From NCBI GenBank assembly GCA_030706745.1, contig JAUZNX010000022.1, forward strand, positions 1 through 40,921: DNA of 40,921 bases, in the 5' to 3' direction. Shown here one piece after another: positions 1 to 40,921 of the stretch. The number at the start of each line of letters is the position of its first letter. Position 1 is the first letter of the stretch. Source of the DNA: Bacteroidota bacterium (lineage in GTDB: Bacteria; Bacteroidota; Ignavibacteria; Palsa-1295). A program made the position numbers and the translations under genes. The notes below the pieces were generated by a model that was not told where the DNA came from, did not search any database, and worked only from the letters and a program-made list of their open reading frames with translations.

Positions 1-92
1 CTCCGGAACAGGGTCGATAATGCATCTAACAGTATCGCCGCTAAGGAACGGTGAAGTTCACCACGCTTCTGCTACACTCCGTCTGTTGCGGT

Positions 93-1352
93 TTATATAC
101 CGTAACAAAGGCTGCTACAGAATGTGAGCAGTATACAAGGATCGAGGCCAATGTTATGTTGGCTCCAGGTCTTTCCAAAATCGGTTGAACGGCAGAACCC
201 GCCATACCCGCTGTTCACATAATAATTGGTCTCGTCTTCGGCAAAACCCCAAAAGCCAGCGAAGTACCCGTTCAAGTAGAATTCGGGAAAAGAGCCAGTT
301 ATGACCCAGTGATTCCCTCTATCGCTCGAAGAAAAAAGCGTACCCGAAGAAATACTGACGTTTATATCGTCATGGGTTCCTGCCCAAAGGGCTTCGAACA
401 CATAGGGAAGCCCGTAGCTGAGAGTTCGCCAGTGTGTTCCTTGGTCCGTAGAAACAAAGAACCCGGCCCATGTGCCAACGAGTAACCGATCGTCAGGCGC
501 CATTGCAATATTGGTCGGAAAACCGTGAAGACCTGAGTCTACTGCGTGCCATGTATCACCTCCGTCCAAGGAACGGAATATCCCATGATTGTATGTAACG
601 AGGTTGCCGCTCAATGCGAAAAGTGCTCCCTTAGTGTTCACTTTGATTTGAATGAGGTCGGTGTCAGGAATCTCTGAATTCAAAGATTCCCACCCGCCTA
701 TGCGATACCGGTAGAGACCTTGGGTCATGGCCGCATAGATGCTGCCGTCCGGCGAGATCGTGACGGAGTTGATTCGGTATTTTGGGTACCATATTGGGCC
801 ACCCAGTGCTACCACAACGCTGTCTGAAACCTCGAATACGTTACCATAGGTTGTCCCTGCTACGATTGTGTCACCTCCGTTGACATAAAGGGCCGATACC
901 CTTTCACCCTCAATCCCTGAGAAAGTTTCGGCGCTGCCAGAAGCCAGATCTCTGATCTGCCACGAGACGCCCTCATCGCTCGATATCTGGATTCCGATCA
1001 CATATTGATACACCCCGCGTAGAGTGTCCCCTGATTTGAAATATGGAGCAATGATTCTGCCCTTACTATCAAGACCTTCTTCACCCTCGGATACCCAAAT
1101 GAGGACCTGCGAGTTGAAGTCGTTGGACAGATCGTTTCGTTGCGACCATATCCTTCCGGTATCGCTTGAGACGAAGAAAGTACCCCCATCCGTTAATGCC
1201 AATATCGATCCGTCCTGTCTCACGGCGGATGCTCTCACGGTTCCGAATGGTGCTCCATTCGCCGGCTCCCAAACATTCTGCCCACTCGCCACTCGTGGAA
1301 TGGCGAGTGCGAGTACCGTGCATGTAACCCAGAGAACGATCTGCTTCATCAT
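93..1352 (-). CDS. Secreted BNR/sortilin-like beta-propeller protein
   Basis: This 419-residue protein starts with a signal peptide (residues about 1-24, hydrophobic core ending in ASG-Q). It then shows repeated propeller blades with the Asp-box style S-x-D-x-G-x-x-W, for example SSDTGRIW, SSDEGVSW, SLDGGDTW, STDQGTHW, SSDRGNHW and STDFGKTW. This pattern is typical of exported BNR or Ycf48/sortilin-like propellers, which usually bind rather than catalyse. The sequence stops directly after the last visible Asp-box (about residue 400) with a short Cys-containing tail, and there is no type IX secretion C-terminal domain. The 3' end may therefore be shortened or frameshifted, but only 92 bases remain beyond it. 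Function is unknown; secretion and fold are well supported. Confidence 0.8.
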   Translation of the reverse strand: MMKQIVLWVTCTVLALAIPRVASGQNVWEPANGAPFGTVRASAVRQDGSILALTDGGTFFVSSDTGRIWSQRNDLSNDFNSQVLIWVSEGEEGLDSKGRIIAPYFKSGDTLRGVYQYVIGIQISSDEGVSWQIRDLASGSAETFSGIEGERVSALYVNGGDTIVAGTTYGNVFEVSDSVVVALGGPIWYPKYRINSVTISPDGSIYAAMTQGLYRYRIGGWESLNSEIPDTDLIQIKVNTKGALFALSGNLVTYNHGIFRSLDGGDTWHAVDSGLHGFPTNIAMAPDDRLLVGTWAGFFVSTDQGTHWRTLSYGLPYVFEALWAGTHDDINVSISSGTLFSSSDRGNHWVITGSFPEFYLNGYFAGFWGFAEDETNYYVNSGYGGFCRSTDFGKTWSQHNIGLDPCILLTFCSSLCYGI

Positions 1353-1426
1353 GCCTCCATGCTTAATCGAACTGACGTTTCAACGAGTCGTGCGTGGCGC
1401 GGGTTCGCCGGGCAGCGAATTGTGAC

Positions 1427-1771
1427 CTATGCCATGTCAAGCAGTATCTGCATGTTTGCCTTGATGCGGTCGAGTGTACTCTCATCGATCGAACCGAGCT
1501 TACGCAGGAGTCGCGTCCCATCAATGGCTCGGATCTGATCGATCAATACATCGGAATCGACTTCAAGCCCGCTCTCCCCAGGATGAAGATGGACGCGAAG
1601 AAGCTCTGAAGCAGGAAGTACATTCGAGGTGATCGGACAGACAATCGTGGACGGGTGTCCTGCATTGAGATCGTCAGTTTGCAGAATAACGACCGGCCTG
1701 ACTTTTCCCGGCTCGCTGCCTTTTTGTGGATTGAGATTCGCCAGCCAGATTTCGCGCTGTCGGAATTCCAC
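1427..1771 (-). CDS. mazF: MazF/PemK-type toxin, probable mRNA endoribonuclease
   Basis: The 114-residue product has the hallmarks of the PemK/MazF fold: an N-terminal REIWLANLNP strand, the KGSEPGKVRPVVIL segment that carries the conserved Arg-Pro of the active-site strand, and the CPITSN motif. Family members usually cleave single-stranded mRNA at short motifs when freed from their antitoxin. Length fits the family (about 110). The gene lies 5 bp downstream of a ribbon-helix-helix antitoxin gene on the same strand, so the two form a type II toxin-antitoxin operon. The cleavage specificity cannot be read from the sequence. Confidence 0.9.
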   Translation of the reverse strand: MEFRQREIWLANLNPQKGSEPGKVRPVVILQTDDLNAGHPSTIVCPITSNVLPASELLRVHLHPGESGLEVDSDVLIDQIRAIDGTRLLRKLGSIDESTLDRIKANMQILLDMA

Positions 1772-1776
1772 GGTGC

Positions 1777-2004
1777 TCAGCTAATTTCCTCGAACTCCCG
1801 AAGCACGCTCAATGACTCAGCAGCCGTGAGCGAGGACTCCTTACGGAGCTGATTTCGCAGACGGCGGCGGTGCGAGATTTCACCTGCGTATTTCCTAATG
1901 GCCTGAACGATGAACGTATCCCGCGGAACGTGGAGCGTTCGCGCGGCCTCGTCCGCTTCGCGGATGAGGTCGTCATCGATTGTCAGCGAAAGACTCTTGG
2001 ACAT
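1777..2004 (-). CDS. Ribbon-helix-helix (CopG/Arc-type) antitoxin
   Basis: The 75-residue protein begins MSKSLSLTIDDDLIREADEAA, a canonical ribbon-helix-helix strand followed by helix A. The C-terminal half is charged and probably wraps the toxin. An upstream in-frame ATG at 2043 would add 13 residues, but those codons lie inside a palindromic operator (2023-2047), so the ATG at 2004 is preferred. It precedes the MazF-type toxin by 5 bp. RHH antitoxins typically bind their own promoter as dimers or tetramers, which fits the operator. There is no clear Shine-Dalgarno sequence, as for most genes here. Confidence 0.85.
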   Translation of the reverse strand: MSKSLSLTIDDDLIREADEAARTLHVPRDTFIVQAIRKYAGEISHRRRLRNQLRKESSLTAAESLSVLREFEEIS

Positions 2005-2022
2005 GTTGATATTAACGCCAGA

Positions 2023-2047
2023 ACTCAATTTTGAGTCCCTCACTCAA
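2023..2047 (-). promoter_or_regulatory. Palindromic operator of the toxin-antitoxin operon
   Basis: ACTCAA (2023-2028), TT, TTGAGT (2031-2036) is a perfect inverted repeat with a 2-bp centre. A third ACTCAA half-site follows at 2042-2047. AT-rich promoter-like sequence (GTAATATACAATAATTTG on the minus strand) lies just upstream. The arrangement over the leader of the antitoxin gene is what an RHH autorepressor would use. The sites are read directly; binding is inferred. Confidence 0.6.
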
Positions 2048-2200
2048 ATTATTGTATATTACACCCGTGATGATGGGCACCATGCTGAGAGAAAACATGA
2101 GATATGAAAGATGAAGACAGATGGGGCATTCATTAAAATCAAATACAAGAGAGAAATTAATTCATTCACGAACTGCCGTTATTGGGCTGCATTCAACACA

Positions 2201-2225
2201 ATTCATGAAGCACAAACGCTCGCGC
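2201..2225 (+). repeat. 25-bp dispersed repeat, copy 1
   Basis: The 25 bases from ATTCATGAAG to CTCGCGC at 2201-2225 recur in inverse orientation at 40562-40586 with a single C/T difference. The copy lies 20 bp before the start codon of the glycosyltransferase gene. Flanking sequence does not match, so the repeated unit is short. Role unknown. Confidence 0.75.
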
Positions 2226-2244
2226 GCAACTTTAAGCAGTTAGA

Positions 2245-3420
2245 ATGAGGATCGGAATCGCATCGTTGGGGCGGGTCGCTGAGGACACGGGCGGCCGGAA
2301 TTACCTCGTCCACTTCGTGGAGGAACTCGTGCGGCAACATCCGCCTCATGAGTTCGTGCTCTTCCTTTCCGAAGGCGAGCATGAGGCGCTCGGGCTTCCG
2401 AGCGATGCTTCCATCCGTGTCATCACCATTCCAAATTCGAAACGGACACCGCTGCACAAGGTGATTGGCGAGCAAATCAAACTGTCCGCCGCAATCCGGC
2501 TTGGGAAGATTGACGTTATGTACTATCCCGGCAATTTCGTTGCTCTTACCTCGCGCACGCCGGCAGTTCTTGCCATTCGATCGGCTGCGCATTTTTATGG
2601 CGCGAAGTACGGCATTCGCGGCGTGCGGCGCATCGTCCGCTCGCTGCTCATGCCGCCCTCGGCACGAAACGCGCGAGCGATTATCACCCCGAGTGACGAC
2701 ATCAAGCAAGATGTCATCCGCTTCACCGGCGCCCCGGCCAGCAAGATTCACGTCATCCCACACGGCGTCGATCTCGCGCTGTTCGATGGCGATCAAAACA
2801 GAATGAGTGCTGAAGGTCTGGCGGTCCTCTCTCGATTTGGACTTGCGCCCAAAAGCTATCTCCTCTATGCGTCGGCCCTTTGGCGATACAAGAATCAGGA
2901 CCAACTAATACGCGCTCATGCTATCCTGGTGGCCGAAGGGTATCCCCATCTCAAACTCGTGCTCGCCGGCAAAGGCACCGGCACCGAGCGCGAATATATT
3001 GCTAGCCTGCACAGTCTGACTCGATCGCTCGGCACGGAAGACCTCGTCATTTTTACCGGCGGCCTCGCGCAACAGGATTTGCGTTATCTGTACGCTCATG
3101 CTCGCGCGTTCGTTTTTCCATCGAGTTACGAGAGCTTTGGCAATCCGATCTTCGAGGCGTGGGCATCCGGTGTTCCAGTCGCGACCGCCAATGTCCACTC
3201 ATTTCCCGAAATCGTTGGCGATGCCGGGTTGCTGTTCGATCCAACGAGTGTAGAAGATATTGCGAGGACCCTGAGATTGCTTCTTGAAGACGATGCGCTT
3301 GCGACGCAACTCATTGCTCGCGGGGCACACCGCGCCGAAGAATTTACCTGGTCGCGAACGGTAGAGCGAACGCTCCGCCTCATCGAAAATGTTAGCAACT
3401 CGCGACCGAAAATGGAATAA
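2245..3420 (+). CDS. Glycosyltransferase family 1/GT4, GT-B fold
   Basis: The 391-residue protein follows the GT4 plan. An N-terminal Rossmann-like half (MRIGIASLG..., with the GGRNY glycine turn near residues 16-20) is followed by a nucleotide-sugar-binding half. The latter contains ASALWRYKNQ, LVLAGKGTG, and the E-x7-E signature SSYESFGNPIFEAWASGVPV near residues 290-310, which holds the donor sugar-nucleotide. It has no membrane segment, so it acts in the cytoplasm or at the inner membrane face. The start ATG at 2245 gives the family length. It stands alone between the toxin-antitoxin pair and an HU gene. The sugar and acceptor are unknown; lipid-linked glycan or LPS-type synthesis is likely given the glycan genes elsewhere in the window. 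Confidence 0.9.
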   Translation: MRIGIASLGRVAEDTGGRNYLVHFVEELVRQHPPHEFVLFLSEGEHEALGLPSDASIRVITIPNSKRTPLHKVIGEQIKLSAAIRLGKIDVMYYPGNFVALTSRTPAVLAIRSAAHFYGAKYGIRGVRRIVRSLLMPPSARNARAIITPSDDIKQDVIRFTGAPASKIHVIPHGVDLALFDGDQNRMSAEGLAVLSRFGLAPKSYLLYASALWRYKNQDQLIRAHAILVAEGYPHLKLVLAGKGTGTEREYIASLHSLTRSLGTEDLVIFTGGLAQQDLRYLYAHARAFVFPSSYESFGNPIFEAWASGVPVATANVHSFPEIVGDAGLLFDPTSVEDIARTLRLLLEDDALATQLIARGAHRAEEFTWSRTVERTLRLIENVSNSRPKME

Positions 3421-3513
3421 TCCCCGCCAGTAAGTCGTTTCTTATCAGCCAGTTGTACGGATAACTTGGCCCCATTGACCGCTTTCCCCTTCAGCCCCAT
3501 TATTTAGCCCGAG

Positions 3514-3825
3514 ATGACAAAAGCCGACATCGTAAACCGCGTTGCAACCGCGACCGGTGTAACCAAACTCGAGACAGAAATTCTGGTGGATGGCTTTTTC
3601 AAAACGATGGCCGATGCGCTCGCCAACGGCGATCACATCGAGATTCGCGGCTTCGGGACATTCCGGACCAAGAAGCGGAGTCCACGCATGGCCCGCAACC
3701 CCCGCACGGGAGAAACGGTCGCGCTTGACGAGCATTTTGTACCGACGTTCAAACCGTCGCGCGATCTTCGGCAACTGATCGACGATCGACAAAAGAGCAC
3801 GACTTCCTCCCGATCACCAAAATAA
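3514..3825 (+). CDS. HU/IHF-family DNA-binding protein
   Basis: The 103-residue protein has the whole HU fold: MTKADIVNRVA... helices at the N-terminus, the GFGTFRTKKR beta segment, and the arm with RNPRTGE followed by FKPSRDLR. The Arg-Asn-Pro of the arm, which intercalates into bent DNA, is intact. A short Ser/Thr/Lys tail follows the fold. HU proteins bend and compact DNA and assist replication and repair. The next gene begins 8 bp after the stop, so the two are probably co-transcribed. Confidence 0.93.
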   Translation: MTKADIVNRVATATGVTKLETEILVDGFFKTMADALANGDHIEIRGFGTFRTKKRSPRMARNPRTGETVALDEHFVPTFKPSRDLRQLIDDRQKSTTSSRSPK

Positions 3826-3833
3826 CTGCGACC

Positions 3834-4688
3834 TTGAACGATACTTCAACCCCAGAACAACACTCCGTCTTTTGCCCGAGCTGCGCTGCGCGCGTTCCGC
3901 TTCCCGATCAGCCCGTCGATCGTATCCAATGCCTGAACTGCGGAACAGAATTTTCCCCCAATGCCACCTCCTCAGGTAAAGAGCCTGTTGGAGAGTCGGC
4001 GGTTCTAATACCAGAACCCACGCGCCGAGCCTCCACCGAAGAAGCATTACTCAAGCGCTTTGTCGAAGAACCGCCGGCTCACAAACCAATCCCATGGACT
4101 GTGTTTGGAGTGATCGTGGTGGCAATCCTCGCACTGAGCTATGGTATTTTTCGATTCACATCGAAGCCGGACACATATGCTCCGCCGACAGGTGTGGACA
4201 CAGCCGAGATGGTAAAGCGACATCTGATGTTCCAGCCAGCGATCGACTCGTTCCGTGCTGTCCTCAAGGCGAATCCCAATGATACGTCCGCGCATCTGGG
4301 TCTTGCTGATGTGGCCTATGATGCAGGTGATTGGTCCGAAAGTGTTTCTGAATTTCAAACGTATTTGCGGATGAAACCGCGTGATGCTGATGCCCGTGTG
4401 GACTACGCCTATGCGATCGCACAATCGAGTGGTGATCTTCACCGCGCGCTAAATCAAATCGATTCCGCGCTTCTTTTTAACCCGAATCATCTCAATGCGC
4501 TCATCAACGCGGGGATCCTCACAACACAAACGATCTCGGACTCCAACCATGCGGAGACTCTGGCCCGGGCACGGAAGTATTTCCAGCGAGCCAAAGAGCT
4601 TGCGTCAAAAGATAACCCTGCGATGGCGATGCGTATAGATACTCTGCTATCAGAGATCGATAAGACCGGGCAACGGATGGCAAAATAA
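3834..4688 (+). CDS. Zinc-ribbon, single-pass membrane TPR protein
   Basis: The 284-residue product has three parts. Residues 14-36 hold two CxxC knuckles (CPSC and CLNC) that form a zinc ribbon. Residues about 85-107 form one transmembrane segment (VFGVIVVAILALSYGIF). The rest consists of tetratricopeptide-type helices (MFQPAIDSFRAVLKANPNDTSAHLGLADVAYDAG and following units). The topology suggests a cytoplasmic zinc ribbon and a periplasmic TPR scaffold. The start used is TTG at 3834, 8 bp after the HU stop, because no ATG lies in frame before the zinc knuckle. The partner is unknown. Confidence 0.75.
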   Translation: MNDTSTPEQHSVFCPSCAARVPLPDQPVDRIQCLNCGTEFSPNATSSGKEPVGESAVLIPEPTRRASTEEALLKRFVEEPPAHKPIPWTVFGVIVVAILALSYGIFRFTSKPDTYAPPTGVDTAEMVKRHLMFQPAIDSFRAVLKANPNDTSAHLGLADVAYDAGDWSESVSEFQTYLRMKPRDADARVDYAYAIAQSSGDLHRALNQIDSALLFNPNHLNALINAGILTTQTISDSNHAETLARARKYFQRAKELASKDNPAMAMRIDTLLSEIDKTGQRMAK

Positions 4689-4870
4689 CCCAATCGGACG
4701 AAAACAAATCAGGCTCGCAGCCATTGCCATTGCCCACAATGGAAGACAATTTAGCATAAAATGGGTCGATTATTGGCTCGGGCTGGCTTCTCATTCTTAG
4801 ATACCTGAAACTCTCTCAGACTCGTGCTGTTTACCTGCCCGACAATTTTTATCTTTTAATAGACTCCAGA

Positions 4871-4966
4871 ATGCCAAGCGGAAAAAAGCGTAAGCGCCAT
4901 AAAATGGCCACCCACAAAAGGAAGAAACGTCTGCGCAAGAATCGTCATAAGAAGCGGCTGCGTTAG
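4871..4966 (+). CDS. AURKAIP1/COX24-domain small basic protein (mS38/bS22-like)
   Basis: A 31-codon gene encodes a protein beginning MPSGKKRKRHKMATHKRK; 20 of its 31 residues are Lys or Arg. It matches the very short basic proteins of Bacteroidota annotated as AURKAIP1/COX24 domain proteins. The family includes mitochondrial mS38 and actinobacterial bS22, which sit in the small ribosomal subunit. Ribosomal location here is therefore an inference from the family. The gene is preceded by AT-rich sequence with a TATCTTTT element at about 4850, and followed by two stem-loops. It is too short for standard gene-length cut-offs and is easily missed. Confidence 0.85.
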   Translation: MPSGKKRKRHKMATHKRKKRLRKNRHKKRLR

Positions 4967-4981
4967 AATAATGTAGTTGAT

Positions 4982-5006
4982 ATCCCTCCTCTTCCTTAGG
5001 AGGGAT
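4982..5006 (+). terminator. Stem-loop after the small basic protein gene
   Basis: ATCCCTCCT (4982-4990), 7-nt loop, AGGAGGGAT (4998-5006) forms a perfect 9-bp stem 15 bp after the stop codon. No U-tract follows directly, so it could be a terminator-like or mRNA-stabilising 3' hairpin rather than a classical intrinsic terminator. Confidence 0.45.
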
Positions 5007-5032
5007 GCGGTAACGCAGGCGTGTCCAAAATT

Positions 5033-5069
5033 AAAAGCCTCATGCGGCAATCTGCTGCATGAGGCTTTT
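5033..5069. terminator. Bidirectional intrinsic terminator
   Basis: AAAAGCCTCATGC (5033-5045) and GCATGAGGCTTTT (5057-5069) form a 13-bp perfect inverted repeat with flanking A and T tracts. It lies between the plus-strand small basic protein gene and the convergent minus-strand FAD oxidoreductase gene, so it can stop transcription from both sides. Confidence 0.85.
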
Positions 5070-5119
5070 GTATTTCTGTCAGTTGGCTGTGGCCTGGCGG
5101 CCACAGCTGTCAAGCCGAA

Positions 5120-7072
5120 TTACCTGTTGCCCACATTGTCGTCCTCAAATGGACGACGGGGTCCACGACGCGCCGGCCCTTGCGTGGGACGGACATTCGT
5201 CGAGTAAACAACCTGCCCGCGCACGCCTGGCTTCGGACGGTAGTCATTCGTCGGAGGTTGCCGATCACCATACTCTCGAGCTGGGCCAGGGCCACCACCA
5301 GATGGGCGACCTTGTGGCCGTCCTCTCTGAGGACCACCTTGTGGTCTGCCACCGCCGCCATAAGGACGACCTCCGCCGTAGCCTCCTTGTCCTCCGCCGT
5401 AACCACCCTGACCGCCGTATCCACCGGCTTGACCTTGGCCACGCTGTGGACGGCCTCCCCCCCGGCCGTATCCCCCGCCCGCCGGACGCTCATAACCACC
5501 ACCAGCAGGACGCTCATAACCCCCACCAGCTGGACGCCCATAGCCTCCACCGGCTGGACGCTCATATCCTCCACTCGGCCGAGCGTATCCGCCCTGGCGT
5601 TGCGGTCTCGGCGGCCCACCTTGCCCGCCCTGTGGCTGCCATCCACCGGCACCCTGACGAGCGCGCTGTGGAGGTCCGCCTCTGCGTGCTCCCTGACCCA
5701 TTGGTCTTGGTCCACCAGGACCACCTTGCCGTGGTCCACGTGGGGGTCCCTGAGGACCGCGCCCTCGACCTCCAGCACTTGGCGCAACTTCAATTTTTCG
5801 TTGACCCGGCTTAGCACCGCCACGCTTAAATGGTTTGCGGGCGCCTTTAGCGAACGGAACACGCTTGCCTTTGGCGGCATCGAATCGTTTCTTCGCCTTA
5901 CGCTGAGGTTTGGGTCGCGCTGCACGCTCTTTGCGCACAGGTGGCACTGTAGCGCTCCAGGCGGATTCCTCCAATCGAGCCTGTTCGCGCACGGGAGCTT
6001 CGATGAACTGGAATGAATCCGCGCCGAGGATCTTGTCAGCGATCTTCTTGCCGCTCCAGAATGCCGAGGCAACTGAACTTTGGCCGGCAACAAAATCACC
6101 GGCAAGATAGAGAGGAGCTTTGAATTCGTCCTGCTTGATCGTATCAACCGTGAAGGGTGATGATGAGAGGAATGCGGCAGGCCAGCGTTGAATCTCGCCA
6201 TATACTACGTCGGGCAACGCGACATCGAGCACATCTTCAAAAACGCGCTCGATCGCTGCGAATGTCTCCTTGTCCGACTTCAGGACGTACTCGCGGCTGA
6301 TGTCGGCTCCCAACTGGAGCACGAATGCCATTTCATTTTTGCGGAGTCCAAGTTTGCGCCGCTCACCTTCCTGCGACAGCCAAAATACCGGGGCGGTTAC
6401 ATCATCCGTGAAGAGGGCGGCGAATTGCTCTTTGAACTTAATCTTCGTCGTGCCGAACATTGCGCCGATCATCGGCTCATAATTCACCTCGTTCAGGAGA
6501 TCGCAGATCTTCTTGACTTTCTTGTTCTTCTCGGCATGTGGCAAGAGCAACGCAAGAACATAGGGGGCGGGCATTGCAATCACTACCCCATCAGATGGCA
6601 TTGCCTCGCCACGCTGATTCCGGAGCGTATAGCCCTTGTCTTCGAAGACAAGATCGCTGATGCGCGTGTGTGTGCGAACGGGAATATCTTGAACTAGGGC
6701 ATCCGCAAGAACCTTAAAGCCTCCGTCAAGAAAACTCCAGTTGGGGACTTCGACTTGTTGAGCCGAGGATATAGAACGGCCATCGAACCGGTAGACCGGG
6801 CCAGGGAATGGCAGAAGATGTTCGAGAACGCCCCGCTCTTCGCAGACTGCCCGTAATAGGGCGCGAGCATCTGTTTCAAGTTTATTGACGCTCAGCGGCG
6901 ATAGATCGAGGCGCTGAGCACCCGAATCCATCGTTCGATAGCCGACGTTGCGGGTGGAAGCGCGTCCACCTAAGCCGCGCGACCACTCAAGGACGGTAAC
7001 GTCTTTTCCGGCGCGGTGGAGAAAATAGGCGGCGGAAAGGCCGGCAAAGCCTCCGCCAATTACTGTGATCAT
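5120..7072 (-). CDS. FAD-dependent amine oxidase-like protein with a long RGG-type tail
   Basis: Residues 1 to about 379 are a flavoprotein of the NAD(P)-binding-8/amine-oxidase (renalase-like) type. They show the dinucleotide fold VIGGGFAGLSAAYFL with GxGxxG at residues 6-11, the GLGGRASTRN segment, and the C-terminal FAD-contact motif YLAGDFVAGQSSVASAF. Residues 380-650 are a 271-residue low-complexity extension: first Lys/Arg-rich (380-430), then Gly, Arg, Pro, Gln and Tyr-rich with RGG/RGR boxes and tandem GGYERPAG units. Such tails resemble RNA-binding, condensate-forming regions, and the family normally ends near the FAD motif. The frame is unbroken, so the tail belongs to the gene. Substrate unknown. 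It is the first gene after the ribosomal cluster in the same direction, 388 bp downstream of rpmD. Confidence 0.85.
   Translation of the reverse strand: MITVIGGGFAGLSAAYFLHRAGKDVTVLEWSRGLGGRASTRNVGYRTMDSGAQRLDLSPLSVNKLETDARALLRAVCEERGVLEHLLPFPGPVYRFDGRSISSAQQVEVPNWSFLDGGFKVLADALVQDIPVRTHTRISDLVFEDKGYTLRNQRGEAMPSDGVVIAMPAPYVLALLLPHAEKNKKVKKICDLLNEVNYEPMIGAMFGTTKIKFKEQFAALFTDDVTAPVFWLSQEGERRKLGLRKNEMAFVLQLGADISREYVLKSDKETFAAIERVFEDVLDVALPDVVYGEIQRWPAAFLSSSPFTVDTIKQDEFKAPLYLAGDFVAGQSSVASAFWSGKKIADKILGADSFQFIEAPVREQARLEESAWSATVPPVRKERAARPKPQRKAKKRFDAAKGKRVPFAKGARKPFKRGGAKPGQRKIEVAPSAGGRGRGPQGPPRGPRQGGPGGPRPMGQGARRGGPPQRARQGAGGWQPQGGQGGPPRPQRQGGYARPSGGYERPAGGGYGRPAGGGYERPAGGGYERPAGGGYGRGGGRPQRGQGQAGGYGGQGGYGGGQGGYGGGRPYGGGGRPQGGPQRGRPQGRPSGGGPGPAREYGDRQPPTNDYRPKPGVRGQVVYSTNVRPTQGPARRGPRRPFEDDNVGNR
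5456..5605 (-). repeat. Tandem repeat encoding GGYERPAG-type units
   Basis: Inside the oxidoreductase tail, about five imperfect 21-24-bp units encode variants of GGY(A/E/G)RP(A/S)GG (roughly residues 490-539). The DNA units are nearly identical, for example the recurring GGACGCTCATA core on the plus strand, which suggests recent expansion by slippage or recombination. Confidence 0.75.
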
Positions 7073-7319
7073 AGTCGTGAGGAATTAATGGTAGGTTGAG
7101 TCAAGCGAGCTAAATGTGGGTCTGCTGATCGGAAATGGGACTTCCCCCCAAGTGGGTATGCGTCCACAAGAACAAATTCTAGTTGGCACTGCGTGACTTG
7201 TACGCGGCCGCTCATGTAATAATTCAGTTGTATTCTCTCCCTCTGGAGAAAAAGAGCACGTGGAAAGGCAATCGAATTCAGTGAGAGTCTTCCACAGATT
7301 TTCAAACAACCAGCCCGCT

Positions 7320-7450
7320 CATCATTCCTGCGGCGCGACCGGCATATACACCCTTCTACTGCCTCACACGTTTGGGAGGCCTGACATTAGCAATCATATC
7401 TCGGCGTGAGGAGTTCCGGGTTCGGCGTTATGTAGCGCCAGGGAATGATG
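7320..7450 (-). other. 131-nt rod-like structured element downstream of rpmD
   Basis: The 388-bp gap between the FAD oxidoreductase and L30 genes holds no convincing protein gene but a strong secondary structure. The ends CATCATTCC (7320-7328) and GGAATGATG (7442-7450) pair perfectly, followed by GGCGC (7332-7336) with GCGCC (7435-7439). Further in, CCTCACAC (7362-7369) pairs with GCGTGAGG (7404-7411) through a G-U wobble only if the minus strand is transcribed. Short CAUA/UAUG and ACCC/GGGU helices fit between. It starts 11 bp after the L30 stop. It may be a 3'UTR structure, a small RNA or a decayed palindromic repeat. No U-tract follows. Confidence 0.5.
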
Positions 7451-7460
7451 AATTCCGTAG

Positions 7461-7652
7461 CTACTTTGTCTCTTCGACTACAACCAAATGCTGGACGGCC
7501 CGAACCATCCCACGAACGGCCGGTGTATCGTCGTGCACCGCAACGTAGTTCGGGCGCCCGAGGCCGAGCGCCTTGATTGTGCGCTTATGACGCTCGAGTG
7601 TATCACAAATCGAACGCGTTTGCCGAATGAGAATCTTCTTCGTCGTTGCCAT
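7461..7652 (-). CDS. rpmD: Ribosomal protein L30 (uL30)
   Basis: The 63-residue protein matches short bacterial uL30: KKILIRQTRSICDTLERHKRTIKALGLGR, then the VVHDTPAVRGMV-like segment. It belongs to the large subunit. It is the last ribosomal gene of this cluster. In most bacteria rplO and secY follow directly, but here a structured spacer and a flavoprotein gene follow. It lies 17 bp after rpsE. Confidence 0.95.
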   Translation of the reverse strand: MATTKKILIRQTRSICDTLERHKRTIKALGLGRPNYVAVHDDTPAVRGMVRAVQHLVVVEETK

Positions 7653-7669
7653 GACCCTATCCTTTATTC

Positions 7670-8173
7670 TTAGCCGTTAAACACTTTTGTCAGCGAAACG
7701 CCACGTCGCTCGGAAACCATAGAGGCATCATTGAGCGATTCGAGCGCCGCCATAGTCGCCTTAACCAAGTTATGCGGATTCGATGATCCCTGAGACTTTG
7801 TCAGAATATCCTGCACTCCGGCAAGCTCGAGCACTGCCCGAACACCGCCGCCTGCAATCAAACCCGTTCCCGGAGATGCCGGCTTGAGCATAACTTTGCC
7901 CGCACCAAACTTACCGTAGGTCATATGTGGAATCGTACCGCGGCGGAGAGGAATCGAGTGGACGTTACGCTTGGCGTCCTCGGTTGCCTTTGAAACGGCG
8001 TCTGCCACTTCGTTTGACTTGCCAAGCCCAATGCCGATGTGGCCTTGACCATCACCGACCGCGACAATTGCATTGAAACTAAACCGGCGCCCACCCTTCA
8101 CAACCTTCGCAACACGGTTGACCGCGACGAGCTTGTCCTTGAGGTTCAGTTCTGCTGAGCGAATTTTTGACAC
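7670..8173 (-). CDS. rpsE: Ribosomal protein S5 (uS5)
   Basis: The 167-residue protein contains the N-terminal double-stranded RNA-binding part ([39 protein letters not shown]) and the C-terminal fold with [20 protein letters not shown]. uS5 helps set decoding accuracy near the mRNA entry site of the 30S subunit. It sits 15 bp after rplR within the spc-type order, and its length is normal for the family. Confidence 0.97.
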
Positions 8174-8188
8174 GCTATGTTCCTCGGA

Positions 8189-8545
8189 TTAAAATGCCAG
8201 TCCACCTTCGCGCGCGCCATCAGCAAGTGCTTTGACACGGCCGTGATAAAGATACCCGTTGCGATCGAAGACGGCAGTCTTGATGCCCTTCTGGGTCGCC
8301 ATTTCTGCAAGCGCCTTTCCGGTTTGCTTTGCAAGATCGGTCTTCGGTCCCTTAAGCCCCTTGCTACTTGCGGCGGCCAGAGTAAAACCTTGCGCATCAT
8401 TGATGAGCTGCGCATAAACACCGGTGTTGCTCCGGAAGATGACGAGCCGCGGGGTCTCCGCAGTGCCATGTATTTTCTTCCGAATTGAATGCTTACGTCG
8501 CTCGCGACGCTTCGCCTTTTCCTGCAAATGAAGTTTCGATGCCAT
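8189..8545 (-). CDS. rplR: Ribosomal protein L18 (uL18)
   Basis: The 118-residue protein shows the basic N-terminus ([16 protein letters not shown]) that binds 5S rRNA, followed by [18 protein letters not shown] and the conserved C-terminal [24 protein letters not shown]. It mounts 5S rRNA on the 50S subunit together with L5. The gene lies between rplF and rpsE in the usual order with short gaps. Confidence 0.97.
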
Positions 8546-8564
8546 AAGGATTCCTAGTCTTTGC

Positions 8565-9104
8565 TTATTTTCCGGCAGTCTTTCCAGCCTTGCGGATGAT
8601 CTTCTCGTCGGAGTATTTCACACCCTTACCCTTGTAAGGCTCTGGCGGCCGGATCGATCGAATCTTTGCGGCTACCGCACCGACCAACTGCTTGTCAATC
8701 CCGGTCACCGTGATCTGTGTCGGGACTGGTACCTCCACCGAAATCTCCGGTGGCGGTACGAGTATGACTGGATGTGAATAGCCTAATGCAAATTGTACCC
8801 ACTTGCCCTTCTTCTCAGCTTTGTAACCAACGCCGACGAGTTCAAGCTTTTTCGTAAATCCGTTGGTCACGCCTTCGACCATATTATTCGCCAGTGCACG
8901 CGAAAGTCCGTGCAAGGCCCGGACACGGCGATCATCGCTTGAGCGAAAAAATGTGAGCTGGTCCTGCTCGATCGTTGCGGTAATGCCGACGGGCAGACGC
9001 TTAGCAAGTTGACCTTTTGGCCCCTTGACCTGAATCTCACCGTTTGCATTTACCACCGTCACCCCTTTCGGGATCGTGATCACTTTTCTTCCAATTCTTG
9101 ACAT
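8565..9104 (-). CDS. rplF: Ribosomal protein L6 (uL6)
   Basis: The 179-residue protein has the two related alpha/beta domains of uL6. It begins [15 protein letters not shown] and ends with the family signature [24 protein letters not shown]. uL6 lies near the factor-binding site of the 50S subunit. A 97-bp gap separates it from rpsH, one of the wider gaps in the cluster. That gap contains the small palindrome TCTATA-ACTAC-TATAGA. Confidence 0.97.
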
Positions 9105-9201
9105 AATCTGTTCGTTTCGCTTACGCCAATCCGTTCCCCGGATGCTGCAGCATTTTGATAGACTCTATAACTACTATAGATCTACAAATTCTTGAAAATC
9201 C

Positions 9202-9588
9202 TTACCAAACGTAGCACAAAATTTCACCACCAACATTCGCCTGGCGGGCCTGCTTATCGGTCATGAGGCCCTTCGGCGTCGAAAGGATTGCGATCCCGAG
9301 CCCTGAAAGCACGCGTGGTGTCTCCGTTGCCTTCGTGTATTTGCGAAGACCGGGCGTTGAAATCCGCTTGAGACCCATGATGGCAGGCTGGCCGTTGGTA
9401 TATTTCAGCGTTACGCGCAACATACCCTGCTTCGTGTCTTCAATCCGCTCAATCGAATCCACATAGCCTTGCTCCCGCATAATCTCCGCCATCGCAATCT
9501 TGAGGTTGGATGCCGGAACATCAACATACTTATGCCGCGCCTTCAAGGCGTTCCGCACTCTGGTTAAGAAATCTCCAATAGTATCCAT
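9202..9588 (-). CDS. rpsH: Ribosomal protein S8 (uS8)
   Basis: The 128-residue protein starts DTIGDFLTRVRNALKARH and carries the C-terminal signature LSGLGIAILSTPKGLMTDKQAR used to recognise uS8. It binds 16S rRNA helix 21 and, in well-studied species, can repress its own operon by binding mRNA; that is not shown here. The gene order (S14 before, L6 after) is the standard spc order. Confidence 0.97.
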   Translation of the reverse strand: MDTIGDFLTRVRNALKARHKYVDVPASNLKIAMAEIMREQGYVDSIERIEDTKQGMLRVTLKYTNGQPAIMGLKRISTPGLRKYTKATETPRVLSGLGIAILSTPKGLMTDKQARQANVGGEILCYVW

Positions 9589-9632
9589 CTATCCAAAAAA
9601 AATCGTTTATCTGCTTCGCATCGCAGCGAGGT

Positions 9633-9818
9633 CTACCAGCTTGACTTCCGCACCCCTGGGATCTTTCCCTCCAATGCCAGCTCGCGAAAACATAGCCGGC
9701 AAATCCCAAACTTTCGGTAATACGCCCGCGACCGTCCGCATCGATTGCAGCGGTTATGAACGCGCGTTGCAAACTTCGGCTTGCGCTTCGCTTTGACTCT
9801 CAGGGCTAATCGTGCCAT
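9633..9818 (-). CDS. rpsN: Ribosomal protein S14, zinc-binding type (uS14)
   Basis: The 61-residue protein is the short, C+ form of uS14: it carries CNRC and CRLC knuckles (residues about 24-27 and 40-43) that bind zinc, and ends with the PGVRKSSW signature. Many Bacteroidota instead carry the longer zinc-free form of about 89 residues, so the form here is a useful lineage marker. It lies between rplE and rpsH. Confidence 0.97.
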
Positions 9819-9850
9819 CTCTGAAGTGCTATATATCTAAAGTGCTGATG

Positions 9851-10564
9851 TTAGGCCGCTTGCGTTTCCCGTTTCCGGAACGGCAATCCAAATGCTTTCA
9901 GAAGCTCGAGCGCCTCTTCGTCCGATTTGGCACTGGTCGCAAACGTGATATCCATACCCGTGATACGCGATACTTTATCGACGTCGATCTCGGGGAAAAT
10001 GATTTGTTCGCGAATGCCAAGCGTGTAGTTTCCACGGCCATCGAACGACTTATCCGGAATTCCGCGAAAGTCGCGAATACGTGGGATGGCCGTCGTCATG
10101 AGCCGGTCCAAAAATTCATACATGCGCGCACGTCGCAATGTTACGCGACAGCCGATCGACTGATTCTCGCGGAGCTTGAAGTTCGAAATTGACTTCTTTG
10201 ACTTCGTGACCGCAGGCTTTTGTCCGGTGACGGCCTCAAGATCGTGCATCGCAGCATCGAGCAACTTTGGATCGCTCGCCGCAGCACCGACACCAATATT
10301 GATCGCAATCTTGTCGATTCGGGGCACTTGGTTCACATTGTCATAACCAAAGCGCTTCATAAGCGAAGGCACAACTTCAGTGCGATACTTATTGAGCAAA
10401 CGCGCGGGTGGTACCGGGCGATCTTTCAAAGGCGCAGCATCGGAGTGACTATCATGTCCCCCACCACCGCGCTTCTCGCCCTTCGCCTTACCTTCACCCT
10501 TCGGCGTCTTTGGCTTTCCTTCGCCAGCAGCCTTCGGTTGTTTTTTTGCTTTCTCTTCTGCCAT
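9851..10564 (-). CDS. rplE: Ribosomal protein L5 (uL5) with an N-terminal extension
   Basis: From about residue 52 on, the 237-residue protein is a normal uL5 ([21 protein letters not shown]..., KAVTGQ-like segment, and the C-terminal [19 protein letters not shown]). The usual length is about 180. The first 50 residues are a low-complexity Lys/Gly/Glu stretch with a Gly-His cluster ([10 protein letters not shown]). This extension is in frame from a good ATG, and no later Met gives a natural start before the conserved fold. uL5 contacts 5S rRNA and the P-site tRNA; the role of the extension is unknown. Confidence 0.93.
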
Positions 10565-10623
10565 CTTTTTTCCTTAGCAACGATAGTGCATCGCCAACGA
10601 TGCGCCGTTGCTCCAAATTTCAA

Positions 10624-10947
10624 TTATGCGAGCACATCTCCGGAACGCTTCGAAAACCGTTCGAAGCGGACCTTTCCCTCGGTACCTGTGAGCTCGCGCT
10701 TGCCGATCCGTGTCCGAAGATTCGTTTTTGGATCGAGGAGCATAACGTTCGACGCATCGATCGGCGCTTCACGCTGCGTAATGCCGCCCTTCTGATTCTG
10801 CTGCGACGGACGCTCGTGTTTATACTGCGTGTTCACGCCTTCGACGAGCACTTTGTTCGTCTCGGGATAGACGCGCAGAACCTTACCGGTCTTGCCGCGA
10901 CTCTTGCCCGTGATCACTTCGACGATGTCGTTTTTCTTAACTCTCAT
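10624..10947 (-). CDS. rplX: Ribosomal protein L24 (uL24)
   Basis: The 107-residue protein begins with a KOW motif (VKKNDIVEVITGKSRGKTGKVLRVYPETNKVLVEGVN) and continues with the SNVMLLDPKTNLRTRIG segment of bacterial uL24. It is an assembly initiator of the 50S subunit. The gene lies 59 bp before rplE and 41 bp after rplN. Confidence 0.97.
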   Translation of the reverse strand: MRVKKNDIVEVITGKSRGKTGKVLRVYPETNKVLVEGVNTQYKHERPSQQNQKGGITQREAPIDASNVMLLDPKTNLRTRIGKRELTGTEGKVRFERFSKRSGDVLA

Positions 10948-10988
10948 TACTTCACCTTGCCTGGGTATGAAACCCCGACTTCAAAAAA

Positions 10989-11357
10989 TTAGATTACTTC
11001 TGGTGCCAGCGAGACGATCTTCATATACTGTCGTTCGCGGAGCTCGCGAGCAACCGGTCCAAAAATGCGGGTCCCACGGGGTTCACCCTGAGCATTGAGG
11101 AGAACAACCGCATTCTCATCGAACCGAATGTAGCTGCCATCCTTACGAGCGTACTCTTTTTTCGTCCGCACGATCACGGCCTTCGAGACTTCGCCCTTCT
11201 TCACTTGCCCGTTCGGAATGGCCGATTTCACACTGACGACGACTACGTCGCCCAGGCCAGCATAACGTCGGTCATGCCCGCCAAGTATGCGAATGCAGCG
11301 TACCTTTTTGGCGCCCGAGTTGTCGGCTACGATTAGGTTTGTCTCTTCCTGTACCAT
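10989..11357 (-). CDS. rplN: Ribosomal protein L14 (uL14)
   Basis: With the start at the ATG at 11357 the product has 122 residues ([19 protein letters not shown]...), the normal uL14 length. The longer open frame that starts at 11438 overlaps rpsQ and adds 27 unrelated residues, so it is rejected. Signatures [16 protein letters not shown] and [17 protein letters not shown] are present. uL14 forms an intersubunit bridge and the binding site for silencing factor RsfS. The 44-bp spacer before it holds CTCCCACCGGGAG, a short hairpin. Confidence 0.97.
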
Positions 11358-11401
11358 AAATTCCTCACCCAAAACCTCCTCCCACCGGGAGAAGGAAAAC
11401 A

Positions 11402-11707
11402 TTATTTCGCTCGCTCGAGCACTTCCACTACACGCCACCGCTTTGTCTTCGAAAGTGGCCGAGTCTCCATGATGCGGACCGTGTCGCCGGTCTTGGCATC
11501 ACTTTTCTCATCGTGGGCCACAAACTTTGTGGTCTTCTTAAAATACTTTTTATAGAGCGGATGCGGCACCTGGCGCGTGAGGCTCACAATCACGGTCTTC
11601 TGCATTTTGTCGCTGATGACCTTGCCGACGCGCTCTTTGCGATGTCCTCGTGTCGGAGCGCTCGATGCGCTTGCTGTTCCGCTCGTTTGATTCTCGTCCA
11701 TGTTCAA
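11402..11707 (-). CDS. rpsQ: Ribosomal protein S17 (uS17)
   Basis: The 101-residue protein has the uS17 core ([20 protein letters not shown], then [36 protein letters not shown]). It carries about 20 extra Ser/Thr/Ala-rich residues at the N-terminus compared with the usual 80-85. It binds 16S rRNA in the 30S body. The start lies 2 bp after the rpmC stop, so the pair is tightly coupled. Confidence 0.96.
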
Positions 11708-11709
11708 CT

Positions 11710-11916
11710 TTATTTCGCTAACGGCTTGCGCATGCGGAGAGACGTTTCCATCCGAGCAATGTCGCGACGGAGCGTTTCAAACTGCGCGTGATTATCAAGC
11801 TGCCCAATTGTCTTCTGAAACTTGAGTGCAACAAGGCGCGATCGCGTATCGGCGATTTGCTTTTGCACCTCGGTCTCGTTCAGATTCGCAAGCTCTGCGT
11901 ATTTCGTACCCTTCAT
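11710..11916 (-). CDS. rpmC: Ribosomal protein L29 (uL29)
   Basis: The 68-residue protein is a two-helix uL29: helix one starts [21 protein letters not shown] and helix two has the [17 protein letters not shown] pattern. It lies at the tunnel exit of the 50S subunit near L23. The gene sits between rplP and rpsQ in the canonical order. Confidence 0.95.
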
Positions 11917-11926
11917 TGCAATCCCT

Positions 11927-12346
11927 TTATTCTACGTAATCTGGTCGGATGACAATCTTGGTCTTGACCGGCAACTTATGTCCCGCCAGACGGAAGGCTT
12001 CTTCGGCCAGTTCCTTCGGAACGCCGCCGACCTCGAACATGATGCGCCCCGGTCGAATGACCGCGACCCAAAACTCCGGGGAGCCTTTGCCGGAACCCAT
12101 ACGAGTCTCAGCGGGCTTTTTCGTCACCGGCTTGTCCGGAAAGATCCGAATCCAAATTTTTCCGTCGCGCTTCATGGTGCGCGAAAGCGTTACGCGAACG
12201 GCTTCGATCTGCCGGCTCGTAATCCAACCCGATTCGAGTGCCTTGAGGCCGAATGAGCCGAATGCGACCTGCGTTCCGCGGGTCTCGTTACCCGAGACCT
12301 TGCCGCGCATTGCTTTACGATATTTTACTCTCTTTGGAAGAAGCAT
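11927..12346 (-). CDS. rplP: Ribosomal protein L16 (uL16)
   Basis: The 139-residue protein begins [15 protein letters not shown], contains [20 protein letters not shown] and the signature [19 protein letters not shown], all diagnostic of uL16. It acts near the A-site tRNA and is needed late in 50S assembly. The length matches the family. It lies 25 bp after rpsC. Confidence 0.98.
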
Positions 12347-12371
12347 CTTCTTCTATATCTACACTGCTATG

Positions 12372-13289
12372 TTATTCTGTCGCTGATTGCGCACGGGTCC
12401 GAAGCTGAGGCCGAGCATCGCTTCGACCAGCATCGCCGCGACCTGCGTCGCTACGACCCGCTCCTCCGCGTCCACCACCTCCGCGTCCACCACGTCGTGG
12501 CTCACGCTCGCCCGAGCGCTCGCCTCCCCCTTCACCGGAATCGTCGCCGCGTCGTCCACCGCGTCGTCGGCGTTCACCGCCGGCTGCAGACACGATCGGC
12601 CGCTTGTCCTTCTGTTCGACTCCATTAACCGCCGTCTCCGCAGCAATCTGCAAAGGCGTCTGGCCGATGATGTCTCCGTGACATACCCATACTTTTACGC
12701 CGATCGATCCATATACTGTTTGCGCAGTGGAACGTGCAAAATCAATATCGGCCCGAAGCGTGTGCAGAGGAATACGACCTTCCTTATATTGCTCGCTGCG
12801 TGCGATTTCAGAGCCGCCCAACCGACCGCCACACATAACGCGGATGCCTTCAGCACCGGCGCGCATCGCAGCTGAGATCGAGCCCTTCATCGCGCGCCGG
12901 AAGGAGATACGTCCTTCGAGCTGCTGCGCGATCTGATCGGCAACGAGTTGTGCATCCGTCTCCGGACGCTTTACTTCATTGATAAGGATCTTCACTTCCT
13001 TACCCCCTGTAATATTCTTCAGCTCCTCTTCGAGTTGCGCGATTTCCTTGCCGCTCTTACCGATCACGACACCCGGTCGCGAGGTATGCACCGTAAGGAC
13101 GACGCGCTTCGTCGTGCGGTCCAGCGTAAGCTTGGAGATTCCCGCGCGCTTCAAGCGGTTCTTCACATAGGCTCGAATAAGATTATCTTCTTCGAGCTTC
13201 TGCGCAAAATTCTTATCGTCGTACCAGCGCGCATCCCACGGTCTGGTTACCGCGACTCTGAAGCCAATGGGGTTTGTTTTTTGTCCCAA
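12372..13289 (-). CDS. rpsC: Ribosomal protein S3 (uS3) with an Arg/Gly-rich tail
   Basis: The first 235 or so residues are normal uS3 ([16 protein letters not shown], the KH-domain segment [20 protein letters not shown], and the C-terminal [24 protein letters not shown]). Residues about 238-305 add an Arg/Gly/Glu/Asp-rich tail with RGG-like and [10 protein letters not shown] units. Many bacterial S3 proteins have short tails, but 68 residues is long. uS3 lines the mRNA entry channel, so the tail would lie near incoming mRNA. The tail resembles that of the FAD oxidoreductase in composition. Confidence 0.96.
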
Positions 13290-13307
13290 ATTATCTTCCT
13301 ATCGTCT

Positions 13308-13772
13308 TTAACCTACGGTGGTTGTTGCTTTTGCCGTTGCTTTCGCTTTGGCCGTTGGCCGCGTGTTCGCGGTCGTATCTTTTTTATTTCCCCGAACGGG
13401 CTTGCGCGAATCCCGTACACCCAACTCGTCGCTCACGACGATACGAAGGTGGTTTGAGCGCTTTCGCACACGGAATGCACGCCCCATCGGCGCCGGCAAT
13501 ACGCGCTTGAGCATTGCACCACCATCGGCGGAGCACTCACGAACGTATAGCTCTTCGACATCGAACCGAGCGTTCTCGGGGTCCGTCTGGAAATTTGAGA
13601 TCGCGCTGCGGAGCGTCTTCTCTGCTATGACCGATGCATGGTTCGGTGTGAAGTGGAGGATTGATAAAGCCTCCGGCACCCGTTTGCCACGGATCTGATC
13701 GAGCACAATCCGCATTTTTCGCGGCGAACTCTGAATGTTACGCTTGATTGCGTGCGCTTTCTTCATATTCAA
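13308..13772 (-). CDS. rplV: Ribosomal protein L22 (uL22) with a C-terminal extension
   Basis: The 154-residue protein has the uL22 core (QSSPRKMRIVLDQIRGKRVPEALSIL, then the loop and KRVLPAPMGRAFRVRKRSNHLRIVV) and an extra tail of about 35 residues, rich in Lys, Thr and Ala (TAKAKATAKATTT). Standard length is about 110-120. Its hairpin lines the nascent-chain tunnel. The stop lies 18 bp before rpsC, and the start abuts the rpsS stop directly. Confidence 0.96.
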   Translation of the reverse strand: MNMKKAHAIKRNIQSSPRKMRIVLDQIRGKRVPEALSILHFTPNHASVIAEKTLRSAISNFQTDPENARFDVEELYVRECSADGGAMLKRVLPAPMGRAFRVRKRSNHLRIVVSDELGVRDSRKPVRGNKKDTTANTRPTAKAKATAKATTTVG

Positions 13773-14054
13773 TTACTTCGACGCTACTTCCGTCTTAGTC
13801 CCAGAATGTCCTCGGAAGGTCCTCGTCGGCGCAAACTCGCCGAGCTTATGACCTACCATGTTTTCCGTTACGTAAACCGGAATAAACTTATTGCCATTGT
13901 GGACCGTGAACGTGTGGCCAACGAAATCTGGCGAGATCGTCGACGACCGCGACCAGGTCTTTACCACTTTCTTTTGACGCGAAGCATTGAGCGTCTCCAC
14001 TTTGCGGAGGAGCTTCTCGTCAATGAACGGTCCTTTTTTCAGCGAACGTGACAT
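13773..14054 (-). CDS. rpsS: Ribosomal protein S19 (uS19)
   Basis: The 93-residue protein begins [20 protein letters not shown] and contains the signature [31 protein letters not shown], both diagnostic of uS19. It sits in the 30S head near the A site. Normal length; it directly abuts rplV. Confidence 0.98.
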
Positions 14055-14075
14055 ACTCTTTTATTACGATCAGCC

Positions 14076-14912
14076 TTATTTCGTGCGGCGCTTAACGATG
14101 TACTTATTCGATGCGTTCTTACGCTTTCGCGTCTTGAGGCCCTTAGAAAGTTGACCCCACGGCGATTTCGGATGCTTGCGTCCACCGCCGGATTTCGACT
14201 TGCCTTCACCACCACCCATCGGGTGATCGACCGGGTTCATCGCCATGCCGCGCGTTTGTGGGCGAATACCAAGCCAACGTGAACGGCCGGCCTTGCCCCA
14301 GCTAATATTGAAGAAGTCGGAATTTCCAACCTGTCCAATCGTCGCATAGCACTCGAGACGAATCTTTCGCGTCTCGCCGGATGGCAGCCGAATGGTACAG
14401 AACTCGCCTTCCTTGGCCATGACCTGACATGCGTTGCCAGCGGAGCGAGCCAACTGCCCGCCATGTCCGGCACGAAGCTCCACATTATGGACGAACGTAC
14501 CAAGCGGCATGTTCTTCAACGGGAGCGCATTGCCCACGTTGATCTCACTATCGGGTCCGGACGTAATCGTCGAGTCAACTTGTAGTCCGCCGGGAGCGAT
14601 GATATATCGCTTCTCGCCATCCGCATACGTGATGAGTGCGATACGGCAACTTCGGTTCGGATCGTATTCAATAGCCGAGACCTTACCTGGAATTCCAAGT
14701 TTGTCTCGCTTGAAATCGATCACGCGATACATTCGCTTGTGACCACCACCACGATGCCGTGATGTGATGCGGCCCGTGTTGCCACGACCACCCGACTTAC
14801 GGAGTGGCTCAAGCAGTGACTTTTCCGGCGTGGTCTTCGTGACCTCGTCGAATGTCGAGATCGAATAGTACCGCGTCGCCGGCGTTCTCGGTTTTAAATT
14901 CCTAATAGCCAT
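14076..14912 (-). CDS. rplB: Ribosomal protein L2 (uL2)
   Basis: The 278-residue protein has the basic RNA-binding segment [23 protein letters not shown] and the C-terminal signature [21 protein letters not shown]. The conserved His of the VDHP motif, next to the peptidyl-transferase centre, is present. uL2 is one of the most conserved ribosomal proteins. It starts 3 bp after the rplW stop. Confidence 0.98.
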
Positions 14913-14915
14913 CGC

Positions 14916-15233
14916 TTACAACGCTCCTTTATCTTTCGCCTCGACCGGTGCGAAAATGTCAATCGTCTGACCTGGCTTCAGGTGTACGATCGCCTTCTTG
15001 AAACCAGCCTTTATGCCGCGCCGCACACCCTTCCGCGTGAATTGCGTCTTATGCTTCGACTTTTGCCACGCGGTCTGCACACTGGAGACCGTGACGCCGA
15101 ACTTATGCGCAACCGCACGAGCGATCTCAATCTTATTCGTATCTGGCAGAACTTCGAAGTGGTAGATTCCCTTCTCAGCCTGCAAGGTCGCCTTCTCGGT
15201 TAGCAGCGGTCGTTTTAATACTTCTCGTACCAT
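14916..15233 (-). CDS. rplW: Ribosomal protein L23 (uL23)
   Basis: The 105-residue protein begins with VLKRPLLTEKATLQAEKGIYHFEVLPDTNKIEIARAV, the uL23 core, followed by the extended loop that reaches 23S rRNA. It lies at the tunnel exit and serves as the docking site for trigger factor and SRP. It sits between rplD and rplB. Confidence 0.97.
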   Translation of the reverse strand: MVREVLKRPLLTEKATLQAEKGIYHFEVLPDTNKIEIARAVAHKFGVTVSSVQTAWQKSKHKTQFTRKGVRRGIKAGFKKAIVHLKPGQTIDIFAPVEAKDKGAL

Positions 15234-15245
15234 TCTTCTTCCCTT

Positions 15246-15920
15246 TTATGCCGGCATGGAAATGTGCTCGACTTCCGGCTTCTCGTTGGCCAGGCCGTTG
15301 AATGTATTCTCGATCATCTTGATCGCGGATTCTTCAGCAATCACGGCACGCGACTTCCAAATGTCATACATCGAAGCCTTATCGGCCGCAAGTACCGTCA
15401 GAGTCGGAATGTTCCGACCGCTGAGGAAGATCGTACCATTATCACCCGCCGTCAGGAACAGCGCCTGCTTCTTGTGAAGCTGCAGCGCATTGAGCACGTC
15501 CTGAACTTGCTTGGTCCGAGCGGTATCCAAATTCAAATCTTCTACAACGACAAACGCGTTGTTTTTGACTTTCTCAGAGAGCGCGCTCTTCCGTGCGAGC
15601 TGCTTAACTTTACGCGTAAGCTTTTGCGTGTACTTGTGCGGCTTGGGGCCGAACATTGTACCACCACCTGGATGGAGCGGGCTCTTGATATCACCCTGAC
15701 GTGCACGGCCGGTACCCTTCTGCCGAAACAGCTTCTTGGTCGATCCAGCAACTTCGCTTCGACCCTTGGTCTTGGCTGTACCCTGTCGCTGTGCAGCCAA
15801 ATACGAGTTGATCGAGAGCCACATTGCGTGCTCGTGTGGCTCGATGGCAAAAATGTCATCGGCCAGTGCGATCGTTCGACCCGTACCTGATCCGCTCTTG
15901 TCTAATACTTCGAGTTCCAT
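15246..15920 (-). CDS. rplD: Ribosomal protein L4 (uL4)
   Basis: The 224-residue protein shows the uL4 extended loop (KLFRQKGTGRARQGDIKSPLHPGGGTMFGPKPHKYTQKL), which reaches into the nascent-peptide tunnel, and the C-terminal Rossmann-like fold with IPTLTVLAADKASMYDIWKSRAVIAEES. In enterobacteria L4 also represses the S10 operon; the leader needed for that is not evident here. It lies 7 bp after rplC. Confidence 0.97.
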   Translation of the reverse strand: MELEVLDKSGSGTGRTIALADDIFAIEPHEHAMWLSINSYLAAQRQGTAKTKGRSEVAGSTKKLFRQKGTGRARQGDIKSPLHPGGGTMFGPKPHKYTQKLTRKVKQLARKSALSEKVKNNAFVVVEDLNLDTARTKQVQDVLNALQLHKKQALFLTAGDNGTIFLSGRNIPTLTVLAADKASMYDIWKSRAVIAEESAIKMIENTFNGLANEKPEVEHISMPA

Positions 15921-15927
15921 ATTGTCA

Positions 15928-16563
15928 CTAAGCCTTAACGATCTCCACTACCTGGTTCTTGGCTCCGGCGCATGAGCCGCTGACCAGTATCAAGTTCTGA
16001 TCGGCCACGATTCTGACGACTCGCAAATTCCGCGTCGTGATCTGTTTGCCACCCATGCGACCACCCATACGCTGCCCCTTGAAGACGCGCGACGGATAGC
16101 TTGACGAGCCAATTGATCCCGGCGCGCGCTGGCGGTCTGATTGACCGTGCGTCGATTGTCCAATACCACCGAAATGGTGACGCTTGACGACGCCCTGAAA
16201 GCCACGACCCTTTGAGGTCCCGACGACGTGCACGATATCGCCCTCAGCGAAGACATCCGGCACCTTAATTTCTGCTCCGGGAGCAAAGGCCGCGATTTTC
16301 TCCTCCGAGAATGATCGGACTTCCTTCACATACCGCTTCGGCGCGGTCCCAGCCTTATCGAAGTGTCCCTTCTCCGGCTTATTCACTTTCCGCTCCGCAA
16401 TGTCTTCGAAGCCAAGCTGGACAGCATCATAGCCATCGCGCGCCTTCGTCTTGACCTGCGTGACATAGCACGGTCCGACTTCCAACACGGTCACGGGGAC
16501 ATACTGCCCCTGATCGTCGAAGACGCCCGTCATGCCAACTTTTTTTCCAAATAGTGCGCTCAT
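15928..16563 (-). CDS. rplC: Ribosomal protein L3 (uL3)
   Basis: The 211-residue protein begins ALFGKKVGMTGVFDDQGQYVPVTVLE and has the signature TSKGRGFQGVVKRHHFGG, followed by the loop near the peptidyl-transferase centre (HGQSDRQRAPGSIGSSSYPSRVFKGQRMGG). It is an early assembly protein of the 50S subunit. Its start codon lies directly next to a 106-bp spacer filled by a repeat hairpin. Confidence 0.98.
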   Translation of the reverse strand: MSALFGKKVGMTGVFDDQGQYVPVTVLEVGPCYVTQVKTKARDGYDAVQLGFEDIAERKVNKPEKGHFDKAGTAPKRYVKEVRSFSEEKIAAFAPGAEIKVPDVFAEGDIVHVVGTSKGRGFQGVVKRHHFGGIGQSTHGQSDRQRAPGSIGSSSYPSRVFKGQRMGGRMGGKQITTRNLRVVRIVADQNLILVSGSCAGAKNQVVEIVKA

Positions 16564-16569
16564 TGTGTC

Positions 16570-16656
16570 AATTACGAATTACGAATTACGAATTACGAAT
16601 GCGCCATATCGGCTTTATTCCGAATTACGACCCATTCGTAATTCGTCATTCGTAAC
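16570..16656. repeat. Heptad-repeat hairpin between rpsJ and rplC
   Basis: The spacer starts with four copies of the 7-bp unit GAATTAC. Bases 16578-16601 pair with 16633-16656 with 22 of 24 matches, around a 31-nt loop that holds another copy of the unit. Similar repeat hairpins built on GAGTAAC units lie at 34377-34432 and 35181-35220. The element lies inside a transcribed essential operon, so it may affect mRNA processing or the relative expression of rpsJ and rplC. Confidence 0.8.
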
Positions 16657-16669
16657 TAATAATTAAGCG

Positions 16670-16972
16670 TCACACCTTGATTTCTACTTCCACGCCCGCC
16701 GGCAATTCAAGCTTCATCAGCGAATCGACAGTGCGGCTATTCGAATTCAAAATGTCGATGAGCCGCTTGTGGGCGCGGATCTCGAACTGCTCGCGGCTCT
16801 TCTTATCCACGTGCGGCGAACGGTTGACCGTATAGATCGACTTCTTTGTTGGCAGCGGAATCGGCCCAGACACGACGCAGCCGGTAGGCTTGACGGTCCG
16901 GATAATCTTCTCCGCGCTCTTGTCGATCAGGTTATGATCGTACGACTTCAGTTTGATTCGAATCTTCTGCAT
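16670..16972 (-). CDS. rpsJ: Ribosomal protein S10 (uS10)
   Basis: The 100-residue protein begins [23 protein letters not shown] and contains [40 protein letters not shown], diagnostic of uS10. Besides its place in the 30S head, S10 is NusE, a partner of NusB and NusG in transcription antitermination. It is the first gene of the S10 cluster and lies 78 bp after tuf, separated from it by a terminator-like hairpin. Confidence 0.98.
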
Positions 16973-17007
16973 GATCCCTTACCTTACCCCCTTCATCAGT
17001 GAAAGGG

Positions 17008-17042
17008 TAAAAGAAAGCGCGCATTCCGTTAAGAATGCGCGC
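17008..17042 (-). terminator. Terminator-like hairpin between tuf and rpsJ
   Basis: GCGCGCATTC (17017-17026), loop CGTTAA, GAATGCGCGC (17033-17042) is a perfect 10-bp stem. On the minus strand it is followed by a T-rich tract (TTTCTTTT), the form of an intrinsic terminator. It would stop or attenuate transcription between tuf and the S10 cluster, so rpsJ may have its own promoter or receive only read-through. Confidence 0.75.
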
Positions 17043-17050
17043 CTTGGAAA

Positions 17051-18259
17051 TTATTTCGTGATCTTGTCCACGACTCCGGCACCGACGGTACGACCGCCTT
17101 CGCGAATGGCAAAGCGGAGTCCCTCTTCCATGGCAATCGGGCTGATGAGCTCGATCTTCATTTGGACGGAGTCACCCGGCATGACCATCTCGACTCCTTC
17201 TGGGAGCGTCGCGACACCCGTCACATCCGTTGTGCGGAAGTAGAACTGTGGTCGATAGCCATTAAAGAACGGCGTATGACGTCCACCCTCTTCCTTCGAA
17301 AGGACATAGACCTTCGCTTCGAAGTTGGTGTGTGGCGTGATTGAACCTGGCTTCGCGATCACCTGACCGCGCTCGAGCTCGGTCTTTTCAACGCCGCGCA
17401 GGAGCAAGCCGCAATTGTCGCCAGCCTGACCCTCGTCAAGCTCCTTGCGGAACATCTCAACGCCGGTAACAACAGACTTTTTGTGTTGGCCAAGACCGAC
17501 GATCTCGACTTCATCACCGACGTGGACTCTTCCACGTTCAATACGACCCGTTCCGACCGTACCACGACCCGTGATCGAGAATACGTCCTCGATCGACATA
17601 AGGAACGGCTTATCGACATCGCGGACAGGAGTCGGGATATAGCTGTCAACCGCATCCATCAAATCGTAGATGCACTTCAGACGCGGATCGTCCGGAGTTG
17701 CAGCCGGATCGGAGCCTGCGTTGAGCGCATGAAGCGCCGACCCAGGAATAATCGGAATCTCATCACCAGGAAACTCATACTTGCTGAGCAACTCACGAAC
17801 TTCAAGCTCAACGAGCTCAAGCAGTTCAGGGTCAGCGGCGTCGACCTTGTTCATAAAGACGACAATACGGGGCACACCGACCTGACGAGCAAGTAGGATG
17901 TGCTCGCGGGTCTGCGGCATCGGGCCATCGGTTGCTGCTACAACAAGGATTGCACCGTCCATCTGCGCAGCGCCGGTGATCATGTTCTTGACATAATCGG
18001 CGTGACCTGGGCAGTCCACATGCGCGTAGTGACGGTTGGCCGTCTCATACTCGACGTGCGCGGTGGCGATTGTGATTCCACGGGCGCGCTCTTCCGGCGC
18101 ATTATCGATCGAGTCGAACGTGCGAACCTGGGTGCCCGGCATCTTTTTCGCCAGCGCCATGGTAATGGCGGCGGTAAGCGTGGTCTTGCCGTGATCAACG
18201 TGGCCAATGGTGCCTACATTGACGTGCGGCTTGGAGCGGTCAAATTTTGCTTTTGCCAT
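17051..18259 (-). CDS. tuf: Elongation factor Tu
   Basis: The 402-residue protein is a complete EF-Tu: P-loop [14 protein letters not shown] (residues about 18-25), switch [32 protein letters not shown] and SAL guanine-binding motifs, and the beta-barrel domains 2 and 3 ([25 protein letters not shown], ... [14 protein letters not shown]). It carries aminoacyl-tRNA to the ribosome. The start ATG at 18259 gives the standard [23 protein letters not shown] is not adjacent, unlike the classical str operon. Confidence 0.99.
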
Positions 18260-18707
18260 TGCAGTGTTTAATTAGACGTCACTACGGTCAGAAAAACCTG
18301 AGTGGAGCGCAAAGCTACACTCTTACGAGTGCAAACTCATACTCCAGAAAATTACATGTTTCGTTGCATTGAAAGCGTCAGCACAAAGCACGTTGACGCT
18401 TTACGAGAGGCCATCCGAGCAAGTCGTGGCCACTTTCCAGATCCGTGTGCGGAGCGCTCGGAATGCCGTTCCTTCGCGAGGAAGGTCTGGCAGAATACGT
18501 CCCCCGGTATTACCGAAGTCGTTTATTCTTAGCGCCGAATGGATGCAGAGGCGGATCGTTTCAATGAACCCTCGATGAAAGATTAAGAATCAAGCGATTG
18601 TTCGCCCATTCCTTGCGTTCTTTCCTTCGAGGCGGGCGTATAACTGGCCTCTGACGCGAAGAGTTTCGAAATTCTTGGCCGTTCTTCGCTATTTTTGAGA
18701 CATCTGC
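18260..18707. other. 448-bp divergent spacer between tuf and the first YfhO-like gene
   Basis: This spacer must hold promoters for tuf (minus) and the YfhO-like pair (plus), but no promoter matches strongly. It contains a stem-loop AAAGCGTCA (18372-18380) with TGACGCTTT (18394-18402) around 13 nt, and a small palindrome CCTTC-GCGAG-GAAGG (18471-18485). No tRNA or convincing small protein gene is seen. Confidence 0.5.
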
Positions 18708-21137
18708 ATGCGCCGAATACCTCAGAACATGCCCCTGAAGCGACATATTCTCTCGATCCTCCTCCTTCTGGGGGTTCTCGTTATTGCGTTTGGACCAATC
18801 CTATTCCAAGGTAAGTTATTGCTACCAACGGACTTAGGGGATACAATGACGTTGCCTTTTTCTCAAAGCTTTTCTCCGCCTCAGGCAGAAAACGCTTATA
18901 TTTCAGATGGCTTATTTCAGTTTTACCCCTATAAGTTACTTCTGCGTGAAGCATGGCAACATGGCCGTTTCGCGTTTTGGAATCCGCTTAATCTTGGTGG
19001 CTACCCGGCCTATGCCGAGAGTATGGCTACCAATTTCGATGTCCTTAATGTAGTTCTGCTCTTTGGGAAGATGCCGTTTGTCTTCGAGATCTACTTAATT
19101 CTGCCTCTATTCATCGCAGGGATAGCGTTCTACTTTTTCCTGATGAGTTACAACATCGATATCTGGGTCGCAAGAATATTTTCGATGAGCTACATGCTAT
19201 GCGGTGTCTTCATTACGCACCTCCTTAATCATTTTATTGCAGGCTCGATGTGTTGGGCGCCTCTTCTTGCGTTGTTCATTAAGCGACATTACGATGAAGG
19301 AAGTGCAAGGTACCTAGTATTCGCATCCCTTGCGCTCTGCTTCGGATTCCTGGGGGGGAATATCCAAACTGCCAGCTTCCTCGTTTTTCTGCTGGCGCTT
19401 TATGCATTGAGTTACCCGAAGAAGGAAACCTCTATCTCCCGGCGATTTGGAGTCATCACCAAAACCATCGCGCTCGGGCTACTCCTGAGTGCGATCATGT
19501 GGCTTCCGACCCTTGAGTTCTTCTGGAGCGTGGTCCAAAGCGGTTTGATTGCTTCGACGAGCTATACGCGCGGCTATTCGATTCTTCAGCGTATTCTCAC
19601 GCTGCCATTGATGCTGACATTCTTTATTCCACAATTGGCTGGAAGCGCGGGAGGAGTCACACTTTACAATGCGTTTGGCGTCTACACGGTGGATTTCAAT
19701 GCAGCGATAGGTTATTTGCCACTGCTTCTTGGCATATGGGCTGTGATCGCTCGGTGGCGCGACAGTGACGTTCGTCCATTCGCTTTACTGACAGTCTGTG
19801 GATTTCTCCTCCCAATCGCAACACCACTATTTCGATTTCTGTATCATCGCTTTTTCATCATTGGCATCTTCGGTCTCTGCGGTGCGGGCGCGCTTGGTTT
19901 CCAACGAATTCTTGATGGCGATTTGGACCGTACGGCGTTTCAACGATGGGTTAGAATTTCGCGCAACATCTTCGCGGCAGCCGCTGGGTTGATTCTGATC
20001 GTTGGATTCTTGATCCTGACGAATTACCAGCGAACGTGGGAGTGGGCACTCACCCACCTCCTGCCACGAATTGAGCATATGTCTTTCGCGGAAGGCAATC
20101 GAGCGTGGGTATTTGATCGATTACGAGCAACGATCGACAACTACTCACTCTCGTCCCCGAGCTTGTTCATCTCACTTGCTTCGATCGCTATTGGTTACTA
20201 CCTCCTGAGCAGTCTTCTCCACAGTTCCGGGCTGAAGCGTAACGCGAAGTTAGCGGGAATATGGGCAATCACCGGCTTGCAGGTTGGGATGTTCGCATAT
20301 TCCTGGTTTCCGCATGTTGACCCCGCACGATTTCCATTACTGCCGGATGTGAAGCTTACCGATTTTCTTCGTCGCGATTCTTCCACTCGCGTTTTTGTCG
20401 ATCGCCGTTGGCATCCCAACGAACAATATCTTTTCATCGATAATGATAATGCGGCCTATGGTATTGCCATGTTGAGCGGCTATGAAAGTCTGCTTACTCG
20501 CAGCTTCTATCTGCATATTCCTAAACTTGCAACGGATTCCACAATGCCAGCGAAAATGTTGGGACTTCTCAATGTGAAGTACGTTCTGACCGGAGCGACC
20601 AGTCATCTTCCGAGTGGCGACTTTGCTTTGCTTGACACAGGCACATGGCGGCTGTGGCAAAACCGGCACGTGACACTACGAGCATGGCTATCCGATCGAG
20701 TAGTAAATTCGCCGAGCGATTCGTCCACGCTCGCGCAACTCGTGGATACTTCGTTCGATTTACGCGAGGTTATATTCAAGGATGAGAAGTACGCTGCGAT
20801 CCCGCCGCCGCTGGTTATGGCCCCTCAACTACCAACGATCATTGAGGATAAACCCGAATTGATTAGGATTGAAACTTCAAGCGATCATTCCGGATATTTG
20901 GTCCTTTCGGACAGTTACTATCCAGGCTGGGAGTGCTTTGTGGATGGACGCAAGCATGACATATTGCGAGCTAATTATGCCATGCGCGCGGTCTATCTTG
21001 ATGCAGGCCGACATCATGTTTCGTTTGTTTTCGATCCGATGAGCTTCCAGCTTGGCAAGTGGATATCAATTCTTTCATTTGCCAGTATTTTAGGGCTTGG
21101 CCTCGTGCAGGCAACGCGCCGCGAACGACGCCCATGA
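18708..21137 (+). CDS. YfhO-family multispanning membrane protein, copy 1
   Basis: The 809-residue protein has about twelve transmembrane helices and the layout of the YfhO family. An N-terminal helix leads to a periplasmic loop with a DGLFQFYPYKLLLREAWQHG segment and FWNPLNLGGYPAYAE. Many helices follow, then a C-terminal soluble beta-rich domain with SDSYYPGWECFVDG. YfhO proteins are GT-C-like and are linked to glycosylation of wall or membrane polymers in other bacteria; the reaction here is unknown. An alternative start is ATG 18729. Its stop overlaps the start of a second copy by 4 bp. Confidence 0.85.
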   Translation: MRRIPQNMPLKRHILSILLLLGVLVIAFGPILFQGKLLLPTDLGDTMTLPFSQSFSPPQAENAYISDGLFQFYPYKLLLREAWQHGRFAFWNPLNLGGYPAYAESMATNFDVLNVVLLFGKMPFVFEIYLILPLFIAGIAFYFFLMSYNIDIWVARIFSMSYMLCGVFITHLLNHFIAGSMCWAPLLALFIKRHYDEGSARYLVFASLALCFGFLGGNIQTASFLVFLLALYALSYPKKETSISRRFGVITKTIALGLLLSAIMWLPTLEFFWSVVQSGLIASTSYTRGYSILQRILTLPLMLTFFIPQLAGSAGGVTLYNAFGVYTVDFNAAIGYLPLLLGIWAVIARWRDSDVRPFALLTVCGFLLPIATPLFRFLYHRFFIIGIFGLCGAGALGFQRILDGDLDRTAFQRWVRISRNIFAAAAGLILIVGFLILTNYQRTWEWALTHLLPRIEHMSFAEGNRAWVFDRLRATIDNYSLSSPSLFISLASIAIGYYLLSSLLHSSGLKRNAKLAGIWAITGLQVGMFAYSWFPHVDPARFPLLPDVKLTDFLRRDSSTRVFVDRRWHPNEQYLFIDNDNAAYGIAMLSGYESLLTRSFYLHIPKLATDSTMPAKMLGLLNVKYVLTGATSHLPSGDFALLDTGTWRLWQNRHVTLRAWLSDRVVNSPSDSSTLAQLVDTSFDLREVIFKDEKYAAIPPPLVMAPQLPTIIEDKPELIRIETSSDHSGYLVLSDSYYPGWECFVDGRKHDILRANYAMRAVYLDAGRHHVSFVFDPMSFQLGKWISILSFASILGLGLVQATRRERRP

Positions 21138-23545
21138 GATTCACGAGCTTGAATATTGAAGTGCGACAGGCCTTCGTTACGCTTGCTGCACTTCTGATCG
21201 TGCTTGTCGCGGCGTTTTATCCCATTCTCTTTGAGGGGAAGTCTTTGCTACCAAGCGACCTCATCGATACGATGACGCTTCCTTTTTCGGAGACTTACCA
21301 ACCGCCCCATGCATATAACTCGCTTGTCACCGATGGCTATCTGCAGTCTTATCCATTAAAGCACTTCACTGCACAGGCCCTGGCTAATGGACACCTTGCA
21401 TTTTGGAATCCATATATTCTCAATGGTTATCCAGAGTATGTCGAAGGCATGTGGACATACAATCCAATACTCCTTTTGCCATTCTCGTTCGAGACGAAGT
21501 TCAATTTGCTCCTGATCTTTCCGCTTCTCGTCGCCGGATTTGGAATGTACCTTTTACTGCGAGATTATGATATTCGCATCGGGGTGGCTCGCATTTTTGC
21601 GACGGCTTATATGCTAAACGCCCTCTTTGTTTCGCATCTGTTAGCACATTTTATTCCTGCGGCGTTTAGCTTTGCACCATATGTATTGTTGTTCCTACAT
21701 CGTTACGGCCAAGGCTCCACCCGACGCGATCTCGCACTCGCCGGCACTGCATTAGGCCTCGGCATACTCGCGGGGAATGTTCAGACTGCAGCGTTTCTAC
21801 TCATCCTTACTTCATGCTATTGGCTCACGTTGCGGTGGTCAGAAAAACGTCGCGTTCATTTTGGACCGCTTGCTCTGGCGCTTCTCATTGGAATCGGAAT
21901 TGGGATGGCATACATACTTCCGGCGATCGAACTCTTGTATGCTGTCGCAAACGGAGGTGTTTCTTTCTCAACGAGCTTTCAACGAGGCTACACTCTACTA
22001 TCGCGCATTCTGAGCCTTCCAATGTGCCTTACGTTCTTTGTGCCGCAACTGGCGGGATCAATTCGCGGCGTAACGGTTCAAGCCGCTGTTGGAGTCTATC
22101 CTATTGACTTTCAAGGGGCGATTGGTTTTCTACCGCTGTTGCTTGCATTTTGGGGTGCCATCCACCTATGGAAGCGACTTCAAGCCATTCGCCCCTTCGT
22201 CATCTTGGCAACTGTTGGCCTCGCAATTCCGATTTGTACGCCACTGTTTCATTTTCTTTATCATCGCTTCTTTGTCGTCTTTCTTCTTGGAGCCTGCGTC
22301 ACAGGGGCAATTGCATTTGAAGCGATCTTGAAGGACGAGCAGTTGCAGCGTCACTTCTTTCGATGGCTGCATTACGCGCTCGTCATTCTGATAGTGCTGA
22401 TTGCTCTTCTCACACTATCTACCGTCATCCTTCACTTTGAGCATGACCGGATCTTGTCCGGTGCAATGCAGTCTCTCATGCCGAGATTCACATCGGCAGC
22501 ATTCGCTTCCGGAAATAACAATTGGATTGTTGCTCGCATTAAAGAATCGGTCGAGTATTGGAGCCTTCTTCGTCCCATCTGGATTGCGACTACTGCAAGT
22601 TGCCTGTTCTCTCTCGCACTACTATGGGTGGGTCTCAAGCAAAAGATCGTCTTGCATAGAATTATGCTGACAAGTCTATGGATAATTATCTCATTCCAGC
22701 TTATTCTTTTCGCGCGATCCTGGCTGCCGGCAACGAACACCGATAGATTTCCCATCTATCCTTCAACTCAAGAAACAAGATTGCTACACTCCCTAAGCCG
22801 CGATTCCCGCGTGTGCTTCTTCCGCCAGATAGCGCCCAATACGCAGACGATGTTTATCGATAATGAGAATGTCATTTATGGCATCAGCGAAGCCACTGGC
22901 TACAAGAGCCTCGTGCCCCGATGTCTCTTTAATGAGATTGGTGTGACCCCGGACATGGCCACACAGCGATTGCTCTCGCGCTTCAATGTCGGGACCATTT
23001 GTACAGCCACTCCGATCGGGGACGCAACACATCTCGTATCGTTGAATCAAGGACCAATTTGGATCTATCGAGTGCCAACGGCAACACCACGCGCCTTTTT
23101 TGCCCGAAGCACCGCGACTCTCTCCAACGATCAAATAGTACTCGATTCACTTCGGCACGGCAGTTCGTGGCCCGCTGCTCTCTTTACTCCAGATCAGACC
23201 ATCACATCTCTCCACGATGCGACACCTCAGCGAGAATCCATCGCACTTCTCCAAGACCTTGGCAGTGAAATAAGCTTCCATGCGCATTCGGATCGGGTCG
23301 CATATTTTGTGTTAACAGACACCTATTATCCCGGATGGAAATGTCGAGTCGATGGCGCGGAAGTCAATCTTCTCCGCTGCAATTATGCGATGCGAGCCAT
23401 TCTACTCCATGCCGGCGATCACGTTATCGAGTTCGAATTCCGTCCCGATTCGTTCAATGCGGGACTCTGGATCACCATCTTCACTTCTCTCTCATCATTA
23501 CTCACTGCGATATTTGGGCATCGCCGAGCCAACCGGCAGATATAG
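21134..23545 (+). CDS. YfhO-family multispanning membrane protein, copy 2
   Basis: With the start at ATG 21134 (overlapping the previous TGA as ATGA) the product has 803 residues. An open frame reaching back to 21059 would overlap the first copy by 79 bp and lacks the family N-terminus. The protein is a full-length paralogue of its neighbour, with the same landmarks: DGYLQSYPLKHFTAQALANG, FWNPYILNGYPEYVEG, FFVPQLAGSIRGVT, and the C-terminal TDTYYPGWKCRVDG domain. The pair arose by tandem duplication followed by considerable divergence. The 3' end overlaps the convergent glycosyltransferase gene by 48 bp. Confidence 0.86.
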   Translation: MRFTSLNIEVRQAFVTLAALLIVLVAAFYPILFEGKSLLPSDLIDTMTLPFSETYQPPHAYNSLVTDGYLQSYPLKHFTAQALANGHLAFWNPYILNGYPEYVEGMWTYNPILLLPFSFETKFNLLLIFPLLVAGFGMYLLLRDYDIRIGVARIFATAYMLNALFVSHLLAHFIPAAFSFAPYVLLFLHRYGQGSTRRDLALAGTALGLGILAGNVQTAAFLLILTSCYWLTLRWSEKRRVHFGPLALALLIGIGIGMAYILPAIELLYAVANGGVSFSTSFQRGYTLLSRILSLPMCLTFFVPQLAGSIRGVTVQAAVGVYPIDFQGAIGFLPLLLAFWGAIHLWKRLQAIRPFVILATVGLAIPICTPLFHFLYHRFFVVFLLGACVTGAIAFEAILKDEQLQRHFFRWLHYALVILIVLIALLTLSTVILHFEHDRILSGAMQSLMPRFTSAAFASGNNNWIVARIKESVEYWSLLRPIWIATTASCLFSLALLWVGLKQKIVLHRIMLTSLWIIISFQLILFARSWLPATNTDRFPIYPSTQETRLLHSLSRDSRVCFFRQIAPNTQTMFIDNENVIYGISEATGYKSLVPRCLFNEIGVTPDMATQRLLSRFNVGTICTATPIGDATHLVSLNQGPIWIYRVPTATPRAFFARSTATLSNDQIVLDSLRHGSSWPAALFTPDQTITSLHDATPQRESIALLQDLGSEISFHAHSDRVAYFVLTDTYYPGWKCRVDGAEVNLLRCNYAMRAILLHAGDHVIEFEFRPDSFNAGLWITIFTSLSSLLTAIFGHRRANRQI

Positions 23546-25018
23546 AAATGTCGGTCGAATGATTCTTGGTCCCATCTTGCAGCCAATTCTAAGGCTATCT
23601 GGAAGCATGCCTGCATAGGTATATCCCGGAATCGAATCAGGCCTTGGGGATCCTCCGTCATCCCAGATGTATGCAGCGAATTTTCGATTCACTAACGCAT
23701 CTCGCCAACCATCTTGATAGTGTCGTGAAATGCTGTCGCGCATTACAAGGACATCGTCCTCGACTTGACAGTGAGTATGCGTCTGCTTCCCAGCCATGGG
23801 TCCGAGAAAGCCGTGCGCTGGAATCACGACATCCCCCGGCAAGGAATGCAGATATGCAACGAAGTGATCGGCACGCGTTCGTTCCGAAGCGCCAGGCAGA
23901 AGCATCGGCTGCCATCGTGGATCCACGATAAAGACAACCAGTTGAATCACAAGCCCCCATTCAAAAACTCTTGCCAGCGAATGGCGCTCCTGAGAAGTGC
24001 GCCAAACCGCATAGGGAATAAAGACCGCAAGCATCGCCGAGAGTGGGTGCAAGACATTGTTGCCTGACATCTGATCGCCACGATGGGCACAAAGCTGTAG
24101 GACCGCCGAAAGTACTGCCAACGCCCAAAAGCCTTCCGGACTCTTCAATGAGAATGCCTTGCCCCGAACGAGTCCTATAAACATTCCGAGTATCAATGCG
24201 GCGACGCCCCAATACCTGAGAATTTCCGTGGGGAATGCCGCGATGACTCGCATATAACCATAGTACTGTCCCTTCGCTCGTGGCATACCATAGACATAAT
24301 AGCTGTACCAACCATGCGATGACGATTGCAGCAATAGTGTTCCAACGGCAATCAACCCCACTAGTACTGCAACACTGATGACAGCCTGATGACGATGGAT
24401 GAGGAACAGCCAAAGAAATGGCAAAGGGTAAAAGAAGATTGCTTCTTGTTTGGTAAAGTATGCGGCCGCTAACAACACGCCCGCAAGAATACTTGTCAGC
24501 ATTCGCCGCTGAGAGATCGCGTAGAAGGCGGTTATTATGAAGAGCACATAAAGTGAATCGACACGCACGACGGTCTGGACCAGTTCGGTTAGATTGTATG
24601 TTGAGAAGAATAGACCTGCTGCAACGCACATCGCGAATTTCGAACGGTGCGTCAGCCGGGATACCGTAAACAGAATGACCATTGCCGTAAGGACCGTGGA
24701 TGCGACTGTCACGATCCTGCCTGCCAAGAACGCTGGTCCAGTCCAATGAATTAACGGAGCAACAACATAGTAATACAACGGTTGATACAACGCTGCCGAA
24801 AAATATAGATCGGGTGCAGCATAGATTGGAAGTCCGTTTACCACGCGCATGATGTGGTCCATCATGAGGCCCTCATACCACTCGATCTCATAGGGATACT
24901 GCAAATGCCAAATCGCCACAACCAGAAAAAACACAACGAAGGCAAGTGAGACTATGACTGCGATCGCTCTCGCACTTCCGAATAGTCGGACGCGGATCCA
25001 TTCCAGGGCGTTAATCAT
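23498..25018 (-). CDS. GT-C glycosyltransferase (PMT/ArnT-like)
   Basis: The 506-residue protein has roughly ten transmembrane helices. After the first helix a periplasmic loop carries the acidic motif EIEWYEGLMMDH (residues about 44-55), as in GT-C enzymes of the PMT_2 group that use polyprenyl-phosphate sugars. A C-terminal soluble region of about 130 residues follows the last helix. The start overlaps the stop of the O-antigen-ligase-like gene (ATGA, 25015-25018), so it ends a three-gene operon. The 3' end overlaps the convergent second YfhO gene by 48 bp. Confidence 0.8.
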   Translation of the reverse strand: MINALEWIRVRLFGSARAIAVIVSLAFVVFFLVVAIWHLQYPYEIEWYEGLMMDHIMRVVNGLPIYAAPDLYFSAALYQPLYYYVVAPLIHWTGPAFLAGRIVTVASTVLTAMVILFTVSRLTHRSKFAMCVAAGLFFSTYNLTELVQTVVRVDSLYVLFIITAFYAISQRRMLTSILAGVLLAAAYFTKQEAIFFYPLPFLWLFLIHRHQAVISVAVLVGLIAVGTLLLQSSSHGWYSYYVYGMPRAKGQYYGYMRVIAAFPTEILRYWGVAALILGMFIGLVRGKAFSLKSPEGFWALAVLSAVLQLCAHRGDQMSGNNVLHPLSAMLAVFIPYAVWRTSQERHSLARVFEWGLVIQLVVFIVDPRWQPMLLPGASERTRADHFVAYLHSLPGDVVIPAHGFLGPMAGKQTHTHCQVEDDVLVMRDSISRHYQDGWRDALVNRKFAAYIWDDGGSPRPDSIPGYTYAGMLPDSLRIGCKMGPRIIRPTFLYLPVGSAMPKYRSE

Positions 25019-26421
25019 ACCGTTACAGGGAGTATTGATGTGACCTTCTGCCGCGATGCGCGCCGAATCGCTCGCGGAGTGAACACAAGTTTGCCAGCAC
25101 GCAGAGTTTCCCGCAGTGAAACTTCAGAGTAACTGTATCGGCCTGAGATGTACTTGGACTGCAATTGGAATGTCGTCATGACGACGGCCATAAATACCGG
25201 CAAGTCTTCCGCGTACATGAGCCCAAAGAAGCAGGATACCTGATACAAAATGAGCAAGTGAATTGCCAATTGGCCGAATATGAAATCGTCCTCTGTTCTT
25301 CTCAATCGGTTGTTTATGAGAGCGGTCTTCCACAACTTCCCAAGCAGCCAAAAGAACGCAACCGCACCGAGGATGCCCGCTCGCAGGGGCCAGTAGAGAT
25401 AGGTGTTATGGGTTCCGAGCGTCGTGTACACAGCAGATACTGGCATTCGGTAGTATGTTTTCCATGGTACCCCAACTGGAACCCCAAGAAGTGGATGATG
25501 CCAAATGTTAAGAAGCACATTGGGCCACTCCATGAGGCGGATATATGCAGAACCTTCATTCTGTGGAGCGACGATTCCGGAGAGCCGACCGATCAGTGCC
25601 ATTGGGTCGGTAATCAAGGTGAAGAAGATCATAAAGCCAAGGAATCCACTCGCCACCGCCAAATGCCGGCGACGTCGCTCCTTAGGCAGCGTGAAGAACA
25701 TCAATGCGGCAGCGGCAAGAGCACTGACAAGAAATGTCCGCCGCATACTCATGATGAACGTAAAACCGAGGAACGGAGTGGATAGGTACAGCGCCCATTT
25801 GATCCAGCGGAGCGTGGTCCCACGATAATGGGCAAACAACATCAGCGAGACTGACCCGATGCCAAGCAAATATGCATCGCGCCAGAGCTGCACGACGCCC
25901 CAGTCCTTACCGGAGTTGGGAGGAGTGAAGAAATAGATGTAGACACCTTCGACAGCCTTTGGAATGACCGCGAGCATAATAATTCTCCAGAGGGCTCGTC
26001 GATCTTCATCATCCCGAAATGCGTTGATCACAATGAAGAAGGCAAATGGCCACGCAAAGGCATCATGAGCTTCGAGCACCGGATTAAATCGCTGCAACAT
26101 AATCTGGCCTCTACACCAGGAGAAAAAGAAAATCACAAGAATCAATATGAGAGGCGCGGAGAAATATGATCGTCGCAGCTTGAAATCACCGGAGAGTGTG
26201 CGTTCGCAGATCGCGATCAGGGCAAGAAGCATTGCGAACACTTCGACGGTACGTGTTCCGGGAATTTCACCAAATATTGTGCTGAGCTCAAGAATAGAGC
26301 CCCCAATCATGCTGTCCTGCCAGAGCATGAGCCAGCAAACAAGATATTTGAGATTCCGAAACGTGAAGATCTCGCGGGACTGTTGCGCACCCCACTCCAG
26401 ACCTTTATCGAGGGTCGTCAT
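25015..26421 (-). CDS. O-antigen ligase/polymerase-like membrane protein (Wzy_C)
   Basis: With the start at ATG 26421 (overlapping the upstream TGA as ATGA) the product has 468 residues. The longer frame back to 26502 overlaps the Wzz-like gene further and adds no family sequence. It has about ten membrane helices and the Wzy_C/WaaL landmark: RLMEWPNVLLNIWHHPLLGVPVG in the large periplasmic loop, then GTHNTYLYWPLRAG with the conserved His. These enzymes polymerise or ligate lipid-linked polysaccharide. Sequence alone cannot separate polymerase from ligase; the adjacent Wzz-like gene favours the polymerase role. Confidence 0.82.
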   Translation of the reverse strand: MTTLDKGLEWGAQQSREIFTFRNLKYLVCWLMLWQDSMIGGSILELSTIFGEIPGTRTVEVFAMLLALIAICERTLSGDFKLRRSYFSAPLILILVIFFFSWCRGQIMLQRFNPVLEAHDAFAWPFAFFIVINAFRDDEDRRALWRIIMLAVIPKAVEGVYIYFFTPPNSGKDWGVVQLWRDAYLLGIGSVSLMLFAHYRGTTLRWIKWALYLSTPFLGFTFIMSMRRTFLVSALAAAALMFFTLPKERRRRHLAVASGFLGFMIFFTLITDPMALIGRLSGIVAPQNEGSAYIRLMEWPNVLLNIWHHPLLGVPVGVPWKTYYRMPVSAVYTTLGTHNTYLYWPLRAGILGAVAFFWLLGKLWKTALINNRLRRTEDDFIFGQLAIHLLILYQVSCFFGLMYAEDLPVFMAVVMTTFQLQSKYISGRYSYSEVSLRETLRAGKLVFTPRAIRRASRQKVTSILPVTV

Positions 26422-27641
26422 CTGCTGGTCTGTACAGTGGTGGAAACGTACCTGGCCCTCCGGACTGATACCCGCATTGCCTGAAAGCCGAGATATAGAC
26501 AAGATGCGAGCACTCCGACCGCAAATCCAAGAAGGAGCATTGTCATCCGTTTGGGGCTCGACCGAACATCTGGGTCGTGCGCAGCATCTAAAACGGTAAT
26601 GACTGATTTTTCGCGTGTCACATTAATCTTCTGTTGTTCGACTTCGCGGTTCAAATATGAAACGACCGGTTCAAGCGCCGAGCGGCGAAGTAGGATGCTT
26701 GCATATTCACGATTGACCTCAGGCATCTCATCGAAAGCCGGACCAACTGTTGAGTGAGTCCGGTACCGCTGTAATGCCTCACTTGCTGCCACGGCCCTTG
26801 CTGTTGCCATGGCACGTTTGGGATTGCGTTCAGTCAGATCGCGTGAGAGTGTCGCTGCCTCCATTTGCGCTTCATCTCGATCCGCCTGAATGCTTGCCAT
26901 TTGTTCAATCGCCGCAATCGTTTGCGTCTTCAGTTGAACGATGCCATGCTCGCGTTCGAAGGCTTCTTGTTCCGCTGTGATGGAGTCCAGTTCGAGTTTT
27001 CGCGTCCGATAGTCTTCCTGCGCATAAAGCAATTGGCTGCTCGCATCACCTTTTGATAGTGCCATCAGCAGACTGTCCATCGTATGGACTGCGATACTAA
27101 TAATGCGTGCCGGAAGTTTCCGAGCGACTTCCTTTTCTGCGTCCGTCGAGAACCAGGATGTTGAGACAGTTGCGTGGAGATCCACTTTCGAAATGTGCGG
27201 ATCAACGAGCAAGTCATCGCGCAACAATTTTGCCATTTCATCCTGTGTCTCTGCTTCATCGGCATAGAATGTTCTGACCACACTGTCCTGTGTTAGCCGA
27301 TCAGATACGAACCGCGACTCCAACAAGTTCTGCATCAAATCGACAGAAGGATTCTCAATCTCTTTGAGCATCGTAAGAGCATATGATGCATTCAGGCTCG
27401 AAAGCAGCCCTGAGGATGAGAGTCGATCAGGAGGAAGGAGGCGCGCAAAGGTCGTATATGTATACGGCATTATGTAGGTGGCCGCCAAAAATGCAGCTCC
27501 AAATGCGATAACAAGAAACATGGCGACCCACTTATGCCGCGCGACATGCTCGAGATAGTGCAGGAGGTGCACATCGGGCTCAAGGTCCGGAACGACCGGC
27601 TCCGAAATCGTGGAGTCTGATGGCAGATGAAACTGAGGCAT
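26418..27641 (-). CDS. Wzz-like polysaccharide chain-length determinant
   Basis: The 407-residue protein has the Wzz/PCP topology: a cytoplasmic N-terminus (DVHLLHYLEHVARHKW), a first transmembrane helix at about 38-57, a long periplasmic part with coiled-coil character (residues about 200-300, many Glu, Gln and Lys), and a second helix near 370-390. The DEMPEVNREYASILLRRS segment before the second helix is typical of GNVR-type members. No tyrosine kinase domain is fused. It leads the operon with the Wzy_C-like and GT-C genes and would set glycan chain length. Confidence 0.85.
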   Translation of the reverse strand: MPQFHLPSDSTISEPVVPDLEPDVHLLHYLEHVARHKWVAMFLVIAFGAAFLAATYIMPYTYTTFARLLPPDRLSSSGLLSSLNASYALTMLKEIENPSVDLMQNLLESRFVSDRLTQDSVVRTFYADEAETQDEMAKLLRDDLLVDPHISKVDLHATVSTSWFSTDAEKEVARKLPARIISIAVHTMDSLLMALSKGDASSQLLYAQEDYRTRKLELDSITAEQEAFEREHGIVQLKTQTIAAIEQMASIQADRDEAQMEAATLSRDLTERNPKRAMATARAVAASEALQRYRTHSTVGPAFDEMPEVNREYASILLRRSALEPVVSYLNREVEQQKINVTREKSVITVLDAAHDPDVRSSPKRMTMLLLGFAVGVLASCLYLGFQAMRVSVRRARYVSTTVQTSR

Positions 27642-27679
27642 GTCTTCTAAAGATGGGCGATTCGTCCCAGAATCAACGC

Positions 27680-27713
27680 AAAAGCCCTCGCTCCGTTTCC
27701 CGGAACTGAGGGC
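27680..27713 (-). terminator. Intrinsic terminator downstream of fusA
   Basis: On the minus strand GCCCTC (27713-27708) pairs with GAGGGC (27689-27684), with additional pairing of TTCCG and CGGA inside, followed by TTTT. It lies 43 bp after the fusA stop and separates fusA from the Wzz-like operon, which must then have its own promoter in the short remaining gap. Confidence 0.85.
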
Positions 27714-27755
27714 AATTGGAAATCCCCGAAAGGCAATGTACCAGGCACTCGCCGC

Positions 27756-29852
27756 TCATGCGGCAACTGCAGTCTTGCCTTTTGCTGCCTCGATGATCTG
27801 CTCCTGAATTGAGCGTGGAGCTTCCTCGTAACGGGAGAACTGCATTGTATAGATTGCGCGTCCCTGTGACATCGATCGCATCACGGTTGCGTAACCAAAC
27901 ATTTCCGATAGCGGCACGGAGGCCTTGATAACCTGTGCGTCTGAGCGGGCAGTCATGCTCTCGATTTTGCCACGACGTTTCGTCAAATCACCAATCACGT
28001 CACCCATATAGTCTTCCGGAGTGACGACTTCAACATCCATAATTGGCTCGAGGATCACCGGGCTGGCTTTGCGGGCCGCTTCCTTGAACGCCATTGAGCC
28101 GGCGATCTTGAATGCCATTTCGCTCGAGTCAACTTCGTGGTACGAACCGTCGAATAGCTTGACCTTAATATCCTCGACTGGATAGCCGGCGACGATACCA
28201 TTCTTCATTGCTTCGACGATACCAGCCGACACAGGCGAGATGTATTCCTTCGGGATTACACCACCGATGATCGCATTCTCGAACTCATAACCCTTGCCGG
28301 GCTCGTTCGGCTCGACTTCGATCCAAACGTGTCCGAACTGACCGCGACCACCAGACTGACGAACAAACTTTCCTTCCTGCGTAACCTTCTTGCGAATCGT
28401 CTCTTTGTATGCAACCTGTGGCTTGCCAACATTCGCTTCGACACGAAACTCGCGTTTCATGCGATCGACAAGGATCTCCAGGTGCAACTCACCCATTCCG
28501 GAAAGAATCGTCTGCCCGGTTTCCTCATCAGTTTTGACTCTGAATGTTGGGTCCTCATCAGCAAGCTTCTGCAACGCTTCGGACATTTTCTCGGAATCGG
28601 CCTTTGTTTTCGGCTCGACGGCAAGCGAAATGACCGGCTCCGGAAAAATCATTCGCTCCAACACAATCGGATCGTCCTCATCACATAACGTGTCCCCGGT
28701 TCGCGTCTGCTTGAGACCCACGGCGGCGCAGATATCGCCGGTATATGCCTCATCGATATCTTCACGATGATTTGCGTGCATGCGAAGAATGCGCCCGATG
28801 CGCTCCTTACGACCACTGATGGAATTCAACACGTAAGAACCAGCCTTCAGGGTACCCGAGTATACACGGAAGAACGTGAGTTTGCCGACATACGGGTCGG
28901 TCATGATCTTGAAAGCGATAGCGGCGAACTTCTCATTATCGCGCGGCTCGCGACTGATGTGGTCCGTGAGGTTTAGATGATGCCCTTCAACCGCTCCGAC
29001 ATCAAGCGGATTCGGAAGAAAATCAACGACCGCATCGAGTAGATTCTGAACGCCTTTATTCTTGAACGCTGAACCACAGAGGACAGGAATGATCTTGGAT
29101 TGGATCACAGCCTCACGAAGGACACGCATGACTTCTTCGGCGGTGATCTCGTGACCTTCGAGATACTTCAGCAGAAGCGTATCATCAACTTCCGCGACAG
29201 ACTCGAACAACCGTGTCCGCCATTCTTTCGCATGCTCCCTCAGGTTCTCTGGAATTGGAACATCTTCGAAGGTCGTGCCAAGCGTGTTCTCATTGTACAT
29301 CCGAGCAGTGTTCGTCACGAGATCGATCACGCCAGCAAACATCTCGCCTTCGCCGATTGGGAGATTGATCGGAATCGGATTGGCGCTCAGCCGCTCCTTG
29401 ATCATCGTGATGACATTGAAGAAGTCCGCGCCGGTACGATCCATCTTGTTGACGAACGCAATACGTGGGACTCCATACTTGTTTGCCTGACGCCAGACGG
29501 TCTCGGACTGGGGTTCGACGCCGCCAACCGCGCAAAACAGCGCGACCGCACCATCGAGTACGCGGAGCGAACGCTCGACTTCAACCGTGAAATCGACGTG
29601 GCCGGGTGTATCGATGATATTTATCTGAGTATCGCGCCAAATGCATGCAGTTGCTGCCGACGTGATCGTGATCCCCCGTTCTTTTTCCTGCTCCATCCAG
29701 TCCATGGTGGCGCCACCTTCGTGGACTTCACCCATGCGATGGACTACGCCGGTATAAAACAAAATTCGCTCGGTAGTCGTAGTTTTCCCGGCGTCGATGT
29801 GCGCCATGATTCCAATATTCCGAGTGTGCTCGAGTGCGTACTTGCGTGGCAT
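27756..29852 (-). CDS. fusA: Elongation factor G
   Basis: The 698-residue protein is a complete EF-G: P-loop [15 protein letters not shown] (residues about 17-24), RGITITSAA switch [19 protein letters not shown], then domains III-V with [15 protein letters not shown] and the [14 protein letters not shown] segment of domain IV. It drives tRNA-mRNA translocation. Unlike the common rpsL-rpsG-fusA-tuf order, it stands alone: the upstream neighbour is divergent and a terminator follows, so it must have its own promoter in the 58-bp gap. Confidence 0.99.
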
Positions 29853-29910
29853 AAAACTTTCGCTGATCTTTCCCTTGGTTAACTAAGATTGTGCCTCAAT
29901 TCGCTCAAAT

Positions 29911-31659
29911 TTGAACAAGAGTGAAGACGAATCTTTTAGGCGGGCCATTAACCCACAGGGGCTATTCTTAGTTCGTGCCAGGCAAATACCGGGCGGGTCT
30001 TCACCAGACTCTGGCACGGAGAATAGCATCGTTTGGTTAGGCAACGCTTCATTCCAATCGAATTCCTGCACGGATTCCAAACGCAAATCAACGGTGTTTT
30101 CAACTCGCTCGTGGTGGATCGCTACTCTAATTGCATCTGCTATTATTCTGCTGCCCGATCTCTTGCAGCCGCTTAATAATGATGTAGATCACTACCAAGC
30201 TATGGGATGGCAACTCGCCCATTTTCATCAATTGCCTTGTATCGGAACGTGGGCGCACAACTTCCCAGGAATCGTGTATTTTCATGCGGCAATCATATTC
30301 TGGTTTGGCACATCACCGCTTGCCTTGCGAATCGTGACTCTGATTTTAACCTGTGTTCAGGCAATGTTGGTGTTTCATCTTTCAAGTCATCGTTTCTCGA
30401 ATCGATTTGCTTTCTACGCTGCAATCTCCTCCGCAGCGCTATATCTTTGGTGTGGCACGTGGCTTTCCGGTCAACTCGATGTATTTGCAACAGTCTTTAT
30501 TCTCCTCGGCACCACAATCTGTCTGCAGTGGGGAGCTCTCAGCGACCGCAAGACAAATACGATAGGTCAACTCTCAATTCATGGTGTAACCGGTGCCTTG
30601 TTTGGCTTGGCCACAACCTTCCGGCCCACCTATGCGCTCTTCGCGATGGTGCTCGCCGCCGTACTGGCCTTTATCCATAAACGGAAGGCATTCAGATATA
30701 TCATTCCGTTTGGGGTCGGATTTACCTGCGTATTCTTACTCAGCATTCTTCCTTACCTCTTCGTTTCCGGAGGTCTGCATGCGCTCTATTTCGCAGCAAT
30801 TCGATTCAATTTCGATGTATATGCGAGACCTGGATACGCCACACCATTTCGAATGCTACTCCATCATCGAGTCGAACTTGCCTCCGATGCAGTTCTATTG
30901 CTATGGTGCATTATTGCAATTGCGACGAGAAGCTCGGGCGGAACATCGAGGTGGGTACTCCCTCGCGCCAACGTCATGCTGTTCATACTCTATATGCTGG
31001 TCGCACGCCTTTCGATTCTCATTATGCAGAAGTTCTTCCCGCAGCATTATGCGATGGTACTTCTGCTAACTGCCTTTCTCCTCGCGGATTTGCTCGAGCG
31101 CTTGACCAACGTTCTCCCCATTCTCCGGCGCCAATTTCCGGCGATTATTGCTGGGCTGATGATCCTTCTTCTCTTACGCCACAACTTCACTATTCTTTAT
31201 ATTGAAGCGATCGCGCGGGGCGAGGCGCATCCGCTCGAGTATGCATATCGCAACGACGCGAATGGGGCGGCTGATAAGCTTCTTTTGATGCAACCCGTTG
31301 TCGATTACTTGAACCAGGAATCCGTCGCTGGTGGCCGCATTGAGTGCTGGGGTATGACGCCTGGCATTTACTGGCGCACTCATACAGCATCGGCGAGCCG
31401 CTTTACAACGATGAATCCTTTGGTCCTCCAGCAACCTGGAAGCGGGCTGATGGATTATCAAAAACGGTGGCGTCGGGAATTTATCGATTCCATCGTCACA
31501 GTTCGGCCTCGGTATATTATCATTGGTGATTCCGACCAACTCATTCATAGCGCCCTCTATTATCAGCATTATATCCCGGGGTTCGATAGCATTCTTGCCA
31601 TGAATTACCTGCATGATACAGTGTTTCCTGGCTGGACGATTTACCGCAGACGGGAGTAA
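29911..31659 (+). CDS. GT-C-like membrane glycosyltransferase
   Basis: From residue 68 on, the 582-residue frame shows about ten membrane helices. The first is followed by a periplasmic loop with NNDVDHYQAMGW (residues about 89-100), the acidic site position of GT-C glycosyltransferases. A soluble C-terminal region near residue 440 to the end carries conserved Tyr, Trp and Gly patterns. The start is uncertain: TTG 29911 is the longest frame, but the first 60 residues look unstructured, and GTG 30094 (residue 62) would place the first helix at the N-terminus. It stands divergently from fusA and 63 bp before comM. Confidence 0.7.
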   Translation: MNKSEDESFRRAINPQGLFLVRARQIPGGSSPDSGTENSIVWLGNASFQSNSCTDSKRKSTVFSTRSWWIATLIASAIILLPDLLQPLNNDVDHYQAMGWQLAHFHQLPCIGTWAHNFPGIVYFHAAIIFWFGTSPLALRIVTLILTCVQAMLVFHLSSHRFSNRFAFYAAISSAALYLWCGTWLSGQLDVFATVFILLGTTICLQWGALSDRKTNTIGQLSIHGVTGALFGLATTFRPTYALFAMVLAAVLAFIHKRKAFRYIIPFGVGFTCVFLLSILPYLFVSGGLHALYFAAIRFNFDVYARPGYATPFRMLLHHRVELASDAVLLLWCIIAIATRSSGGTSRWVLPRANVMLFILYMLVARLSILIMQKFFPQHYAMVLLLTAFLLADLLERLTNVLPILRRQFPAIIAGLMILLLLRHNFTILYIEAIARGEAHPLEYAYRNDANGAADKLLLMQPVVDYLNQESVAGGRIECWGMTPGIYWRTHTASASRFTTMNPLVLQQPGSGLMDYQKRWRREFIDSIVTVRPRYIIIGDSDQLIHSALYYQHYIPGFDSILAMNYLHDTVFPGWTIYRRRE

Positions 31660-31722
31660 TGGTGTAGCGGATGCCAATATGGATTTCCTCGGCTGACTCA
31701 ATCCTCACCGTATTTTCGCCGT

Positions 31723-33303
31723 ATGTTCTCCCGTTGTTACGCTGCTACTACCCAAGGAATCGAAGCTTATACCGTCGAAATTGAAACGCACGTCGAGGCG
31801 CATGTGCCGAGCTATGCAATTGTAGGACTGCCAGACTCTGCAGTCCGCGAAAGCAAAGAACGTGTACTAAGCGCGATGAAGAACAGCTCGCTTCCGTTCG
31901 ACACGAATCGCAAGATCACCATCAATCTGGCTCCGGCCGATATCCGCAAGGAAGGCAGTGCATTCGATTTGCCAATTGCTCTCGGGCTGCTTGCTACTGC
32001 TGGAGTGGTCGAGACGGAACGGCTGCAGGAGTATGTTTTACTCGGCGAGCTCGCTCTCGACGGTACCGTACGGCCTGTTCGAGGATCGCTGAACGTCGCA
32101 TTGCACACTCGGAAGCTCCGTGAGAAGCTGCCAAATCTCAAAGGTATGATCGTGCCGATTGAGAATGCCAATGAAGCTGGCCTTGTGCAGGATATCGAAG
32201 TGTATGGTGTTCGCACGTTGCGCGAGTCTGTCGATATTTTGAACGGCCTCCTGACTCCCGATCCAATCAAGATCGATATCGACAAGATCTTCCGTGAAGA
32301 TACACACGATGGAATTCTTGATTTTGCCGACGTGAAGGGGCAGGAAGCTGTCAAACGCGCGCTGGAAGTTGCGGCGGCAGGTGGACACAATCTCATCATG
32401 GTCGGCGCTCCTGGCTCGGGCAAGAGTATGCTGGCGAAGCGCTTCCCATCTATCTTACCACCACTCACCTTTGATGAGGCTCTGGAAACCACAAAGATCC
32501 ATAGCGTGGCTGGCACGCTCGCTCCGAACACTCCTTTGTTAACCTCGCGTCCATTTCGTTCACCACACCATACCATTTCGGATGCTGCGCTTGTCGGCGG
32601 AGGCATGGCGAGTATTCGTCCCGGCGAAATTTCGCTCGCGCATCATGGAGTACTCTTTCTCGACGAGCTTCCAGAATTTCAGCGGAACGTCCTTGAAGTC
32701 CTGCGACAGCCACTCGAAGATGGAGCGATTACCATCTCGCGGACGCGAATGACCGTTGAATATCCAGCAAACTTCATGTTGATCTGTGCGATGAACCCAT
32801 GTCCTTGCGGCAACTTCGGTTCTGCGATTCATTCCTGTAGTTGCGCCGAAGGATCGATTCAGCGATACATGAGCAAGATTTCTGGTCCGCTGCTCGACCG
32901 CATTGACATCCACGTGGAAGTACCCAGCGTGAAGATCGAGGAGCTTTCGAAGAAATCAACCGGCGAATCATCCAAGCGAATTCGCGAGCGTGTGCTCACC
33001 GCACGCGACCGGCAGAATGCTCGCTACAAAGAATCGACCGTTCCTGGCGGCAAACGTCGCATCTACAAGAATGCCGACCTGCCTTCCAAGATGGTCGAGC
33101 AATTCTGCGAAATTTCAGACGAAGGCCGCAATGTTCTCAAGATGGCGATGAACCGCATGGGCTATTCTGCTCGCGCTTACGACCGCATCCTGAAAGTCGC
33201 GCGCACCATCGCCGATCTTGCCGGCATAGAATCGATCTCCACCGCACACCTCAGCGAGGCCATCCAGTATCGCAGTCTTGACCGGCAATTTTGGAATGCA
33301 TAG
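31723..33303 (+). CDS. comM: ComM/YifB-family Mg-chelatase-like AAA+ ATPase
   Basis: The 526-residue protein is full-length ComM. It has the N-terminal S5/Lon-C-like domain (VEAHVPSYAIVGLPDSAVRESKERV), Walker A GAPGSGKS at residues 228-235, Walker B VLFLDE at 310-315, the Cys-rich CAMNPCPCGNFG segment, and the C-terminal Mg_chelatase_C domain. In Vibrio, ComM is a hexameric helicase that extends branch migration of single-stranded DNA during natural transformation and recombination. No competence genes are adjacent here. Confidence 0.96.
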   Translation: MFSRCYAATTQGIEAYTVEIETHVEAHVPSYAIVGLPDSAVRESKERVLSAMKNSSLPFDTNRKITINLAPADIRKEGSAFDLPIALGLLATAGVVETERLQEYVLLGELALDGTVRPVRGSLNVALHTRKLREKLPNLKGMIVPIENANEAGLVQDIEVYGVRTLRESVDILNGLLTPDPIKIDIDKIFREDTHDGILDFADVKGQEAVKRALEVAAAGGHNLIMVGAPGSGKSMLAKRFPSILPPLTFDEALETTKIHSVAGTLAPNTPLLTSRPFRSPHHTISDAALVGGGMASIRPGEISLAHHGVLFLDELPEFQRNVLEVLRQPLEDGAITISRTRMTVEYPANFMLICAMNPCPCGNFGSAIHSCSCAEGSIQRYMSKISGPLLDRIDIHVEVPSVKIEELSKKSTGESSKRIRERVLTARDRQNARYKESTVPGGKRRIYKNADLPSKMVEQFCEISDEGRNVLKMAMNRMGYSARAYDRILKVARTIADLAGIESISTAHLSEAIQYRSLDRQFWNA

Positions 33304-33340
33304 GTTGCGCTGGCACTCCGGTTGTGTAATACAGATCCGA

Positions 33341-33346
33341 AAGGAG
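33341..33346 (+). promoter_or_regulatory. Strong Shine-Dalgarno sequence
   Basis: AAGGAG lies 5 bp before the ATG at 33352. It fixes that start over an upstream in-frame ATG at 33322. It stands out because most genes in this window have no such site. Confidence 0.65.
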
Positions 33347-33351
33347 TTCAT

Positions 33352-33750
33352 ATGCCAACCATCAGAAGCTTCCAAGGAAATTCACATTCGGAAAATGGCA
33401 ACGGAATTGCCACGAAGCGACGTAGCTCATCCCGCCGCAATCGCTCCCACTCGATAGCAGCCGAAGCGAATCGCCACGTCATTGCCCCAGCCACTCGAGT
33501 TGCAAAACGCACAATGAAAACTGCCCGTCGCAAAGTGAAACGGACCCTTCTTGGGCTCCCGGCCTGGATGCCGTGGGCTGCAGCGGCGGTTGCCGCGACC
33601 GGCCTGATCTATGCTATTGTTCGTTCGGAAGCGGTCCAGGATTTCTTCGATGACATGGGAAATAGTGACACGTTCGGCGAAGAGGAAGACTATCGCTCCG
33701 ATGGCTACGAAGGCGCCGATTACGGAGAAAGCGGCGCTGGCGGACTCTAA
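33352..33750 (+). CDS. Small single-pass membrane protein, hypothetical
   Basis: The 132-residue product has a strongly basic Ser/Arg/Lys N-terminal half (about residues 20-68), one transmembrane segment (residues about 73-92, PWAAAAVAATGLIYAIV), and an acidic, Gly-rich C-terminus (EEEDYRSDGYEGADYG). This basic-membrane-acidic layout suggests an inner membrane anchor whose cytoplasmic part could touch nucleic acid. No known family is recognised. The start is set by AAGGAG 5 bp upstream. It lies 48 bp after comM in the same direction. Confidence 0.65.
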   Translation: MPTIRSFQGNSHSENGNGIATKRRSSSRRNRSHSIAAEANRHVIAPATRVAKRTMKTARRKVKRTLLGLPAWMPWAAAAVAATGLIYAIVRSEAVQDFFDDMGNSDTFGEEEDYRSDGYEGADYGESGAGGL

Positions 33751-34121
33751 TACAGAGATCCGGCACCTCTAGGGATCCGGCACACCGTTTGTCTAATTAT
33801 TTTCAGAACAATGAAATCATAGTTGTTTGCCTGATCCCTATTATTAGGGACCGGCACAAGAGAGCGCTTATAGGCAGAATCAGTCTCGAATGAAGGCTGG
33901 CTCTGCCTCTTTTTTTCCTGCGTGGCTAAAGGAAGCTGTTCCTATGTGGAGAAATTGGTTCGTAACATGGAAGAACTGAAGCGGAGTATTCAGTTCGCAT
34001 ATTGATCGCTGTCGAACTCGTAACTAATTCGTACATTACTTTGTGGAAACCTGTCTCCTCCAAACGCCGTTTAGCGCCCGCCTTCAGAGCTTTCAATTCG
34101 TAATTCCAAATTGAGAACTTG
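33751..34121. other. 371-bp spacer with short repeats and a terminator
   Basis: No protein gene is seen. The spacer holds three CCGGCAC copies (33760-33766, 33777-33783, 33851-33857), two of which follow AGGGA(T). It also has a perfect hairpin TCCCTA-TTAT-TAGGGA (33835-33850), an intrinsic terminator (33873-33916), and AT-rich sequence leading to tRNA-Ala that should contain its promoter. Confidence 0.55.
33873..33916 (+). terminator. Intrinsic terminator
   Basis: GGCAGA (33873-33878) pairs with TCTGCC (33902-33907), with inner CAG/CTG pairing, followed by TCTTTTTTT. It would end transcripts from comM and the small membrane protein gene before the tRNA genes. Confidence 0.8.
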
Positions 34122-34194
<73 letters not shown>

Positions 34195-34288
34195 CACGAC
34201 ACAACAACGATCTAAAATCATTATTGCGGAATTAGCAACCGGGATTAGCCGTTAACGGCAGCCCTTCATGGGTATTGAATTTCGTTTT

Positions 34289-34362
34289 GGAGTGGTAGTT
34301 CAGCTGGTTAGAACGCCTGCCTGTCACGTAGGAGGTCGCGGGTTCGAGTCCCGTCCGCTCCG
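34289..34362 (+). tRNA. tRNA-Asp (GTC)
   Basis: A 74-nt cloverleaf is clear: acceptor GGAGTGG with CCGCTCC, D-arm GTTC-AGCTGGTTA-GAAC, anticodon stem CCTGC/GTAGG around CTGTCAC (anticodon GTC), T-arm GCGGG-TTCGAGT-CCCGT, discriminator G. The CCA end is not fully encoded. Confidence 0.97.
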
Positions 34363-34376
34363 CAGCCTGCAATGGT

Positions 34377-34432
34377 AACGAGTGATGAATTGCGAGTAAC
34401 GAGCTTCCTCGACTCGCCATTCATCACTCGTT
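34377..34432. repeat. Long imperfect hairpin after tRNA-Asp
   Basis: Left arm 34377-34403 and right arm 34408-34432 pair over about 24 bp with one mismatch and a 2-nt bulge around loop CTTC. The arms contain GAGTAAC- and AACGAGT-type units like those at 35181-35220, and resemble the GAATTAC hairpin at 16570-16656. It could act as a terminator for the tRNA transcript, although no clear U-tract follows. Confidence 0.75.
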
Positions 34433-34529
34433 GCACATTACTGATTCTTTTCTCACGTAACTTCTTCCCACTGACGCCGTCCCAATAACAAGCATCTTGC
34501 AGGACGCACATTTACACATTGGAGCAACC

Positions 34530-35162
34530 ATGAAGCTATTGAGACGATCGAGTATTTGGGGTGCCGCAGTAGCACTCGTCTTAGGCGCGGGCGTGATATC
34601 ATCGAGCTTGAACTCCTGCGCGACCCTCAACGCGCTGGCAGGACTTTCCCGCATTCAGTTCATGCTACAAAACGTCCAGAGTGTTCGGCTCGCAGGCATC
34701 GACGTGGCGAATAAGCACAGCGTTTCCGATTTTAGCGTAATGGACGGGATTAACCTGATGGGCGCGTTCTCTTCGGGGCACTTTCCACTGACCTTCACGC
34801 TGAATGTCGCGGCGAAGAATCCGAATGCGCCGAACGCAGCGTATGGCGCATTGCAGGTAACCGATTTTCCTTGGAGACTTCTGCTCGATGGGCATGAAAC
34901 GATCTCGGGCAACATCGGTGCACCGATTGGTGTCCCGGCCGGGGGCTCGACGGCAATTATGCCTCTGCAAGTCACAGTCGATCTCAAGCAGTTCTTTGCG
35001 AACCAGGGCTATAACGATATGATCAATCTTGCACTAGCGCTTTCGGGTCAGGGCGGATCCTCGCACATTCAACTGAAGGCCGTCCCAACCATGGCCACAC
35101 CGATTGGCAGCATGCGATATCCCGGCGAGCTGACAATCGTGAATACGGAATTCCGGTCGTAG
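34530..35162 (+). CDS. LEA-2/WHy-like lipoprotein
   Basis: Starting at ATG 34530 (GGAG 5 bp upstream), the 210-residue protein has a lipoprotein signal: basic KLLRRSS, a hydrophobic core, and the lipobox LNSC (Cys at about residue 31). The mature part resembles LEA type 2 domains: NVQSVRLAGIDVANKHSV, the NPNAP turn after a beta strand, a strand such as WRLLLDGHETISG, and the PAGGSTAIMPLQV edge. Bacterial LEA-2 lipoproteins sit in the envelope and are linked to stress or desiccation tolerance; the exact role is unknown. It lies between tRNA-Asp and cmk. Confidence 0.7.
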   Translation: MKLLRRSSIWGAAVALVLGAGVISSSLNSCATLNALAGLSRIQFMLQNVQSVRLAGIDVANKHSVSDFSVMDGINLMGAFSSGHFPLTFTLNVAAKNPNAPNAAYGALQVTDFPWRLLLDGHETISGNIGAPIGVPAGGSTAIMPLQVTVDLKQFFANQGYNDMINLALALSGQGGSSHIQLKAVPTMATPIGSMRYPGELTIVNTEFRS

Positions 35163-35180
35163 TAACCAGTGGATCAGCAG

Positions 35181-35220
35181 CGAGTAACGAGTTCGACTGA
35201 ACGAAATGACTCGTTACTCG
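35181..35220. repeat. Heptad-repeat hairpin before cmk
   Basis: CGAGTAACGAGT (35181-35192) and ACTCGTTACTCG (35209-35220) are perfect 12-bp inverted arms around a 16-nt loop. A further GTTACTC unit runs on to 35226. The cmk start codon lies 13 bp after the arm, so the hairpin sits in the cmk leader. Confidence 0.8.
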
Positions 35221-35233
35221 TTACTCAGACACT

Positions 35234-35911
35234 TTGCGCACCAACGGAATCATCATCGCGATTGACGGACCAACAGCATCCGGCAAAAGCACGACTGCAA
35301 AACAAGTCGCTGCACGGCTTGGCTTTCTCCATTTGAATACCGGCGCGATGTATCGCGCCTTCGCGCTGCTGGTCCGGCGACGGGACCATCACGGTCATGA
35401 TCCGGCTCGCGTCCATACCCTTATCGAGGAGGCCGACATCCGCTTCTCTCCTGCCGGGACCATCCAACTCGATGGCATCGACGTCTCGCGCGAAATTCAG
35501 GAGCCGGACATTGCACTGCTTGCCAGCGAACTTTCAACGAATCCGGAAGTCCGCGCGAAGCTGGTCGAGAAACAACGCCTGATCGGCAAGGATGGAGGTG
35601 TGGTCCTTGAGGGTCGTGATATTGGCACCGTTGTGTTTCCTGATGCGGAGCTAAAAATCTTTCTGGTCGCCGATGCATTAGTCCGCGCCAAGCGTCGCCA
35701 ATTGGAGATGGAGCGAATTGGCACCCATATGCCGCTCGAAGAGTTGCGCCAACAGCTCGAAGAGCGCGACCGCCGAGACAGCGAGCGTGCCATATCCCCG
35801 CTCCGCAAGGCGGATGACGCAATCGAGGTCGATACGACAAGTCTGACGATTGAGGGGCAGGTTGAACGGGTCTATGAGCTTGCTCTGGAAAAGAGCAGTC
35901 GATCGGTTTGA
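35234..35911 (+). CDS. cmk: Cytidylate kinase
   Basis: The 225-residue protein has the P-loop GPTASGKST (residues 12-20), LNTGAMYRAFALL, LEGRDIGTVVFPDAELKIFLVAD and RAKRR with the lid residues, all as in CMP kinase. It phosphorylates CMP and dCMP with ATP. The start is a TTG codon (35234), chosen because no ATG precedes the P-loop strand; the N-terminus before the strand is only a few residues, as usual. A repeat hairpin lies just upstream. Confidence 0.96.
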   Translation: MRTNGIIIAIDGPTASGKSTTAKQVAARLGFLHLNTGAMYRAFALLVRRRDHHGHDPARVHTLIEEADIRFSPAGTIQLDGIDVSREIQEPDIALLASELSTNPEVRAKLVEKQRLIGKDGGVVLEGRDIGTVVFPDAELKIFLVADALVRAKRRQLEMERIGTHMPLEELRQQLEERDRRDSERAISPLRKADDAIEVDTTSLTIEGQVERVYELALEKSSRSV

Positions 35912-35953
35912 TATTTCGGATGCAATTTCAGGCTTTACATGAGTTATTGAGTT

Positions 35954-36538
35954 ATGCTAAAACTGTGTTTCTATCTTTTGGTGCTCCTTGTCCCTGGATC
36001 CCTACATGCTCAAACCCAACCAGCAGACGACCATCTCACTGCAGAAATCACGACACTGAGTGGGCAAATCATCAATGGACATATTTCGCGCGAAACTGCG
36101 GACTCGGTCTTCATCTCCGATGAAGACGGCAGGCCGTTCCTTGTTTTGCGCTCGACAATCATGACGATCAATTATACGAGACACAGATGGTCAGATTTCG
36201 GCGAGTTCGGTCTGACCATCGGGACACCGGCAATGTTCAATGTCGTTGCGGGATATTTTGGACGGCGGGCCGGCGTGCGATTCAGTGGTCTGTATCTCGG
36301 TGGCATTTCTGGTTTCCAGCTTGGTATTCCGATCAATATCACCCGCTCCGAGAATACTTCTCAGGACATTTCGCTTCTTCTTGCAACCACGATGACGCAT
36401 CAGCAAATTGAGCATGATTTCTATGGAATTGGGCCCGCATACGAGTTGAATTCGGCTGGCTTCTATCTGGAGCTTGGGTTCCTATTTGGGGAGCTCAAAC
36501 CCGCTATCCAAATTGGATACGTCCACGCGTTCCGATAG
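35954..36538 (+). CDS. Secreted hypothetical protein
   Basis: The 194-residue protein begins with a signal peptide (MLKLCFYLLVLLVPGSLHAQ, cleavage after Ala). The mature part starts with a strand-rich region that resembles a small regulatory or SH3-like fold (ITTLSGQIINGHISRETADSVFISDEDG). It ends with alternating aromatic and small residues (FYLELGFLFGELKPAIQIGYVHAFR) typical of outer membrane beta-barrel strands with a terminal aromatic-basic end. No family is recognised. It lies 42 bp after cmk. Confidence 0.65.
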   Translation: MLKLCFYLLVLLVPGSLHAQTQPADDHLTAEITTLSGQIINGHISRETADSVFISDEDGRPFLVLRSTIMTINYTRHRWSDFGEFGLTIGTPAMFNVVAGYFGRRAGVRFSGLYLGGISGFQLGIPINITRSENTSQDISLLLATTMTHQQIEHDFYGIGPAYELNSAGFYLELGFLFGELKPAIQIGYVHAFR

Positions 36539-36590
36539 AGTATCACGAGCCGGCTTAACCTTTCGGCTTGTCTTCACGTTATCTGTTCGA

Positions 36591-37550
36591 ATGCAAGTCA
36601 CTGTCGATAAGAATTCCGGGTTTTGCTGGGGCGTCGTCCGGGCCGTGAATATGGCCGAGGCGGAGTTGAGCGGTCAGGCCGGGAATGGTCATGCGCCACG
36701 TTTATACTCATTGGGTGATATCATCCACAATCCCGTCGAGGTCGATCGCCTTCGCTCCGAAGGACTTGAGACCATCGGGCATGGTGATTTCGAGCGAATT
36801 GCTGAAGAGAATCGCACACTCGGCATCCAGTCTAAGATACTGATTCGAGCTCACGGCGAACCGCCTTCGACTTATACGAAGCTGCAAGAGCTTGGCCTCG
36901 AAGTCGTCAATGCGACGTGTCCAGTCGTTGGCAAAGTTCAGGAGCGCATTCGAAAGTTTTATGACAAGAACTACCAGATCGTAATTTTTGGTAAGAAGGA
37001 ACATGCCGAGGTAATCGGACTTAGGGGTGTGGTCAACGATGAAGCCATTGTGGTGAAATCGGTCGAAGAGGCATTGGCCAAAATCAAATTCGATCGCCCC
37101 ACGGTGCTCTTCTCGCAAACGACGATGGATCGCCCCACTTTCCGTGAAATACGGGACCGCCTGAAAGAGCGTATCTCCGATCTTGTCGTGGATACGATGG
37201 AAGAGACAGCGGTCGAATTTCAGGCCAAAGATACGATATGCGGTCAAGTCTCCGGCAGAGAAACGAAGCTCGCGGAACTGGCACGCCAGCAGGATTTGGT
37301 AATATTTGTTGCCGGCCATAACAGCTCGAACGGCAAGGTCCTCTTTAATGTCGCCAAGGATGCCAACCCGAATACTTACTTCATCGAGGATGAGCGTGAA
37401 CTTTTGCCCGAGTGGTTCGAAAAAGTAAACAACGTTGCCGTGACAGGTGCAACTAGCACCCCGCAATGGCTCATGCAACGCGTCGGCGATGCCATTTACA
37501 AGCTGTGTGGCGAGCCCGAGAAAGCCCAGTTGTTGCCGGTGCTGCAGTAG
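36591..37550 (+). CDS. ispH: 4-hydroxy-3-methylbut-2-enyl diphosphate reductase
   Basis: From ATG 36591 the 319-residue protein carries the three Cys that hold the iron-sulphur cluster: C12 (NSGFCWGV), C110 (NATCPVVG) and C217 (DTICGQV). It also has the AGHNSSN and TGATSTPQW substrate-binding motifs. IspH makes isopentenyl and dimethylallyl diphosphate in the MEP pathway, which supplies the polyprenyl carriers used by the glycan genes of this window. The longer frame from 36474 is rejected because its first 39 residues overlap the preceding gene. The DTICGQ variant is as in Bacteroidota-type enzymes. Confidence 0.97.
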   Translation: MQVTVDKNSGFCWGVVRAVNMAEAELSGQAGNGHAPRLYSLGDIIHNPVEVDRLRSEGLETIGHGDFERIAEENRTLGIQSKILIRAHGEPPSTYTKLQELGLEVVNATCPVVGKVQERIRKFYDKNYQIVIFGKKEHAEVIGLRGVVNDEAIVVKSVEEALAKIKFDRPTVLFSQTTMDRPTFREIRDRLKERISDLVVDTMEETAVEFQAKDTICGQVSGRETKLAELARQQDLVIFVAGHNSSNGKVLFNVAKDANPNTYFIEDERELLPEWFEKVNNVAVTGATSTPQWLMQRVGDAIYKLCGEPEKAQLLPVLQ

Positions 37551-37563
37551 CCCGTTATCTGCG

Positions 37564-38160
37564 CTAAGCTGCTTCCTTCAGCGCTGCTTTAATAAGTGCC
37601 TCCACGCTCTTCCCTGCCTCCGGGGTATCCCGAACCACATTTCTGATTGCTTTCTCTGCCAGCACTCTCTGATAGCCCAATGCGATAAGCGCTTGCAGGG
37701 CATCACTTCGGACCCTCGCCCCGCTCGTCGTTGGAGGAGCGTACGTCTCTTCTTTCATAAGTTTGTCCCGCAACTCGACAATAAGCCGCTCGGCGGTCTT
37801 CCGGCCAATACCGGGAATACCTGTCAACCGTCCAGTATCACCAGTGGCGATAGCCTCGCGGAGATGATCCGCACCGAGCCCCGAAAGAATACCGACTGCA
37901 GTCTTTGGCCCGACACCACTAATCGCGACGAGTTGGTCAAAGAGCGCCCGCTCCTCCACACGCGCAAATCCATAAAGTGTGAGCGAGTCTTCGCGCACCA
38001 CCAAGCGCGTCCACAGTTCGGCCTCCGTACCAACCTTCCCTGCCAGCTCGAACGCCTCCTGTGTACAGAACACCTCGTAGCCGACACCGGCCGCTTCGAT
38101 GACGATCCAAAATGGTACCTTATGCCGGACTGTGCCGTGTAGTAGCGAGATCATGTACAA
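37564..38160 (-). CDS. ruvA: Holliday junction helicase subunit RuvA
   Basis: The 198-residue protein has the three RuvA domains: an N-terminal OB fold (LLHGTVRHKVPFWIVIEAAGVGYEV), a central pair of helix-hairpin-helix motifs (SGVGPKTAVGILSGL and PGIGRKTAERLIVEL), and a C-terminal helical domain that contacts RuvB. It binds four-way junctions during recombination. The first ATG (38160) gives MYMISLLHG; ATG 38154 is a close alternative. It is convergent with ispH, with 13 bp between their stops. ruvB is not adjacent. Confidence 0.96.
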   Translation of the reverse strand: MYMISLLHGTVRHKVPFWIVIEAAGVGYEVFCTQEAFELAGKVGTEAELWTRLVVREDSLTLYGFARVEERALFDQLVAISGVGPKTAVGILSGLGADHLREAIATGDTGRLTGIPGIGRKTAERLIVELRDKLMKEETYAPPTTSGARVRSDALQALIALGYQRVLAEKAIRNVVRDTPEAGKSVEALIKAALKEAA

Positions 38161-38280
38161 ACGAAATTACGGACTTCGCCGAGCCATCCTCAGAAATTAG
38201 GAAATAGGAATGAAAAGAACCTTCCCAATTTCAATAAATTTTCAGGAGACCATCACTGGTCTGAGCTCGCCATGTCCCAT

Positions 38281-40293
38281 TCACCCAAACCTGCGCCATG
38301 GTGTTTCATAATCGCTTCGAGAGGCATGCCGCTTTCGCGATGGTTGAAGAGCCTTGGTAGAAGTTGGCCGTGCGCTCACAGATGGAGCCGAGGTGCCCAC
38401 GCTGTCTTTCCTTGCACCTTTTGATTTTCCTCCATAGATCTCCATCTTCCATGCTTCGTAGGCTGGCGTATTTGGCACGATCGATGGCGTGGGATCTTCA
38501 CGCGTCCCAGTTAGATAATAGTTGATCAGCTTGCGCGCGATCGGCGCGGAGACCACACCTCCGAAACCGGCATTTTCGACAAGCACGCAGATTGCGATCT
38601 TCGGATGATCGTATGGTGCAAAGCAATCGAACCATGCGTGGTCCTTGCCATGGGGATTCTGTGCCGTGCCTGTCTTACCTGCAATGAGAATACTGGAGTT
38701 CGGAATTGCGGCCTGGTGCGCGGTCCCACCCGGTTCGTTGACAACACCCAGCATGGCACGACGCACCGTCTCGATCACAGTATCCGGCACATCAAGCCGC
38801 CGAGACTTATATGCGACTGTATCCCAAGTACCGCTTTGCATGTTGTAAATGCGATGGGCAGCATGGGGCTCGACCCACACGCCATGATTCGCCCAGGTGG
38901 CCATATATGCGGCCTGCTGAATTGGCGTCACACCGATCTCTCCTTGTCCGATGCCTTGACTCACGACATACCCCAAAGTCCATCCATGCGGATAGAGCTT
39001 GTTCATCCGTTTGGTGTTCGGTATGTATCCGCTTCCTTCGTGACCAATATCAACGCCCGTCGGCTGATCGAAGCCAAACTCCCGCGCATATTTGTACATC
39101 GAGTCGATCCCGAGCTTCAATATCATGCGATAGTAAAACACATCGCATGAGCGGACAATCGATTGGTGAACATCGACCACTCCATGGACCTGATCGTCCT
39201 TGTACGTATGATTGCCAAATGTGAACGAACCTGGACACGTCAGCTTGAAATCGAATGGAATGGTCTTCGTCGTCAGACACGCGGCGGCCATCATCAGCTT
39301 CCACGTCGATCCCGGCGGATAGCGCGTTTGCGTTGCGCGATTGTAAAGCGGATGATCGGGATCGAGCATCACCGCCTGATATTCTTTCTTCGTCGTCTTT
39401 CCGCTAAACACGTCTAGATCGAAATCGGGCTTCGATACGAGTGCCAGAATATCACCATTTCGAGGGTCGAGCGCGACGATCGCACCATGGTATGGCGATA
39501 GCAATTGCTCGGCATACTCCTGTAAATCGATGTCCATTCCGAGCTGAATGTTCGCGCCATCGATTCCGGGAATATCGGTAAGACCTCGATTCAATCGAGC
39601 CTGCTTTTGACCCTTCGCATCGACAGCGAGAAACTCATATCCTTTGGTGCCTCGCAATTCACGCTCATGCACCTGCTCCAGCCCCGTGGTACCAACGACA
39701 TCGCCAGGGTGATAGTATTCACTATCAGCGGTACTATCGAGCCGATCGAGCATTGCCTCCGAAATCTCCTTGGTGTAGCCAAGCAAATGCGAAGCACGAA
39801 TCGGTGCTACGTATTCGCGTTTCGATTCGGAAACGATGTCAACTCCTGGCAACTGGTCCTGCCGTTCTTCGATCTGAGCGATGATTCGCGGATCGGCATC
39901 TCGCCAAACTTTGATCGGCTGAAACCGCGTGTAAAAGCCACCTTGATTGATACGCTCGAGTATATAATTCGTATCGACACCCAGAATCCGCGCAAGTAAC
40001 GGCAACGTTTGCGCGCGGTACGGATCGAAATCCTGCCGTGTGACGGCTACACTAAAGGACGGCACGCTCGCGGCCACAACTCGCCCACGACGGTCGTAAA
40101 TCGTGCCACGAACCGGCACTCGCTCGATCTTCTTTAGTCCTTGCTCGATCGCCGCGCCGCGTAGCGCGGGACCTTCAATGATCTGAAGCTGAACGAAGCG
40201 CACGAGGAATCCGAGGAATACGACAATGATCGCCCCCGCAAATATTTTTCCCCGAAGAGTAGATGCAAACTCGTGTTCGTTAAGATCGGCCAT
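38281..40293 (-). CDS. mrdA: Penicillin-binding protein 2 (transpeptidase)
   Basis: The 670-residue protein has a short cytoplasmic N-terminus, one membrane helix (about 17-37), the dimerisation region (VPVRGTIYDRRGRVVA), and a class B transpeptidase domain. The catalytic motifs are SxxK at S329-K332 (GSTWK), SxD at S382-D384 (RSCD), and KTG at 540-542 (GKTGTAQ). PBP2 cross-links side-wall peptidoglycan with RodA and MreC. The last 50 residues are a Ser/Arg/Thr-rich tail beyond the domain. mreC, mreD and rodA are not visible here. Confidence 0.96.
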   Translation of the reverse strand: MADLNEHEFASTLRGKIFAGAIIVVFLGFLVRFVQLQIIEGPALRGAAIEQGLKKIERVPVRGTIYDRRGRVVAASVPSFSVAVTRQDFDPYRAQTLPLLARILGVDTNYILERINQGGFYTRFQPIKVWRDADPRIIAQIEERQDQLPGVDIVSESKREYVAPIRASHLLGYTKEISEAMLDRLDSTADSEYYHPGDVVGTTGLEQVHERELRGTKGYEFLAVDAKGQKQARLNRGLTDIPGIDGANIQLGMDIDLQEYAEQLLSPYHGAIVALDPRNGDILALVSKPDFDLDVFSGKTTKKEYQAVMLDPDHPLYNRATQTRYPPGSTWKLMMAAACLTTKTIPFDFKLTCPGSFTFGNHTYKDDQVHGVVDVHQSIVRSCDVFYYRMILKLGIDSMYKYAREFGFDQPTGVDIGHEGSGYIPNTKRMNKLYPHGWTLGYVVSQGIGQGEIGVTPIQQAAYMATWANHGVWVEPHAAHRIYNMQSGTWDTVAYKSRRLDVPDTVIETVRRAMLGVVNEPGGTAHQAAIPNSSILIAGKTGTAQNPHGKDHAWFDCFAPYDHPKIAICVLVENAGFGGVVSAPIARKLINYYLTGTREDPTPSIVPNTPAYEAWKMEIYGGKSKGARKDSVGTSAPSVSARPTSTKALQPSRKRHASRSDYETPWRRFG

Positions 40294-40397
40294 GCGTTAC
40301 ACTAACAATTGACTCTGAGAATTCAATCGCTGTGCGAATGTATCCTCAGTTATTCGTCCTTCATTTTCCTTTTTCTTGCGGTCTATACCTCACTTCA

Positions 40398-40921
40398 CTA
40401 CGATACGTCATTGCGCGCAGGCCGAAGGCCGACGGCGCGGTCCCGCGTGCGAAGTCCGATTGACTTCGTGCGCGGGATTGCTTCTTCGCGCTCCGCGCTC
40501 ATCGCAATGACGTCGATTTCCTGCCCTTCTTCAGAAATATTCTGATCTTCACAGAAGCCCGGCGCGAGCATTTGTGCTTCATGAATAGTGGCCCGTTCTG
40601 GCTGCTTTCTGGGTTTCCGACTGCGGATCAGGTGTTCGAACGGGTCCGTAAGTCGCACAACCGAGGCTGCCTGACCACTGATGAGTCCCACTGATCCACG
40701 ACCCGGCAATCCTGATTCCAAATCGCTCCGCATCTCATGCGAGAATAGGATTACCGTCAGCGAGAGCGACTCCTGCAACTCGAGTATCTCGCGTGCCATC
40801 CACCACTTGCCATTCCGGTTCAGCGGCGCATACTCGAACGAGTTGATGATGACGACAGGATTCTCTTCTACTGTTTCCCTCTCCCCTTGTGGGGAGAGGA
40901 CAGGGTGATGGGTTTCCTCGC
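40398..40921 (-). CDS. Partial protein, RecA-like ATPase features, repeat-derived tail
   Basis: The frame is open from the stop at 40398 to the right edge, so the 5' end lies outside. The conserved-looking part (about 40600-40860) reads PVVIINSFEYAPL, then KWWMAREILELQESLSLTVILFSHEM and GRGSVGLISGQAASVVRL. This resembles a Walker-B-like strand and sensor strand of RecA/DnaB-type ATPases, although Asn replaces the usual Asp. The segment before it contains a CTCTCCCC palindrome, and the last 55 residues come from palindromic and dispersed repeats. The end of the true protein may have been replaced by repeat DNA. Function is unsure. Confidence 0.5.
   Translation of the reverse strand, partial: EETHHPVLSPQGERETVEENPVVIINSFEYAPLNRNGKWWMAREILELQESLSLTVILFSHEMRSDLESGLPGRGSVGLISGQAASVVRLTDPFEHLIRSRKPRKQPERATIHEAQMLAPGFCEDQNISEEGQEIDVIAMSAEREEAIPRTKSIGLRTRDRAVGLRPARNDVS
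40406..40512. repeat. 107-bp palindromic repeat element
   Basis: CGTCATTGCG (40406-40415) and CGCAATGACG (40503-40512) form perfect 10-bp outer arms. Inside, TCCCGCGTGCGAAGTC (40441-40456) pairs with GACTTCGTGCGCGGGA (40462-40477) with 14 of 16 matches, alongside small GGCC and GCGC hairpins. The CGTCATTGCG...CGCAATGACG form is typical of mobile or REP-like intergenic repeats. It lies inside the 3' part of the edge gene. Confidence 0.8.
40562..40586 (-). repeat. 25-bp dispersed repeat, copy 2
   Basis: Reverse complement of the copy at 2201-2225 with one substitution. It lies within the 3' part of the right-edge gene, 49 bp from the 107-bp palindrome, and is translated there as IHEAQMLA. Confidence 0.75.
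40878..40899. repeat. CCTCTCCCC palindrome
   Basis: CCTCTCCCC (40878-40886), TTGT, GGGGAGAGG (40891-40899) is a perfect 9-bp hairpin of a type common as an intergenic repeat. Here it lies inside an open reading frame and is translated as LSPQGER. Confidence 0.7.

Follow-up and report, generated by a model that had tools for sequence, protein, structure and literature searches.

Heptad-armed hairpins in a Kapaibacterium-like genome: probable gene-less relatives of S23-bearing elements

The heptad hairpins described here are probably gene-less small hairpin elements, whose gene-bearing kin enclose a gene for an S23 four-helix-bundle protein (PF05635) and whose best known relatives are the intervening sequences (IVS) of 23S rRNA. 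The class is built from tandem words of 7 nt, sometimes 8 nt, arranged as inverted arms. It is dispersed in the genome, and its words turn over at fixed sites. Furthermore, S23 genes within such arms occur in loci of four phyla. The initial annotation of the window (the whole stretch of 40,921 nucleotides analysed here) missed this link to the S23/PF05635 genes, many of which lie inside such hairpins.

Three hairpins in intergenic gaps

The window is contig C22 of a genome of 3.81 Mb, and in it a heptad hairpin fills the 106-bp gap (16564-16669) between rplC and rpsJ. The closest named match of the L3 protein, at 93%, comes from a 'Candidatus Kapaibacterium' MAG, followed by Bacteroidetes and Ignavibacteriae MAGs. 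The features of the window that are relevant here are:

15928..16563, minus strand: rplC (50S ribosomal protein L3), flanking gene, also the query for finding relatives
16568..16666, minus strand: whole rpsJ-rplC hairpin as folded RNA, 42 pairs
16579..16601: arm 1, GAATTAC heptads, ungapped inverted arm; the tandem AATTACG run covers 16570-16600
16633..16655: arm 2, inverted GTAATTC/GTCATTC heptads, ungapped inverted arm; the tandem ATTCGTA run covers 16634-16655
16670..16972, minus strand: rpsJ (30S ribosomal protein S10), flanking gene, identity 98-100% in six congeners
34289..34363, plus strand: tRNA-Asp(gtc), flanking gene
34377..34432: heptad hairpin after tRNA-Asp, GAGTGAT/GAATTGC/GAGTAAC units, 21-nt arms, 95%, z = -10.5
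about 35181..35226: heptad hairpin before cmk, GAGTAAC units, z = -4.3
35234..35911, plus strand: cmk ((d)CMP kinase), flanking gene

The reading of the rpsJ-rplC gap as a GAATTAC heptad hairpin, already made in the initial annotation, is borne out by the arms, the tandem runs and the fold. The RNA of the operon strand forms one long stem of -49.7 kcal/mol (z = -10), and none of 200 shuffles was equally stable. The related hairpins reported after tRNA-Asp and before cmk are real as well. That the neighbouring gaps are mostly below 45 bp holds roughly, with exceptions of 78, 97, 219 and 262 bp, the ORF starts being uncertain. The suggested attenuation site found no support, as no terminator-like site (a G+C-rich stem followed by a T run) was present within 16500-17100. 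At gathering score, the sole Rfam 15 matches in the window were its two tRNAs, with the heptad hairpins left uncovered, and both a terminator and a known RNA family were dropped as candidates for the rpsJ-rplC hairpin. An RNase site, the other role proposed for it, is plausible only by analogy with the excision of the Coxiella IVS by RNase III (PMC4990558).

When the stem was compared with that of the congener G001, 34 of the 42 pairs were unchanged, five were changed on one side and kept, two were broken and one was gapped. No pair had changed on both sides, and the conservation of the stem is weak evidence. Compensatory base changes between the two genomes, read by eye, failed in the folded register and were dropped.

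All three hairpins have the inverted terminal arms of an S23/IVS-type element, and they carry tandem 7-nt words, the same in both arms, with the tRNA-Asp hairpin being degenerate (lag-7 match 0.54). Their cores contain no S23/PF05635 ORF. The spacers between the ungapped arms, only 14-31 nt, are too short for an S23 gene, and the hairpins are therefore called gene-less forms and not IVS. Nor do they have the 23S rRNA location that defines an IVS in the strict sense, lying instead between protein and tRNA genes. G001 also has hairpins both after tRNA-Asp and before cmk. The two GAGTAAC hairpins of the window lie around the ORF 34497-35162, and in G001 they appeared as a wide pair, a possible composite element.

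Dispersal and turnover of the heptad words

Five words were searched as three tandem units in 61 genomes: GARTNAY, GTGCTNA, TAGGGTN, GTAAGAR and GARRTAT (words 1 to 5). The genus set comprises our own genome and six congeners (G001-G006), with the following numbers of three-unit matches:

GARTNAY: own 50, G001 18, G002 53, G003 34, G004 5, G005 1, G006 13
GTGCTNA: own 14, G001 17, G002 3, G003 20, G004 5, G005 2, G006 8
TAGGGTN: own 0, G001 10, G002-G005 0, G006 10
GTAAGAR: G003 83; own, G001, G002 and G004-G006 0
GARRTAT: own 22, G001 19, G002 0, G003 11, G004 1, G005 0, G006 1

The family thus extends well beyond the three loci first noticed. In our genome, the 50 GARTNAY matches occupy 36 places, and the reversed patterns gave zero matches for all five words. 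At 15 of the 36 places the match overlaps a hairpin with a score of at least 12 within 170 nt. The idea of a heptad palindrome family, put forward earlier, stands with regard to dispersal, varying words and presence or absence in operon gaps, but the other 21 places show no clear palindrome, being one-sided or having too degenerate a partner. One-sided arrays are therefore common too.

A scan for hairpins that did not depend on any word recovered 35 hairpins in 580,921 bases of our genome. Among those with a lag match of at least 0.6, lag 7 came first in nine hairpins and all other lags together in six; at a looser score, lag 7 led in 10 of 19 periodic hairpins. In stretches from the six congeners (310,336 bases), lag 7 led in 9 of 11. 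Across eight genomes outside the genus, just 2 of the 11 periodic hairpins had lag 7 in the lead, so heptad bursts are patchy, and 50 kb of E. coli held no lag-7 hairpin (0/1).

Further words in our genome are GAAATAT/GAAGTAT, GGATGAA, TAGGGTT and GATAGTG. As many as 17 of the 22 GARRTAT matches are one identical 21-mer, GAAATATGAAGTATGAAATAT, which indicates that arrays are copied between places and that slippage is not their sole source. In three similar, apparently paralogous stretches (L003, L005 and L016), one-sided heptad arrays sit at roughly matching positions, and heptads may therefore also travel within larger duplicated sequence. A perfect 34-bp hairpin (L117, 2626-2701) has GGATGAA and GGATGAG units that follow the same order in its two arms, which suggests that the arms were copied from each other.

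Reversed words were matched in some of the other genomes. For word 1 these were G001 (1), G007 (3), G008 (2), G017 (7), G022 (17), G036 (8), G048 (3), G053 (1) and G054 (17), for word 2 G012 (4) and G041 (11), for word 4 G003 (1), G025 (46), G043 (1) and G060 (2), and for word 5 G001 (12), G002 (1), G003 (7), G006 (1) and G025 (9). Word 3 gave none. Reversed word 5 is an unfair control, because it also matches rotations of GAAGTAT. The reversed matches of the remaining words point to additional heptad words elsewhere.

Outside the genus, the five words are rare or absent. TAGGGTN is confined to G001 and G006 among the 61 genomes, GTGCTNA recurs only in G007 (18 matches), and GTAAGAR in G014 (3) and G022 (6). 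GARTNAY has matches in ten more of the 61 genomes and GARRTAT in three.

Congeners differ at the same sites, as the comparison of sister strains proposed at the outset revealed. In the rpsJ-rplC gap, our genome and G001 have GAATTAC hairpins, G003 has GTGCTTA, G006 TAGGGTA and G002 a weak TAGGGTC form; the gap is without heptads in G004 and holds an unrelated insert in G005. This insert (L032) is another repeat, with ends like GTCATTGCGAGGAG and CTCCTCGCAATGAC. Two further loci (L150:2444 and L135:14168) have ends like those of this gap repeat, and similar ends were found in our own genome. The rplB-rpsS gap measures 141 bp in G005, where it contains a GTGCTTA hairpin, 8-9 bp in G001-G004 and G006, and 21 bp in our genome. 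The G005 hairpin is a clear insertion into a gap of the S10 operon; no target-site duplication, as expected of a MITE of a DDE transposon, was seen at this one site by eye. In G006, a GTACCGA hairpin lies in the tuf-rpsJ gap.

In G003 (L205, contig C27, about 1700-1800), four GTAAGAA units on one side face four TTCGTAA units on the other. This pair with different arm words is possibly a half-exchanged element. Two contigs of G002 (C25 and C26; L203 and L204) both end inside GAGTAAC arrays of at least 17 units, and assemblies are thus probably broken by tandem heptads.

S23 genes within heptad arms

A hairpin of G003 (L246) was the first case found to enclose a small reverse-strand gene, and because of this gene PF05635 (23S_rRNA_IVP) was searched in nine genomes. 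The search yielded 30 copies over the cut-off, 27 of them with readable loci, L246 being additional. Most of these 27 loci and L246 are flanked by inverted tandem heptads. The two arms of a copy share the same word, and the words usually differ between copies within one genome. GTGCTGA, GATAGTG, GAGTAAC and GARRTAT recur as arm words across genomes; further ones are TAGGGTA, AGTCCTA, GAATTAC, ATGTAAA, GAATTAT and GAATTGT. The two S23 genes of our genome that exceed the cut-off lie in GATAGTG arms (L256) and GGATGAA arms (L265). Neither is thus a gene-bearing copy with GAATTAC arms, the weak matches L273 and L280 being excluded from this count.

A uniform test was applied to 100 S23 loci, in which an ungapped inverted repeat (+1/-2) was sought in 300-bp flanks and a pair score of at least 13 was required. 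The strict version adds a lag-7 or lag-8 match of at least 0.6. The family set has 27 loci, 26 of them testable (L272 lies at a contig edge), the class set 28 of 84 listed matches, and the phylum set the 30 best-scoring loci of 198 genomes, some from the same class. Plasmid loci came from a tblastn search with 25 records, of which 16 were tested. Outside the family, the samples comprise only those loci that scored best or were otherwise listed. The loci that passed were:

Family: 23/26 at a score of at least 13, 23/26 strict
Class: 14/28 at a score of at least 13, 12/28 strict
Phylum sample, best-scoring loci: 13/30 at a score of at least 13, 10/30 strict
Plasmids, mostly cyanobacterial: 11/16 at a score of at least 13, 11/16 strict

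Over all sets, paired arms were present in 61 of the 100 loci (56 strict), and 39 remained under the pair threshold. The best lag among the 61 was 7 in 51 loci, 8 in eight and another in two. A lag-7 or lag-8 match of at least 0.6 was present at any score in 73 of the 100 loci. In the other 27 the best pair had no 7- or 8-nt period at any score; L270 and L257, the clear exceptions within the family, are examples. Period 8 is best in the S23 loci L262, L289, L303, L304, L305, L308, L310, L323, L324, L365, L374 and L376. These loci belong to several lineages, and a polymerase footprint fixed at 7 nt does not account for their arms.

Such pairs were far rarer in the controls. Swapping arms between S23 loci gave scores of at least 13 in 39 of 3000 cases, and random cores in 0 of 600 (maximum 12). 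Other genes gave 2 of 150, with best lags of 9 and 6, and none of 150 in the strict version; these control genes were 44 from Trichormus (200-bp flanks), 39 from E. coli, 30 rplC genes and 37 window ORFs (300-bp flanks).

Gene-bearing and gene-less forms can occupy corresponding places in sister species. In the tRNA-Leu gap, GATAGTG arms enclose an S23 gene in our genome (L256), whereas G001 has a gene-less GAGTAAC hairpin (L334). Before der, our S23 gene in GGATGAA arms (L265) compares with a gene-less GTAAGAA hairpin in G003 (L237); the latter precedes a 436-aa ORF taken as der by eye, and the upstream neighbours differ. Across stretches totalling 1.29 Mb, only two heptad hairpins had a core of at least 120 bp, and neither core held an S23 gene; one S23 gene that lies in these stretches (G048, C6:60936) has a pair score of 14 with a best lag of 6. 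G005 is the only congener without a PF05635 match and has the fewest heptad matches (three over the five words), yet it holds the cleanest gene-less insertion. A resident S23 gene is thus unnecessary for the persistence of a gene-less hairpin.

Armed S23 genes on plasmids were found in Nostoc, Anabaena, Calothrix, Geminocystis, Pseudanabaena, Stanieria and Picosynechococcus, and at one locus each in Gemmatirosa (Gemmatimonadota, period 8), Azospirillum (Alphaproteobacteria) and Riemerella (Bacteroidota). Strong arms were not found in four cyanobacterial plasmid copies of similar sequence, which have weak arms only, and the Calothrix copy L321 has a very short pair at best. Three cyanobacterial S23 genes lie among CRISPR genes (L315 698-1066, L327 704-1063 and L323 692-1048), twice at cas6/cas4, as in Anabaena, where S23 lies between these two genes, and once, in Picosynechococcus, between cas10 and a cmr3-family gene, there with period 8. 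With their 7- or 8-nt arms, these loci look like insertions into cas operons.

The two S23 proteins of our genome over the cut-off match TIGR02436 as well as PF05635, and for one of them the solved chain 2rld_A, from an entry with five chains, was a match at E 4e-32.

Origin of the hairpins and their known relatives

A plausible course of events can be put together from these observations and from the Coxiella IVS. A hairpin would land in an intergenic gap, be transcribed with the operon and fold into a dsRNA stem. By analogy with the Coxiella IVS, RNase III of the host could cut this stem, which may be why the host tolerates the hairpin. The arms would grow and homogenise by 7-nt slippage and by copying from arm to arm, thereby turning over the word, and one-sided arrays would represent half copies or copies that have decayed. 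The S23 protein probably binds the hairpin, as RNA or as single-stranded DNA, and would act for the element, either in cis or, on gene-less copies, in trans.

The Coxiella burnetii 23S IVS resembles this class in its stem-forming terminal inverted repeats and in the S23/PF05635 ORF, which is optional in the loop, as well as in the tandem heptamers beside the ORF, their variable number and the tolerance of the host (PMC4990558). It has a 28-bp terminal stem and an S23 ORF with tandem GACAGAT heptamers upstream, the heptamer number varies by strain, and RNase III excises the IVS; according to its authors, S23 is probably not made in vivo, and the functionality and origin of IVS "remain unclear" more than 25 years after their identification (PMC4990558). 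Unlike in the Coxiella IVS as described there, both arms are heptad-built here and the words usually differ between copies. Moreover, 23S IVS sit in rRNA helices, namely helix 45 (PMC4990558) or helices 25 and 45 (PMC2801512), whereas the window hairpins sit between protein and tRNA genes and carry no gene.

Heptamer repeats have been reported from several other bacteria. GGGAATC heptamers form 70 and 75 inverted pairs in two Xanthomonas genomes (Rehm 2015, PMC4692102); unlike here, this is a single G-rich word that was studied as a G-quadruplex repeat, and S23 goes unmentioned in the part of that paper drawn on here. The P6b hairpin of the Nostoc tRNA-Leu intron (Costa 2002, Olsson 2012, via PMC3488679) likewise consists of degenerate heptanucleotides that pair into a stem and differ in copy number, but it is a single intron locus, again with S23 unmentioned in the text consulted (PMC3488679). 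TAACTGA direct repeats of Beggiatoaceae, Cyanobacteria and Bacteroidetes (MacGregor 2015, PMC4679880) are similar in being intergenic heptamers with indels in 7-nt steps and a patchy spread, also near ribosomal protein genes. They differ in having one word, with 169 direct sets and one indirect set in the genome studied (PMC4679880). Searches of the open PMC library, which lacks most subscription papers and preprints, listed none besides the Coxiella IVS paper in which S23 genes are joined to inverted heptad arms.

The main rival to the S23 element is that slippage and hairpins came first. Polymerase slippage and inverted copying would make the arrays and hairpins, and S23 would be a separate element that prefers hairpin loops and landed there later. 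We consider this unlikely, even with the many hairpins without a gene, the 21 of 36 GARTNAY places that look one-sided and the position of 23S IVS in rRNA helices (PMC4990558, PMC2801512) in its favour. Among long simple repeats, heptamers are also the most frequent in many bacteria, and a 7-nt polymerase footprint has been proposed (Mrazek 2007 via PMC4679880, PMC4692102). Slippage of this kind does not explain, however, why S23 copies within a genome mostly differ in their word, why some have 8-nt words, not to be expected from a footprint fixed at 7 nt, or why the Coxiella IVS has heptamers within rRNA (PMC4990558). The identical 21-mers at 17 places speak for copying and not for slippage only. 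Chance landing would, moreover, be needed for most S23 copies of the family, yet only 10 lag-7 hairpins are found per 581 kb. As a purely regulatory hairpin of the S10 operon (a terminator, an attenuator or an mRNA-stabilising stem with heptads from slippage), the rpsJ-rplC structure would account for its strong RNA fold and its conserved position in our genome and G001. This is nonetheless very unlikely, given the lack of a terminator-like site, the other words, other sequence or other insert of five further congeners in the same gap, and the similar structures in unrelated gaps and around S23 genes.

Mobilisation by known enzymes fares no better. REPs are short palindromes of intergenic DNA, and REP/REPIN, associated with RAYT (Y1), resemble the heptad hairpins in being multicopy, differing in that they have no 7-nt period. 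Our genome has seven Y1_Tnp matches, two of them (L116 and L117) with heptad arrays in their 1.5-kb flanks. That heptad hairpins are REP sequences moved by the Y1 tyrosine transposase is barely credible all the same: the heptads near L116 and L117 form no one-word pair around the gene, and the long inverted pairs in the 500-bp flanks of six of the seven Y1 genes include none with a 7- or 8-nt period of at least 0.6. The Y1 genes are thus flanked by other palindromes and the S23 genes by heptad pairs, and a RAYT/REP origin was set aside as largely refuted on these seven flanks. The REP-like palindromes themselves mostly differ per Y1 locus (L111-L117), for example one of 48 nt at L111 and AATGTAGCGCATGCTTTAGCTTGC at L114; L116 and L117 share one. 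Copying of the hairpin RNA by a reverse transcriptase, with S23 acting like the DGR accessory protein Avd, would fit the resemblance of PF05635 to Avd (PMC10053308) and the match of one S23 protein, from G007, to the Avd models DivGenRetAVD and bAvd, weak and under the cut-offs. It is quite improbable, and was set aside, since the reverse transcriptase domain PF00078 was not found in our genome (99.5% complete) and matched in only three of 12 genomes searched, two of them over the cut-off.

A wider form of the S23 element reading is possible, and we put it forward tentatively. S23 might be the core protein of an unrecognised minimal mobile element with rewritable word ends, in which the heptad or octad word is common to both arms and usually different between copies. 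Heptamers of Kapabacteria, Cyanobacteria, Xanthomonas and others, together with the 23S IVS, might then be its footprints. If S23 and the heptad hairpins are one system, S23 should bind heptad hairpins and heptad bursts should trace to gene-bearing copies, while element ends set by word identity, and not by a fixed sequence, would become open to study. Tandem heptads may, on a practical level, break assemblies. For the excess of 7-nt repeats in bacteria, the polymerase footprint is the only guess offered in the parts of the cited papers used here. On the same premise of one system, the functionality and origin of the IVS and this 7-nt excess would become testable together.
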